Assembly (NCBI GenBank): GCA_028712885.1
Contig: JAQTPK010000016.1
Coordinates: 1 to 53,594, forward strand
Direction: 5' to 3'
Source: Syntrophales bacterium
GTDB taxonomy: Bacteria > Desulfobacterota > Syntrophia > Syntrophales > UBA4778
DNA length: 53,594 bases
Below are positions 1-53,594 of this stretch, one piece after another. The position numbers were made by a program, and so were the translations under genes. Every line of letters starts with the position of its first letter. The stretch's first letter is position 1. The notes under the pieces are model-generated. The model searched no databases, was not told the DNA's origin, and was given only the letters and a program-made list of their open reading frames with translations.

Positions 1-1
1 C

Positions 2-250
2 ATGGCGCTCGGGACGGTCATGAGCGGGTGCCTCCAGGGTGCGGGAGATACGAGGAGCACCATGTGGGTTATCTTCGTCAGCATGTGGCTGGTCCGGCTG
101 CCCCTTGCCTGGATATTTTCGCACGAGTTGTCCTATGGGGCGCCCGGGGTCTGGACGGCCATGACCATCTCCATGTGCTTCCAGGGCCTGATGATGGCCT
201 GGCGGTTCAAATTGGGGCGTTGGAAACGACTCAAAATCTCAGAAGAATAA
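2..250 (+). CDS. MATE family efflux protein, C-terminal fragment
   Basis: The window opens inside this gene, so only the last 82 residues are visible. They read as the end of a MATE (multidrug and toxic compound extrusion) exporter: the segment LQGAGDTRSTMW followed by VRLPLAW and a final hydrophobic helix matches the conserved loop and last helices of that family. MATE proteins are 12-helix inner-membrane antiporters that expel cationic compounds using a Na+ or H+ gradient. The substrate cannot be told from this piece. The gene ends about 110 bp before the next gene, and that gap holds a tandem-word repeat. Confidence 0.8.
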   Translation: MALGTVMSGCLQGAGDTRSTMWVIFVSMWLVRLPLAWIFSHELSYGAPGVWTAMTISMCFQGLMMAWRFKLGRWKRLKISEE

Positions 251-252
251 AT

Positions 253-345
253 TGGTAATGGGCTATGGGTGAAAGAGAGAAAGAAAGAAAGAAAGAAAGC
301 TCTTCGTCTAAGCACCTGTTACACATAACCTATAACCCTTTCATC
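253..345. repeat. Heptamer-word repeat pair with a GAAA run
   Basis: Left arm has 7-nt words TGGTAAT, GGGCTAT, GGGTGAA (253-273). Right arm has GTTACAC, ATAACCT, ATAACCC, TTTCATC (318-345), roughly complementary to the left. Between them lies a GAAA tetranucleotide run (about 279-299). It fills the gap between the MATE gene and the next gene. Confidence 0.6.
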
Positions 346-359
346 ATATCAGAGGCCGA

Positions 360-1592
360 ATGCTGAAATTATTCAATTCCATGGGCAAGCGGATGGAAGA
401 ATTCGTCCCGGTAAATCCGAACCCGGTGAACATATTCACCTGCGGTCCCTCCGTTTACCAGCGGCCGCACATCGGTAATTTCCGGACTTTCCTGTTTGAG
501 GACGTGCTGGTCCGCTATCTGGAATACTCCGGATACCGCGTACGTCGCGGCATGAACATAACCGATATTGAGGATAAAGCGATCGCCCAGGCCGGAAAAG
601 AAAAGGCTGGCCTGGAAGAAATAGCCGATCGGAACACAAGATTGTTTCTGGAGGAAATGGACGCGCTCGGGGCGAAAAGACCCGACGTGCTCCCCCGCGC
701 CACCCGCTCCGTGGAGGAGGCCGTGCGCATCATAGAGCGTCTGCTCGACCTCGGAATTGCCTATCGCCATAAAGGGGATATATTTTTCGATCCGCTGCGG
801 TTTCCGGGTTTCGGCAGGCTCTACGGACTCGACATGTCCCGATGGCCGCGGAAGAAAGTCCGCTACCGCCGCGATACATACCCCGGAATGAGATGGAACC
901 TGGGAGATTTCATTCTGTGGCACAAATGGAGGGGGGGTAATGAAGAGTTCTGGGAAACCCGCCTGGGCAAAGGACGCCCGTCATGGAATGTGCAGGACCC
1001 GAGCATGATAAACCCGCACTTTCACGAAACCCTTTCCATTTACTGCGGCGGGGTCGACAACCTGATCCGGCATCACGATTACATTATCGCCGTCCTCGAG
1101 TCGCTGCGTCCGTATCCGGTGGCGAAGTACTGGCTGCATTGCCGCCATCTGCTCGTCGCGGGAAAAAAGATGTCCAAAAGCAGGGGCAACATCGTTTATA
1201 CTGAAAAATTGTTGAGGCGCGGCTACAGCGCCGCTGAAGTACGCTTTTTTCTCATCGACAATCATTACCGAAAAGAAATAGACTACTCCGACGAATCCAT
1301 GACGGCTGCGGCGGCAAGGCTTGCGGAGCTTAGAACCGCGGTCGGCCTCGTCGCCGACAGGAGCGGAAGCGAACCGCTCGATCCGGAAGCGGCGGACCGG
1401 GTGAGGCAGGCTTTCAGCAGGTCCATGGATGACGACCTGGACGTCCGGTCGGCGGTGGACGGGGTTCTTGGCGCAATGCTCGCGGCGCCCCCGGAACAGA
1501 TAGACCCTTCCGAAGCGGGAGGCATGGTTCAGGCGGCGGCGGAAATCGACTCGGTTCTGAAAGTGATATTCTCAGCGGCAGGTGAAAAATGA
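360..1592 (+). CDS. Cysteinyl-tRNA synthetase homologue lacking two zinc ligands
   Basis: Class I aminoacyl-tRNA-synthetase fold, 410 residues, close to CysRS but shorter than the usual 460-500. The HIGH motif is H37-I-G-N40, preceded by Cys28 at the first zinc-ligand position, and the KMSKS motif is intact at 270-274. CysRS normally holds a Zn2+ that selects the cysteine thiol through Cys28, Cys209, His234 and Glu238 (E. coli numbering). Here the second Cys position (WHIECS in the family) reads WNVQDP, giving Asp213. The HHENE motif reads HHDYI, so His238 remains but the Glu is Ile242. This implies altered metal binding and possibly a different amino acid or amine substrate. MshC-type cysteine ligases keep their zinc ligands, so it is not an obvious MshC. 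It overlaps the next gene by ATGA. It could still be a divergent true CysRS. Confidence 0.75.
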   Translation: MLKLFNSMGKRMEEFVPVNPNPVNIFTCGPSVYQRPHIGNFRTFLFEDVLVRYLEYSGYRVRRGMNITDIEDKAIAQAGKEKAGLEEIADRNTRLFLEEMDALGAKRPDVLPRATRSVEEAVRIIERLLDLGIAYRHKGDIFFDPLRFPGFGRLYGLDMSRWPRKKVRYRRDTYPGMRWNLGDFILWHKWRGGNEEFWETRLGKGRPSWNVQDPSMINPHFHETLSIYCGGVDNLIRHHDYIIAVLESLRPYPVAKYWLHCRHLLVAGKKMSKSRGNIVYTEKLLRRGYSAAEVRFFLIDNHYRKEIDYSDESMTAAAARLAELRTAVGLVADRSGSEPLDPEAADRVRQAFSRSMDDDLDVRSAVDGVLGAMLAAPPEQIDPSEAGGMVQAAAEIDSVLKVIFSAAGEK

Positions 1593-2791
1593 CTTTTCTC
1601 GATACTGCGAATGCGGCTCTCTTCAAACAGTTCATCAGGGATTTTGACAGAACGGACGACCCGCGCGTGCGCATAAGGTACGGCATCGCGGCCGGATGGC
1701 TGACCGTTTCCGCCATTTCGGCCCTGTTCATCCTGAAAATCTCCCTTGGCGCGGCAATAGGCTCCCTCGCGGTTATCGCCGACGCCATCCATTTCCTGTC
1801 TTATCTCGCCGATGCCGTTGTCCTGCTTGCCGGCTTCCTGATTGCCTCCCGTCCGGCAACCGTCAGAACCCCCTTCGGCCACGGCAGGATTGAGTATATT
1901 GTCGACCTCGTCATGGCGATTTTCCTGCTCATGTCCGGAATAAGAATTGCGGAGAGCGGCATAAGCCGGATACTTCATCCCGAACTCATCAACTACGATC
2001 CCTTCCTCATCCTGGTTCTGCTCGGAACTGTGCCGGTCACCTGGTTGCTCATGCAGGCGGTGCTTTTTCTGGGAAAACGGGTAAACTCTCCCGCGATCGG
2101 GGGGATTGCCCTTCACTACAGGGCAAATTCCATTGTTTCCCTGGCGGTCGTCGGAGGCCTCATCGCCGAGCACCGCCTGGGCCTGCCCCAGATCGACGGA
2201 TGGCTGACGCTTGCCGTATCCGCAGGCCTGTTGTATCTGGGGATTCATCACGGGCGCGAAGCGGCGATTCCGATCCTCGGAAAGGCGCCGTCCGGGGAAA
2301 TAATCCGCGAAATCAGAAATCTCGCCCGTTCCGTAGACGGGGTGGAAGACGTCCATGAGATCATCGTACATGACTACGGTTCCATGTACCTGATATCTCT
2401 CCACGCTGAAATCCCGGAGGCCCATGGTCCCGCTTCGATGCATGAAATTGCGGAGCGCTGCGAAGAGGTCGTCAGGAGAAGGTTTGGAGGAGAGGCGGTC
2501 TGCCACACCGATCCCCTGCTTGAAAGAACTCCCGAGCTGGACGAAGTGGAGAGGATTTTTCGTGATGAGCTGAAAAATTTTCCCTTGATCACAGGATACC
2601 ACGATTTCCGGATTATCGCGGAATCGCCCGGCAGGGTCATCCTCATCGCCGATATCGACGTGGAAGAAACCGTCCCGGACAGGGAATATAAACGGATTGC
2701 ATCGGAACTGAACAAAAAAATCAGAGAGGCGATTCCGAACGCGGCGTATTGCACCTTCTATATAACTCCCAGATTCGCCTATAGTGAGTGA
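1589..2791 (+). CDS. Cation diffusion facilitator (CDF) family homologue, degenerate metal site
   Basis: Inner-membrane protein of 400 residues with about six helices, the CDF loop PFGHGRIEYI (residues 95-104), and two tandem ferredoxin-like cytoplasmic domains (about 225-300 and 310-395). CDF proteins export divalent metals using four site-A residues in two xxxD pairs on helices 2 and 5. Here helix 2 reads ADAIHFLSYLAD, placing Tyr72 where the conserved Asp is expected. Helix 5 reads ALHYRANS, placing His176 and Asn180 at the second pair. No site-A Asp therefore remains by my hand alignment. It is translationally coupled (ATGA) to the synthetase homologue, which also has altered metal ligands. 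The ion carried, if any, is unknown. Confidence 0.8.
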   Translation: MTFLDTANAALFKQFIRDFDRTDDPRVRIRYGIAAGWLTVSAISALFILKISLGAAIGSLAVIADAIHFLSYLADAVVLLAGFLIASRPATVRTPFGHGRIEYIVDLVMAIFLLMSGIRIAESGISRILHPELINYDPFLILVLLGTVPVTWLLMQAVLFLGKRVNSPAIGGIALHYRANSIVSLAVVGGLIAEHRLGLPQIDGWLTLAVSAGLLYLGIHHGREAAIPILGKAPSGEIIREIRNLARSVDGVEDVHEIIVHDYGSMYLISLHAEIPEAHGPASMHEIAERCEEVVRRRFGGEAVCHTDPLLERTPELDEVERIFRDELKNFPLITGYHDFRIIAESPGRVILIADIDVEETVPDREYKRIASELNKKIREAIPNAAYCTFYITPRFAYSE

Positions 2792-2888
2792 AATGTAAAA
2801 GGTAAAAAGTCAGCCCGACGCCCCCTATTCTACTCACCCGAACAGATACGCCTCACATATTTTTCACTTTTCACCTTTTACATTTCAC
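2788..2888. repeat. Long intergenic hairpin of 7-nt words (23-nt arms)
   Basis: Arms 2788-2810 and 2866-2888 are complementary over 23 nt with one mismatch, loop 55 nt. Both arms have a 7-nt period (GTGAAAT, GTAAAAG, GTAAAAA; and TTTTCAC, TTTTCAC, CTTTTAC, ATTTCAC). The left arm contains the stop codon of the CDF gene and the right arm ends nine bases before the GGAGGTG ribosome site of the next gene. Confidence 0.85.
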
Positions 2889-2906
2889 TACAGACCGGAG
2901 GTGATT

Positions 2907-3425
2907 ATGAGCTCATATACGGAAAGGCTGATCGGCGCCGCCAGGCTTGACGCTCAGATATATGAGGAAGTGGAGCACGACACCGGCTCGATGGGACAGG
3001 CCGCTTGGACGGTAGTCCTGGCGAGTTTCGCCGCTGGGATCGGCGCCCTTTCCCAGGGAGGGGCATCCGGGCTCCTTCTCGGAGCGGCCGCCGCTCTGGC
3101 GGGCTGGCTCATCTGGGCCTATCTGACCTACTATATCGGATCGAAGTTCCTGGGAACACCCGAAACGGAAGTATCGGTCAAGGAAATGATGCGCACCATC
3201 GGTTTTTCAAGCTCGCCGGGGCTTATCCGGGTCCTGGGGATCATCCCGGGGCTGGCGGGCCTTGTTTACCTGGTATCCGCATTGTGGATGCTGGCCGCAA
3301 TGGTAGTGGCCGTCCGACAGGCGCTCGATTATACGAGCACGATGCGCGCGGTGGCCGTATGCATTATCGGATGGATTGTTCAGGCCGTCGTGCTCGCGCT
3401 CTTCATCGCTTCTTTCCGCCCCTGA
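2907..3425 (+). CDS. YIP1 family membrane protein
   Basis: 172-residue membrane protein with four to five hydrophobic helices and a short N-terminal cytoplasmic stretch ([20 protein letters not shown]). The order fits small bacterial YIP1-domain proteins, whose function is not settled. I chose ATG 2907 because GGAGGTG at 2897-2903 is an excellent ribosome site 3-4 bases upstream; an in-frame GTG at 2901 lies inside that site. The 3' end overlaps the convergent copper ATPase gene by 23 bp. Confidence 0.7.
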
Positions 3426-5673
3426 ACATCAATCTCAGCCGGAGCGAGTTGCCCACTACCGAAACGGAACTCAGAGCCATGGCGGCGGCCGCGTAGACAG
3501 GATCGAGAAGCACGCCCCATACCGGGTAGAGAACGCCTGCGGCGAGGGGAATGCCGACCACGTTGTAGATGAAAGCCCAGAAGAGGTTCTGCCGGATGGC
3601 CCTGATGGTCATGTAAGAGAGGCGGATCGCTTCCGGCACCAGCCTCAAGTCGTCGCGGACCAGAGTGATATCGCCGGCCTCGATAGCCGCGTCGGTGCCT
3701 GCCCCGACGGCGATGCCGATCCGCGCGGCCGACAGGGCGGGGGCGTCGTTGATGCCGTCGCCGACCATGGCGACGATCTCGCCTTCCGACTGCAGCCGCT
3801 TTATCTCTCCCGCCTTATCCGCCGGCAGAACTTCCGAGAGCACTCTTTCTATTCCAAGCTCGGCGGCAACGGTCCGGGCCGTATTGCGATTGTCACCCGT
3901 TATCATTGCGACCTTAAGCCCCATCCGCTTCAGGGTGGAAACCGCTTCCCGGGCGGAGTCTCTCGGCACGTCCAGCATTGCGAACAACCCCGCCGCCGTC
4001 TTCTCTTCCGCGACGAAAATGCAGCTTTTCCCCTCTCCCGACAGCCTGAGCGCCTCTGCTTCCAGGACTCCGAGCCTCACTCCTTCTTCCTGCATCAGGC
4101 GGGCGTTTCCGAGCACGACTCTCTTTCCGTCCAGCACCGCCTCCGCCCCCATCCCGGCGCGCGCCTGAAATGTTTCGACCGGCGAGGGTTTCACTCCCTC
4201 CGCCGCTGTTTTTTCCAGCACGGCCGCGGCCAGGGGATGCTCCGAAACCGCTTCGACCGACCCGGCGATTTTCAGCATTCTTTCCCGGCCGAATCCTCCG
4301 GCCGTCAGTACGTCGGTGACGCGCAGTTCTCCCCGCGTCAGCGTACCCGTCTTGTCGAAGACGACTGTCGTCAGCATGTAGGCCGTTTCAAGGGTCTCCC
4401 CGCCGCGGATCAATATTCCTCTTTCGGCCCCGATGCCGGTTCCTACCATGACGGCGGTGGGCGTGGCCAGGCCCATGGCGCAGGGGCAGGCGATGATCAG
4501 TACCGATATGAAGTTAAGAAGGGCGCGGGCGAAATCCGGATCCGGCACGATAAAATACCAGATGAAGAATGTGGCTGAGGCGATCGCGACGACCGCCGGA
4601 ACGAATACCGCCGCAACACGATCCGCCAGACGCTGTATCGGCGGTTTGGAACCCTGCGCCTCCTCAACCAGCCGGATTATCTGCGCCAGAGCCGTTTCGG
4701 ACCCCACGCGCTCCGCCCGGAAGACGAAACTCCCGCTCAGATTGATGGTCGCTCCGTAAACCGGGCTGCCGGCCGCCTTTCCCACGGGCGCGCTCTCTCC
4801 CGTCAGCATCGACTCGTCGACGTCCGAAGATCCGGACACGACGACTCCGTCCGTGGCGATCCTCTCGCCGGGCCTGACCACGATCAGATCGTCCCTGGCC
4901 ACGTCTTCGACGGAGATATCGATCTCCTGTCCGTCGCGGACCGCCCTGGCCGTTTTCGGCCGCAGTCCAAGCAGCTTGCGGACTGCCTGGGTGGTTCTCC
5001 TCTTCGCCGCCGCTTCAAGGTACCTGCCGAAAGTGATAAAGGTTACGATCATCGCTGCGCTGTCGAAATAGGCGTGCACCGGGTGTCCGGCGCGGGCGAA
5101 CACGGAGGGGAAAAATGCGGCCGCGGCCGAGTAAAGATATGCGGATGATACCCCGACGGCTACAAGCGTATTCATATCGGAGGTCCCCTGCCTTGCGGCC
5201 TTGACGGCGCCCACGTAAAACCGGCCTCCCACCCAGAACACCACGGGCGTGGTCAGGACCAGGAGCAGGTAATTCATCCAGTAGTCCGGGATCCAGCCTA
5301 AAAAAGGAAACCACTGCCGCATGGTTCCCGCGAAAATCAGCGTGCTGAGAATCGGGCCGGCGACAGATCTGGCGCGAAGGCTCCTTATCTCCCGCAGACG
5401 CGCCTGCTCTGCGGGGTCTTCGCTGCCCGTTTCCCTGTCCTCTTCCGCCTCCGGCCGGACGGTCCTGAGCACCTCGTAACCGAGATCGCGGACCCGCTCC
5501 GAGATACGCGCCGGATCGGTTGCGCCGGAATCGTATTCCACGATTGCTTTTTCGGTCGCAAAGTTGACCGATACGTCCCGGACGCCTTCAAGCTCGCGCA
5601 GCCCTTTTTCTATTCTGGCGACGCAGGCGGCGCATGTAATCCCGCCGATATCGAAGGAAGCACGTTCAGACAA
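3403..5673 (-). CDS. copA: Copper-translocating P-type ATPase
   Basis: 756-residue P1B ATPase that pumps Cu(I) out of the cytoplasm. An N-terminal heavy-metal domain carries GITCAAC (Cys14 and Cys17). It is followed by paired membrane helices, the TGES actuator motif, the CPC membrane metal site (Cys396-Pro-Cys398), the phosphorylation motif DKTGTLT (Asp440), the hinge [10 protein letters not shown], and C-terminal helices with YN and MALSSVSV, the signature of the Cu(I) subgroup. The 5' end overlaps the chaperone gene by 8 bp, so the two are translated as a unit. The 3' end runs 23 bp into the convergent YIP1 gene. Confidence 0.95.
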
Positions 5674-5863
5674 CTTCGTAGCCCGCCTTGTGGACCGCCT
5701 TTTCGATTACGGCCGGATCTACCGGTTTTTCTTCCTCAAAGGAGGCCTCATTACTGAGGAGGTCGATGTTGACATTTCTGACGCCGTCGATTTCCGACAG
5801 GGCCTTCTTCACCGCCGCCGCGCAATGCCGGCATGACATGCCTTTGATTTTTATCTTTTTCAT
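5666..5863 (-). CDS. copZ: Small heavy-metal-associated protein, copper chaperone
   Basis: 65-residue single HMA domain with GMSCRHC (Cys11 and Cys14), matching CopZ-type chaperones that hand Cu(I) to CopA in the cytoplasm. Start chosen at the Met that begins the HMA fold (MKKIKIKGM), with GGGACAG just upstream; a longer upstream reading frame exists but would run antisense into the neighbouring gene and adds no recognisable domain. It overlaps the start of the ATPase gene, supporting an operon. Confidence 0.88.
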
Positions 5864-5920
5864 AACTGTCCCTTTTTTCAGAATACCCCGATTTTCGAAC
5901 CGATTGCAAATAACACCCTC

Positions 5921-5950
5921 ATAATATATAAATTTTAATCGGCAAAGCAA
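5921..5950 (-). promoter_or_regulatory. Possible sigma-70 promoter for the copper operon
   Basis: Read on the minus strand, TTGCTT (5945-5950) and TATTAT (5921-5926) are separated by 18 bp in the AT-rich divergent gap upstream of the chaperone gene. I see no clear CueR-type dyad. Low certainty. Confidence 0.35.
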
Positions 5951-5987
5951 ACGGCCAAAGAAATAACTACAGAAGGAACAGAAAATC

Positions 5988-6446
5988 ATGCCACTACCCA
6001 ACCCGCTTGGAGATCTGTTCAAGAGGCCGGGCCCGTCAGGTGGAAACCCGGGCATAAAGGAACAAGACAGGGAGGAACTGATCCGCAGGCTGAAATCGGT
6101 GAAGGATCCCCATGAAAGGGACAGGATTTTATATGCCCTGTCCCGCCGGGAAGAGGATGTCGTGGAATCTTCTAAGCCGGCCCGGCCCGCCTCTCCCCCG
6201 AAGGAAAAAGGTGCTTCCGTTCCCGGCATGCAGCTCCCGGAGTTAGCCTCGGTTAAAAACCTGCTGCCTTTTGCAGTTCCTTTTCTTTTACTGTTAATGG
6301 GTCTTTTCTACATCATGGGGGCCATATCGCGGCTGCACCCGAAAGGCCGCATCGAGGATGTCGGAGCGGAAATCTTCATGGGGCTGATGTTCCTGGGGTT
6401 CGGCATTTTCGGAATGCTGAAGGCCAAAAATGCCAAGAGTAAGTAG
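5988..6446 (+). CDS. Small two-helix membrane protein, unknown function
   Basis: 152 residues. The first 85 are polar and proline-rich with a charged helix (KEQDREELIRRLKSVKDPHERDRILYALSRREED). Two hydrophobic segments follow (about 92-112 and 125-145), then a short basic tail. I do not recognise the family. It is divergent from the copper operon. A purine-rich AGAAGGAAC precedes the ATG. The downstream gap holds a heptamer-word hairpin. Confidence 0.6.
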   Translation: MPLPNPLGDLFKRPGPSGGNPGIKEQDREELIRRLKSVKDPHERDRILYALSRREEDVVESSKPARPASPPKEKGASVPGMQLPELASVKNLLPFAVPFLLLLMGLFYIMGAISRLHPKGRIEDVGAEIFMGLMFLGFGIFGMLKAKNAKSK

Positions 6447-6450
6447 TCCC

Positions 6451-6539
6451 AAGTTTCAAGTCCCAGGTCTCAGGTTTCCTGACGCCGGCTGAAAAATTGA
6501 CTTCAATATGATCGGTTTACTGACCTGAGATTTGAAACT
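6451..6539. repeat. Heptamer-word inverted repeat
   Basis: Left arm: four exact-period words AAGTTTC, AAGTCCC, AGGTCTC, AGGTTTC (6451-6478). Right arm 6523-6539 is the complement of AGTTTCAA plus ATCTCAGGT, i.e. the left arm minus exactly one 7-nt word. It ends nine bases before the next start codon, which has no obvious ribosome site. Confidence 0.8.
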
Positions 6540-6548
6540 ATTTGAAAT

Positions 6549-7172
6549 ATGTGCGGAAAGTTCAACCTCATAAGTCCCTTTCAAATATTAGCCGACGAGT
6601 TTCAATTGGACGGAGAGGGAATATCCATGCCGGTCGGCGGGGATTTCGTGCCGGGACAGGACATATCCGCCATAGTCCGCAACGGGCGGAACCGGATGGT
6701 CGCGCTGCGCTGGGGGCTGATTCCCCCCTGGGCAAAAGACCCGTCCATCGGGAGGAAAATGTTCAACGCCCGGTCGGAAACCGCCTCCGTCAAGCCGAGC
6801 TTCCGCGAAGCCTTCGTCAGGAGGAGATGCCTGGTGGCGGCAGACGGTTTTTACGAATGGCAGAACTCGAAGGGATCGAAGGTTCCGTGGCTCGTCCGGC
6901 TGAGGTCCCGCCGGCCTTTCGGCCTGGCCGGATTGTTTGAGCAGTGGAGCTCCCCCCGTGATAAAACAATCGCCAGCTGCGCCATCCTCACCATCGAGGC
7001 CAATTCTTTAATCGGCCGGATGCATCCGCGCATGCCGGCGATCATTCCCCCGGAGCTCTATTCCGTATGGCTCGATCCGCAAAACGCCGATCCGGAGCGG
7101 CTTTTGCCGTTGCTCCGGCCCTGCCCGGCCGAAGATATGGAAATAATCCGCGTCGCGGCATTCCCTGCCTGA
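6549..7172 (+). CDS. yedK: SRAP-domain protein (YedK/HMCES), abasic-site DNA crosslinker
   Basis: 207 residues, the usual size for SRAP proteins. The initiator Met is followed directly by catalytic Cys2 (MCGKF), which after Met removal forms a thiazolidine link to abasic sites in single-stranded DNA. RSETASVKPSFREAF, RRRCLVAADGFYEW and HPRMPAII supply the conserved Asn/Arg, Glu and His neighbourhood. The role is protection of stalled forks and cytoplasmic DNA repair. There is no convincing Shine-Dalgarno, and the start follows a word-repeat hairpin, so translation control is uncertain. The start is fixed by Cys2. Confidence 0.93.
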   Translation: MCGKFNLISPFQILADEFQLDGEGISMPVGGDFVPGQDISAIVRNGRNRMVALRWGLIPPWAKDPSIGRKMFNARSETASVKPSFREAFVRRRCLVAADGFYEWQNSKGSKVPWLVRLRSRRPFGLAGLFEQWSSPRDKTIASCAILTIEANSLIGRMHPRMPAIIPPELYSVWLDPQNADPERLLPLLRPCPAEDMEIIRVAAFPA

Positions 7173-7311
7173 ACCCGAAAGCAAATTAAGAAAGATCGCC
7201 GGGTAAATTCAGGGGAGGCATGATGGCACCCCCCACCGTTACTAATTCAGAATCAACCATAGCCGGGGCATGAATACGGTTTTCGCTCTATTTATTTACT
7301 TAGAAAATCCG

Positions 7312-7317
7312 ATATGA
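7312..7317 (+). promoter_or_regulatory. Possible -10 element for the superoxide dismutase gene
   Basis: TATGAT lies in an AT-rich stretch about 80 bp upstream of the dismutase start. No convincing -35 box at standard spacing, so this is tentative. The rest of the 226-bp gap shows nothing else I can identify. Confidence 0.25.
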
Positions 7318-7398
7318 TACAGTTCATAAGCTTTTCTCTCCAGAAATTTCCGCCGGGAGGGAAAGGGAACAGGACCAATTCTCATCAGGAGGTAGAAA

Positions 7399-8007
7399 AT
7401 GACCGCGCGCACCTTTTACAGCCTTCCGGAACTCCCCTACGGTTACAAGGACCTGGAGCCCCACATATCCGAGGAGCAGCTGAAGATCCATCATGACAAG
7501 CACCACCAGGCTTACGTCACCGGTGCAAACGGAATCCTTGAAAAACTCGACAAGGCGAGGAAGGAAGGCGCCGACCTGGATATGAAGGCCGTCCTCAAGG
7601 AACTGTCTTTCAATATCGGCGGCCATATCCTGCACACGCTCTTCTGGGCGAATATGGCGCCCAAAGGCGGAGGGAAGCCCTCCGGGCTGCTCGCCAGTTC
7701 CATCGAAAAAGAGTTCGGCGGCTTTGACCGGTTCCGGAAAGAATTCACCCAGGCCGCTGTAAGTGCGGAGGGATCGGCTTGGGCCGCCCTGAGCTTCTGC
7801 ATGCAGACAAACCGGCCGATAATAATGCAGATTGAAAAGCATAATGTGAACGTTTTTCCGTCCTTCAGGATTTTGATGGTCCTGGATGTATGGGAGCACG
7901 CTTATTACCTCGATTACAAAAATCTGAGAGCGAACTTTGTCGAAGCCTTCTGGAATATAGTCAATTGGGCTGAAGTAAACCGCAGGCTGGAATCCCTGAT
8001 TAAATAG
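7399..8007 (+). CDS. sod: Superoxide dismutase (Fe/Mn family)
   Basis: 202 residues. Detoxifies superoxide to peroxide and oxygen in the cytoplasm. Metal ligands are visible: His31 in [13 protein letters not shown], His79 in GHILHTLFW, and the Asp/His pair in [11 protein letters not shown]. The GGHILH segment has His where E. coli FeSOD has its Gln69, resembling the Mn or cambialistic (archaeal-like) type, so metal choice is open. A strong ribosome site (AGGAGG) lies 7 bases before the ATG. It is presumably its own transcription unit. Confidence 0.95.
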
Positions 8008-8120
8008 CCCCCGCTTCTCGGGTCATATTTCCATTTCAGTATTGGATTGCGGCGGCGGAGCGTCGCGCCCGCCGCCGTTCGTTTCATCCATGGAGGACAT
8101 CTGATCTTTATCGGAGAGAC

Positions 8121-8543
8121 ATGGAAACGGACGAACAGATCCGGGACATCTTCAAAAAAAACAGAACTATTGCGGTCGTCGGCATGTCGAGGAATATGCA
8201 GAAGCCCTCCAACTGGATTCCTGTGTTCTTTCTGTCGCGGAACTTCAAAATCGTGCCGGTCAATCCTTATGCAGGCCGCATTAAAGGGCTGCGGAGTTAC
8301 CCGGACCTCAGGGACATACCCGACAGGATCAATATCCTGATGATCTTCCGCCCGGAGAAGGAAGCGGAAAGCGTTGTAAGAACAGCCGTCGACCGTCATC
8401 GGGGAAAGGGCGATATAGACGTAATCTGGCTTCAGGAGGGAAGGAGCGAAGCCGCCGCTCAAATTGCTGAAGCCGAGGGGATCACCTTCATCCAGGGCAG
8501 GTGCATGTACAGGGAATACAAGAGACTGACGAGGAAGAAATAG
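8121..8543 (+). CDS. CoA-binding domain protein (YccU-like)
   Basis: 140-residue Rossmann-fold protein. TIAVVGMSRNMQKPS and VPVNPYAGRIKG match the CoA_binding_2 family (YccU/Hcp-type), small cytoplasmic proteins that bind CoA through the same fold as succinyl-CoA synthetase alpha. There is no catalytic activity I can assign. It ends about 14 bp before the glucokinase start and is probably cotranscribed with it. Confidence 0.82.
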   Translation: METDEQIRDIFKKNRTIAVVGMSRNMQKPSNWIPVFFLSRNFKIVPVNPYAGRIKGLRSYPDLRDIPDRINILMIFRPEKEAESVVRTAVDRHRGKGDIDVIWLQEGRSEAAAQIAEAEGITFIQGRCMYREYKRLTRKK

Positions 8544-8557
8544 GAGATGAATTTATC

Positions 8558-9556
8558 ATGATACTTGCGGGCGACATCGGCGCGACGAAAACAATACTTG
8601 GGATATTCGCTCCCGACAGGGGAGCGCGGGATCCGCTTGTCAAGGATACCGTCCTTACCCGGGACTTTCCCGATCCGGAGACCCTGATTTCCTCCTTCCT
8701 GAGAAAAACAGGCGCGGATGTCTATGCCGGATGCCTGGGGATTGCCGCTCCCGTCACCGACGGAGAAGCGCGGATGATCAACACTCCCTGGATTATAAGA
8801 GAGGACGATCTCCGCTCCAGACTGGGCTTCGCCTCGCTTCGCATCATGAACGATCTGCAGGCAGTCGCCGCCTCGATTCCGGTGCTGGAGCCGGGCGATT
8901 ATGCCGTCATCCACGATGGGCAGGGCGCTGCGGGAGGTGCCGTGGCAGTGCTGGCGCCCGGTACGGGTCTGGGAGAAGCTTTCCTGGTCTGGGAAGGGAA
9001 GCGCTACAGGGCGCACGCATCGGAGGGAGGGCATGCCGATTTTGCGCCCAGGACCCCTCTGGAAGCGGAACTGCTCCGGGATTTGCAGTCCCGTTTCGGC
9101 CATGTAAGCTATGAGAGGATCTGCTCGGGACCGGGGATTTACAATGTATATTCCTTTCTGAAGAAAAGCGGGCTTGCTGATGCAGATCCCGGGACAGCAG
9201 CGGAAATCTCCGCGGCCGACGACCCCACGCCTGTGATCATCCGCGCCGCCTGTAAGAAGGACAAGCCGTGCGGATTGTGCGCACAAGCTCTGGAAATCTT
9301 CGTCTCCGTCCTCGGGGCCGAGGCGGGAAACCTCGCCTTAAAGGTCTTCGCGACGGGAGGAGTGTATGTTGCAGGAGGAATCCCCCCCCGGATAATCGGA
9401 AACCTGAAAAAAGAGGGGTTCATGAATTCCTTCCGGGATAAGGGAAGGGAGTCTTTCCTCCTCGACCGAATGCCGGTCCGCGTAATCATGAACACGGAGT
9501 CCGCCTTGATCGGGGCGGCCGCCGAAGGTCTTGAGGTTGCGAAGACGCAAAGTTGA
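8558..9556 (+). CDS. glk: Glucokinase
   Basis: 332-residue ROK/Glk-type sugar kinase converting glucose to glucose 6-phosphate, feeding the G6P dehydrogenase encoded further down. The phosphate-binding loop GDIGATKTILGIF is at the N terminus. LAPGTGLGEAF and EGGHADFAP match the glucose-binding region of E. coli-type glucokinase, and GGVYVAGGI the adenosine loop. ATG 8558 is chosen because it begins the fold; AGGAG sits 11 bases upstream, rather far, and a longer in-frame start at 8501 overlaps the CoA-binding gene without adding a domain. Confidence 0.92.
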   Translation: MILAGDIGATKTILGIFAPDRGARDPLVKDTVLTRDFPDPETLISSFLRKTGADVYAGCLGIAAPVTDGEARMINTPWIIREDDLRSRLGFASLRIMNDLQAVAASIPVLEPGDYAVIHDGQGAAGGAVAVLAPGTGLGEAFLVWEGKRYRAHASEGGHADFAPRTPLEAELLRDLQSRFGHVSYERICSGPGIYNVYSFLKKSGLADADPGTAAEISAADDPTPVIIRAACKKDKPCGLCAQALEIFVSVLGAEAGNLALKVFATGGVYVAGGIPPRIIGNLKKEGFMNSFRDKGRESFLLDRMPVRVIMNTESALIGAAAEGLEVAKTQS

Positions 9557-9620
9557 GAAGACAGCTTACAGCAATCCTGAAAAGATGAGAGATAATCAGG
9601 CAATGCCGAAGGCCTTTCAG

Positions 9621-9655
9621 GATGAACTGTGAACTGCGAACCATGAACTGAACCC
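9621..9655. repeat. Five tandem 7-nt words before the tal/pgi gene
   Basis: GATGAAC, TGTGAAC, TGCGAAC, CATGAAC, TGAACCC in perfect 7-nt register, 19 bases upstream of the tal/pgi start. A short complementary pair (ATCCTGAAA near 9584, TTTCAGGAT near 9615) lies beside it. Confidence 0.7.
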
Positions 9656-9673
9656 TGAAGGACGGAGCGATTC

Positions 9674-12475
9674 ATGCCAAGCATTTCGGACCTTGAAAAA
9701 CTCGGCCAATCCGTCTGGCTCGATTACATCCGGAGGTATTTTATCGTCTCAGGGGAGCTTGCCGATCTTATCCGCGGCGGTTTGCGCGGTATTACATCCA
9801 ATCCGACCATTTTCGAAAGCGCCCTCTCGGGGAGCTCGGATTACGATGAAGCTCTGCGGAGGTTTGCCGGGGAGGGCCTTTCAGCGGCCGAAATCTTCGA
9901 CCGCCTCACCATGGACGATATCGGGCTCGCCGCGGATATGTTCCTGCCTGTATTCTCTTCCCTGGACGGAGCGGACGGTTTCGTCAGCATCGAAACCAGC
10001 CCTCTTCTGGCGGACGACACTGAAGGGACGATTTCTGAATTCCGGCGGATCGCAGCGGCCCTCGGCCGCCCCAATGTGATGATCAAGATTCCGGCGACCG
10101 AGGCGGGAATCAGGGCTCTGGAACGGCTTACGGCGGAGGGTTTCAGCGTCAATATGACCCTGATCTTTTCCGGCGGGCAATACCGCGCCGTGGCGGAGGC
10201 ATATATAGCCGGGATCGAAAAGCTGAGCGCCGCGGGCGGAGACCCGAAGAAGGTGTCATCGGTAGCCTCTTTCTTCGTGAGCCGCGTGGATTCCTCCATT
10301 GACCGGCTGCTGGACGCGAGGGGAGAAGCCGGGCTCCAGGGCAGGATCGCCGTTGCCAGCGCCAAGCTCGCATACGCGGATTTCAGAAGATATTTTTCCG
10401 GCCCGCGCTGGGAAGCCCTGGCCGCGGGGGGCGCCCGCCTGCAGCGCCCGCTCTGGGCCAGCACCGGAACGAAGAATCCCCTTTACTCCGAAACGGCATA
10501 TGTGGACAGCCTCATCGGGGCCGACACCGTAAGCACCATGCCGATCGCCACGCTGAACGCGTTTCGCCGCCGGGGGACGGCGGCCGCAACTGTTCAGGAG
10601 GGAGTCGAAGAAGCGGGATCCGCCGTCGGAAAGCTGCGGGATCTTGGAATAGATCTCGAAGAGACAGCCCGCGTTCTGCTTCGCGAAGGCATCGACCTGT
10701 TCGTCCGCTCCTACCGGTCGGCGTTGGCCAATATCGACAGGAAAAGAGAAGAGGTCGCGCGCGGTCGAAAGAGAATGGCTGAGCGGCTCGGAGAGCATGC
10801 GCCCGCGGTGGAAAAGGCCGTGGCCCGGATGCAGAACGACAAAGCGGCTGAGCGGCTGTGGAACGGTGATTACACACTCTGGAAGAACGACCCGAAGGAG
10901 ATTTCGAACCGGCTCGGGTGGCTCCACAGTCCGGAGAAAATGCTGGACCATGCGGATGATCTCAAACGGCTGGGCGATGATCTGCGGGCGGAGGGGTTCT
11001 CCAGGGCGCTTCTCCTCGGAATGGGAGGGTCCAGTCTCGCGCCGGAGGTCTTTTCGAGAATATTCGGATCCGGAAAAGGATACCCGTCTCTCGAGGTCCT
11101 GGACAGCACCGACCCCGATGCAGTGCTCGCCTGCGAAAAGAGAGCGGCGGCGGCCAAAACGGTTTACATCGTATCCACCAAGTCGGGCGATACGGTCGAA
11201 ACCCTTTCCCTTTTCCGGTTTTTCTTCCGCCGGGAGCAGGAACGTATGGGGCTGGAAGAGGCCGCCCGGCGCTTCATCGCCATCACGGACCCGGGAAGCC
11301 GGCTGGCGGAAATTGCGAAAAAGCTCCGCTTCCGCTCCGTTTATCTCAACGATCCTGAAATCGGGGGTCGTTATTCCGCCCTGTCCTTCTTCGGGCTGGC
11401 GCCGGCGGCCATTGCGGGCATCGATATCCGGAAACTTCTCGACAGCGCGGTCCGGATGATGCGGGAATGCGAATCCTGCGCCGACAGGCGTTCCGGCGGA
11501 AATGAAGGCGTCCGCCTGGGCGCCATCATGGGAACAATGGCCGGCGCAGGCAGGGACAAGCTGACACTGATAACGCCGCCCTCCCTTTCCCCCTTCGGGG
11601 ACTGGCTGGAACAATTGATCGCCGAAAGCACCGGAAAGGAAGGGAAAGGCATTCTGCCCGTTGTGCATGAAGCAACCGGGCCGCCGGAGAGCTACGGCGG
11701 CGACCGCCTGTTCGTCAGCCTAGCCTTCGATGCCGGACCGGAGGCGCTGACCGGACTCGAAAAAGCAGGACATCCGGTTATTTCACTCCGCCTTTCCGAT
11801 CCTTGCGACATCGGCGGACAGATATTCCTCTGGGAAGCGGCAACGGCCCTGGCCTGCCATTTACTGGGCATCAATCCTTTCGATCAGCCGAATGTTGAAT
11901 CCGCCAAGTCGGCGACGCGCAATATTGTTTCGGAATACATTGAGACCTGCGCCGTTCCGGTTCCCGCGCCCGAGATTATTTCCGACGGAATCAGCGTTTC
12001 CGGATGGCGCGCGGAGACCCCGGAGAGCGCGCTGCGGGAATTTGTGGCGGGGGCGAAAGACGGCGATTACGTTGCTCTCCAGGTTTTCATCGAGCCGTCC
12101 AGGGAACTGGATATCATTCTGGCCGACCTGAGAAACAGGATAAGGATTTTCAGCAGGAAAGCCGTCACGCTCGGCTACGGCCCGCGCTATCTCCATTCAA
12201 CGGGCCAGCTTCATAAGGGAGACCGGGGGAACGGCCTTTTTGTCCAGTTCACGGCGGACGATCTTCAGGACGCCTCCGTTCCCGACGATCCCATGTCGGA
12301 CGCGTCTTCCATTACGTTCGGCGTGCTGAAAAAAGCCCAGGCGCTCGGGGACAGAAAGGCGCTTGTTCTGGCGCGCAGACGGGTAATCCAGTTTCATTTC
12401 GACAACGCCGAAAAAGGTCTGCGACGGCTGGCGGAGGCCTTTCCGGCAGCTCCGACCCGCCGCAAAGGAAAATGA
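9674..12475 (+). CDS. tal/pgi: Bifunctional transaldolase / glucose-6-phosphate isomerase
   Basis: 933-residue fusion. Residues 1-365 are a transaldolase: GITSNPTIFESALSGS near the start and the Schiff-base Lys138 in NVMIKIPATEAG. Residues about 375-933 are a phosphoglucose isomerase, with GMGGSSLAPEV, STKSGDTVETLS and a C-terminal QLHKGD segment. The fusion links the non-oxidative pentose phosphate pathway to glycolysis in one polypeptide; such fusions are known in several bacteria. ATGA overlap with rpiA and tight spacing to gnd and zwf make this the head of a pentose-phosphate operon. Confidence 0.95.
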   Translation: MPSISDLEKLGQSVWLDYIRRYFIVSGELADLIRGGLRGITSNPTIFESALSGSSDYDEALRRFAGEGLSAAEIFDRLTMDDIGLAADMFLPVFSSLDGADGFVSIETSPLLADDTEGTISEFRRIAAALGRPNVMIKIPATEAGIRALERLTAEGFSVNMTLIFSGGQYRAVAEAYIAGIEKLSAAGGDPKKVSSVASFFVSRVDSSIDRLLDARGEAGLQGRIAVASAKLAYADFRRYFSGPRWEALAAGGARLQRPLWASTGTKNPLYSETAYVDSLIGADTVSTMPIATLNAFRRRGTAAATVQEGVEEAGSAVGKLRDLGIDLEETARVLLREGIDLFVRSYRSALANIDRKREEVARGRKRMAERLGEHAPAVEKAVARMQNDKAAERLWNGDYTLWKNDPKEISNRLGWLHSPEKMLDHADDLKRLGDDLRAEGFSRALLLGMGGSSLAPEVFSRIFGSGKGYPSLEVLDSTDPDAVLACEKRAAAAKTVYIVSTKSGDTVETLSLFRFFFRREQERMGLEEAARRFIAITDPGSRLAEIAKKLRFRSVYLNDPEIGGRYSALSFFGLAPAAIAGIDIRKLLDSAVRMMRECESCADRRSGGNEGVRLGAIMGTMAGAGRDKLTLITPPSLSPFGDWLEQLIAESTGKEGKGILPVVHEATGPPESYGGDRLFVSLAFDAGPEALTGLEKAGHPVISLRLSDPCDIGGQIFLWEAATALACHLLGINPFDQPNVESAKSATRNIVSEYIETCAVPVPAPEIISDGISVSGWRAETPESALREFVAGAKDGDYVALQVFIEPSRELDIILADLRNRIRIFSRKAVTLGYGPRYLHSTGQLHKGDRGNGLFVQFTADDLQDASVPDDPMSDASSITFGVLKKAQALGDRKALVLARRRVIQFHFDNAEKGLRRLAEAFPAAPTRRKGK

Positions 12476-13239
12476 CAACCGAGCAGCTCAAAGAACTGGC
12501 CGCTTATTCCGCGGTCGATTTCGTCCGCTCGGGTATGATTGTAGGACTGGGACACGGAAGCACGGCAATATACGCAATCCGGCGGATCGGTCACCTGATC
12601 CGCATCGGTCAGCTCGTCAATGTGCGGGGGGTCCCGTGTTCCACAGCCGCCGGGAAAGAGGCCGTTCAGTCGGGCATCCCGGTAGAGGTCTGGGACGGGC
12701 GGCTTCAGATCGATCTCACAATAGACGGGGCGGATGAGATCGATCCCGATCTCAACCTGATCAAAGGGGGGGGAGGAGCCCTGCTGAGGGAAAAAATCGT
12801 CGCGCAAGCCAGCTTGAGGGAGATTATCATCGCCGATGACTCCAAGCTCTCCCCTTTTCTCGGCGCCTGTCGGGCGGTGCCTGTAGTGGTTACGCCTTTC
12901 GGATGGCGGTCGCAATCCTTCTTTCTGGAATCGCTCGGAGCGAAACCGGCCCTGAGAATAGATCCTGACGGCAAGCCCTTCGCCACCGACGAAGGAAATT
13001 TCATCCTTGACTGCTCTTTCGGCCCCATTCCCGATCCGGCAGATATGGCGGATCGGATCCGCGGCCGGGCTGGAATCGTCGAGCACGGGATCTGGGCCGG
13101 CGTCGCCACCGACGTAATCGCGGCCGGCCCAGGGGGATTGAAACATATGAAAAGGAGCCCACGAAATGAGAATCGGGATAATCGGTCTGGGAAGAATGGG
13201 CGGCAACATGGCAAGGAGGCTGGCAAGGGGGGGGCATGA
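12472..13239 (+). CDS. rpiA: Ribose-5-phosphate isomerase A
   Basis: Interconverts ribose 5-phosphate and ribulose 5-phosphate. GLGHGSTAIYAI is the phosphate loop, and DGADEIDPDLNLIKGGGGALLREK carries the catalytic Asp/Glu/Lys region. The reading frame is 255 residues against a usual 220-230. The last 31 residues (from about HMKRSPRNEN) are basic, low in hydrophobics and read across the first 74 bp of gnd in another frame. I infer that the functional protein ends near residue 225 and the tail is an accidental extension, perhaps from loss of an earlier stop. The start overlaps tal/pgi by ATGA. Confidence 0.92.
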   Translation: MTTEQLKELAAYSAVDFVRSGMIVGLGHGSTAIYAIRRIGHLIRIGQLVNVRGVPCSTAAGKEAVQSGIPVEVWDGRLQIDLTIDGADEIDPDLNLIKGGGGALLREKIVAQASLREIIIADDSKLSPFLGACRAVPVVVTPFGWRSQSFFLESLGAKPALRIDPDGKPFATDEGNFILDCSFGPIPDPADMADRIRGRAGIVEHGIWAGVATDVIAAGPGGLKHMKRSPRNENRDNRSGKNGRQHGKEAGKGGA

Positions 13240-14077
13240 AGTCGTCGCATTCAACCGGTCCTCCGAGAGGGCCGTTGCGCTGGCCCGGGAGGAAAAAGGA
13301 ATCACCGCAGTTCCGTCCCTTGCCGAACTCGCCGACAAGCTTTCTCCGCCGAGGACGGTATGGATGATGCTGACGGAGGGAAATCCCACCGAAGAGGCGC
13401 TGCAATCGCTTTTTTCCGTTCTCTCCAAAGGAGATACCGTGATCGACGGAGGGAATTCGAATTTCCAGGACACGCTGCGGCGGGCGTGCGCCTGCACGGA
13501 AAAAGGCATCCACCTGGTGGATGTCGGAACGAGCGGGGGGATATGGGGGCTCGAGAAGGGCTACAGCATGACTGTCGGCGGCGCCGAAGGAGCTGTCGAG
13601 CGGCTTCGCCCCCTTTTCGAAACCCTCGCTCCGGCGCCTGACCGCGGTTGGGGATATGTCGGGCCGAACGGGGCGGGCCACTTCGTAAAAATGATCCACA
13701 ATGGAATCGAGTACGGGCTTCTTCAGGCTTACGCGGAAGGTTTCGATATTCTGAGGTCCGGGACGGATTTTTGCCTGGATATAGCCCGGATCGCCCGGAT
13801 CTGGGGCGACGGAAGCGTCGTGCGTTCGTGGATCCTGGAGCTCGCGGCCTCGGTTTTATCCAGGGATGCCGACCTCGGGAGCGTTCGGGGGTGGGTTGCC
13901 GATTCAGGCGAAGGCCGCTGGACGGTATTCGAGGCGATAAACCGGAATGTGCCCTGCCCCGTGATTACGCTGTCGCTGATCTCGCGCCTGGCCAGCCGCC
14001 GCGACGAGAGCTACGCAAACAAGCTCATCGCGGCCGTTCGCGGGGAATTCGGAGGGCATGAAATACCCCAACTGTGA
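13166..14077 (+). CDS. gnd: 6-phosphogluconate dehydrogenase, short (YqeC-like) type
   Basis: 303 residues, the length of the short-form decarboxylating enzyme (the E. coli type is about 470). Rossmann loop GIIGLGRMGGNMA, then AFNRSSER: Asn30-Arg31-Ser32 after strand 2 favours NADP over NAD in this family, though this is a prediction. DGGNSNFQDTLRR, GTSGGIWGLEKGY and KMIHNGIEYG form the substrate site. It makes ribulose 5-phosphate for RpiA. It starts inside the rpiA frame (74-bp overlap), with AAAGGAG upstream, and overlaps zwf by ATGA. Confidence 0.94.
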   Translation: MRIGIIGLGRMGGNMARRLARGGHEVVAFNRSSERAVALAREEKGITAVPSLAELADKLSPPRTVWMMLTEGNPTEEALQSLFSVLSKGDTVIDGGNSNFQDTLRRACACTEKGIHLVDVGTSGGIWGLEKGYSMTVGGAEGAVERLRPLFETLAPAPDRGWGYVGPNGAGHFVKMIHNGIEYGLLQAYAEGFDILRSGTDFCLDIARIARIWGDGSVVRSWILELAASVLSRDADLGSVRGWVADSGEGRWTVFEAINRNVPCPVITLSLISRLASRRDESYANKLIAAVRGEFGGHEIPQL

Positions 14078-15543
14078 TGAATACTACTGAACCGGCCGAC
14101 ATCGTCATTTTCGGGGCTTCGGGCGACCTGACGCGCAGGAAATTGATTCCCGCCCTGCACACCCTGAACTGCGCGGGCCTGCTCCATCCGGAAACGCGGC
14201 TGATCGGCTTCGCGCGGACGCCGCTGGCGCCCGATGTATTCCGGAGCGATCTGTTTGAAGGCGTGGAGAGCTATGCCCGCTTGAAGCCGAATCATGACGA
14301 GATCTGCGCAAGGTGGCCGGAATTCGCCGGCCGCATAGACTACCTCGCGGGGCCTTATGAGGATGCATCCCATTACAGACAAATCGCCGGCATGATCGGA
14401 GACAGGAACGCCCTGTTTTACCTGGCCACCCCGCCCGCCCTTTTTCCGATGATAATAGAAAGGACCGGAGAGGCGGGACTGAACCGGTGCGACAGGGGCT
14501 GGCGGAGAATAATCATTGAAAAGCCCTTCGGGCGCAATATGGAAAGCGCCCGCAATCTCAACGCTCTCGTGAGGCATTACTTCATCGAAAGCCAGGTATT
14601 CCGGATAGACCACTACCTCGGCAAGGAGACCGTGCAGAACATCCTTACCTTCCGTTTCGCCAATGCCATTTTCGAGCCGCTCTGGAGCCGCAACTATATC
14701 GACCACGTCCAGGTCGTTGTGGCCGAAAGCATCGGCGTGGAACACCGCGCCTCTTATTACGAACAGACGGGAGTTCTGCGGGATATGGTTCAGAACCACC
14801 TTTTTCAGCTTATGACTCTCATGGCCATGGAGCCTCCCGTCGTCCTGAACGACCGTTCGCTGAGAGACGAGAAGGTCAAAGTTCTGCAGGCCGTCCGGCC
14901 GCTTAATGCCGAAAACTGCCTGCTCGGGCAATACCGGGGTTACAGGGAAGAGCCTGATATCCCTCCCGATTCAAATACCCCGACCCTGGCGGTGCTCAGG
15001 ATATACATAGACAACTGGCGATGGCAGGGTGTTCCTTTTTACCTGATGACGGGAAAAGGCCTGAAGCGGCGGGCGACGGAAATAAGCCTGGTGTTCAAGC
15101 GGGTTCCGCACCTGCTTTTCTCGAGGAGCCGGCTCAGCCCCAATCACATCTCGTTATGCATTCAGCCCGACGAAGGCATTCACCTCTGGTTCGAATCCAA
15201 GGTGCCGGGAGCGGGAATGACCTCCGTACCGGTGGACATGGTCTTCAGCTACTCCGACCATTTCGAAAGTCAGGTCCTGCCGGACGCTTACGAGAGGCTC
15301 CTTGTAGATGCAATTCACGGGGACGCTTCCCTGTTCGCGCGCGGCGACGAGATAGAACTGTCCTGGCGAATTCTGGACCCTCTGATCAGCGACATCGAGG
15401 TTAAAAAGATTCCGGTCCTGAGCTATGAAAAAGAGAGCTGGGGCCCCCGGGAAGCCGATATGTTCCTGGCCCGGGATTTCCGAACCTGGCACCTGGACTG
15501 CAGAAGAGAGGAGCCGCTGCACAGGCGCGAGCAGCCCCCATGA
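14074..15543 (+). CDS. zwf: Glucose-6-phosphate 1-dehydrogenase
   Basis: 489 residues, normal length. The first enzyme of the oxidative pentose phosphate pathway, forming 6-phosphogluconolactone and NAD(P)H. NAD(P) loop VIFGASGDLTRRK at residues 11-23; active-site motif RIDHYLGKE (Asp179, His180, Lys184). No separate lactonase (pgl) gene is visible nearby, so hydrolysis is spontaneous or encoded elsewhere. ATGA overlaps on both sides show translational coupling to gnd and the questin-oxidase-like gene. Confidence 0.96.
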   Translation: MMNTTEPADIVIFGASGDLTRRKLIPALHTLNCAGLLHPETRLIGFARTPLAPDVFRSDLFEGVESYARLKPNHDEICARWPEFAGRIDYLAGPYEDASHYRQIAGMIGDRNALFYLATPPALFPMIIERTGEAGLNRCDRGWRRIIIEKPFGRNMESARNLNALVRHYFIESQVFRIDHYLGKETVQNILTFRFANAIFEPLWSRNYIDHVQVVVAESIGVEHRASYYEQTGVLRDMVQNHLFQLMTLMAMEPPVVLNDRSLRDEKVKVLQAVRPLNAENCLLGQYRGYREEPDIPPDSNTPTLAVLRIYIDNWRWQGVPFYLMTGKGLKRRATEISLVFKRVPHLLFSRSRLSPNHISLCIQPDEGIHLWFESKVPGAGMTSVPVDMVFSYSDHFESQVLPDAYERLLVDAIHGDASLFARGDEIELSWRILDPLISDIEVKKIPVLSYEKESWGPREADMFLARDFRTWHLDCRREEPLHRREQPP

Positions 15544-16607
15544 ACGACAGTCTGGATACGGCTCTCCGCCTGCTGGAGGCTGCTGCCCCGGAATATTCGG
15601 GCGGAATCGTCAATCACGGCCAGATCGTGGCGGGGGCAATGAAGGAGTTGAACCGGGAGGAAAGTATCCTGCCCTGGGTGTCCCATTATCGTCGCCGCCT
15701 CGGGAATCAATGCCAAGCCGGAAAGGAGATTCGCGAAAACGCGTGGAGGCGCTACCTGGGGCGTTTTGAATACTGCGCCGCCTGGAACTCTTTTTTTGCC
15801 CGGAAAACGGCTGAAGGCGAATGGCGCAGACTCGCAGGTCAATGGCTGGCCCGGCTGGCCCCCGGCGTCTCGGCCTCGGGAGGACAGGCCTTTATCCGGA
15901 CTACGCATGCGCTCCGGGCGCTCGAAAGCAAAGACAATCCCGTCAGGAGAAAAGAACTCGCCCACTCCCTCGGATACTGGGCGGCCCGCTACCGCAGGCT
16001 GCCGGGCAGTCTTTTCTGCCCCGCGGGCGGCCTGAAGCCCTCCGAGGCGATTCATCGCGTCCGGCGATTGCCCCGATCGGCCCGGACACGTTTCGGCATG
16101 GTCGAGAAGAAGCTGGGAAATTTGTGGAATTTTCCCCCTTTCCGCAACTCGACTCGCCTCGTGGACGGATTGGAAAGACCGGACGAATTCATTTCGGACC
16201 TCGTTCGAACGGTCATGGAGGTACTGCTTTCGAACGGCAAAGATCTCCGGACAACTGTTGCGTTCATTAATGCCGCCAACCTGATCTCGGAATCGCGCCG
16301 TATTCTTCCCCTTCTGCCTCGTGACGGGACGAGAAATATGTTACTCTATGTATGGCAAGCCGCGGCCGGCGTTTACGCAGCCTGCGGAAACAGTCCCCCG
16401 GCGCGATCCGATCCCCCGGTGCGGGATCGGATTTCCGGGGAAAAAGAGCGGAATCTGGTCGACGAAGCCGTAGCTTCGGGAAATGAACAGTTGATCGAAC
16501 TTGCCGAGACATGCACGCGGGAGTCCGGTCTTAATCCGGCCCCGGTCTTTCCCGCGGCGCTGGATCGAGCGGTCCGGAACCTGCGGGAAATAGATTTCCT
16601 CTCCTGA
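15540..16607 (+). CDS. Questin oxidase-like family protein (DUF4243)
   Basis: 355 residues. The opening ([30 protein letters not shown]) and the block [27 protein letters not shown] with [17 protein letters not shown] match questin-oxidase-like proteins, a mostly helical family named for fungal GedK, a Baeyer-Villiger-type oxygenase acting on anthraquinones; bacterial members have no established role. I see no cofactor motif. It is ATGA-coupled to zwf, so it could use NADPH made by the operon, but that is inference. Finding it inside a pentose-phosphate operon is unusual. Confidence 0.7.
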
Positions 16608-16620
16608 ATGGAGGTGTGCG

Positions 16621-17490
16621 ATGGATCGGGAATACCCTTACGGAAAAGGCTCCGTCCGCCTGGTGTCGAGCGGCTGGCTGGCGGAGAGACTGGGCGAACC
16701 TATCACAATAATCGATTGCCAGCCCAATATACACGACTACGTTCAGGAACATATACCTGGGGCCGTTTACCTCAACGAAGGAATATTCCGCTGCCACAGC
16801 GGCGGGCTGCCGGCATGCTGGTCGCCGCCCCCTGCCATTGAGCATTTTTTCAGAAGCGCGGGGATCCGAACCGGTTCCTCCGTTGTCGTATATACGGGAG
16901 TCGGCGCGTACAAGGGGTGGGGAGACGGACTCGGACAGACAATGACCGCATACAGCCTCGCCCGTTACGGATGCCGGGATGTTCTTGTGCTGGACGGCGG
17001 CCTGGACAAGTGGAAAGCGGAAGGGAGGCCGCTGTCCGCGGAATATCCGGAAGCGGGACCGTCCGGTTTCCAGGCGGACTTGCAGACGGAATTCTTCATC
17101 GAATATGAGGAATTCAAGCTGATAAAAGACCGCTCCGATGTCCTTGTGCTGGATGCCCGTCCGCCGGACGTCTACGAGGGCCAGGGACCCTGGAGCAGAC
17201 CCGGACACATCCCGGGAGCGGTAAACCTCCCTTGGGCCTCATTGATGAATGACAAAAACAAGTCGATGCTCAAGCCGGATGCCGAAATCCGGGAGCTGCT
17301 CCGCACCCGGAGCGTTACCCCCGACAAGACGATCGTCTGCTCCTGCGGAACGGGCCGTGAAGCCACCAACGAGTTCCTCCTGCTGCGATTCTATCTCGGA
17401 TTCCCTGAAGTGAGGATTCATGAAGGGGCCTTCACGGAATGGGTTTCCCACCCGGAAAACCCGACGGTTACAGGAAAGAATCCCCGCTGA
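16621..17490 (+). CDS. Tandem-rhodanese sulfurtransferase
   Basis: 289 residues in two rhodanese domains, as in thiosulfate/3-mercaptopyruvate sulfurtransferases. The N-terminal domain (about 10-140) is the inactive partner, with no loop Cys. The C-terminal domain (about 155-285) carries the active loop CGTGREA with catalytic Cys242. It moves sulfane sulfur to thiols or cyanide. TGGAGGTG precedes the ATG. The next gene, a CstB-like persulfide dioxygenase, starts 28 bp after, so the pair probably exchange persulfide. Confidence 0.9.
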
Positions 17491-17518
17491 AGTCGGAAAT
17501 AAAGGAGAGGTTACGGAC

Positions 17519-18880
17519 ATGCTTTTCGAGAGAATCGAATCCGAAGGCCTTGCCCATTATTCCTACCTGGTGGGCGACAGGGGAGAGGCGATGGTTATCG
17601 ATCCCCGCCGCGACTGCCAGGTCTATATGGAAAAGGCCGCCCGCCGCGGATACCGCATCCGGCACATCATGGAGACACACCGGCACGAGGATTTCGTTTC
17701 GGGATCCGTGGAGCTCTCTGAGCAGAGCGGCGCCGAAATCTGGCATGCCGAACCCGAACTCGAATACGGGTACGGGAGCACGGTCTCGGACGGCCAATCC
17801 TGGAAAATCGGCCGGCTCAGGGTAAAGTCGATGCACACGCCCGGCCACACGACCGGCCACATGTCCTATATCCTGCACGAAGCGGGCGGGGCGCCCTGGA
17901 TAATATTTACGGGGGACGCGCTGTTTGCCGGCGACCTGGGAAGAACCGATCTCGCCGGCCCGAACAGAATCCGCGAGATGACGGATCTTCTCTACAACAG
18001 CCTGTTCCGCAAAATTCTGCCGCTGGGAGACCATATGATCGTCTGTCCCGCGCACGGGGCCGGTTCCGTATGCGGGGAGTCCATAGCGGACCGTTTCTGG
18101 ACTACGATCGGCATGGAGAGGATGCATAATCCCAAGCTCAAGGAGGATCATGCAGCGTTCATGTCCGGGATGGCCCGCGAATTGGAGCGGCCGCCCTATT
18201 TCCGGAAAATGGAGGAACTGAACAGGACCGGCCCCCCTCTCCTCTGGACGCTGCCCGTCCCCGCGCCGCTTTCCCCCGCCGAATTCGAACAGAAGGCGGG
18301 CGGAGCGCTCGTCCTCGATACGCGGATGAATGCATCGTTCGGGGCCTCCCACATTCCCGGGGCTCTCTCCATCTGGCTCCAGGGCCTTCCCGGCTTTGCC
18401 GGGTGGTTCATCCGGCACGATATTCCCATTCTTCTTGTCCTCGAGGAAGAGGACCCGCTCCCGGCTGTAACATATCTGGCCCGGCTCGGCTATGACCGGA
18501 TTGACGGTTATCTTTCCGGAGGAATGCTCGGCTGGCAGATGTACGGGGGGGAATCGCACAGCATAAAAATGGTTCCGGTGGAATCCGTCTGCCGCACCCT
18601 CGACAGCGACGAAACCGCATGGCTCCTGGACGTGCGGGGCGGCGACGAGTTGGGCCGCGAGGGAGAGATTGCGGGCGCTCACCACATTCATATCACTGTC
18701 CTGCCGCAGCATATCGACGAAGTGCCCGGAGACCGTCCCGTTTTTATCTTCTGCGGAAGCGGATTGCGCTCAATGATCGCCGGGAGCATTCTCAAGCGGG
18801 AAGGCTGGAGCGATCTGTCTGTGGTGCTGGGCGGCACGGCGGGCTGGAAGTCCGCCCGATGTCCTGTCCGGAGGCCGTAA
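17519..18880 (+). CDS. CstB-like persulfide dioxygenase-rhodanese fusion
   Basis: 453 residues. A metallo-beta-lactamase-fold persulfide dioxygenase (1-230) has iron ligands His54, His56 and Asp58 in METHRHEDF, His110 in HTPGHTTGH, Asp133 in [10 protein letters not shown] and His179. A first rhodanese-like domain (262-345) lacks the Cys (the loop reads LEEEDP). A second (352-450) has active Cys412 in FCGSGLR. This three-part layout is that of Staphylococcus aureus CstB, which oxidises low-molecular-weight persulfides to thiosulfate and sulfite. ATG 17519 is chosen because AAGGAGAGG lies 8 bases upstream; a longer in-frame start at 17420 would overlap the previous gene. Confidence 0.9.
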
Positions 18881-18896
18881 GCATAATGGAGAGCAT

Positions 18897-20981
18897 ATGG
18901 GAAAAGGACGTAACCGCTTAGCCCGGGAAAAGAGCCCTTACCTCCTGCAGCACGCCGACAACCCCGTGGACTGGTATCCCTGGGGCGACGAGGCCTTCGC
19001 TGCGGCGAGGCGCTGCGGAAAACCGGTTTTTCTTTCGATCGGATATTCCACCTGTCATTGGTGTCACGTAATGGCCCGGGAATCTTTCGAAGACCCCAAA
19101 ACCGCCTCCCTGATAAACGGCGCATTCATCCCGGTAAAAGTCGACAGGGAGGAAAGACCGGATATAGACCGGGTCTATATGACGGTATGCCAGATGATGA
19201 CGGGCAGCGGGGGATGGCCCCTGACGATCATCATGACCCCGGAAAAAGAGCCCTTCTTCGCGGCCACGTACATTCCGAAGCAGAGCAGGTTCGGACAGAC
19301 CGGTCTCGAGGACCTTATCCCCAAAATTCGCAGGATGTGGGAAGAGCGGCGGGAAGAACTGGTCCAATCGGCGGCGCGGTTCGGAGACCTGCTGCGCAGG
19401 GAATCCGCCCCGGCGCGCGGCGAAATGCCCGGGGAGGAGCTCGTCAGGAGCGCTTATGAAGATCTGCGGATGCGGTTCGACCGGCAGTATGGAGGTTTCG
19501 GCGGAGCCCCGAAGTTTCCCACTCCTCATCACCTCACTTTTCTGCTCCGGTACTGGAAACGATCTCACCAGCAACATGCGCTGGCAATGGTCGAGAAAAC
19601 GCTTCTGGAAATGAGATTGGGAGGAATTTACGACCACGTCGGCTTCGGGTTCCACCGCTACTCCACGGACGAGCGCTGGCTGCTGCCCCATTTCGAAAAG
19701 ATGCTTTACGACCAGGCCCTCCTCGCAATCGCCTACCTTGAGGCTTTCCAGGCGACCGGCAGCCGTATATACGGCAAAACGGCCGAAGAGATCTTCACCT
19801 TCGTGCTGAGGGAATTGCAGTCGCCAGAAGGCGGATTCTATTCGGCCCAGGATGCCGACAGCGAGGGGAAAGAGGGAAAGTTCTATTTTTGGACCGTCGA
19901 CGAAATCAGCCGCGCTCTCGGCGGGGAAGAGGCCGGTTTTATCTCAAGCCTCTTCGACGTTCAGCCGGGAGGGAATTTCCGGGAGGGGATGGACGGACGC
20001 AAAACCGGGGCTAATATATTGCATCTTTCGAAGTCCCCGGAGCAGATCGCGGATGAAGCCGGCGCGGGAACAGACGTTATCGAAATGCGAATCGCTTCTG
20101 CGTTGAACGCGCTTTACGAGTTCCGCAGCAAAAGAGTCCATCCCGGCACGGACAATAAAATATTAACGGACTGGAACGGGCTGATGATAGCCGCGCTGGC
20201 CAGGGGAGCGGGGGTCTTGAACCGCCCCGACTGCCTCGCCGCGGCTGAAAAGGCAGCCGATTTTCTGCTCGAAAAGCTCATGACCGGGGATGGGAGGCTT
20301 CTGCACAGATACCGGGATGGAGAGGCGGCCGTCACCGGCATCCTGGACGACTACGCTTTCCTGATCTGGGGTCTCCTCGAGCTCTACGAATCATCTTTCG
20401 AAGTGCGCAGGCTTGAACGGGCGCTGGAACTGACCGGCACTGTAATCCGCCATTTCTGGGACGGAGCGGACGGGGGGTTCTTCCTGACGGCGGACGATGC
20501 CGAAACGCTTATCCTGAGGAAGAAGGAATTTTTCGACGGCGCCCTCCCCTCGGGAAATTCCGTTTCCATGCTCAATCTTCTTCGCCTGTCCCGCATGACG
20601 GGTGATCCGGAACATGAGGCAATGGCCGTCCGGATTGGACGCGCCTTCTCCGGCGAGATCGAATCAATGCCATCGGGATTTACGCAGTTCATTTCCGCTA
20701 TCGACTTTCTGCTGGGGCCGTCTTACGAGATAGTGGTCGCGGGCCGCATCGAAGACAGAGAGACGAGGGAAATGCTGAATACGCTTCATCGCCGTTTTGT
20801 GCCGAACAAGGTCATTCTGCTGCGGCCGGACGAGCCCGTAAATCCGCCGATTACCCGGATCGCCGAGTTCACCGGGGATCTCGCCGCGCTGGAGGGCAAA
20901 CCGACCGCGTACATCTGCTCGAATCACACCTGCCGCGAACCGGCAACGGACATCCGGCGCATGCTGGAGCTGTTGGCATAA
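18897..20981 (+). CDS. YyaL/spermatogenesis-associated-20-type thioredoxin-fold protein
   Basis: 694 residues. The N terminus ([23 protein letters not shown]) and the redox motif CHWC (Cys53, Cys56) define the DUF255 thioredoxin-like domain. The rest (about 190-690) is an alpha/alpha-barrel resembling N-acylglucosamine epimerases. Proteins of this architecture (B. subtilis YyaL, human SPATA20) have no settled function; a thiol-redox role is likely. It begins 16 bp after the persulfide dioxygenase gene, suggesting a part in the same sulfur or redox unit. The stop abuts a word-repeat arm. Confidence 0.88.
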
Positions 20982-21127
20982 GGCTAAGGGCAAAAGGCTA
21001 AAGGCTAAAGGCACCGAAAGAGAACTTGCGCTGAAGAGGATATATAACCGCTCTGTCTGCCGCTTTGAGGGCCGTTTATCAAAAATGCCGACTGCCTTGT
21101 GCCTTTTGCCTTGAGCCTTCAGCCTGA
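20981..21127. repeat. Heptamer-word inverted repeat (33-nt arms)
   Basis: Left arm 20981-21013 has words of the AAGGCTA/AGGGCAA type. Right arm 21093-21127 reads TGCCTTG, TGCCTTT, TGCCTTG, AGCCTTC, AGCCTGA. The arms are complementary at about 26 of 33 positions. The same word class recurs at 40166-40259. Confidence 0.8.
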
Positions 21128-21143
21128 AAGAATCGAGGTTTTT

Positions 21144-21557
21144 ATGGAATGGATTCTGCACGATTTTAAAATCAGCACGGAAAAAGACCTCCTTTCCGTT
21201 AAGGAGATCCACGAATTCCTTACCCGGAACCACGGCGCCGTGTCCCGTGCGACGGAGGAAATTAAAAAATCCATCGAGAATTCTCTGTGCTTCGGAATGT
21301 ACTGCAACGGAAGACAAGTAGGTTTCGCCCGGATTATCTCGGATTTCACGACCGTCTATTTTCTTTCCGATTTTTTCATCATGGAGGAGTTCCGCGGGAA
21401 AGGACTCGGCAAATGGATGCTGGAATGCATCACGGGATATTCGGAACTGAAGAATCTGATCGGTTTTCTGGCGACAAGAAACGCCCACGGGCTATACCGG
21501 AAATACGGTTTCCGGAGTCTCCGCGATCCGAGGATTATGATGCTGAAAGTGCCTTAG
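21144..21557 (+). CDS. GNAT family N-acetyltransferase
   Basis: 137 residues, the minimal GNAT fold. DFFIMEEFRGKGLGKWMLE contains the acetyl-CoA pyrophosphate loop (R-G-K-G-L-G), and LYRKYGFR is the last conserved strand-helix. The acceptor substrate is unknown. ATG 21144 is preferred because GAGGT lies 5 bases upstream and the N-terminal helix begins there; an earlier in-frame start at 21099 lies within the word repeat. Word repeats flank it on both sides. Confidence 0.87.
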   Translation: MEWILHDFKISTEKDLLSVKEIHEFLTRNHGAVSRATEEIKKSIENSLCFGMYCNGRQVGFARIISDFTTVYFLSDFFIMEEFRGKGLGKWMLECITGYSELKNLIGFLATRNAHGLYRKYGFRSLRDPRIMMLKVP

Positions 21558-21581
21558 GCTTGACGGGAATAAGTTCAATGG

Positions 21582-21609
21582 GACTTGAAACCTGAGACTT
21601 GAGACTGAT
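21582..21609. repeat. Four tandem 7-nt words
   Basis: GACTTGA, AACCTGA, GACTTGA, GACTGAT in exact register. This is the same word class, on the opposite strand, as the repeat at 6451-6539. No opposite arm is seen in this gap. Confidence 0.65.
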
Positions 21610-21625
21610 AACGCTGGTGTGATTC

Positions 21626-21930
21626 ATGATCTTTCTTTTCCACGCCGGGCTGATGATCCTGAGTTTTTTCTGTGCGGCGGCGGCGATTGCAGTCGTCCTC
21701 TTTTTACGCCGGAAGAGATGGTGGCTTGGAGTGCATCGCTTTCTCGGTTTTACTGCGGGCGGACTTGCCGCTGCAGGTTTTGTCGCGGCGTGGTGGCAGG
21801 AATGATGCAGCTCAGAGTACGCCGGCTGACTCCCGCCCTGCGCAGGATTCATGTCATCCTGGGGAGGATCTCCATTTTGCGCATGGCTGTGACGGTGCTG
21901 ATGGGGCTGTTCACTGCGGAACTCCTTTAA
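21626..21930 (+). pseudogene. Split small membrane protein, cytochrome b561-like pattern
   Basis: Two overlapping frames look like one broken gene. Frame 1 (21626-21805) encodes 59 residues: HAGLMILSFFCAAAAIAVVLF, a basic stretch, then WWLGVHRFLGFTAGGLAAAGFVAAWW, two helices with histidines at their ends. Frame 2 starts with ATGATG at 21802, overlapping the stop, and encodes 42 residues with RRIHVILGRISIL and a second hydrophobic helix. Joined, this gives a three-to-four-helix protein with His in HAGLM, VHRFLG and RIHVILG, the spacing of small b-type-haem membrane proteins. It may be a frameshift or a translationally coupled pair. The family assignment is tentative. Confidence 0.45.
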
Positions 21931-21942
21931 TTAAGGGGGTCC

Positions 21943-22100
21943 GAGGGTTCAAGGGTAAAAAACGTCTGCCGTCGGAAATGTTTTTGAGGACTGATTCAAA
22001 GCTTGACGAAGGCAAGAAGCTTTGGCAAATTATCTCCAGTCAAAAAGCTCCGCAAGGGTTTTTCACTTGAACCCTTGCACCCTCAACCCCTTGAACCCTC
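21943..22100. repeat. Inverted repeat with 8-nt words
   Basis: Left arm GAGGGTTCAAGGGT (21943-21956) pairs with 22087-22100. The right side carries four exact octamers TTGAACCC, TTGCACCC, TCAACCCC, TTGAACCC (22067-22098). It ends just before the AAAAGGAG ribosome site of the next gene. Confidence 0.75.
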
Positions 22101-22115
22101 TGAAAAGGAGAAGAC

Positions 22116-22655
22116 ATGTCGGACCCGGGCAGCACCTTGTTCCTCCTCATTGACGTCCAGGACAGGCTGTACAAAGCGATGCACGAAAAAGAAAAGCTCG
22201 CCTCGTCTCTCGGCATACTCATCAGGGGACTGCAATTAATGGGCATCCCGATGATTGCGACAGAGCAGTATCCGAAAGGGATAGGGCCCACCATACCGGA
22301 AATATCCGGACTCCTTGAATCCGTGCCGGTACTGAGCAAGATGAGCTTCAGCTGCTGGGGAGACCCGGGGTGCCGCGAAGCTATCTCCTCTTCGGATCGC
22401 GCCCGGATCCTGATAGCGGGAATCGAAGCGCACGTCTGCGTTTACCAGACGGCGATCGATCTCGCACGATCGGGATATGAAGTGGATATCGTAGCGGACG
22501 CAGTATCTTCGAGGACGCCTTTCAACCGGGATACCGGACTCGCGCGGATGAGGGACCGCGGCATCGGCATGACGAGCGTTGAGATCGTGCTGTTCGAACT
22601 GATGCGGACGGCGGAATCGGAGGAATTCCGCGGGATCTCGAAAATATTAAAATAA
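22116..22655 (+). CDS. Isochorismatase-family cysteine hydrolase
   Basis: 179 residues. The Asp-Lys-Cys triad is complete: Asp13 (LLIDVQDRL), Lys75 (VLSKMSF) and Cys108 (IEAHVCVYQTA). Members include nicotinamidases and YcaC-like hydrolases acting on amides; without a metal-site His cluster I do not call it a nicotinamidase, so the substrate is open. A good ribosome site (AAAAGGAG) precedes the ATG. A 10-bp hairpin follows the stop. Confidence 0.88.
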   Translation: MSDPGSTLFLLIDVQDRLYKAMHEKEKLASSLGILIRGLQLMGIPMIATEQYPKGIGPTIPEISGLLESVPVLSKMSFSCWGDPGCREAISSSDRARILIAGIEAHVCVYQTAIDLARSGYEVDIVADAVSSRTPFNRDTGLARMRDRGIGMTSVEIVLFELMRTAESEEFRGISKILK

Positions 22656-22668
22656 TCCAGGCTCTCAG

Positions 22669-22706
22669 GCGAGATGCAGAGGGATTTACGTTTCTTTGCA
22701 TCTCGC
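22669..22706. other. Perfect 10-bp hairpin after the isochorismatase-like gene
   Basis: GCGAGATGCA (22669-22678) and TGCATCTCGC (22697-22706) pair perfectly around an 18-nt loop. Only a weak T run follows (CATTTTTGG), so it may be a terminator or an mRNA-stabilising stem. Confidence 0.5.
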
Positions 22707-22786
22707 GTAACGCATTTTTGGAAATATCCCTTCTGCAGTTCCGTTTATCTTGTGAAAGCATTGCAAAATCCCGGACAGGAGGCATT

Positions 22787-23398
22787 ATGAAGATCTTCAT
22801 TGTTTTCTATTCGATGTACGGGCACATCTACAGAATGGCGCAGGCGGTTGCGGAAGGAGTCGGGGAGGTTTCCGGCGCCGAGGCGGTGCTGAAAAGAGTG
22901 CCGGAAACGCTTCCGGAAGAAGTGCTGGGAAAGATGGGCGCCCTCGAAGCGCAAAAAAAGATGGCGCACATCCCTGTTGCCGCCGTCGACGATCTTGCGG
23001 CGGCTGATGCGGTTGTCTTCGGGACGCCGACCCGCTTCGGGAATATGTGCGGCCAGATGCGGCAGTTCCTGGACGGGACGGGACGCCTGTGGGTGAAAAA
23101 TTCGCTGGTGGGAAAGGTCGGCAGCGTCTTCACGAGTTCCCAGACCCAGCACGGAGGCCAGGAGTCCACCATTCTGAGCTTTCATATCAATCTGCTTCAC
23201 TACGGGATGATTATCGTCGGGCTTCCATACTCCTACACCGGGCAGAACCGCGTGGACATGATGGGCGGATGTTCGCCTTACGGCGCATCCACGATCGCAG
23301 GCCCCCGGGGAGAACTTATGCCCAACGAGATAGATCTGGCGGGGGCTAAATTCCAGGGAAGACACGTGGCGGAAATAACGGCGAAGCTGATCCGCTGA
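22787..23398 (+). CDS. wrbA: NAD(P)H:quinone oxidoreductase, WrbA type
   Basis: 203-residue flavodoxin-fold enzyme giving two-electron reduction of quinones. The FMN phosphate loop is at the start (FYSMYGHIYRMA). FGTPTRFGNMCGQMRQFLD and the SQTQHGGQE loop are the WrbA signatures, and GLPYSYTGQ follows. ATG 22787 is chosen for the AGGAGG site 6 bases upstream and because the beta-strand KIFIVFYS starts the fold. A short word-rich gap separates it from the MarC gene. Confidence 0.93.
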   Translation: MKIFIVFYSMYGHIYRMAQAVAEGVGEVSGAEAVLKRVPETLPEEVLGKMGALEAQKKMAHIPVAAVDDLAAADAVVFGTPTRFGNMCGQMRQFLDGTGRLWVKNSLVGKVGSVFTSSQTQHGGQESTILSFHINLLHYGMIIVGLPYSYTGQNRVDMMGGCSPYGASTIAGPRGELMPNEIDLAGAKFQGRHVAEITAKLIR

Positions 23399-23435
23399 AG
23401 ACATTGAGCGGGAAATGATCCAAAGCGTCGATTGG

Positions 23436-23506
23436 GTCCATTGCGTCCGTAGCGTCTATTGCGTCAGGATTGCGGGAAATGCGGGAAGGCGCGAAACGCG
23501 GGAAAC
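23436..23506. repeat. 9-nt tandem words
   Basis: GTCCATTGC, GTCCGTAGC, GTCTATTGC, then after an 11-nt unit GGGAAATGC, GGGAAGGCG and degenerate copies. The second word type recurs at 43599-43625. Confidence 0.6.
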
Positions 23507-23544
23507 CTTTCCAGTCTTCAAGTATGTACATGATATGCCAACAA

Positions 23545-23586
23545 AATACCCAATACCTAATACCTAATACCCAACGCCTGACGCCT
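23545..23586. repeat. Six exact-register 7-nt words before the MarC gene
   Basis: AATACCC, AATACCT, AATACCT, AATACCC, AACGCCT, GACGCCT, ending three bases before the ATG of the MarC-like gene, which has no Shine-Dalgarno. Confidence 0.8.
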
Positions 23587-23589
23587 ATC

Positions 23590-24186
23590 ATGGACAATTT
23601 CTGGCTCAGCTTTCTTCCCATCTTTATGGCGGTCAACGCCATCGGCCTTCTGCCGCTCTTTATCAGTTTGACCGAAGGACTTGAACAGGACCACATCCGG
23701 CGCATAATTCTCCAATCCGTCCTCACGGCTACGGCCGTCTCTCTTTTTTTTCTCGCCGTAGGCAGGATCGTCCTGCGCCTCCTCGGAATAACCGTGGCGG
23801 ATTTCATGATCGCCGGGGGCGCCCTTCTTTTCATCATCTCCCTGAACGATCTGCTCGCGGTGGAATCGAAACTGCGGCAGATCGACATCACCAGCATGGG
23901 GGCGGTGCCTCTGGGCGTGCCGCTGATTGTAGGTCCGGCGGTCCTGACCACCATACTCATTCTCGTCCCGGAACACGGGATAGTCTCAACTGTGGCGGCC
24001 CTTATTGCAAACATACTGATCGCCGGCGGAATGTTCTGGACGTCGGCTCCGATCATCCGCGTCCTGGGCAAATCCGGGGCAAAGACCCTCTCCAAGATCG
24101 GCGACCTCCTCCTGGCCGCGATCGCGGTAATGATGATCCGCAAGGGGGTGGAACAAATTCTCTCCGGCCTTTCTCAATCCATGTAG
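23590..24186 (+). CDS. MarC family inner-membrane protein
   Basis: 198 residues with about six hydrophobic helices. FLPIFMAVNAIGLLPLFISLT and the later GVPLIVGPAVLTTILIL match the MarC/UPF0056 family, whose role is unknown despite the historical link to multiple antibiotic resistance. ATG 23590 is taken as the start since helix 1 begins there; the frame is open further upstream, but that portion is repeat-derived. No ribosome site is visible. Confidence 0.85.
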   Translation: MDNFWLSFLPIFMAVNAIGLLPLFISLTEGLEQDHIRRIILQSVLTATAVSLFFLAVGRIVLRLLGITVADFMIAGGALLFIISLNDLLAVESKLRQIDITSMGAVPLGVPLIVGPAVLTTILILVPEHGIVSTVAALIANILIAGGMFWTSAPIIRVLGKSGAKTLSKIGDLLLAAIAVMMIRKGVEQILSGLSQSM

Positions 24187-24310
24187 AGATGTATTAGTCC
24201 CCTGCATGTCACCCCTTTAGTCTTGCCAAATTCAGGTTAATATTATAAAAAAAATGCGGCTGCACAGGCAGCAGGAGTGATTTTGAGATAATTAACCCAG
24301 GGGTTTTTAT

Positions 24311-25990
24311 ATGACGCAACTGACGACAGCCCAGCAAGGCGATTTTATCCGGGATATTATAGATAACGACCTGAAAACGGGAAAGCACGCGGGGCGAGTG
24401 GCGACCCGTTTCCCGCCGGAGCCGAACGGCTATATCCATATCGGGCATGCGAAATCGGTTTGCCTCAATTTCGGAATCGCCGCGCAGTATAAGGGTACCT
24501 GCAATCTCAGAATGGATGACACGGACCCCGCGGGCGAGTCGATGGAATATGTGGAGTCGATCATCAACGACGTCCACTGGCTCGGATTCGACTGGAAGGA
24601 CCGCCTGTTTTACGCATCCGACTATTTCGAACGGCTGTTCCAATTCGCCGTCGAACTGATAAAACAGGGCAATGCATATGTGTGCAGTCTGAATTCCGAA
24701 GAGGTCCGGGAGCGGCGCGGAAGCTTCACCGAGCCGGGCAGGGAAAGCCCGTACCGGAACCGTTCCGTGGATGAAAACCTGGACATGTTTCAACGGATGC
24801 GCGCCGGGGAATTCGAGGACGGCGCCCATACTCTCCGCGCCAAGATCGATATGGCCTCGCCCAACATCGTCATGCGGGACCCGGTCCTGTACCGCATCAA
24901 GCGGGAACCTCATTACCGGACGGGAGCGCAGTGGGTGATTTATCCCATGTACGATTTCGCCCACTGCCTGTCCGATGCCCTGGAAGGAATCACTCATTCC
25001 ATCTGCACCCTCGAGTTCGAAAACAACCGTCCACTGTACGATTGGATAGTGGAACGGCTGATCACCGGAAGCCGCCCCCAGCAGATAGAATTCGCCCGGC
25101 TGAGCGTGAGCTACACGGTCCTCAGCAAGAGGCGGCTCATCGAGCTGGTGGAGAACGGGCATGTCAGGGGATGGGACGACCCGCGCATGCCGACAGTGGC
25201 GGGAATGCGGCGCCGGGGCTTCACGCCCGAGGCGATCAGGAGGTTCTGCTCGGAAATCGGAGTGGCCAAAAACGACAATCTGGTGGATGCATCCCTGCTG
25301 GAGCATTGCGTGCGCGAGGACCTGAATGAGAAGGCGCCGCGGGCAATGGGGGTATTGCAGCCCTTGCGCGTGGTGATCGACAATTATCCGGAGGGCGGAA
25401 CGGAAGAGTTCGAGTTTGCAAACCATCCGCAGAATCCCGGCATGGGGTCGCGGAAGGTCCCCTTCTCCCGGGTGCTCTATATCGAGCGCGACGACTTTCT
25501 TGAGGACCCGCCGAAGAAGTATCATCGGCTCGGCCCGGGGCGGGAAGTCCGCCTCAGAAACGCCTATGTCATAAAGTACGAGAGCATGGTGAAGGACCCG
25601 AAGACCGGCATGGTCGTCGAACTGCACTGCACTTACGACCCGGAAACGCGCAGCGGCCCTCCTGCGGACGGCCGCAAGATACCGGGCGTAATTCACTGGG
25701 TATCTGCGGAACACTGCATTCCGGCGGAGGTGAGACTTTATGACCGGCTGTTCAGCATCCAGGATCCGGGAAAAGAGGAAGACTTCCTGAAATTCATGAA
25801 TCCGGATTCGCTGAAAATCATGGAAAACTGTTGTCTCGAATCAAGCCTGAAAGACGCGGCGCCCGGAAGCGGATACCAGTTCGAGCGGATGGGTTATTTC
25901 TGCGCGGACAAGGACTCTTCGGCAGGCAAACTCGTGTTTAACCGTGTTTTGCCGTTGCGGGATACCTGGGCTAAAATAAAGAATAAGTAA
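24311..25990 (+). CDS. glnS: Glutaminyl-tRNA synthetase
   Basis: 559 residues, standard for bacterial GlnRS. Class I signatures: [11 protein letters not shown] (HIGH-type, His43-Ile-Gly-His46) and VLSKRRL (residues 270-276, the GlnRS form of KMSKS). DDTDP and the C-terminal beta-barrels (about 340-550) used for anticodon reading follow. It charges tRNA-Gln directly, so the organism does not depend on the transamidation route for glutamine. A tRNA-Gln gene lies convergently 84 bp downstream. AT-rich upstream sequence ends with AACCCAGGGG near the start. Confidence 0.97.
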
Positions 25991-26000
25991 CACTTGTGAG

Positions 26001-26053
26001 GAGTAAAGAGTAAGGCGTAAGGAGTTAGTTGCACCTTACGCCTCACGCTTTAC
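26001..26053. repeat. Heptamer-word hairpin between glnS and tRNA-Gln
   Basis: Arms 26003-26022 and 26034-26053 pair at 18 of 20 positions around an 11-nt loop. Words GAGTAAA, GAGTAAG, GCGTAAG, GAGTTAG are in exact 7-nt register. Confidence 0.8.
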
Positions 26054-26073
26054 CCCTGACGATTCCAGATAAT

Positions 26074-26147
26074 TGGCTGGGGAACGTGGATTCGAACCAC
26101 GATTCACGGAGTCAGAGTCCGGTGTCCTACCATTGAACGATTCCCCA
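26074..26147 (-). tRNA. tRNA-Gln (anticodon CUG), CCA encoded
   Basis: Read on the minus strand: acceptor TGGGGAA pairs with TTCCCCA, discriminator G and encoded CCA. The anticodon stem CGGA/TCCG encloses the loop CTCTGAC, giving anticodon CUG, and the T arm has GGTTCGAATCC. Length is 74 nt including CCA. The body closely resembles E. coli tRNA-Gln, including the CACCGG block. It lies next to the gene for its own synthetase, in opposite orientation. Confidence 0.95.
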
Positions 26148-26218
26148 GCAATTTGGCTGCCCGTTTGCTGAGTGGAGAAATATAATGCGATCCATTTTTC
26201 CTGTCAACAATTTTTGTC

Positions 26219-26461
26219 TCTCAGCTCAGTCCGGAGTGCCAGAAATCTTTCGACGCCACCGCACCGCTCCGGAGAGAGCTCACCAACAAGAGATTCGATT
26301 ACAGGGAAGCTCTTAGGAACCCCAAAACGACCAACGAGGCCCTGAGCAAGCTGGAAAAGGAGATTTTCACCCTTCAGGAAAGAATCTTTGCGCAGATACC
26401 GCGAAGGTGTTTCCAAAATAATTTCTTGACTTTCACTCGAAATACAGTAAGAATCAGCTAA
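26219..26461 (+). pseudogene. Remnant of a Spy/CpxP-like periplasmic protein
   Basis: An open frame without a start codon reads QLSPECQKSFDATAPLRREL, then NKRFDYREALRNPKTTNEAL and SKLEKEIFTLQERIFAQI. This is the helical hairpin of Spy/CpxP/ZraP periplasmic chaperones and metal sensors (the LTxxQ region, APLRREL, and charged helix pairs). The N terminus and signal peptide are gone and the last 20 residues do not fit the family. I interpret it as a decayed fragment. The antisense strand is also open, but that looks coincidental. Confidence 0.6.
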
Positions 26462-26539
26462 ATTTTGCGCTCTTCGTTTACCCTTGGTCAGTCGGGCGCA
26501 TTTAAAGTTGGATCAACACATTTTGAAGTGCAAAGGCGG

Positions 26540-26573
26540 CCACCATGCTCTTTGGAGTCTGGTGGTTTTTTTT
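26540..26573 (+). terminator. Intrinsic-terminator-like hairpin ahead of the cold-shock gene
   Basis: CCACCA (26540-26545) pairs with TGGTGG (26560-26565), with an inner CTC/GAG pairing and a TTTG loop, followed by eight T. It lies about 60 nt before the cold-shock gene start, so it either ends upstream transcription or acts as a leader attenuator. Confidence 0.6.
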
Positions 26574-26631
26574 CTTTCTTTCATTGCGGCAATCCGACTT
26601 TAGCAAATCTGGAGAAAGGAGGATAAATGCA

Positions 26632-26832
26632 ATGTCAGAAGGCATAGTGAAGTGGTTTAATGAGAGCAAAGGCTTCGGCTTCATCGAAAAAGACGGCGGC
26701 GGCGACGTATTCGTTCATTACAGCGCCATTCAGGCCGGCGGATTCAAGACGCTGTCGGAAGGCCAGCGCGTAAGCTTCGACGTGACGCAGGGTAAAAAGG
26801 GCCCGGCGGCGGAAAACGTCAAGGTCCTGTAG
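26632..26832 (+). CDS. Cold-shock-domain protein
   Basis: 66-residue OB-fold RNA/DNA chaperone of the CspA family. RNP1 is [12 protein letters not shown]2 is DVFVHYSAI, and [11 protein letters not shown] starts the fold. ATG 26632 has AAAGGAGG 8 bases upstream; other upstream in-frame ATGs do not add conserved sequence. The long AT-rich leader with a terminator-like stem is typical of post-transcriptionally controlled cold-shock genes. A terminator follows, then an RRM protein gene, so two RNA-binding proteins sit side by side. Confidence 0.95.
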
Positions 26833-26847
26833 TTGATCCGCGAAAAG

Positions 26848-26899
26848 GAGAGGTGCCCTACAGCAATTGAATTTTGCGCGGGAGCGCCTCTCTTTTTTT
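26848..26899 (+). terminator. Intrinsic terminator between the cold-shock and RRM genes
   Basis: GAGAGGTGC (26848-26856) pairs with GCGCCTCTC (26884-26892), one G-T pair, followed by seven T. The loop is 27 nt. It would uncouple or attenuate expression of the downstream RRM gene. Confidence 0.72.
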
Positions 26900-26962
26900 G
26901 CACATGCAGCCGGTATGCCGCGGAATGCGGGCGGGAAGGCGCCGAAAGGAGGAACACTGAAA

Positions 26963-27223
26963 ATGCAGAGCAAACTTTATGTCGGAAACCTGGGATATTC
27001 AGTAACGAGCGATGATTTGAAAAATCTTTTTTCAAGCTGCGGCGAGGTAAAGGATTGCAAGCTGATCGAGGGGAAGGGATTCGGTTTCATCGAAATGTCA
27101 AACCAGGCCGAAGCCGAATCGGCAAAAAAAACTCTGAACGGAAGCGATTTCAAAGGCCGCAAACTGAAGGTCGATATCGCCCAGCCGGCGAAGAGAAGAC
27201 CGGGCGACCGGAGATATCGTTGA
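26963..27223 (+). CDS. RRM-type RNA-binding protein
   Basis: 86 residues, one RNA recognition motif. RNP2 is KLYVGNLGY and RNP1 is GKGFGFIEM, both complete. A basic C-terminal tail (KRRPGDRRYR) follows. Such small RRM proteins occur in cyanobacteria and several proteobacteria and are often cold-induced. AAAGGAGG lies 10 bases upstream of the ATG. The following acyltransferase gene starts 16 bp later. Confidence 0.93.
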   Translation: MQSKLYVGNLGYSVTSDDLKNLFSSCGEVKDCKLIEGKGFGFIEMSNQAEAESAKKTLNGSDFKGRKLKVDIAQPAKRRPGDRRYR

Positions 27224-27239
27224 AATCCGGCGAATCTGC

Positions 27240-27902
27240 ATGAGAGCCGGACTCAGGCATGTTGCCGTCGCCGCAGCGCACTGCCTTATCAGGCTGTATC
27301 TCTCCGCGGCGAGAATCAATGTAGTAAATGAGGAATCTCTCTTCCGACATATCGAAAGCGGGGGAAAGGCTGTAGCCGCAATCTGGCATCAGCGGTTTTT
27401 CGGGGTCATAGGCTACGCCGGTAAATTCAAAGCATTTAAACCGTCCGCCATAATAAGCAAGAGCAGCGATGGGGATCTGATCGGAAAAGTCGCCGTCCGC
27501 CTCGGATACCGGCCCATCAGAGGGTCCAATTCCAGAGGAGGAAAGGAGGCCCTTGCAGCGATTGTCAAAGACCTCGAGTCGAACCCCCTGGCAATTCATG
27601 CAGTCGACGGCCCAAAAGGTCCGCGGACGGTAGTCAAGGCAGGCCTGATACGAATGGCCCAGCTTTCCGGAGCATGGATTTTTCCCGTTTACATTTCCGT
27701 GGACCGTTCCTGGCAATTAAACAGCTGGGATCGTTTTATGATTCCGAAACCATTCAGCAAGGTCCTGGTGCACTGGGACAATCCCATTCCCGTTCCGCAA
27801 CGGTTGACGGGAAGCGCATTCGAGAATGTCAGATTGAAGGTGGAAGCCAGGATGATAAAAGGCCACGCCGAGTGCGACCGGCAGGTTGCCGGCCGGCAAT
27901 GA
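27240..27902 (+). CDS. DUF374 lysophospholipid acyltransferase-like protein
   Basis: 220 residues. AAIWHQRFFGVIGY, ISKSSDGDLIGK, RGSNSRGGKEAL and AVDGPKGPRTVVKAG are the DUF374 blocks, a branch of the LPLAT acyltransferase superfamily often linked to lipid A or outer-membrane lipid assembly. The usual HxxxxD motif is replaced by the family's own WHQR arrangement. Function is inferred from the family only. It is probably cotranscribed with the RRM gene. Confidence 0.82.
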   Translation: MRAGLRHVAVAAAHCLIRLYLSAARINVVNEESLFRHIESGGKAVAAIWHQRFFGVIGYAGKFKAFKPSAIISKSSDGDLIGKVAVRLGYRPIRGSNSRGGKEALAAIVKDLESNPLAIHAVDGPKGPRTVVKAGLIRMAQLSGAWIFPVYISVDRSWQLNSWDRFMIPKPFSKVLVHWDNPIPVPQRLTGSAFENVRLKVEARMIKGHAECDRQVAGRQ

Positions 27903-27981
27903 GGTTGCGAGGATAGGTGAATTTACTGGATTCCGGCGCCTGCCCCGGACAGGGACTCCGGATTTAAACGAAATACCAGGC

Positions 27982-28974
27982 TTAAGCCGTCGATTCGCTC
28001 CGCAGGCCCAGATCACTGATCATATTCAGATCGGCCCCGGCGCCCCGGCCCGGGGTAGTCAGATAATTGCCGACAATCATCCCGTTTGCACCGGCCGGCA
28101 GCAGCCATGACTGAAAATCTCCGAGGACCTTTTCCCTCCCCCCGCAGATGAAAATATTTTTTTCCGGATGGACAAAGCGGAAGAGAACGATGCACTTGAG
28201 CGCCTCGACCGGTCTCATGAGCGGCCTCCCTTCGAGCGGGGTTCCGGGGATCGGGTTAAGGAAGTTTATGGGAATGCCGTCCACATCTATTTCCCGGAGG
28301 GTAAAGGCGAGTTCGATCCGGTGCTCCCAGGATTCTCCCAGGCCGAAAATCCCTCCGCAGCACGTCCTGAGGCCGGCGGCTTTCGCCGCCTTCACCGTTT
28401 CAATATCGACTTCGTAGTCGTGGGTCGTGCAGACTTCCCTGAAGTAGCCTCGCGCCGTTTCGAGATTGTGATGATAGACGCCTACCCCTGCTTTCTTCAG
28501 ATCGTTCGCCATATCGTGGGTCAGAACTCCGAGCGAGGCGCAGACTGTCAGGGGAGTTCTCCGCCGGATCTCCCGGGCGGCGCGGCAGATTTTTTCCATG
28601 TCCCTGCCGGACGGTGCGTATCCGCTGACCACAAAGGAAAAACGGGTTGCTCCCGACCGGTGCATCCGCTCCGCCGCCCCAACCATCTCCTCCGGGTCGA
28701 TCAGCGGATAGTTTTCTATTCCGGTCCTGTGATGGGCCGATTGGGCGCAGAAGCTGCAGTTTTCGGGACACCGTCCCGATTTGGCGTTGATGATCGAGCA
28801 CAGGACCACGCGGTCCTTCTTCGCCGCCCGGCGGATCCGGTCCGCGCAGGAGACGAGGAGAGGTATTTCATCGTCCGGCATTTCAGAAATTTTTATCGCG
28901 TCCCGGACGGTTATCGCCCTCTTCCTGCCGGATAATATCCCGCCGGTCAGCCGCATGATTTCTCTGGAATGCAT
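27982..28974 (-). CDS. bioB: Biotin synthase
   Basis: 330-residue radical SAM enzyme that inserts sulfur into dethiobiotin. The radical SAM cluster motif is SGRCPENCSFCAQS (Cys69, Cys73, Cys76), with YHHNLETA and GLGESWEHR further on, and a final GNYLTTPGR loop as in other BioB proteins. It is divergently oriented from birA across a BirA-type operator. No bioA, D or F genes are visible here. Confidence 0.96.
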   Translation of the reverse strand: MHSREIMRLTGGILSGRKRAITVRDAIKISEMPDDEIPLLVSCADRIRRAAKKDRVVLCSIINAKSGRCPENCSFCAQSAHHRTGIENYPLIDPEEMVGAAERMHRSGATRFSFVVSGYAPSGRDMEKICRAAREIRRRTPLTVCASLGVLTHDMANDLKKAGVGVYHHNLETARGYFREVCTTHDYEVDIETVKAAKAAGLRTCCGGIFGLGESWEHRIELAFTLREIDVDGIPINFLNPIPGTPLEGRPLMRPVEALKCIVLFRFVHPEKNIFICGGREKVLGDFQSWLLPAGANGMIVGNYLTTPGRGAGADLNMISDLGLRSESTA

Positions 28975-29024
28975 TTATCCCCTCCGGAAAGCAGTATGGG
29001 AGCACTTACCACTACCCGCCGTAA

Positions 29025-29056
29025 TGGTCAACCGGATTGTTCTACATGGTTGACAA
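29025..29056. promoter_or_regulatory. BirA operator between bioB and birA
   Basis: GTCAACC (29027-29033), 14 bases, then GGTTGAC (29048-29054): a perfect 7-bp dyad with the spacing of known BirA sites (consensus TTGTAAACC, 14-16 nt, GGTTTACAA). The right half contains TTGACA (29050-29055), a consensus -35 for birA, with TATAGG 18 bp on. The left half supplies TTGACC towards bioB. Biotinyl-AMP-BirA should block both directions. Confidence 0.8.
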
Positions 29057-29086
29057 TTAAAAAAGGTGCGTGATATAGGTCCTCGA

Positions 29087-30085
29087 ATGAATACACTGCT
29101 GACGCAACTGAAAATTCGCAAAGGCGAATGGATATCCGGCGAAGCGCTGAGCCGGGAAATGGGAATTTCGCGCACGGCGGTCTGGAAGCAGATACGCGGA
29201 CTGAAGGCAAGGGGCTACTCCATCGAAGCTTCCACCCGGAAGGGATACCGGTTCCTGACCGCGCCCGATCTTCTCCTGTCCGAGGAAATCCGGACGGGTT
29301 TGGAGACGCGCGTATTCGGGCGCGGCGATATCTTCTGCTTTCCTGAAGCCGATTCCACGAACAACAGGGCAAAGGCCCTGGCGGAAGCGGGGGCTCCGGA
29401 AGGCGCCCTGGTTTTAGCCGAAGCACAGTCGGGCGGACGGGGAAGAAGGGGAAGAAACTGGTTTTCACCGGCCGGGAGCGGCATTTACATGTCGCTGATT
29501 CTCAGGCCGGGGATTCCTCCCGCCGAAGCGGCCCGGATAACGCTCATGAGTTCCGTCGCCGTGGCGGAGGCCGTAGCCGCCGTCGCCCGCCTCGACGTAA
29601 AGATAAAGTGGCCGAATGACGTGCTGGCAGGAGCGAAAAAAATTGCGGGGATCCTGACCGAGATAAGCACCGAGATGGATTCCGTCAATTACGTGGTCGT
29701 GGGTATCGGCATCAATGTCGGCCATCGTCCGGCGGACTTTCCCCCGGATATCAGAAGCTCGGCAGGGTCGATTTTCAGCGAAACCGGAAGAGCCGTGTCG
29801 CGGACGGAGCTGATCCGGAGCGTTATCACGCTTTTTGAGAGCCACTATTTCGAGCTGAAGACTAGGGGTTTTCAGAATATCAGGATAAAATGGTGCGGTC
29901 TCTCCGGCGTCCTCGGACGCAGCGTGGTCGTCGAATCCCCCGGCGGGCGCATCCGGGGAACCGCCGAATCCATAGACGGCGACGGCAGCCTCCTGGTCAG
30001 GAACAGAAGCGGCGTCCTGAAAAGATTGTTTTCAGGGGATGTATTCATTGAGGAGGGCCGGCCCGGCGGAGGCGGGAAAAAATGA
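29087..30085 (+). CDS. birA: Bifunctional BirA: biotin operon repressor and biotin-protein ligase
   Basis: 332 residues. The N-terminal winged helix-turn-helix (about 1-65: SREMGISRTAVWKQIRGLKARG) makes it a class II ligase able to bind DNA. The ligase domain carries GGRGRRGRNWFSP and KWPNDVLAG, and a C-terminal SH3-like domain follows. It makes biotinyl-5'-AMP and attaches biotin to carboxylase carrier protein. I prefer ATG 29087 over an in-frame GTG at 29066, because the upstream promoter's -10 would leave little or no leader. Overlaps bioY by ATGA. Confidence 0.95.
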   Translation: MNTLLTQLKIRKGEWISGEALSREMGISRTAVWKQIRGLKARGYSIEASTRKGYRFLTAPDLLLSEEIRTGLETRVFGRGDIFCFPEADSTNNRAKALAEAGAPEGALVLAEAQSGGRGRRGRNWFSPAGSGIYMSLILRPGIPPAEAARITLMSSVAVAEAVAAVARLDVKIKWPNDVLAGAKKIAGILTEISTEMDSVNYVVVGIGINVGHRPADFPPDIRSSAGSIFSETGRAVSRTELIRSVITLFESHYFELKTRGFQNIRIKWCGLSGVLGRSVVVESPGGRIRGTAESIDGDGSLLVRNRSGVLKRLFSGDVFIEEGRPGGGGKK

Positions 30086-30615
30086 AAAAGAGCGATTCAA
30101 CACTCGGCTTGGTTTACGCGGCAATGTTCGGGGCGCTTACCGCGGCGGGCGCCTACATCGCCATCCCCATCCCGCCCGTCCCCATCACCATGCAAAACCT
30201 TTTCGCCTTCCTTTCCGCGGCTCTTCTCGGAGGAAGGCTGGCCGCGCTCGGCCAGATCATCTATATCCTTCTCGGCGTCATGGGCCTGCCGGTCTTCGCG
30301 GGCGGCAAGGCGGGGTTCGGCGTCCTGATGGGGCCGACCGGAGGATACCTGGCCGGATACGTTGCGGGCGCATTCGTCTCGGGAATCATGATCGAGAAAA
30401 AAGCGCTCCCGCGCTTTGCCTGGATGGCTTTCTCCATGGCCGCCGGCGCCGCCGTCATCTTGCTGATCGGGATGGTCCGCCTGGCGTTTTTCCTGGATAT
30501 CGGCCTGCAGAAGGCTTTCATGCTCGGCGTCGCGCCTTTCGTTCCGGGAGACGTCCTGAAAATAGCAGTGGCGGCTTTTGTCGCAGGAAAGCTGAAACCG
30601 AAACTCAGGCTTTAA
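30082..30615 (+). CDS. bioY: BioY biotin transporter substrate-binding component
   Basis: 177 residues, six predicted helices. IPIPPVPITMQNLFAFLSAALLG and MGPTGGYLAGYVAGAF are BioY signatures. This is the S component of an ECF transporter that imports biotin. The following ATPase and T-protein genes form the energising module, so the complete importer is encoded here and should be controlled by the adjacent BirA. Confidence 0.95.
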   Translation: MKKSDSTLGLVYAAMFGALTAAGAYIAIPIPPVPITMQNLFAFLSAALLGGRLAALGQIIYILLGVMGLPVFAGGKAGFGVLMGPTGGYLAGYVAGAFVSGIMIEKKALPRFAWMAFSMAAGAAVILLIGMVRLAFFLDIGLQKAFMLGVAPFVPGDVLKIAVAAFVAGKLKPKLRL

Positions 30616-30631
30616 AAAACAAAGGGGCTAC

Positions 30632-30659
30632 AGGTAATGGGTAATGGGTCATGGGTATG
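30632..30659. repeat. Four 7-nt words overlapping a start codon
   Basis: AGGTAAT, GGGTAAT, GGGTCAT, GGGTATG in exact register. Both possible start codons of the ECF ATPase gene (30651 and 30657) lie inside the last two words. Confidence 0.75.
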
Positions 30660-31526
30660 ATAAAAGTTGATGATATTTCTTTTTTTTATGAAGAAGGCGG
30701 CGAGCCGGCCCTGGACCGGGTCTCGCTTGAGGTAACCGAGGGGGAATACCTGGCCCTTATCGGCCCGAACGGATGCGGCAAGACCACCCTGATGCGCCAC
30801 CTGAACGGCCTCGTTCTCCCCTCCTCCGGAGCGGTGAAAATTGACGGCATGGATACCGCAGATCACCGGTCAAGAAAAGAAATTCGAAGGCGCGTCGGCA
30901 TGGTTTTTCAGAACCCGGACCACCAGATCATCTCTATGACGGTGGAAGAGGACGTCGGCTTCGGCCCCTGCAATTTAGGCCTGTCTCCGACAGAGGTCTC
31001 CGGAAGGGTCCGGGAAGCGCTCCGGGCGACGGCAACTGAGCCTTTCGCCAAACGCGCCCCGCATACCCTTTCCGGCGGGGAAAAGCGCCTGGTCGCAATT
31101 GCCGGCGTGCTGGCCATGAAGCCTCGTTACCTCGTTCTTGATGAGCCGACATCCAGTCTCGACCCGGGATCGCGCAGGCGCGTCCTGGATCTGATCAAGT
31201 CCTTGAACCGGGACGGACTTGCCGTAATCCATGTGACTCACGACGTGGAGGAAGCGACCGCGGCCGACCGGGTTGCCGTGATGTCCCGGGGACGCATTGT
31301 CCTGAACGGCCGTCCGGCGGAAGTCCTCAGCCGCGTCGAAGAGATCCGTAATATCGGGCTTGATGTGCCCTTCGCGACGGATCTCGCGTGGCGGCTCAAC
31401 CGGCTGGGAAACGGTTTCAGGACGGATATTCTGACGCTGGAGCAGGCCCTGAGCGAAATCCTGGTCCGCCTCGATGCTTCGGGGCGCCAAAAAGGCTCTG
31501 ACGGCGGGCGGAGTAATATCTTATGA
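30651..31526 (+). CDS. bioM: ECF transporter ATPase (BioM/CbiO type)
   Basis: 291 residues. Walker A GPNGCGKTT (38-46), signature LSGGEKRLVAIAG, Walker B YLVLDEPTSSLDP, and the switch His in VIHVTHD. It couples ATP hydrolysis to the T protein and BioY for biotin uptake. Start is 30651 or 30657 (MGMIK), both embedded in the word repeat, with only AGGT-like sequence as a ribosome site. Overlaps the next gene by ATGA. Confidence 0.92.
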   Translation: MGMIKVDDISFFYEEGGEPALDRVSLEVTEGEYLALIGPNGCGKTTLMRHLNGLVLPSSGAVKIDGMDTADHRSRKEIRRRVGMVFQNPDHQIISMTVEEDVGFGPCNLGLSPTEVSGRVREALRATATEPFAKRAPHTLSGGEKRLVAIAGVLAMKPRYLVLDEPTSSLDPGSRRRVLDLIKSLNRDGLAVIHVTHDVEEATAADRVAVMSRGRIVLNGRPAEVLSRVEEIRNIGLDVPFATDLAWRLNRLGNGFRTDILTLEQALSEILVRLDASGRQKGSDGGRSNIL

Positions 31527-32302
31527 TCAATCTGCCTTGTCATTACATACCCCGGGAATCCGCCGTGCACCGGCTTGATCCCCGGCTCAAGATAGTAATG
31601 CTCATCCTGTTCAGCCTTTTTATCCTCAGGACGGACGGGCCCGCGCTCGCGGCGGCGGCGTGCCTGCTTGTCGCCGCGTCCCGCTTCGCCCGCACTCCCT
31701 GGCGGGCGGTTTATTCTCCGATCCGGACGGTGGCGCCCCTCGCCCTGATGGTCCTGCTCGCTCACGTCCTGATGTCTGATGCAGGGCCCGCGTTCAGCAG
31801 GGCGGGATGGGAAAAGGGATTCCTCCTCGCGGGGCAGTGCCTTGTCCTCGTCCTCGCCGCATCTATCCTGACGGCGACGACATCGCATCTCGAGCTGATC
31901 GGCGGCATGGACCGCCTGCTGCGGCCGCTGCGCCGCCTCAAACTGCCCGTTCAGGATATCTCGATGATGCTTTCCGTAGCCCTGAGATTCGTTCCGGTCC
32001 TGGCCGAGGAGGCCCGCAGGACGGGAGAGGCCGCGAAGGCCCGCGGCGCGGACCCGGGTTCCGGCTCCATTCTCCGCCGGGCGCGGCACATGGCGGCGCT
32101 GGGCCTTCCGCTGGCCATGCAGTGCCTGCTCCGCGCCCAGTACCTGGCCGAGTCCATCGAGGCAAGGGGGTACGGTTCGGGGGAGAGGTCTTCATTGCGG
32201 GAATTCCGTTTCAGGAAGGCCGATTATGCCGCGCTCGCCGTCTCGCTTATCATCTTCGCCGCATTCTTTTTTTATGATAAATATTCAATGGGTTATGGGT
32301 AA
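31523..32302 (+). CDS. bioN: ECF transporter transmembrane T component (BioN/CbiQ type)
   Basis: 259 residues with about five helices. The coupling helices carry two Ala-Arg-Gly motifs (KARGADPGS and EARGYGSGE), which contact the ATPase. RLDPRLKIVMLILFSL at the start is typical. With BioY and the ATPase it completes the biotin importer. ATGA overlap with the ATPase gene. The gap after the stop holds a perfect 19-bp word hairpin. Confidence 0.92.
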   Translation: MINLPCHYIPRESAVHRLDPRLKIVMLILFSLFILRTDGPALAAAACLLVAASRFARTPWRAVYSPIRTVAPLALMVLLAHVLMSDAGPAFSRAGWEKGFLLAGQCLVLVLAASILTATTSHLELIGGMDRLLRPLRRLKLPVQDISMMLSVALRFVPVLAEEARRTGEAAKARGADPGSGSILRRARHMAALGLPLAMQCLLRAQYLAESIEARGYGSGERSSLREFRFRKADYAALAVSLIIFAAFFFYDKYSMGYG

Positions 32303-32360
32303 TGGGTTATTGGTTGGACAGGCAAGCGTGTGCTGAATTTTCCCATTACCCATAACCCAT
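32288..32360. repeat. Perfect 19-bp inverted repeat of 7-nt words
   Basis: ATGGGTTATGGGTAATGGG (32288-32306) is perfectly complementary to 32342-32360, with a 35-nt loop. The left arm contains the last codons of the T-protein gene. Further words extend both arms (GACCTATTAC on the right). Confidence 0.9.
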
Positions 32361-32388
32361 GACCTATTACCCCTGACCTGGATCTGAA

Positions 32389-33201
32389 TTGAAACGACTC
32401 CGTTTTGCCGCCGTCCTGGTGCTCGCGGCCCTTCTGGCGGGCTGCATCGGGCACTTTCTTTATTATCCCGTTCGTAAAATTGAGACTACGCCCCGGGACG
32501 TCGGGCTGCAGTTCGAATCGGTCCGGTTTACCTCGGCGGACGGCATACGCCTCTCCGCCTGGTGGCTTCCGGCCGGAAATGAAAGAGGAGTCCTGATCTT
32601 CTGCCATGGAAACGGCGGCAATATATCGCACCGGCTCGACTCACTGCTCATCTTCAACCGTCTGGGATTGAGCACGCTGATTTTCGATTACCGCGGCTAC
32701 GGCCTGAGCGGGGGCAGACCGACGGAGGAAGGGACCTATCTCGACGCGGACGCGGCCTGGACGTGGCTGGTCCGGAATAAAAGGATATCTCCCGGCAGGA
32801 TTGTCATATTCGGGCGCTCTCTAGGCGGGGCGGTAGCCTCCCGGCTCGCCCGGGACAGGTCTCACCGGGCTCTTATTCTCGAGTCTTCTTTCACGTCGGT
32901 GCCGGACATGATCCGGGATCTGTATCCGTGGGTTCCCACCGCGATCGCCGCCGGATACCGGTACGGAACCATAGATCACATCCGGAATCTGCAGACGCCG
33001 GTCCTTTTCATTCACAGCCCCGCCGATGAGATCGTCCCCTTCGCGCACGGCAGGCGGCTTTATGAATCGTTCCCGGGGCGGAAATGCTTTCTCGAAATAA
33101 AGGGCAGCCACAATCGCGGCTTCCTCGATTCGCGCGCGGCCTACGAAAGAGGCCTCGATCGGTTCCTGACGGAATCGGCCCGCATGCCTCGAAGAACATG
33201 A
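32389..33201 (+). CDS. Alpha/beta-hydrolase lipoprotein (Bem46/ABHD13-like)
   Basis: 270 residues. An N-terminal basic signal and lipobox LLAGC (Cys19) predict a membrane-anchored lipoprotein. The hydrolase fold shows the oxyanion segment HGNGGN, nucleophile Ser144 in GRSLGGAVA, Asp in HSPADEIVP and His in GSHNRGF. The substrate is unknown (lipid ester or peptide). The start is TTG with only a weak ribosome site (CTGGA), and it lies right after the 19-bp word hairpin. Confidence 0.85.
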   Translation: MKRLRFAAVLVLAALLAGCIGHFLYYPVRKIETTPRDVGLQFESVRFTSADGIRLSAWWLPAGNERGVLIFCHGNGGNISHRLDSLLIFNRLGLSTLIFDYRGYGLSGGRPTEEGTYLDADAAWTWLVRNKRISPGRIVIFGRSLGGAVASRLARDRSHRALILESSFTSVPDMIRDLYPWVPTAIAAGYRYGTIDHIRNLQTPVLFIHSPADEIVPFAHGRRLYESFPGRKCFLEIKGSHNRGFLDSRAAYERGLDRFLTESARMPRRT

Positions 33202-33325
33202 GTGAGAGGAAAAGCAGTTCACGGCCGGAAGTCAAATGAGGGCCTGTTCCTTGTCAATTAAATACTTGCGGGTTTGGTAATTGAGAGGTAAGCTCTTGCG
33301 CCTGTTAAATAATTTCTTAGATCCC

Positions 33326-33405
33326 GGTTCCCGGTCTACAGTTCACGGTTGCAGACCTGAAGAGGTTTTTAACCGTTAACCGGGAACTGGAAACCGGAAA
33401 CTACT
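33326..33405. repeat. Heptamer-word inverted repeat
   Basis: Left words GGTTCCC, GGTCTAC, AGTTCAC, GGTTGCA (33326-33353). Right words AACCGTT, AACCGGG, AACTGGA, AACCGGA, AACTACT (33371-33405). Arms are complementary at about 20 of 27 positions. Confidence 0.75.
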
Positions 33406-33416
33406 GGAGAATCAAC

Positions 33417-34313
33417 GTGGTTGAATTTACCTGGGTAGACGGCGGCCGCGCGCTTTATCGCGCTATTCGGGACATTCTCGCCGCGCGCCTCATCGCCATC
33501 GACACCGAATACGATTCCTTCCGTTATTTCCGGGAGAAACTGTGCCTTATCCAGATCAACACCGACCGCAAGATTTTTCTGCTCGACCCTCTCGGGGGGC
33601 TTGACCTGTCATTCCTGAAGGCATACTTCGCTGATTCCACCGTTCCGAAGATATTCCATGCGGGAGACAATGATATCCGGCTGCTCAAGCGGGATTACGG
33701 GTTCGAGTTCCGGAACGTGTTCGACGTCCAGCGGGCGGCAGCCCTGCTCGGCTGCAAGGACCTGGCCCTGGCGGGTATAATCAGGACCGTTATGGGCACG
33801 GATCTGCACAAATCGAAGAAGATCCAGCGCTCACAGTGGGACACGAGGCCGCTCAGCCAGGAACAGATCAGCTACGCGGTCCAGGATATTACTTATCTGA
33901 CCGATCTGTACAGGATTTTCAGGAAAGAGATTATGGCCAAGGGCCTGGAGGAAGAGGCGGCGAGGTCGTTCGAGCAGATCGCCTCCGTATCATGGACCGA
34001 AAAGACGCTGGACCCGTTCGGTCACCTGCGGATCAAGGGATCGCGGGAAATGACGAGATCCCAGCGGACGCGACTGAAGGCGCTCTACCGCTGGCGTTTC
34101 CGAAAGGCGAAAGAGACCAATACCGCCATGTTCATGATCCTGTCCGACCAGCATCTTTCAGAACTGGCGCGCTCGAAAATAAGGAGCCTTTCGAGCTTGA
34201 GGCGCTCCGAAAAGCTGCCTCCCGGGAAAGCGGACCGGTTCGGTCCGGAGATAGTTTCGGCGCTGAACGAATCGCCGGATTTCCCCGCTCAGGACCGGTC
34301 CAAAAACGCATAA
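33417..34313 (+). CDS. rnd: RNase D-like 3'-5' exoribonuclease
   Basis: 298 residues. The DEDD exonuclease domain (1-185) has Asp29 and Glu31 in AIDTEYDSF, HAGDNDIRLL and the final YAVQDITYL. An HRDC domain (about 207-275) follows. RNase D has two HRDC domains and about 370 residues; this one has a single HRDC, as in many deltaproteobacterial homologues. It trims RNA 3' ends. The start is GTG with CTGGAG upstream. The 3' end overlaps the convergent phosphopantetheinyl transferase by 25 bp. Confidence 0.9.
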   Translation: MVEFTWVDGGRALYRAIRDILAARLIAIDTEYDSFRYFREKLCLIQINTDRKIFLLDPLGGLDLSFLKAYFADSTVPKIFHAGDNDIRLLKRDYGFEFRNVFDVQRAAALLGCKDLALAGIIRTVMGTDLHKSKKIQRSQWDTRPLSQEQISYAVQDITYLTDLYRIFRKEIMAKGLEEEAARSFEQIASVSWTEKTLDPFGHLRIKGSREMTRSQRTRLKALYRWRFRKAKETNTAMFMILSDQHLSELARSKIRSLSSLRRSEKLPPGKADRFGPEIVSALNESPDFPAQDRSKNA

Positions 34314-34918
34314 GCCGCATACGGACGATCGTGGCTCAGGCTGATGCTTGTATCCGTTTCAACGCCGGCAATGAATACCCGGGGAGGAAGCAGGCTCCCC
34401 CGGGCCTTCTCCCTGCGGATTTCGACCCCGCTTTCGGGAATTCCCCAACGCAACGATAACGGACCGGCCGCAATCCGGCGCGCGCCGGCGGACTCGCCCT
34501 CGTTTTCGGCGATCTTTTCGACTCCCCAGACAGCCGAGTCCAGGAGTCCGGCGCAATTTCCGGTTCCCACGCAATGAATATATTCCGCGGCGGCGTCGAT
34601 CCGCACGAAAACCGGACCGGAACGGCAGGCGACGCATCCCCTTTCAAAGGGTGCATAACCCGGCCGCAGCCGGCCGTCGATCGCAACCTCGTACGCCCGG
34701 GGGTTGAATACCGCCTGCTCTCCGGACTGCCTGAAAATTTTAAAGGCGGCCTCCTTCGCCGCCCAAAAAGCCCAGAGCATGCGGTCCGGCTCCGCCGCAC
34801 GTTGAATCATCTTCCTTTCACTCGGCGTGAAAACGAGGCTCAGGAACCTGCAGTTGCCGCTCCGTTTCACGGCTGAGGCGTCGGTCAGGCTGACAATGTC
34901 GTTTCCGATCCGATGCAA
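34289..34918 (-). CDS. 4'-phosphopantetheinyl transferase
   Basis: 209 residues. GNDIVSL (Asp7) and WAAKEAAFKIF (Lys55, Glu56) are the magnesium and CoA motifs of the AcpS/Sfp superfamily. It converts apo-ACP to holo-ACP by adding the 4'-phosphopantetheine arm. As the last gene of the lipid operon it probably serves the operon's own carrier protein. Its 5' end overlaps the acyltransferase frame by 101 bp. Confidence 0.88.
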   Translation of the reverse strand: MHRIGNDIVSLTDASAVKRSGNCRFLSLVFTPSERKMIQRAAEPDRMLWAFWAAKEAAFKIFRQSGEQAVFNPRAYEVAIDGRLRPGYAPFERGCVACRSGPVFVRIDAAAEYIHCVGTGNCAGLLDSAVWGVEKIAENEGESAGARRIAAGPLSLRWGIPESGVEIRREKARGSLLPPRVFIAGVETDTSISLSHDRPYAAYAFLDRS

Positions 34919-35642
34919 AATATTTCTCCTCCATGTCGGAAATCCGGCGGATAATCTGTTCGGCGTACTCGCGCTGCGCGCGCAGCCCGTTATACGCGGG
35001 CCGCTCCGGCCGGAACACCTCTATTTTGACGGTGAAGCGCTCGCCGAATCGGGGGAGCGTGCTGTACCCGTGCTGCCCGTCTCCCCGCGAATAAATGCAC
35101 ATGACCATGCAGTCCTCGAAGTCCTTCACGAACCGCCCGACTCCGTAGGAAAATCCCCGGGTATCGACGCGGCCCGTCCGCGACCTTCCCCCCTCGGGGA
35201 ATATCATCAGATTCTGCCCCATCGCGAGGAGGTGGTTGCACCGGTCGAGGGTCTTCTTCATTTCCTCCCGGTCCCCGCCCCTGCTGACGGGGATGCATTT
35301 TGTCAGGTAGCAGAGGAGCGAGAGAAAGATGTTCCGCTGGAAATTGTCCCGTTCGGGAAGATTCCATGGAAGCAGCCTGTATCTCAGGAAATGCCCCGGC
35401 AGGGACATCATGGAGTAAATCAGGATACCGGAATCTATCATCGTCAGGTGGTTTGCACAGACGATCCACGGGCCCTTGTGCCGCTCGAAATGGGCCGCGC
35501 ATTGCCTTCGCACTTTCCTCAGGTCGCGGACCCGATAGCCGCGGATCCGGATGAACAGGAAATACAGCGGCCCGATGAAAAGGATGGCGATCCTCCCCAG
35601 CAGGTATTGAAGGTCGAGAAACCTCTTGGCCGCAAATGACAT
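34818..35642 (-). CDS. PlsC-type 1-acyl-glycerol-3-phosphate acyltransferase-like protein
   Basis: 274 residues with an N-terminal membrane helix. ANHLTMID gives the HxxxxD catalytic pair (His65, Asp70), and FPEGGRSRTGR the glycerol-phosphate-binding block. It transfers an acyl chain, here probably from the operon's ACP, to a lyso-lipid or other alcohol. The last 34 residues are in the 101-bp overlap with the transferase gene, are basic and look unconserved. Confidence 0.85.
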   Translation of the reverse strand: MSFAAKRFLDLQYLLGRIAILFIGPLYFLFIRIRGYRVRDLRKVRRQCAAHFERHKGPWIVCANHLTMIDSGILIYSMMSLPGHFLRYRLLPWNLPERDNFQRNIFLSLLCYLTKCIPVSRGGDREEMKKTLDRCNHLLAMGQNLMIFPEGGRSRTGRVDTRGFSYGVGRFVKDFEDCMVMCIYSRGDGQHGYSTLPRFGERFTVKIEVFRPERPAYNGLRAQREYAEQIIRRISDMEEKYFASDRKRHCQPDRRLSRETERQLQVPEPRFHAE

Positions 35643-35652
35643 GACGATCCCG

Positions 35653-35901
35653 CTATCCCAGTTTCTTCCTGATCAGGGCGACGGCGTCGCCGATCGTGCC
35701 GATCTTGTCCGCTTCGTCGTCTTCGATGGTCAGCCCGAATACGTCCTCGCACTTGATGATCACGTCCACGAGGCGGGCGGAATTGACTTTCAGGTCGGTG
35801 AGGATGTGCGTATCCCCCGTCGCCTTTTCCAAAAGCGACTGATCTTTCGTATAGGGTTTCAGAATGTTGACCATCTCCTGGAAAATTCTTGCTTCATCCA
35901 T
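35653..35901 (-). CDS. Acyl carrier protein
   Basis: 82 residues, acidic four-helix carrier. The attachment serine is Ser41 in LKVNSARLVDV, where ordinary fatty-acid ACPs have GLDSLD. Asn-Ser-Ala instead of Asp-Ser-Leu is a noticeable departure and fits a dedicated carrier rather than the housekeeping AcpP. The helix IIKCEDVFGLTIEDDEAD after it is standard. It lies 10 bp from the acyltransferase gene. Confidence 0.9.
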   Translation of the reverse strand: MDEARIFQEMVNILKPYTKDQSLLEKATGDTHILTDLKVNSARLVDVIIKCEDVFGLTIEDDEADKIGTIGDAVALIRKKLG

Positions 35902-35955
35902 TTTTTCACTATCCTCCGCTTCTATTCAGATCAGGTTTCATGCATGGTTTCGTAA

Positions 35956-35988
35956 ATTGTCATGCTTCGGCAAGCTCAGCATGACAAT
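35956..35988. repeat. 10-bp hairpin, REP-like element
   Basis: ATTGTCATGC (35956-35965) and GCATGACAAT (35979-35988) pair perfectly around TTCGGCAAGCTCA. Sequences with CTTCGxCAAGCTCAG cores are common dispersed repeats in many bacteria. This is the only copy I noticed in the window. Confidence 0.7.
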
Positions 35989-35993
35989 CCGTC

Positions 35994-36028
35994 TTTCACT
36001 TTTCACTCTTCACTCTTCACTGTTTACT
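35994..36028. repeat. Five 7-nt words overlapping the end of fabF
   Basis: TTTCACT, TTTCACT, CTTCACT, CTTCACT, GTTTACT in exact register. The stop codon (36017-36019) and last residues of the FabF gene lie inside them. Confidence 0.75.
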
Positions 36029-37324
36029 GTTTTCCCATTTGCGGAAAATCAGACAGCTGTTGACGTCTCCGAAGCCGAATCCGGCCTTGACCATAGTCTT
36101 AAGCGCCGGGAAATCCATCGCCTTCTGCGGGATGCGGTCCCGGTAAGGCAGTATATCCGGATGCAGATCCTCGCAATTCAGCGAAGGGTGCAGGAACCCC
36201 CTGTAAAGCTGAAGTATGACCCCGACGCTTTCGATCGCCCCGGCCGCGCCGAGACAATGGCCGATCATCGACTTGGTCGCGTTGATGAACGGAAAGTCCT
36301 CCGGCCCCCTGCCGAGCGCCTCCGACCAGTTTTTTACCTCAGAAGGATCCGCAAACGTCGCCGTCAGATGGCCGTTGATGGCGTCGATATCCCCCGGCCG
36401 GATGCCTCCGTCGGCGATTGCCGCCCGGATGCACCGGCGCACCCCCTCGGGATTCGGCGCGGTGATCGAGCCGCCGTTGCGGTGACCGCCGCAGTTGACC
36501 GCTCCCCCGAGGACTTCGGCGTAAATGCGGGCCCCCCGCGCCAGGGCGCTCTCCAGGCTCTCCAGCAGCAGGACGGCGCCCCCGGAACCGGGGACGAAGC
36601 CGTTGGCTGATTCGCTCATGGGGCGTGAGGCTTCCTGCGGCCTGTCGTTGTATTTTCTGGCAATGACGCGCATGGCGTCAAAACCGCACCAGATGAAGGG
36701 AGAGGCGCCTTCCGATCCCCCCGCCAGGATGCGCTCGGCAAGCCCGGTGCGGATCCGCCACATGGCCTCGACGATCGCTTCCGTCCCGGTGCTGCACGCG
36801 GATGAATTGGACGTGACCTGGTTCCCCAGGGCGAGAAGACCCGCGATCCGGGCGCTGGTTCCGCTGTTCATGACCTGCTCGACAATGCGGCTCCCCAGCC
36901 GCCGCACCATCCCCTGGCTGACCATCGGAACGACTTTGTCCGCAATCGTGTCCATGCCGCCGATTCCCGAGCCGACGATTACGCCGCTGTCCCAGTCGAC
37001 GTCGCTGTCTTCCTCGGGGATATCCATTCCTGCATCGCGCCAGGCGTCGATGGCGGACACGGACGCGTACCCGATATTGTCGTTGATCGACATGATCTTT
37101 TCGTGATCGAAGTATCCCTTGCGGACCGTCTCGAAATCCTGCGGGACCCCTCCTACCTGACAGGCGAAATTCAGATCTTTTAATTGCTGGATGAAGCGGA
37201 TTCCCGACCTCCCCTCGCGCAGGGCCGCTTCGAATTCCTCCAGTCCGTGTCCGTTCGGGGCCACGATGCCCATGCCTGTGACTACGACTCTCCTCCTCTT
37301 TACTTCCAAAGTTTCCTCCCCCAC
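36017..37324 (-). CDS. fabF: Beta-ketoacyl-ACP synthase II-type elongation enzyme
   Basis: 435 residues. The Cys-His-His triad is intact: Cys177 (NSSACSTGTEA), His319 (NGHLTATFADPSEV) and His356 (KSMIGHCLGAAG). The HGT motif after the first His is unusual (HLTAT rather than HGTGT), and the GFGFGDVNSCL loop differs from the usual GFGGTN, so chain selectivity may be special. It condenses malonyl-ACP with acyl-ACP. Frame and last residues run into word repeats at the 3' end. Confidence 0.93.
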   Translation of the reverse strand: MGEETLEVKRRRVVVTGMGIVAPNGHGLEEFEAALREGRSGIRFIQQLKDLNFACQVGGVPQDFETVRKGYFDHEKIMSINDNIGYASVSAIDAWRDAGMDIPEEDSDVDWDSGVIVGSGIGGMDTIADKVVPMVSQGMVRRLGSRIVEQVMNSGTSARIAGLLALGNQVTSNSSACSTGTEAIVEAMWRIRTGLAERILAGGSEGASPFIWCGFDAMRVIARKYNDRPQEASRPMSESANGFVPGSGGAVLLLESLESALARGARIYAEVLGGAVNCGGHRNGGSITAPNPEGVRRCIRAAIADGGIRPGDIDAINGHLTATFADPSEVKNWSEALGRGPEDFPFINATKSMIGHCLGAAGAIESVGVILQLYRGFLHPSLNCEDLHPDILPYRDRIPQKAMDFPALKTMVKAGFGFGDVNSCLIFRKWENSKQ

Positions 37325-37369
37325 CGGAACCGCCGTGCGTCCATGCCGCTGCTTGCCGGTTTCTCTGTT

Positions 37370-37840
37370 TTATGAAGAGACGCCCGCGCCGGACAGGACG
37401 CCCCAGCACACGGTCTCTCCGCTCTCGCGCTCCATGCCGACTTTTGCCTTCAGGCTCCCGCGGCGGAAAAAGATTTTTTCCCCCCTGACGATCACTTTCT
37501 CGCCGGGCGACACGATCCCGGTAAATTCCACATTCTCCGCCAGCGTGAACAGAGTCATGAGCCTGCCCATGTCCTCGGGTTTCATGCCGGCCTGAATCAT
37601 ATTGAGATAAATTCCGAAAGCGACCACCCCGGTCTGGGCCATCGTTTCGATGAGGATGACGCCCGGCGTGATCGGACGGCCCGGAAAATGCCCCCGGTAA
37701 AAATATTCGTCTTCGCGAAAGCGGTATGCGCCCACGATATGCTCCGTGTCGAGCTCGAGAATGCCGCCGATGAACCGGAAGGGATCCTGCTGCGGAACCG
37801 CCGCGAGCACCCGCCGGATCGTTTCCGGATCAGCCGCCAT
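37370..37840 (-). CDS. fabZ: 3-hydroxyacyl-ACP dehydratase, FabZ-like
   Basis: 156-residue hot-dog-fold enzyme. The active-site block YRGHFPGRPITPGVILIE contains His51 and Glu65, the FabZ pair. It removes water from 3-hydroxyacyl-ACP. Its 5' end overlaps fabG by 11 bp, implying translational coupling. A second, FabA-like dehydratase is encoded two genes upstream in the operon. Confidence 0.9.
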   Translation of the reverse strand: MAADPETIRRVLAAVPQQDPFRFIGGILELDTEHIVGAYRFREDEYFYRGHFPGRPITPGVILIETMAQTGVVAFGIYLNMIQAGMKPEDMGRLMTLFTLAENVEFTGIVSPGEKVIVRGEKIFFRRGSLKAKVGMERESGETVCWGVLSGAGVSS

Positions 37841-38558
37841 AAAGACCCCCGTTGACGTGGATCACGGACCCGTTCACGTAGCTCGCTCCGGTTGCGAGAA
37901 AGGAAACGACCTCCGCCACCTCTTCCGGTCTTCCCATCCGGCCCAGCGGGACCCCCGCCAGGATTCTCCGCCTGGCTTCCTCCGGGATCTCTCCCGCCAT
38001 GGCCGTCTCGATCAATCCCGGGGCGACCGAGTTGACCAGGATATTTCGCCCCGACAACTCCTTCGCCAGGGATTTCGTGAAGGCGTCGAGGGCGGCTTTC
38101 TCCATCGTATACGGGATCTGGCCGGCGTTGCCGGAATGGCCGACCACGCTCGAGATGTTGATGATCCTTCCGCTGTTTTTTCTCAGCATGTAAACCCGGA
38201 GGATCCGCTTGGTCAGATACCAGATTCCCTTCATCAGGGCCCTCTGCTCGTCAAACTGCTCCGGCCGCATGGAATTTATGTCGGCGTTGACGGATATGCC
38301 TGCGTTATTGACCAGCACGTCTACCCGCCCCGCTGCGGTTTTTATTTCGTCGAGCATGGCATCGACACCGGCTGTCCCGGCGAGATCGCATTTCAGGAGG
38401 AACCCGTCTGCGACCTCCGCCAGCACGCGGCGGGCGCCGTCTTCGCTGCTCCTGAACTGAATGCCCACGCGGAATCCCGCTTTCGCAAGGGCGCGGCAGC
38501 ATGCGGCGCCTATGCCGGTCCCCCCTCCTGTCACAATCGCCACGGGTTTCCCGCTCAT
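37830..38558 (-). CDS. fabG: 3-oxoacyl-ACP reductase
   Basis: 242-residue short-chain dehydrogenase. TGGGTGIGAA (NADPH loop), NNAGI, and the Ser137-Tyr150-Lys154 set (INISSVVGHSG...PYTMEKAA) are all present. It reduces 3-oxoacyl-ACP. It overlaps the FabA-like gene by 4 bp and the FabZ-like gene by 11 bp. Confidence 0.93.
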   Translation of the reverse strand: MSGKPVAIVTGGGTGIGAACCRALAKAGFRVGIQFRSSEDGARRVLAEVADGFLLKCDLAGTAGVDAMLDEIKTAAGRVDVLVNNAGISVNADINSMRPEQFDEQRALMKGIWYLTKRILRVYMLRKNSGRIINISSVVGHSGNAGQIPYTMEKAALDAFTKSLAKELSGRNILVNSVAPGLIETAMAGEIPEEARRRILAGVPLGRMGRPEEVAEVVSFLATGASYVNGSVIHVNGGLYGG

Positions 38559-39154
38559 TCTCCGCCTCTCATCATCCCGCCCACGGAATTGGGAGACCTC
38601 TTAGGATAGTCCTTGTAGGCGATTCGCCGGAACACGCCGGTGCGGGCCTCCTTAATCGTCATGATCATCTCGCCGTCCACCGAAACCAGCCCGTCTGCGA
38701 TGACGATGCTTGCCCCGGAATCGCGCAGCTGCGCGTAGCGCCTGACGTTCACCTCGTAGCGGACGGTGCGGTTGTACGGCCGGATCTGCCCGTTGAAAGA
38801 CACCTCGCCGCACCCGAGCGCCCTGCCGGTACCGAGCGCGCCGCGCCACACGCAGTAGAAGCCGAGGAGCTGCCATACCGCGTCAACGGCAAGGCAGCCC
38901 GGAGAAACCGGGTCCCCCGGCATGTGGCACTGGAAATACCAGGCATCGAGACGCACATCGAGCTCCGCCGAAATCGATCCCTGGCGTCCCTCGCTTCTGA
39001 TGGACAGGATCCGGTCCATCATGAGCAGGGGAGGAGAAGGCAGGTGGGCGTCGAATTCCCCCGGGGGATCCGAAACGAGCGTCCCATAAGAAAAGGCGAG
39101 CAGCTCGGAAAGGTCGAACCGGTCCCGCTTCCTGAATTCTTCATAAGTCATCAT
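38555..39154 (-). CDS. fabA: FabA-like 3-hydroxyacyl-ACP dehydratase/isomerase
   Basis: 199 residues, a little longer than FabA (about 171). CHMPGDPVSPGCLAVDAVWQLLGFY holds His77 and Asp91, and GRALGCGEVSFNGQI matches FabA. The His/Asp pair (not His/Glu) marks the FabA rather than the FabZ branch, whose members can isomerise trans-2 to cis-3 enoyl-ACP. This suggests that an unsaturated chain can be made here. It overlaps fabH and fabG by 4 bp each. Confidence 0.9.
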   Translation of the reverse strand: MMTYEEFRKRDRFDLSELLAFSYGTLVSDPPGEFDAHLPSPPLLMMDRILSIRSEGRQGSISAELDVRLDAWYFQCHMPGDPVSPGCLAVDAVWQLLGFYCVWRGALGTGRALGCGEVSFNGQIRPYNRTVRYEVNVRRYAQLRDSGASIVIADGLVSVDGEMIMTIKEARTGVFRRIAYKDYPKRSPNSVGGMMRGGE

Positions 39155-40146
39155 AGTTCTTCATCCACTCTCAGCAGCATTTGCGTCCAGGTCAGGCCGG
39201 CTCCCACCAGCGCCACCGCGACATGCATGCCCGGTTTCAGGTCGTCCCAATGCCGGCTGAGGACGCCGGGAGCGCCCGCGCTCGCGGTATTTCCGAAATC
39301 GGCCACGTTGTACCAGTGATTGCTCTCGTCGAGATTGCACCGCTCGCAGACCGTAATCAGCATTCCCATGTTCGCCTGGTGGCCGACGAACTTGAACCGG
39401 TCCGAGTTCATTCCCGACAGGGATTTCAGAACCCGCAGCGACTCCGTCGTCTTCCGGATCGCGAAGCCCTGCACCGCATTGCCGTCCTGCCGGAAAAAAC
39501 CGAGCCTGGGCACGTTGACTTTCGCCCAGGACAGCGGCTGGGACTCTATGCGGCAGTCGGTGAAGCGCATCCGGGACGGAACCGACGCGGACACGACCGC
39601 CGCCGAGGTGCCGTCGCCGAAAAGGGGGGCCGAAGCCCGGTCGGAATAGTCGATGCAGCGAGTGAAGTTTTCCGGATTAACGACCAGCACGAACGGCGGG
39701 AGAGCCTCCGGCTTCATGGCGGAGAGGAAATGAATCTGCATGCCGAAGCTCGTGCAGGCCGAATTAAGATCGAAACAGGGAACTTCCAGCCCCAGCTCTC
39801 CGGCGATGGTCGCCGCCTCCGCCGGCGAAACGTTGTCGGGGACCGAGCTTCCCGATACCACCAGCCCGATGTCCCGAAGCTGCAGCCCCGCTCTCTCGAC
39901 GGCCATTCTCGCCGCGGCCGCCCCCGTCCGGGCGTTAGAATAAATCCCCGCCTCGAACGCCTCCCGCGGATTTCTGTTGCGGGTCGTACGGATATAGTCC
40001 AGCGGCAGGCACGTGCACCGGGTGCGGATCCCCACCCGCTCCAGTATCCATTCCTCGCTGCAGCCGATGTCCAGCTCTTCCAGGAACCGGTTGGTTATTA
40101 CATTCTCGGGATAGAAATGCCCGAGTCCATGGAGATACAACATCAA
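39151..40146 (-). CDS. fabH: 3-oxoacyl-ACP synthase III (KAS III)
   Basis: 331 residues. Cys131 (NSACTSFG), His256 (GHQANMG) and Asn286 (DFGNTASAG) form the KAS III triad. It starts chains from an acyl-CoA primer. The segment after residue 40 (RTRCTCLPLDYIRTTRNRNPREAF) is longer than in E. coli FabH, so the primer may not be acetyl-CoA. GAGGT lies before the ATG. A word repeat separates it from the acyl-CoA dehydrogenase gene. Confidence 0.9.
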   Translation of the reverse strand: MMLYLHGLGHFYPENVITNRFLEELDIGCSEEWILERVGIRTRCTCLPLDYIRTTRNRNPREAFEAGIYSNARTGAAAARMAVERAGLQLRDIGLVVSGSSVPDNVSPAEAATIAGELGLEVPCFDLNSACTSFGMQIHFLSAMKPEALPPFVLVVNPENFTRCIDYSDRASAPLFGDGTSAAVVSASVPSRMRFTDCRIESQPLSWAKVNVPRLGFFRQDGNAVQGFAIRKTTESLRVLKSLSGMNSDRFKFVGHQANMGMLITVCERCNLDESNHWYNVADFGNTASAGAPGVLSRHWDDLKPGMHVAVALVGAGLTWTQMLLRVDEEL

Positions 40147-40165
40147 AAATACCTCGCTGAAAAAC

Positions 40166-40259
40166 AGGCTAAAGGCAAAGGGCTAAAGGGAATAGCAGAG
40201 GAGAGAAATTCCGGAGCTTTCTTTGGCCTTTTGCCCTGAGCCTTTAGCCTTCAGCCCGA
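40166..40259. repeat. Heptamer-word inverted repeat inside the lipid operon
   Basis: Left words AGGCTAA, AGGCAAA, GGGCTAA, AGGGAAT (40166-40193). Right words GGCCTTT, TGCCCTG, AGCCTTT, AGCCTTC, AGCCCGA (40225-40259). Arms are complementary at about 21 of 26 positions. Same word class as 20981-21127. Confidence 0.78.
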
Positions 40260-40276
40260 GCGCTCGGATATCGCAT

Positions 40277-41449
40277 TCAGACCAGCTCGCGGCCTATTAT
40301 CATATCCTGCACCTCGCGCACGCCCTCGTAGATGTCGATGATATGGGCGTCCCGCACCAGCTTGGATATCTCGTATTCGGACATGAAACCGTACCCCCCA
40401 TGGAGATGCAGGCCCTCGTTCGCACAGAAAAGGGCGGCTTCCGCTGCGACATTTTTCGCCAGGGAGGCGTAAACTCCCCTGTTCGGCGCCCTTTCCTGCA
40501 CCTTGCAGGCCGCCTGCAACAGGGCCATTCTGGAAAGCTCAACTTTTTTCCACATTTTTACGATGGCATCCCGCGCCACCGGGAGGTCGCATATCCTCTG
40601 CCCGAACTGTTTCCGCTCCTTCGTGTATTCGAGCGTCACATCGAATGCGCGCCGCGCCAGGCCCACTCCGATCGCCGCCACCATCGGCCGCGCGTAATCG
40701 AGGACGTCGATGACGTACTTGAATCCCTGGCGCCTGTCCCCGATCACCTGCTCGTCGCGGATCAGGACGTCCTCGAAAGTCACGCTGGCGGTGTTGGAAA
40801 GCCTCTGACCCAGCTTGTCTTCGGGATTTCCCAGAACGATCCTGCCTCCGCGCGCCGCCGATATTTCGTTTCCCCGCCGGGAATCGTTTTCGACGGGGAC
40901 GATCACGCAAGAGAGAAGATTGGCGCCCGGTTTCCCGAGTTTGCAGAAAACGGTATACTGGGAGGCGAACGACGCGTTCGTGATAAAGCACTTCGTTCCG
41001 TTGAGGATATAGCCCTGGTCCGTTTTCCGGATGAAGGAGGTCATGGACGAATTGTCCGAACCGGCGTTGGGCTCCGTCAGGCAGAAAGATGCCAGCAGAG
41101 GCGCATCCGTGAACGGCTTCAGAAATTCCTGCTGCTGGGACCCGGTCCCGTGCTGCGCGATGACAACGTTCGCCAGGTCGTTGCACATGGCCGACGTGGA
41201 TATTCCCGTATCCCCGTAAGACAGCTCCTCGATGATCAGGGCCGTTGAGACGGGATCTATTTCAAATCCCTTGACGGATTCGGGAATGCTCAGGTTGAGG
41301 ATCCCGGCCTCCCAGGCCTTTTTGATGATGCGCCGGGGGAATTCGTGCTTTTTTTCGAGCTCGAGAATATGGGGCAGGATTTCGTTGCGCACGAATTTCC
41401 TCACCATATCCACATAGCTCTGCTGATTTTCGTTCAGGTTGAAATCCAT
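40277..41449 (-). CDS. Acyl-CoA dehydrogenase family flavoenzyme
   Basis: 390 residues with the full three-domain acyl-CoA dehydrogenase fold: CLTEPNAGSDNSSM and CFITNASFA (FAD region), KERKQFGQRICD and GLHLHGGYGFMSEYE. Catalytic base Glu375 sits in DIYEGVREVQ, the MCAD position. Inside an ACP-dependent operon it may oxidise or reduce acyl-ACP, as related enzymes do in antibiotic clusters, rather than acting in beta-oxidation; no electron-transfer-flavoprotein genes are nearby. CAGGAGAAG precedes the ATG. Confidence 0.92.
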   Translation of the reverse strand: MDFNLNENQQSYVDMVRKFVRNEILPHILELEKKHEFPRRIIKKAWEAGILNLSIPESVKGFEIDPVSTALIIEELSYGDTGISTSAMCNDLANVVIAQHGTGSQQQEFLKPFTDAPLLASFCLTEPNAGSDNSSMTSFIRKTDQGYILNGTKCFITNASFASQYTVFCKLGKPGANLLSCVIVPVENDSRRGNEISAARGGRIVLGNPEDKLGQRLSNTASVTFEDVLIRDEQVIGDRRQGFKYVIDVLDYARPMVAAIGVGLARRAFDVTLEYTKERKQFGQRICDLPVARDAIVKMWKKVELSRMALLQAACKVQERAPNRGVYASLAKNVAAEAALFCANEGLHLHGGYGFMSEYEISKLVRDAHIIDIYEGVREVQDMIIGRELV

Positions 41450-41464
41450 TTCTTCTCCTGATCC

Positions 41465-42397
41465 TCAGGCCGCCTCGAAAAGCCTGCGGGCTGCCGACAG
41501 GGTCGTTATCGAACGACAATCAATTCCGATTGTGCGAAAGAACTCTTTCAGCGGCCTGCTCGGCCCGATCTCGTAAACGGTTTTCGCGGACGAAGCCAGC
41601 CGGATCATGTTGTCTTTCCAGTTGACCGTATTGCTCAGCTGCAGCACCAGCCTCTCCCTCAACTCTCCCGCGCTGTCCGAATGGAATCCGCCGGTAAAAT
41701 TCGAGGTCACCCGGACGGCTTTTTCCGCTTCAATATTGCCGAGCGACTGGAGGGTCTCTTCGAAAGGCTCCTCGATCGGGCCCATGAAGCGGCTGTGAAA
41801 AGGCGCGCTGACGTTGAGCGGGACGAACCGGAACGCCTCGCCGCCGAACCAGGCGGAAAACCTTTTCTGCGCTTCCGGCATGGCGCCGGCGTCTCCGCTG
41901 ACGACGATCTGATTCATCGAATTCACGTTCGCCAGGTCTATGGGAAGCCCGTTGAGGGCGGAGCGCACCCGGAGGGGATCGATCCCTTCCGCTATTACCG
42001 CCGACATCCCGCCGAGCCCGACAGGCGCCGCGTCCTGCATGAGGCGGCCGCGCACGTGCACGACCCGGAGGGCCTCGGCCAGGGGGATCACCCCGGCCGC
42101 CACAAGGGCGGTGAACTCGCCGAGACTGTGGCCCCCGAAGAGGCCGGGAGAAAAACCGTACATGGCCCAGAGTCCCCTGAGCATGGCGATCTCCGTCGTC
42201 AGGATACAGGGCTGCGTGAACTCGGTCAGGTCCAGGCGCTCGTTTTCATCGAAGCACATCCCCGCAATATCCAGGCCGAGGACATCCGAAGCCTCTTCGT
42301 AAACGCGGCGGCTCTCCGGGATGCTTTCGAAAAAATCTCTTCCCATCCCGGGACGCTGCGATCCCTGTCCGGGGAATACTGCGGCTATATGACTCAT
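41465..42397 (-). CDS. fabD: Malonyl-CoA:ACP transacylase
   Basis: 310 residues. PGQGSQRPGMG at the N terminus, nucleophile Ser91 in GGHSLGEFTAL, and His201 in NVSAPFHSRFM. It loads malonyl onto the carrier. First gene of the operon. GGAGG lies 6 bases before the ATG. A perfect palindrome followed by U6 (42426-42445) lies only 29 bp further upstream. Confidence 0.95.
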   Translation of the reverse strand: MSHIAAVFPGQGSQRPGMGRDFFESIPESRRVYEEASDVLGLDIAGMCFDENERLDLTEFTQPCILTTEIAMLRGLWAMYGFSPGLFGGHSLGEFTALVAAGVIPLAEALRVVHVRGRLMQDAAPVGLGGMSAVIAEGIDPLRVRSALNGLPIDLANVNSMNQIVVSGDAGAMPEAQKRFSAWFGGEAFRFVPLNVSAPFHSRFMGPIEEPFEETLQSLGNIEAEKAVRVTSNFTGGFHSDSAGELRERLVLQLSNTVNWKDNMIRLASSAKTVYEIGPSRPLKEFFRTIGIDCRSITTLSAARRLFEAA

Positions 42398-42425
42398 TGA
42401 CGGCCTCCGATCCGTATCCTTGGCG

Positions 42426-42445
42426 AAAAAACCGGCTTAAGCCGG
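42426..42445 (-). terminator. Palindrome plus U6 in the fabD leader
   Basis: CCGGCTTAAGCCGG (42432-42445) is a perfect palindrome; on the minus strand it is followed directly by six T, the form of an intrinsic terminator. It lies between the upstream HDAC-like gene and fabD, 29 bp before the fabD start, so it may end the former or attenuate the latter. It could alternatively be a repressor operator. Confidence 0.6.
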
Positions 42446-42560
42446 AGCACTCTCCTCAAAGCACGATCCATGCCACTCCAAAGTATTTCTCTCTGCATGC
42501 AAGTAGCTGAATGTTAAAGTGTTATTTCAACGGAAAAAACGGCGGAGCATAAAAGGGGGA

Positions 42561-42598
42561 TGAAAAAAGGAAAGGCCCTTTCGCAGTGCGAAAAGGCC
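42561..42598 (-). terminator. Hairpin downstream of the HDAC-like gene
   Basis: GGCCCTTTCGC and GCGAAAAGGCC (42574-42598) form an 11-bp stem with one mismatch and a 3-nt loop. On the minus strand a T-rich stretch (TTTCCTTTTTTCA) follows. Likely terminator of the HDAC-like gene. Confidence 0.55.
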
Positions 42599-42721
42599 TA
42601 CGCACTTTTCACCGCATAAAAAAAGAAGTTGAGAGGTCAGGAGGCCTTATCAATTAAGTTCATATTTCAATATTCTCCTGTTCCTCGATCAGACAGCCTG
42701 CAGGGAGACTGAACCCTGGAC

Positions 42722-43465
42722 TTATTTTTCCATTCCCTTCAGGAGCGAAAGGCAATTTTTCCCGAGAACGGAGTGGTTGTATCCCCCCTCGAGGATCGCG
42801 AAATAGCCGGCATTGCAGCGCTCGGCTGCTTCCCGGACCATCTGCCCGATTTTAGTATAATCTTCGTACGCCAGCACTCCGCCCCAATCTTCCCTGGCGT
42901 AATCGAAGCCCGCCGAGATGCCGATAATGTCCATTTCCGAAGCGGCCAGGGCTTTCTCAACCTGCTTCAGGAAATCTCCGCGTGACGATGAGGAAGGATT
43001 ATGGATTTCCACGAAACCGGATGAACCCAGGATATTGACGGTGCCGTCACCGAAATGAAGGTCGAAATCCAGCACCAGAGCCTTCTTGATTTCTCCTTCT
43101 TTCTTGAGCTTCTTGAGAGCGACAGCCATGTTGTTGTAGAAGCAGAACCCCCACGAGCTGTTCGCCGACGCGTGGTGGCCGGGAGGACGGATCAGCGCGA
43201 AGCATGGTTCCTTCAGTCCTATCTTTGCGGCCTGTATCGCCCCGCCTGCCGCCAGAGAGGCTATGTCGTGGATCCCCATTCTTTTTACTTCGTTGATATG
43301 GTACTGGGTATGACACAGCGCGACATCTTCTTCCGCCGCCGGCTTTGCTTTTACAAAAGTGACGTGATCCTTTATTTCCTCGTAAATCGCCTCTATCCGC
43401 CCCTCCGCCGCCGCAGGATCCATCGTATACACCTGGTTGAAATCGGAATGGTAAACGACTTTCAC
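42722..43465 (-). CDS. Histone deacetylase/acetoin-utilisation family protein
   Basis: 247 residues, shorter than the usual 300-plus. RPPGHHA (His97, His98), DFDLHFGDGT (Asp135 and His137 at the zinc position), GFDYARED and LEGGY are the deacetylase motifs. The second His of the common DVHHGNG is Phe here. Bacterial members hydrolyse acetyl-lysine or acetylpolyamines. The start is GTG with GGAGGAGA upstream. Whether it belongs to the lipid operon is doubtful given two terminator-like stems between them. Confidence 0.88.
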   Translation of the reverse strand: MKVVYHSDFNQVYTMDPAAAEGRIEAIYEEIKDHVTFVKAKPAAEEDVALCHTQYHINEVKRMGIHDIASLAAGGAIQAAKIGLKEPCFALIRPPGHHASANSSWGFCFYNNMAVALKKLKKEGEIKKALVLDFDLHFGDGTVNILGSSGFVEIHNPSSSSRGDFLKQVEKALAASEMDIIGISAGFDYAREDWGGVLAYEDYTKIGQMVREAAERCNAGYFAILEGGYNHSVLGKNCLSLLKGMEK

Positions 43466-43598
43466 GATCTCTCCTCCATCTCAAAGTTAACTGTAAATTT
43501 TTCACCAATTTTCGATTTCCGGCTTCGGCGATCCGGAACAACTCACAGTTTGAACCTGTAGGATTTCAATGGTTTTGTCAAGGTAAAACATAGTTCGG

Positions 43599-43625
43599 GC
43601 GGGAAAGGCGGGACGTGCGGGAAAG
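43599..43625. repeat. Three 9-nt words
   Basis: GCGGGAAAG, GCGGGACGT, GCGGGAAAG in exact register in the gap before ppdK. The word resembles the 9-nt unit at 23474-23506. Confidence 0.65.
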
Positions 43626-43721
43626 GCATCTTCGTTCTTTCCCGGGCATGTTCCTCAATAAAACTGGAATCGCCGCAGTTCTTGCAGTACCCTGATTTAT
43701 ATTCATGCAGAGAGAGCCTCT

Positions 43722-46598
43722 ATGGCGAAACGCAGGAAATACGTGTTCTCATTCACCGAGGGCGACGGGAAAAACAAGATGCTGCTCGGCGGCAAGGGCG
43801 CAAACCTTTGCGAGATGACGCAGATCGGGATAAACGTCCCCCCCGGCTTTGTCATATCCACGGAAGCCTGCCTGGATTACCTCACCGGTGGCGCCCTGCC
43901 GCAGGGTTTGAGAGGCGAAGTGCGAAGCCATATCCGGAACGTGGAAGACTCCGCAGGCAGGCAATTCGGCTCCCCCGAAAACCCGCTGCTGGTCTCGGTC
44001 CGTTCCGGCTCGGCGATGTCCATGCCGGGGATGATGGATACGATCCTGAATCTTGGACTGAACGGGCGGACCGTCCCGGGACTGGCCGGGCAGACCGGCA
44101 ATGAGCGCTTCGCCTATGATGCTTACCGCCGCTTTCTCCAACTCTTCGGAAAAATCTCGCTCGGTGCTCCCGACGAGCTTTTTGACGAAAAAATGAACGA
44201 AATCAGAAAGCGCTCGGGGACCGGGCAGGATCCTGATCTGAGTCCGGAGCACTTGAAAGAGCTCTGCGGCGAATTCCTCGAAATCATCCGGGCGCACACC
44301 GGAAAACCCTTTCCGCAGGACCCCTGGGAGCAGCTCGAAATCGCGATCCAGGCCGTGTTCCGCTCCTGGAACGGCCGGCGCGCCGTCGACTACCGCCGCC
44401 AGTTCAGGATCACGCCGGAAATGGCCAACGGCACGGCGGTCAACATACAGGCCATGGTCTTCGGAAACATGGGGCCGGATTCCGCAACCGGCGTCGCTTT
44501 CACCCGGAATCCGGCCACCGGCGAAAACGGCATTTTCGGCGAGTACCTGACAAACGCCCAGGGGGAGGACGTCGTGGCCGGCATCCGCACGCCGAAACCG
44601 GTTGCGGATATGGAGATGGAGATGCCCGGGATATACCGGCAGCTTGTCTCTCTGCGCGACAGGCTGGAATCGCATTACCGGGAAGTGCAGGATTTCGAAT
44701 TCACGATCGAGCGCGGCGTGCTGTATTGCCTTCAGACCAGAAACGCCAAGATGAACGCCCAGGCGCTGGTGCGCACTTCCGCCGAGATGTTCGAAGAGAA
44801 TATCCTCTCCAGGGATCAGGCGCTGCTGAGGATAGATCCCATGGCCCTGGAGCAGCTGCTGGCGCCGCGTCTCGCACCCTCCCAAAAAGACGAGCCGCTG
44901 GCGAGAGGCCTCCCCGCGTCCCCCGGAGCGGCTTCCGGCGCGATCGTGTTCGATGCCGATGCCGCGAAAGAGCGGGGAGAGGCGAAGGAAAAAGTCATCC
45001 TGGTCAGGGAAGAAACGAAGCCGGAAGACATTCACGGCTTTTTTGCCGCCGCCGGAATCCTGACCAGCCGCGGAGGAAAGACATCGCATGCGGCCGTAGT
45101 GGCCAGGAGCATGGGCAAGCCGTGCGTTTCCGGTTGCGAACAGCTTGAGATAAACCTGCGCGCCCACACGGCCCGGATCGGTTCCCGCACGCTTGCCGCA
45201 GGGGACGTGATCACAATCGACGGCTCCACGGGCAATGTCTATGCAGGCGAGGTGCCCGTTATAGAGGCCGGGTTCGGCGACGACCTCGCGAAGATCCTGC
45301 AGTGGTCCGACGAGGCGGCGGAGCTGAAGGTCATGGCGAACGCCGATACCCCGGAGGCGGCCGAAAAGGCCCGCCAGTTCGGGGCGGCAGGCGTGGGCCT
45401 GTGCCGGACGGAAAGGATGTTCAACGAGCCGGACAGGCTGCCCGTTGTTCAGAAGCTCATCCTGGCGGAGACGGACGATGCAAGGCGGGAGGCGATCGAC
45501 GCTCTTCTCCCCGTCCAGCGCGAAGATTTCAAAAGCATCTTCAGGATCATGGAAGGACTGCCCGTTACTGTCAGGCTGCTCGATCCGCCCCTGCATGAAT
45601 TTCTGCCTTCCGCCGGCGCCCTGGAGAATGAGATCCTGAACCTGCGCCACATGATGCATCGTAATCTGGCCGGCAATCTGGAAGACCTGGCGGAGGCCCT
45701 GAGGCTGGTCGATCCCTCCCTGCACAGGAAATTCAGAGAGGATCTGAAAAGGCTGCATGGCAGCTTGAGCGGCATCGACAGCGCCCGGACGATCGAGGCG
45801 CTCCTCCGATCCCGGGAGTCCCTCCTGAAAAAAGTGAATAACCTGCGCGAGGTCAATCCCATGCTGGGTCACCGGGGGGTGCGCCTGGGCATGAGCTTTC
45901 CTGAAATCTACATCATGCAGATCCGCGCCATTCTCGAAGCGGTCGCCGAATGCAGCCGGGAGGGGGTCGACGTCCGAGCAGAAATAATGGTGCCGCAGGT
46001 CGTTACGTGGGAAGAACTGAAGCGCGTCCACGAATACGTGGAGAAAGTCCGCGCCTATGTCGAGCAGCGTTACAGCCTGAAGCTGAGTTTCAGGTTCGGA
46101 AGCATGATCGAAACCGTCCGCGCCTGCATGCGGGCCGAGCGCCTGACGCAGGTGGCGGACTTTTTCTCCTTCGGCACCAACGACCTTACCCAGGCCGCCT
46201 TTTCGTTCAGCCGCGAAGATGCGGAAAGCAAGTTTCTTCCCCTGTACACGGAATCCGGCATTCTCCAGTCCAACCCCTTTGAGGCCCTGGACGTCAAGGG
46301 CGTGGGGCGCCTGATGGAAATGACCGTCATGCTTGGTCGCCAGATGAAGCCGGATCTGAAAGTCGGCATCTGCGGCGAGCACGGGGGGCACCCCGAGTCG
46401 ATCCGCTTCTGTCACAGCATCAAACTGAATTACGTATCCTGTTCTCCCCCGCGCGTCCCGATCGCCAGACTGGCCGCAGCGCACGCCAAGCTGAAAGAGA
46501 AGGAATACGCCGCCGCGGACCGGTCCGAGGCCTTTATCGGCAAGCTGCTGAAGATCCAGCCCAAAAAAATAAAAAGGTTAAAATTGGCCAACGTATAG
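43722..46598 (+). CDS. ppdK: Pyruvate, phosphate dikinase
   Basis: 958 residues, somewhat longer than the usual 870-910. The N-terminal ATP-grasp domain begins LGGKGANLCEM. The swivelling phosphohistidine domain has GGKTSHAAVVARSMGKPC with His456. The C-terminal PEP/pyruvate barrel ends with GICGEHGGHPESIRFCH. It interconverts pyruvate, ATP and phosphate with PEP, AMP and pyrophosphate; in anaerobes it works in gluconeogenesis or pyrophosphate-linked glycolysis. It is monocistronic as far as can be seen. Confidence 0.96.
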   Translation: MAKRRKYVFSFTEGDGKNKMLLGGKGANLCEMTQIGINVPPGFVISTEACLDYLTGGALPQGLRGEVRSHIRNVEDSAGRQFGSPENPLLVSVRSGSAMSMPGMMDTILNLGLNGRTVPGLAGQTGNERFAYDAYRRFLQLFGKISLGAPDELFDEKMNEIRKRSGTGQDPDLSPEHLKELCGEFLEIIRAHTGKPFPQDPWEQLEIAIQAVFRSWNGRRAVDYRRQFRITPEMANGTAVNIQAMVFGNMGPDSATGVAFTRNPATGENGIFGEYLTNAQGEDVVAGIRTPKPVADMEMEMPGIYRQLVSLRDRLESHYREVQDFEFTIERGVLYCLQTRNAKMNAQALVRTSAEMFEENILSRDQALLRIDPMALEQLLAPRLAPSQKDEPLARGLPASPGAASGAIVFDADAAKERGEAKEKVILVREETKPEDIHGFFAAAGILTSRGGKTSHAAVVARSMGKPCVSGCEQLEINLRAHTARIGSRTLAAGDVITIDGSTGNVYAGEVPVIEAGFGDDLAKILQWSDEAAELKVMANADTPEAAEKARQFGAAGVGLCRTERMFNEPDRLPVVQKLILAETDDARREAIDALLPVQREDFKSIFRIMEGLPVTVRLLDPPLHEFLPSAGALENEILNLRHMMHRNLAGNLEDLAEALRLVDPSLHRKFREDLKRLHGSLSGIDSARTIEALLRSRESLLKKVNNLREVNPMLGHRGVRLGMSFPEIYIMQIRAILEAVAECSREGVDVRAEIMVPQVVTWEELKRVHEYVEKVRAYVEQRYSLKLSFRFGSMIETVRACMRAERLTQVADFFSFGTNDLTQAAFSFSREDAESKFLPLYTESGILQSNPFEALDVKGVGRLMEMTVMLGRQMKPDLKVGICGEHGGHPESIRFCHSIKLNYVSCSPPRVPIARLAAAHAKLKEKEYAAADRSEAFIGKLLKIQPKKIKRLKLANV

Positions 46599-46706
46599 CC
46601 ACATCCCCCCTGCGTGGTAGAATCATCCTCTCCCCGCTTTTGCTTCCTGCCGCGCAGGAGACTTCTCCCGCATCCCTTTTTCTCCGGCAACAGGTCGGGA
46701 TAATTC

Positions 46707-46736
46707 TTGACAAGCATGGCGCAGTCGCCCTAAATG
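46707..46736 (+). promoter_or_regulatory. Possible sigma-70 promoter
   Basis: TTGACA (46707-46712), 18 bp, then TAAATG (46731-46736), placed about 20 bp before the acyltransferase start. The -35 is consensus, the -10 is poor. Confidence 0.35.
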
Positions 46737-46758
46737 GACGAAAAAAAAGAAAGCCGGC

Positions 46759-47358
46759 ATGAAAACAATATTAAGCCTCGCGGGACGGCTGCTCTATTTC
46801 CTGATGGGCTGGCGGTTCGAACCGTTGCCGCCCTATTTTTCCAAGAAGCATGTGATCATCGGATTCCCCCACACGACCAACATGGACGCGGTGCGGGCCT
46901 TCACGGCATTGCGGATAATAAAACGGACAGGGCACATCATGATCAAGAAAGAAGCCTTTTTCTGGCCCCTGTCAGTCGTGCTCCGTATGCTGGGAGGAAT
47001 CCCCGTCGATCGCAACGCCTCCCGGGGAGTAGTGGAGCAGATGGTGAGCGCATTCGACGCTCATGATCAGTTTCTCCTTGCGATCGTGCCCGAAGGAACC
47101 CGCAAAAAAATCCGGACCATCCGGAAAGGCTTCTGGTATATCGCCAGGTCCGCCGGCGTTTCGATAATATGTTGGTACCTGGACAATGAAAACAAGCAGA
47201 CCTTGTGGCTGGGCGAAATTGTCCCCGGGAAGGACATAACAGCAGATCTGATCCGGATCAGGGATCTGTACGCAAAAGCAGGATACCGGTTTCCCCTGGA
47301 AGCCGCCGATATGGGCATATCAGAGAACAGTGAAAAGAACGAAGCTGCGAATCTGTGA
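46759..47358 (+). CDS. LPLAT-family acyltransferase
   Basis: 199 residues with an N-terminal hydrophobic stretch. FPHTTNMD gives the HxxxxD catalytic pair, GGIPVDRN and VPEGTRKKIR the substrate block. It is closest to small 1-acyl-glycerol-3-phosphate acyltransferase-like proteins that often modify unusual lipids. It is the third acyltransferase in the window. The ribosome site is weak. Its 3' end faces the gap gene. Confidence 0.82.
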   Translation: MKTILSLAGRLLYFLMGWRFEPLPPYFSKKHVIIGFPHTTNMDAVRAFTALRIIKRTGHIMIKKEAFFWPLSVVLRMLGGIPVDRNASRGVVEQMVSAFDAHDQFLLAIVPEGTRKKIRTIRKGFWYIARSAGVSIICWYLDNENKQTLWLGEIVPGKDITADLIRIRDLYAKAGYRFPLEAADMGISENSEKNEAANL

Positions 47359-47382
47359 GGATGACAAGCTGATTTTGTTATG

Positions 47383-48384
47383 CTATCTGCCTGCAGCGGA
47401 AAGCCGACGGGCCTCTCTCACCATCTGAGAACTGTATCCCCATTCGTTGTCGTACCACGACATTATCTTTACCAGGTCTCCGTCCACGACCCGGGTCATG
47501 CCGGAGTCGACTATTGAAGCCCGGGGGTCCTGGATCACATCGGACGAAACCCACTCATCATCAGTAACGCCCAGGATATCCCTGTACCTGTCCGTTTTCG
47601 CTTCCTCCCGGAAAATCGCGTTGACCTCGTCGACGAAGGTGCGTCGTGTGACCAGGAGCACAATGTTGGAAATCGAACCGCACGTCACCGGCGCTCGCAC
47701 GGCCGACCCGTCGAACAGATTTTCATACTGCGTGAGCACCCTTGTCGTGGCTTCCGCGGCCCCCGTAGTTGTCGGCACCAGATTGGCCGCGCCCGCCCGC
47801 CCCCTTCGTATCTTTTTGCTGGGGCCGTCGACGATCAGCTGGGTCGCGGTATATGCGTGAATAGTGGTCATGACGGCTTTCCTGATTCCGATCCTGCGTC
47901 CCACGATTTCCACGACCGGGGTTATGCAGTTTGTGGTGCAGCTCGCGCACGAAATGATCCGGGCATCCCTGTCCGCCTCGTTTACCCCGGGCACTACGGT
48001 GGGGACATCCTCGCTCTTCGAAGTCGTTGACAAGATGACCCTTCCTGCACCCGCATCCAGATGCTTCTGCATATCATCCCTCCGGGTGAAAATCCCCGTG
48101 CACTCGAACACCACATCTATGTCGAGATTCTTCCAGGGAAGGCGGGAAGGATCTTTCTCGGAAAACACCGTGTACTTTTTCCCGTCTATGACGAGATCGC
48201 TGCCGTCATGGCCTACCTGCCGGGAGTACCTTCCGTAAACCGTATCGTATCTCAGCAGATACACGAGATCGTCAATCGGCATGAGATCGTTCAGCGCTTT
48301 GACCTCCAGGCCGGGAGTATCGAGGAGAATCTTGAGCGTCGCCCTGCCGATTCTTCCCAGTCCGTTTACAGCCGCATTGGCCAT
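47383..48384 (-). CDS. gap: Glyceraldehyde-3-phosphate dehydrogenase
   Basis: 333 residues, type I. NGLGRIGRATLK forms the NAD loop, Asn32-Asp33 at the end of strand 2 points to NAD. Catalytic Cys149 lies in SCASCTTNCITP, the partner His in IHAYTATQ. It links glyceraldehyde 3-phosphate to 1,3-bisphosphoglycerate. AGGAGGTG precedes the ATG. No pgk or tpi gene follows in the window. Confidence 0.96.
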   Translation of the reverse strand: MANAAVNGLGRIGRATLKILLDTPGLEVKALNDLMPIDDLVYLLRYDTVYGRYSRQVGHDGSDLVIDGKKYTVFSEKDPSRLPWKNLDIDVVFECTGIFTRRDDMQKHLDAGAGRVILSTTSKSEDVPTVVPGVNEADRDARIISCASCTTNCITPVVEIVGRRIGIRKAVMTTIHAYTATQLIVDGPSKKIRRGRAGAANLVPTTTGAAEATTRVLTQYENLFDGSAVRAPVTCGSISNIVLLVTRRTFVDEVNAIFREEAKTDRYRDILGVTDDEWVSSDVIQDPRASIVDSGMTRVVDGDLVKIMSWYDNEWGYSSQMVREARRLSAAGR

Positions 48385-48829
48385 GGTTTCACCTCCTGTA
48401 AAGGAATACGTTTCTGTCCGGACCGCGTTCCTGTATGAAACTGGCTGATGTCGTCCCCATGGTTCGCCCTTTCCTTCGAGAAATTATATTGGACAGCCTG
48501 AATCCCCATATATTGGCGTAAATCAGATTTGTCTGTTCGAAATATCTTAATATCGACTGATCGAGCATGGTCTTCCGGCGAGGTCCGAGCCGGTTTATCC
48601 CGACCGGGGTGAGTTTCTCCGGCAATTGTTCCTCTTGCATGTATCTTAATCCCGGGCATGATTACCGGCGGACGGATTTCTGAGGAAGCCTCAGTCCATC
48701 CCCACCCGAAAATAAGGGATTGTTCGATTGCATCAAACGGGAAGCAGGTTATCTTGAAGACGTAAGAGTAACCGGAAGGACCGCCGAATCGGCGAAATTA
48801 AAACAGAGTCAGCCTGAAGTGCCGGCATT
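48385..48829. other. 445-bp divergent gap with a cluster of stems
   Basis: No convincing gene. The left part should hold the gap promoter (minus strand). The right part has three consecutive stems on the plus strand: CTGAGG/CCTCAG (48680-48694), GGTTATCTT with AAGAGTAACC (48747-48773), and CGCCG/CGGCG (48782-48794), 36-150 bp before the next gene. This could be a structured leader. I do not recognise a riboswitch class. Confidence 0.45.
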
Positions 48830-49306
48830 ATGATTATGCTTTCCCGTCTTCTCCTGATCTTCTTTTGCCTTATCCCGATCTCGGATCCCCGCATGCCCCT
48901 GCCGTTTTACGGCGGGTGCGCGCATTCTTCGGAATTCGCCGATGCTTCCGCCGCCGCGGCCGATTCGGAAAAGGGCAAGGGCTCTCTCAGGCTGGGGGAG
49001 ACCGGAAAAAATTACCTTGACGTCACGGTTTCAGGCGCCCGGGGCAAAGTAAATGTCGCGCCTTTGAATGCGGCTTGCACCGGAGCGGACGGCTTTTGCT
49101 CCTACGGTTTCGATCCCGGCACGGCGGTTATCCTGAAGGCGGAAGCAACGGCGCTGAACAGCCGATTCGCGGGGTGGATCGGAAACTGCGAAGCGGTGCC
49201 TGGAGAAGAGAACAGCTGCCGCATTGTCATGGATGAAAGCAGTAAAAAAATCACAGCCGTGTTTGACAGGGTCCAGGGCATTCCATTCCGCTTTTCGGGA
49301 TTCTGA
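48830..49306 (+). CDS. Secreted protein with one bacterial beta-repeat domain
   Basis: 158 residues. An N-terminal signal (MLSRLLLIFFCLIPI) and then a region ending in one repeat: VTVSGARGKVNVAPL, CTGADGFCSYGFDPGTAVILKAEA, FAGWIGNCEAVPG, CRIVMDESSKKITAVFD. This pattern (four Cys, FxGWxGxC, final VxAxF) is the InlB/Big-type extracellular repeat common in deltaproteobacterial surface proteins. Function unknown. Two in-frame ATGs (48830, 48836) are possible starts. It may be cotranscribed with the DUF2254 gene 34 bp on. Confidence 0.7.
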   Translation: MIMLSRLLLIFFCLIPISDPRMPLPFYGGCAHSSEFADASAAAADSEKGKGSLRLGETGKNYLDVTVSGARGKVNVAPLNAACTGADGFCSYGFDPGTAVILKAEATALNSRFAGWIGNCEAVPGEENSCRIVMDESSKKITAVFDRVQGIPFRFSGF

Positions 49307-49340
49307 AGAAGAGCTGAATCGGGCAGCGGATTTTCTCCAA

Positions 49341-50720
49341 ATGAAAACGGTAAAGGGCAAAAGAGGCCGTCCTCCCGGAATGAAGGGGAGCTTCCGGGAC
49401 TACTATGATGAATTAAAGACAAGGATATGGTTTTATCCCGCCATTCTGACCGCGGCATCAGTGGTCGTTGCATTTGCAATGGTAAGGCTTGACCGGGCTT
49501 ACTCCTGGGAAATCGCCTCCGAGGCTCCCTGGCTTTTTGCGGGAACCGCCGAGGCGGCGTGGAGTCTTCTGTCCGCTCTCGCCACCTCGCTGATAACGGT
49601 GGTCTCCATTGCTTTTTCCATTACCATCATCGCCCTGCAGCAGGCTTCAAGCCAGTATTCTCCCAGGGTGCTGCGCACCTTCACTTCCGACAAAGGCAAC
49701 CAGGTCGTCCTCGGCATGTATCTGGCGACCTTTGTTTACTCGCTGCTCGTGCTGAGGACGGTGAGAGGCGGAGACGACGGCTTTGTGCCGGCCTTATCCG
49801 TAAATGCGGCGATTTTTTTTACTCTCCTCTGCCTCGGACTCCTTATCTTCTTCATTCACCGGATCGCCACCTCCCTGGAGGTGGTGAATATCATAAAAAG
49901 GATCCATGAGGCCCTGATGAAGCAGATTGAGAACCTGTATCCCGAAACGGTCGGCATCGGATCACAGGACCCCCGGCCGGCGGACGAACTGGTTGAAGCG
50001 ATCAGGTCATCAGACGGAGCATATCCCGTCAAAGCGGAAAAATCGGGTTTTCTCAACCGCGTCGACGAGAAGACCCTCTCTGAAATAAGCGATGAATCAA
50101 TCCGGTGGATCTTCGTACCCGTAAGGGTCGGCGAATTTGTATCTGCAGGAAGCGTAATCGCCGAGATGGACGGGGAACCCGCAAGCGGGCAAACGGGGGG
50201 AAAAATCAAAAAAGCCCTTGTCCTCAGAAGCGACCGTTCTTTTGAGGATGATCCGATGTACGGGATCAGGCAGCTCGTCGATATAGCCCTGCGCGCGCTC
50301 TCGCCGGGCATAAACGACCCCACGACGGCCGAATACGCCCTGCTGTACATCGGCGACGCCCTCGGCTGCCTGGCGAACAGAAGATTTCCCGAAAACAAAA
50401 GAGAGTTTCCGGGCAATCCGATCAAATTCGTCCTCGCCAGTCCCGGATGGGACGACTACATCCGCTTCTCGGTGGACCAGATCAGGGGTGAATTAAGGGG
50501 TAAACCCAGAATTACCTCGGTAGTCGTGAAGGTCATTGATCATATTCTGAACAATCTGATATCCGGGGATAGAGTCAATGTACTCAGAGAAGAACTGGCG
50601 GAAATAAGAATGCTCTGCGAGGAAGGAGACAATTTCAGCCGCAGGGACAAAGCCGGAATTCTCCAGCTCCTCGGCCGGATTGAGACCAGGCTGTCGAAAT
50701 ATCCTCGTTTGGAATCCTGA
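49341..50720 (+). CDS. DUF2254 membrane protein
   Basis: About 459 residues. Four helices in the first half (WFYPAILTAASVVVAF; ITVVSIAFSITIIALQQASSQYSPR; YLATFVYSLLVL; AAIFFTLLCLGLLIFFIHRIA), then a large cytoplasmic domain with ALRALSPGINDPTTA, the hallmark of DUF2254. Function unknown. Start uncertain: ATG 49341 or ATG 49380; an upstream frame at 49224 overlaps the previous gene. It forms a run of membrane proteins with the MscS and DUF421 genes. Confidence 0.83.
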   Translation: MKTVKGKRGRPPGMKGSFRDYYDELKTRIWFYPAILTAASVVVAFAMVRLDRAYSWEIASEAPWLFAGTAEAAWSLLSALATSLITVVSIAFSITIIALQQASSQYSPRVLRTFTSDKGNQVVLGMYLATFVYSLLVLRTVRGGDDGFVPALSVNAAIFFTLLCLGLLIFFIHRIATSLEVVNIIKRIHEALMKQIENLYPETVGIGSQDPRPADELVEAIRSSDGAYPVKAEKSGFLNRVDEKTLSEISDESIRWIFVPVRVGEFVSAGSVIAEMDGEPASGQTGGKIKKALVLRSDRSFEDDPMYGIRQLVDIALRALSPGINDPTTAEYALLYIGDALGCLANRRFPENKREFPGNPIKFVLASPGWDDYIRFSVDQIRGELRGKPRITSVVVKVIDHILNNLISGDRVNVLREELAEIRMLCEEGDNFSRRDKAGILQLLGRIETRLSKYPRLES

Positions 50721-50769
50721 CCGAGTTAAAGCAGATGGATTTTAAGGTTTGCTTCCTCAGGGGGATCAG

Positions 50770-51765
50770 GTGGAAGATATAATCCGGCTTGTCGGCCCCG
50801 AAAGGGCTGTTGAGATATTCGGCATCCGCATGGTGGGAATAAGCGCCCTCAACGGGATGAAGCTGCTGATCAGTATCGGCTTCGTGATTTCCGTCGTCCT
50901 CCTCAAGCGATTTTTCGGCTTTCTGGTCGGATACACGCTGCGCGGGAGGGGGGGCGGACGGATCCGGTTCTGGACCAGACAGGCAGGGGGGCTGATCACG
51001 GCCGTATTGATCCTGCTGGGCCTGGCGTCAATCTGGTTCAACGACCCGGGCCGTTTAGCCGTGACAATGGGCCTTGTCACGGCCGCCCTTGCCATTGCCC
51101 TGCAGCGGGTCATCACCGCCGTGGCCGGTTATTTCGTAATACTGCGCGGAAAAACATTCAGCGTGGGGGACAGGATAGTCATGGGGGGAGTGCGGGGCGA
51201 CGTCATCGCGCTCCGGCTCACGCAGACGACCATCATGGAGATGGGGCAGCCACCCTCGGTGCAGGAGGGCGCCGATCCCGCGATGTGGGTGCGAAGCCGC
51301 CAGTTCACCGGCCGCGTGGTCACGGTGAGCAACGCCAGAATATTCGACGAGCCCGTGTTCAACTACACCCGGGAGTTTCCGTACATCTGGGAGGAAATCA
51401 GCATTCCGGTCTCATATCAGGCCGACAGGGACAAGGCGGAAGGCATCCTGCTGGATGCCGCCCGCAGGCACACGGTCGGAATATCGCAGCTCAGCGGAGA
51501 TAACCTGCGCGAAATGCAGCGCCGGTATTTTCTCAAGCCGGAAGAAATGGGGCCCAGGGTATATTTCCGGCTCACAGACAACTGGCTGGAGCTGACAGTC
51601 CGTTTCATTGTCGAAGACAGGGGCATGCGCGAAGTAAAGGACGCGATCAGCCGCGAGATATTGAATGAATTCGAAGCGGCGGGGATCACCGTCGCCTCCC
51701 AGACCTTCGATATCGTGGGAGTTCCCCCGCTTCGGGCCGAAATCAAGGTGCCGCCTGGCCATTAA
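50770..51765 (+). CDS. MscS-family mechanosensitive channel
   Basis: About 331 residues. Three to four helices, the pore helix GLVTAALAIALQRVITAVAGYFVILRG and the beta-domain start FSVGDRIVMGGVRGDV are the MscS core; a C-terminal alpha/beta domain follows. It opens under membrane tension to release solutes. GTG 50770 is preceded by AGGGGGAT; an in-frame TTG at 50749 is the alternative start. Confidence 0.88.
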   Translation: MEDIIRLVGPERAVEIFGIRMVGISALNGMKLLISIGFVISVVLLKRFFGFLVGYTLRGRGGGRIRFWTRQAGGLITAVLILLGLASIWFNDPGRLAVTMGLVTAALAIALQRVITAVAGYFVILRGKTFSVGDRIVMGGVRGDVIALRLTQTTIMEMGQPPSVQEGADPAMWVRSRQFTGRVVTVSNARIFDEPVFNYTREFPYIWEEISIPVSYQADRDKAEGILLDAARRHTVGISQLSGDNLREMQRRYFLKPEEMGPRVYFRLTDNWLELTVRFIVEDRGMREVKDAISREILNEFEAAGITVASQTFDIVGVPPLRAEIKVPPGH

Positions 51766-51784
51766 GTATCTACAGGAGACGCAT

Positions 51785-52303
51785 ATGTTCTGGAGCGGAC
51801 AATGGGTCTTGTTCCGTACGGCGGTAATCGGGATTCTGATTTACGCCCTTCTGGTCCTTTTTCTCCGGATATCCGGGAAACGGACCCTCTCGAAAATGAA
51901 CGCCTTCGATTTCGTCATCACGGTGGCCATAGGCTCCACCCTCGCTTCGGTGATAACATCCCGCGAAACCAGACTGGATCAGGGAGCCCTTGCCATCCTG
52001 CTTCTCGTCGGCATGCAGTACGTAATCACGTGGCTCTCCGTGCGTTCCGACAGGTTTCAATCCCTGATAAAGGCCGAACCCGCCCTCCTCCTGTTCCGCG
52101 GAAAGTGCCTGAAGGAAAATATGAAGAGGGAGCGCGTGCTCAGGACGGAAATCGAGGCGGCCCTGCGGGAGCAGGGCATATCGTCAGTCGAGGAGACCTT
52201 TGCCGTAGTCCTTGAGACCGACGGAAGCTTCTCGATTATCTCAAGGAAAGGAGCGACGGACTCGGCCATGTCCGGCGTGATCGGAAACACAAAGCCGCCG
52301 TAA
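51785..52303 (+). CDS. DUF421 (YetF/YcaP-like) membrane protein
   Basis: 172 residues, two to three N-terminal helices then a small cytoplasmic domain. FLRISGKRTLSKMNAFDFVITVAIGSTLAS is the conserved DUF421 core, and KAEPALLLFRGKCLKENM with VVLETDGSFSII the second block. Function unknown. ACAGGAGAC lies 5 bases before the ATG. Last complete gene before the CRISPR region. Confidence 0.88.
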   Translation: MFWSGQWVLFRTAVIGILIYALLVLFLRISGKRTLSKMNAFDFVITVAIGSTLASVITSRETRLDQGALAILLLVGMQYVITWLSVRSDRFQSLIKAEPALLLFRGKCLKENMKRERVLRTEIEAALREQGISSVEETFAVVLETDGSFSIISRKGATDSAMSGVIGNTKPP

Positions 52304-52304
52304 T

Positions 52305-52478
52305 CTAATCCAGCCTCTTATGAAAACGCTTGACCGCCCCCGTAAACACAACAGTGCCGATTGCCAGCAAAGCAAGGAACTGCGGCCAGAGAACGGCAGC
52401 CCCACCCCTTTCAGGAAGATTCCTCTGATAATGATGAGAAAATACATGAGCGGATTAAGGTAGGCCAGCCAGCGCAGG
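52305..52478 (-). pseudogene. 3' remnant of an ABC-2 type transporter permease
   Basis: On the minus strand the sequence next to the CRISPR array reads LRWLAYLNPLMYFLIIIRGIFLKGVG, then in a shifted frame AAVLWPQFLALLAIGTVVFT and AVKRFHKRLD, ending in TAG. This is the C terminus of an ABC-2 permease (YhhJ/YbhR type: LNPLxYF, IRGIFLKG, LWPQ, RKRLD). A single G appears lost in a G run. The rest of the gene is absent because the CRISPR array starts directly at 52479. Confidence 0.75.
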
Positions 52479-53507
52479 TTTCAATCCACGCGCCCGCATG
52501 GGGCGCGACAGGTTCTTCAGTTGATGGACAAGGGTAATTCGCACGTTTCAATCCACGCGCCCGCATGGGGCGCGACCAGAACGGATGTTCTATAAGGGTG
52601 GAAACTACGATGTTTCAATCCACGCGCCCGCATGGGGCGCGACTTAGTCCGGGAGTCTTTCAGCTTGATTTCTACGAGTTTCAATCCACGCGCCCGCATG
52701 GGGCGCGACTTATTTTCAAGCACAAGATGTTGTGGTGGACATGTTTCAATCCACGCGCCCGCATGGGGCGCGACAGCCAGCGGCACAGCTTACGATAAAG
52801 AGCGGATTGTTTCAATCCACGCGCCCGCATGGGGCGCGACTAAAAGTCGGGAGAAAAGGAGAAACGAAGATGAAGTTTCAATCCACGCGCCCGCATGGGG
52901 CGCGACCTCCATTATCGGAGCCAAAAAATAAAAGGAGAAATGTTTCAATCCACGCGCCCGCATGGGGCGCGACGCGGAGGATAAAAAGATCGGATTCGGC
53001 AACCTTGGGTTTCAATCCACGCGCCCGCATGGGGCGCGACGCAGGAGCACTTATAAACCCATTTGTACACCTTCAGTCGTTTCAATCCACGCGCCCGCAT
53101 GGGGCGCGACAAAATCAGACAGATATGATGTCGTATGAAGCATTGTTTCAATCCACGCGCCCGCATGGGGCGCGACGGCTCATTGGGACCATGAGCAACG
53201 GGCAGAGGGCGTTTCAATCCACGCGCCCGCATGGGGCGCGACGTTCTCCAATGGTAACTTTAGGGGTATATCTATAGTTTCAATCCACGCGCCCGCATGG
53301 GGCGCGACCGATCCTTCCGACTCTCCAGGGGCATAGGGTTTGTTTCAATCCACGCGCCCGCATGGGGCGCGACGGAAGGGCTAAAGCCATCCGTACTGTA
53401 TCCCAAGCTGTTTCAATCCACGCGCCCGCATGGGGCGCGACGTCCCAAAGGAGCTGAAGAAATGCATCGCCTCCGGTTTCAATCCACGCGCCCGCATGGG
53501 GCGCGAC
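52479..53507 (-). CRISPR. Type I-C-like CRISPR array, 16 repeats, 15 spacers
   Basis: Repeats of 32 nt beginning GTTTCAATCCACGCGCCCGC and ending GGGGCGCGAC as written; on the minus strand they end GTGGATTGAAAC, as type I-C repeats do, with an internal GCGCCC/GGGCGC hairpin. Spacers are 33-38 nt, mostly 34-35, all different. The first repeat as written (52479-52509) is 31 nt with one G missing; the other 15 appear identical. The degenerate left end and AT-rich right flank place the leader on the right, so transcription is on the minus strand. No cas genes are in the window. Confidence 0.98.
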
Positions 53508-53594
53508 GGTTACAAACTTAAGTTACTAAATTCTAAAACTTATCTACATTAAATCCGCGAATCCCTGTTTTTTTCACGAACCTGTATTCAATTT
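53508..53594 (-). promoter_or_regulatory. Probable CRISPR leader (partial)
   Basis: AT-rich sequence following the last repeat, rich in TTA/AAA tracts, where the leader of a type I-C array would lie. Only 87 bp are inside the window. Promoter boxes are not assigned with confidence. Confidence 0.6.

Follow-up and report, generated by a model that had tools for sequence, protein, structure and literature searches.

A Putative CysRS-Derived Ligase Family of Desulfobacterota and Halobacteriota with an Aspartate in Place of a Zinc-Ligand Cysteine

The Ligase Locus

The window, by which we mean the whole stretch of 53,594 nucleotides analyzed here from a Syntrophales bacterium contig, carries on its forward strand at positions 360–1592 an ATG-initiated gene for a 410-aa CysRS/MshC-like amino-acid ligase, which profile matches, alignment, and a structural model place in a group that we refer to as the D-type family. 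About 110 bases upstream lies the C-terminal end of a MATE exporter gene (2–250, +) that is cut by the contig start; the 82-aa fragment scores 23.7 bits with the MatE profile (cut-off 24.9) and has 66% identity over 79 aa to the MATE protein adjoining the ortholog in genome G017. Downstream, a gene for a cation diffusion facilitator (CDF) of the zinc-transporter type (1589–2791, +; PF01545, 93.9 bits; PF16916, 84.2 bits) begins with an ATG that overlaps the ligase stop codon by 4 bases. Promoter and terminator patterns close to the ligase gene occur at chance level, and the only RNA element found in the window is one tRNA-Gln. Farther along, a 933-aa ORF (9674–12475, +) reads by eye as a fusion of transaldolase with glucose-6-phosphate isomerase and precedes ribose-5-phosphate isomerase, 6-phosphogluconate dehydrogenase, and glucose-6-phosphate dehydrogenase-like ORFs, which by eye form a pentose-phosphate cluster.

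With PF01406, the catalytic domain of class I CysRS, the ligase scores 239.8 bits (E 5.8e-71), and its best NCBIfam match is cysS TIGR00435 with 284.7 bits, under the equivalog cut-off of 340. The match to the MshC model TIGR03447 is weaker (182.5 bits vs. a curated cut-off of 485.1), and no gene of the genome reaches this cut-off. The first-pass annotation had described the protein as short and ending soon after the KMSKS region; it is indeed short in that the domain search gave no match to the C-terminal anticodon-binding domain CysS_C (PF23493), but approximately 135 residues follow KMSKS and form a helical bundle that is also present in MshC. An AlphaFold2 model built from a 25-row alignment has a mean pLDDT of 93.3, and its residues 1–408 superpose on CysRS 8qhp (Z 47.0, 2.0 Å, 390 residues) and residues 1–404 on MshC 3c8z (Z 41.8, 2.0 Å, 363 residues).

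Three CysRS homologs are encoded in the genome, which is 99% complete (G000): the window protein, a canonical CysS of 493 aa in which the four zinc ligands are all present (G000:C12, L002), and a cysteine synthase–CysRS fusion. The first-pass annotation had set its reading against a genome with no other cysS and an intact zinc site in the window protein; we looked for a second, canonical cysS and found it, and the window protein is therefore not the housekeeping CysRS. The fusion (L003:1330–3651, −; G000:C68) is a 774-aa protein in which a cysteine synthase (PALP) domain is joined to a full-length CysRS, anticodon domain included; CysS_C was found both here and in the canonical CysRS. Most genomes sampled from the order contain such a CysK–CysRS fusion (open frames of ~760–840 aa) in addition to a canonical cysS; among the aligned fusions, three have Val for the zinc-ligand Glu and Cys for the next His, and three others keep Glu.

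Conservation of the Predicted Metal Site

Orthologs were collected from the genome contigs, relatives, the phylum, the order, and one archaeal phylum, resulting in a monophyletic family of at least 25 aligned members from Desulfobacterota and Halobacteriota. The family is present in 13 of 395 genomes of the phylum sample (by profile score, with three CysK-fusion matches left out), 12 of 155 of the order sample, and 8 of 247 of the archaeal phylum sample. All 25 sequences are 403–421 aa long, and the scanned members lack the CysRS anticodon domain.

Residue equivalences were taken from pairwise alignments with solved CysRS structures, E. coli 1li5 among them, and from a 61-row alignment. The E. 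coli row of the latter agrees with the 1li5 alignment; an M. tuberculosis MshC sequence was used only for retrieving the M. smegmatis MshC sequence from the PDB. The alignments bear out the earlier observation of a CysRS homolog with an intact Cys28 and two altered ligands. Cys28 (codon 441–443, +) corresponds to the zinc ligand C28 of E. coli CysRS and C43 of MshC, and His238 (1071–1073, +) to E. coli H234 and MshC H256; Asp213 (996–998, +) replaces the ligand Cys209, and Ile242 (1083–1085, +) replaces the ligand Glu238. Both nucleotide-binding signatures had also been called intact. This holds for KMSKS (residues 270–274; 1167–1181, +), but the HIGH signature (residues 37–40; 468–479, +) reads HIGN, a variant also found in some true CysRS such as 6ujd and 3sp1.

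All 25 D-type sequences, which come from two domains of life, share Cys28, Asp213, and His238, and they also share Gln212, Arg237, Asp240, and Tyr241. Position 242 drifts among I, T, S, N, and V and is Glu in none, so that, together with the fixed Asp213, a sequencing accident or the drift of a single copy can be set aside. At the Asp213-equivalent position, every complete canonical CysRS, MshC, V-type (see below), and CysK-fusion row of the 61-row alignment has Cys. The loss of Glu has a counterpart in M. smegmatis MshC, whose zinc is coordinated by C43, C231, H256, and the thiol of the substrate (PMC9736012) and whose residue at the Glu238 position is Ser (HHEYS in the PDB sequence). Because MshC binds zinc and cysteine without this Glu, its loss is compatible with a working zinc–cysteine site, and the comparison of sequences identifies Cys209 to Asp, not the loss of Glu, as the actual novelty of the site. 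A zinc ion bound by Asp, Cys, and His activates the substrate thiol in protein farnesyltransferase (PMC4101490), a precedent by which the Cys/Asp/His set of D-type proteins would be chemically suited to a thiolate. The first-pass annotation had taken the altered ligands to imply either no metal or another substrate; its conclusion that the protein is no housekeeping CysRS stands, but the MshC and farnesyltransferase sites show that such ligand sets can bind both zinc and thiol.

Whether the site still holds a metal separates two readings. Since Cys28 and His238 are strictly conserved together with the new Asp, where drift would be expected had the metal been lost, their retention suggests that D-type proteins still use a metal. 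A pocket in which Asp213 touches the side chain of a nonthiol amino acid such as serine or 2,3-diaminopropionate with no metal present is an alternative that we consider unlikely. It would account for an Asp at a position where no complete canonical CysRS row has anything but Cys and for the accompanying changes in neighboring residues (H206N or S, E208Q, P233R, E236D, and N237Y), which show that the pocket has been rebuilt; however, Cys28 and His238, invariant in 25 of 25 members, would be needless in a metal-free pocket, and the ligand set has the same charge as before.

Conservation beyond the metal site bears on catalysis. The MshC residues that bind the alpha-amino group, T46, T83, and the G44 main chain, correspond to Ser31, Thr68, and Gly29 of the window protein, and their invariance throughout the family supports an alpha-amino acid as the substrate. 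A degenerate or purely regulatory paralog without catalysis, as the altered ligand set and the patchy distribution (13 of 395 phylum genomes) might suggest, is very improbable given that the ATP-binding motifs, the alpha-amino pocket, and approximately 65 positions are invariant in bacterial and archaeal members, and that the 42–60% identity across families points to purifying selection on the active site.

Phylogeny and Relation to MshC

In the phylogenetic tree, the 25 D-type rows form a single clade (100% SH-aLRT) with a group of archaeal paralogs, here called V-type, as its sister (94%). V-type proteins were found in Methanoperedens and an uncultured archaeon (L009:6713–7918, L010:289–1482, L011:8001–9206), and two uncultured archaea, at least one of them a Methanoperedens, each encode three homologs: canonical, V-type, and D-type (L010, L011). 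Like D-type proteins, V-type proteins have approximately 400 aa, no anticodon domain, and adjoining exporter genes; unlike them, they keep Cys209 and are changed only at Glu238, which is Val.

The D-type protein resembles MshC in having the CysRS fold over its full length, no anticodon domain, a similar length, equivalents of Cys28 and His238, no Glu238, and a CysRS encoded in the same genome. Most of these features would also be expected of a true mycothiol-type ligase orthologous to MshC, and a joint clade with MshC is not rejected by the AU test (p 0.115, with a single, long-branched MshC row). However, the window protein scores 182.5 bits against the TIGR03447 cut-off of 485.1, has Asp where MshC has C231, and is 28–30% identical to the solved MshC chains, and the best tree sets MshC on a long branch away from the D-type family, which it places beside the archaeal paralogs; orthology to MshC is thus hardly probable at all. 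With CysS of TIGR00435, the protein shares the catalytic domain, HIGN, KMSKS, and the equivalents of Cys28 and His234, but it has Asp for Cys209, no Glu238, no CysS_C, and a score under the equivalog cut-off.

No D-type member was found in IMG/VR, and a viral origin or spread of the family was rejected on this basis. In dozens of viral contigs from IMG/VR (L137–L184), a cysS-like gene lies no more than approximately 15 bases from the contig end, a pattern that would arise if prophage boundaries were placed next to a host cysS. In PLSDB, 503 Klebsiella plasmid records contain a CysRS homolog; the best ten of the matches listed show 33.7% identity to the window protein and bear the annotation cysS or cysteine--tRNA ligase. 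The open-access literature, to which our search was confined, contains no description of the family, and the D-type proteins are apparently an undescribed, conserved family of CysRS-derived ligases with MshC-like architecture.

Genome Context of D-Type Genes

Exporter genes adjoin D-type genes in both domains. In eight bacterial genomes (that of the window, G017, G058, G313, G741, G751, G765, and G767), a MATE gene on the same strand lies no more than approximately 0.2 kb upstream of the ligase gene. Most archaeal members have ABC-2 exporter genes beside them: at six archaeal D-type loci, an ABC-2 permease and ATPase are convergent with the ligase gene, the permease being 3–29 bases away. All three V-type loci have a codirectional ABC-2 permease gene 5–7 bases upstream. 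Common descent may explain the six convergent archaeal cases and likewise the MATE pairs of a single bacterial subclade, and the neighboring genes in several D-type subclades include no exporter. Genes near the loci of other subclades encode RaiA with an OsmC-hydrolase, a ferritin-like protein, or a superoxide dismutase. No CDF gene was seen beside the other D-type members, and we found no conserved acceptor-making gene beside D-type loci. A bacillithiol-type pathway was rejected for the genome of the window, in which BshC was not found and the two PIG-L deacetylases are both encoded in unrelated or polysaccharide-type regions.

Genome context also bears on a possible role in tRNA charging. 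CysRS* of Desulfobacterales lacks the anticodon domain and still charges a special tRNA, the selC* tRNA-Cys, and the published cysS* is located downstream of selC*–selB* (PMC7609411). A specialized synthetase of this kind, attaching cysteine to a nonstandard selC*-type tRNA, would fit the missing anticodon domain, the presence of CysRS* in Desulfobacterales, and the second CysRS in the genome. Compared by description, the D-type locus differs from CysRS* in lacking selC* and selB* neighbors: no selC-type tRNA adjoins the loci scanned with ARAGORN, no selB was recognized when the listed neighbors were read by eye, and the genome of the window has a single tRNA-Sec and no selC*-like tRNA-Cys. 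We therefore regard tRNA charging of this type as quite improbable.

Proposed Function

Our preferred reading, held with slightly less than even confidence, is that D-type proteins are MshC-like, CysRS-derived ligases that use a Cys/Asp/His metal site to join a thiol amino acid to a small, non-tRNA acceptor, the product being exported. The first-pass annotation had raised the modification of a small molecule as one possibility, and a small-molecule ligase is the functional class that we predict as the best fit. For the metal, the amino acid, the acceptor, and export, we infer a course of events like that of MshC. The enzyme would bind ATP and an alpha-amino acid, and the HIGN and KMSKS motifs would form the aminoacyl-adenylate. 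In the side-chain pocket, a metal, most likely Zn2+, would be held by Cys28, Asp213, and His238 with one site left for the substrate thiolate, and given this open site the amino acid would most likely be cysteine or another thiol amino acid. The aminoacyl group would then pass, independently of any tRNA anticodon, to a small acceptor that is probably an amine, and the product would probably be exported, for which the linkage to exporter genes speaks. Evidence against this ligase reading is that CysRS* charges tRNA even though it has no anticodon domain, that the Asp could contact a nonthiol side chain such as an amine or a hydroxyl, that D-type loci showed no conserved gene for making an acceptor, and that several subclades have no exporter linkage.

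A bolder reading, which we regard as possible though rather doubtful, is that the D-type family is a second CysRS-derived ligase, evolved independently of MshC and with a farnesyltransferase-like Cys/Asp/His zinc site, that makes an undescribed, exported small molecule containing cysteine or a different thiol amino acid, and that this molecule is common to several anaerobic lineages of Desulfobacterota and to methane-cycling archaea.

Implications

With TIGR00435 as their best NCBIfam match, D-type sequences are probably annotated as cysteine--tRNA ligases in public genomes, and such annotations would mislead metabolic reconstructions. The zinc site of CysRS is the textbook basis of cysteine selection without editing, and the conserved exchange of Cys for Asp in the D-type family tests whether a metal held by Cys, Asp, and His is still thiol-selective or now favors another amino acid. 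Little is known of the low-molecular-weight thiols of anaerobes and methane-cycling archaea; if D-type proteins are ligases, they would point to the occurrence in these organisms of an as yet undescribed small thiol or conjugate.
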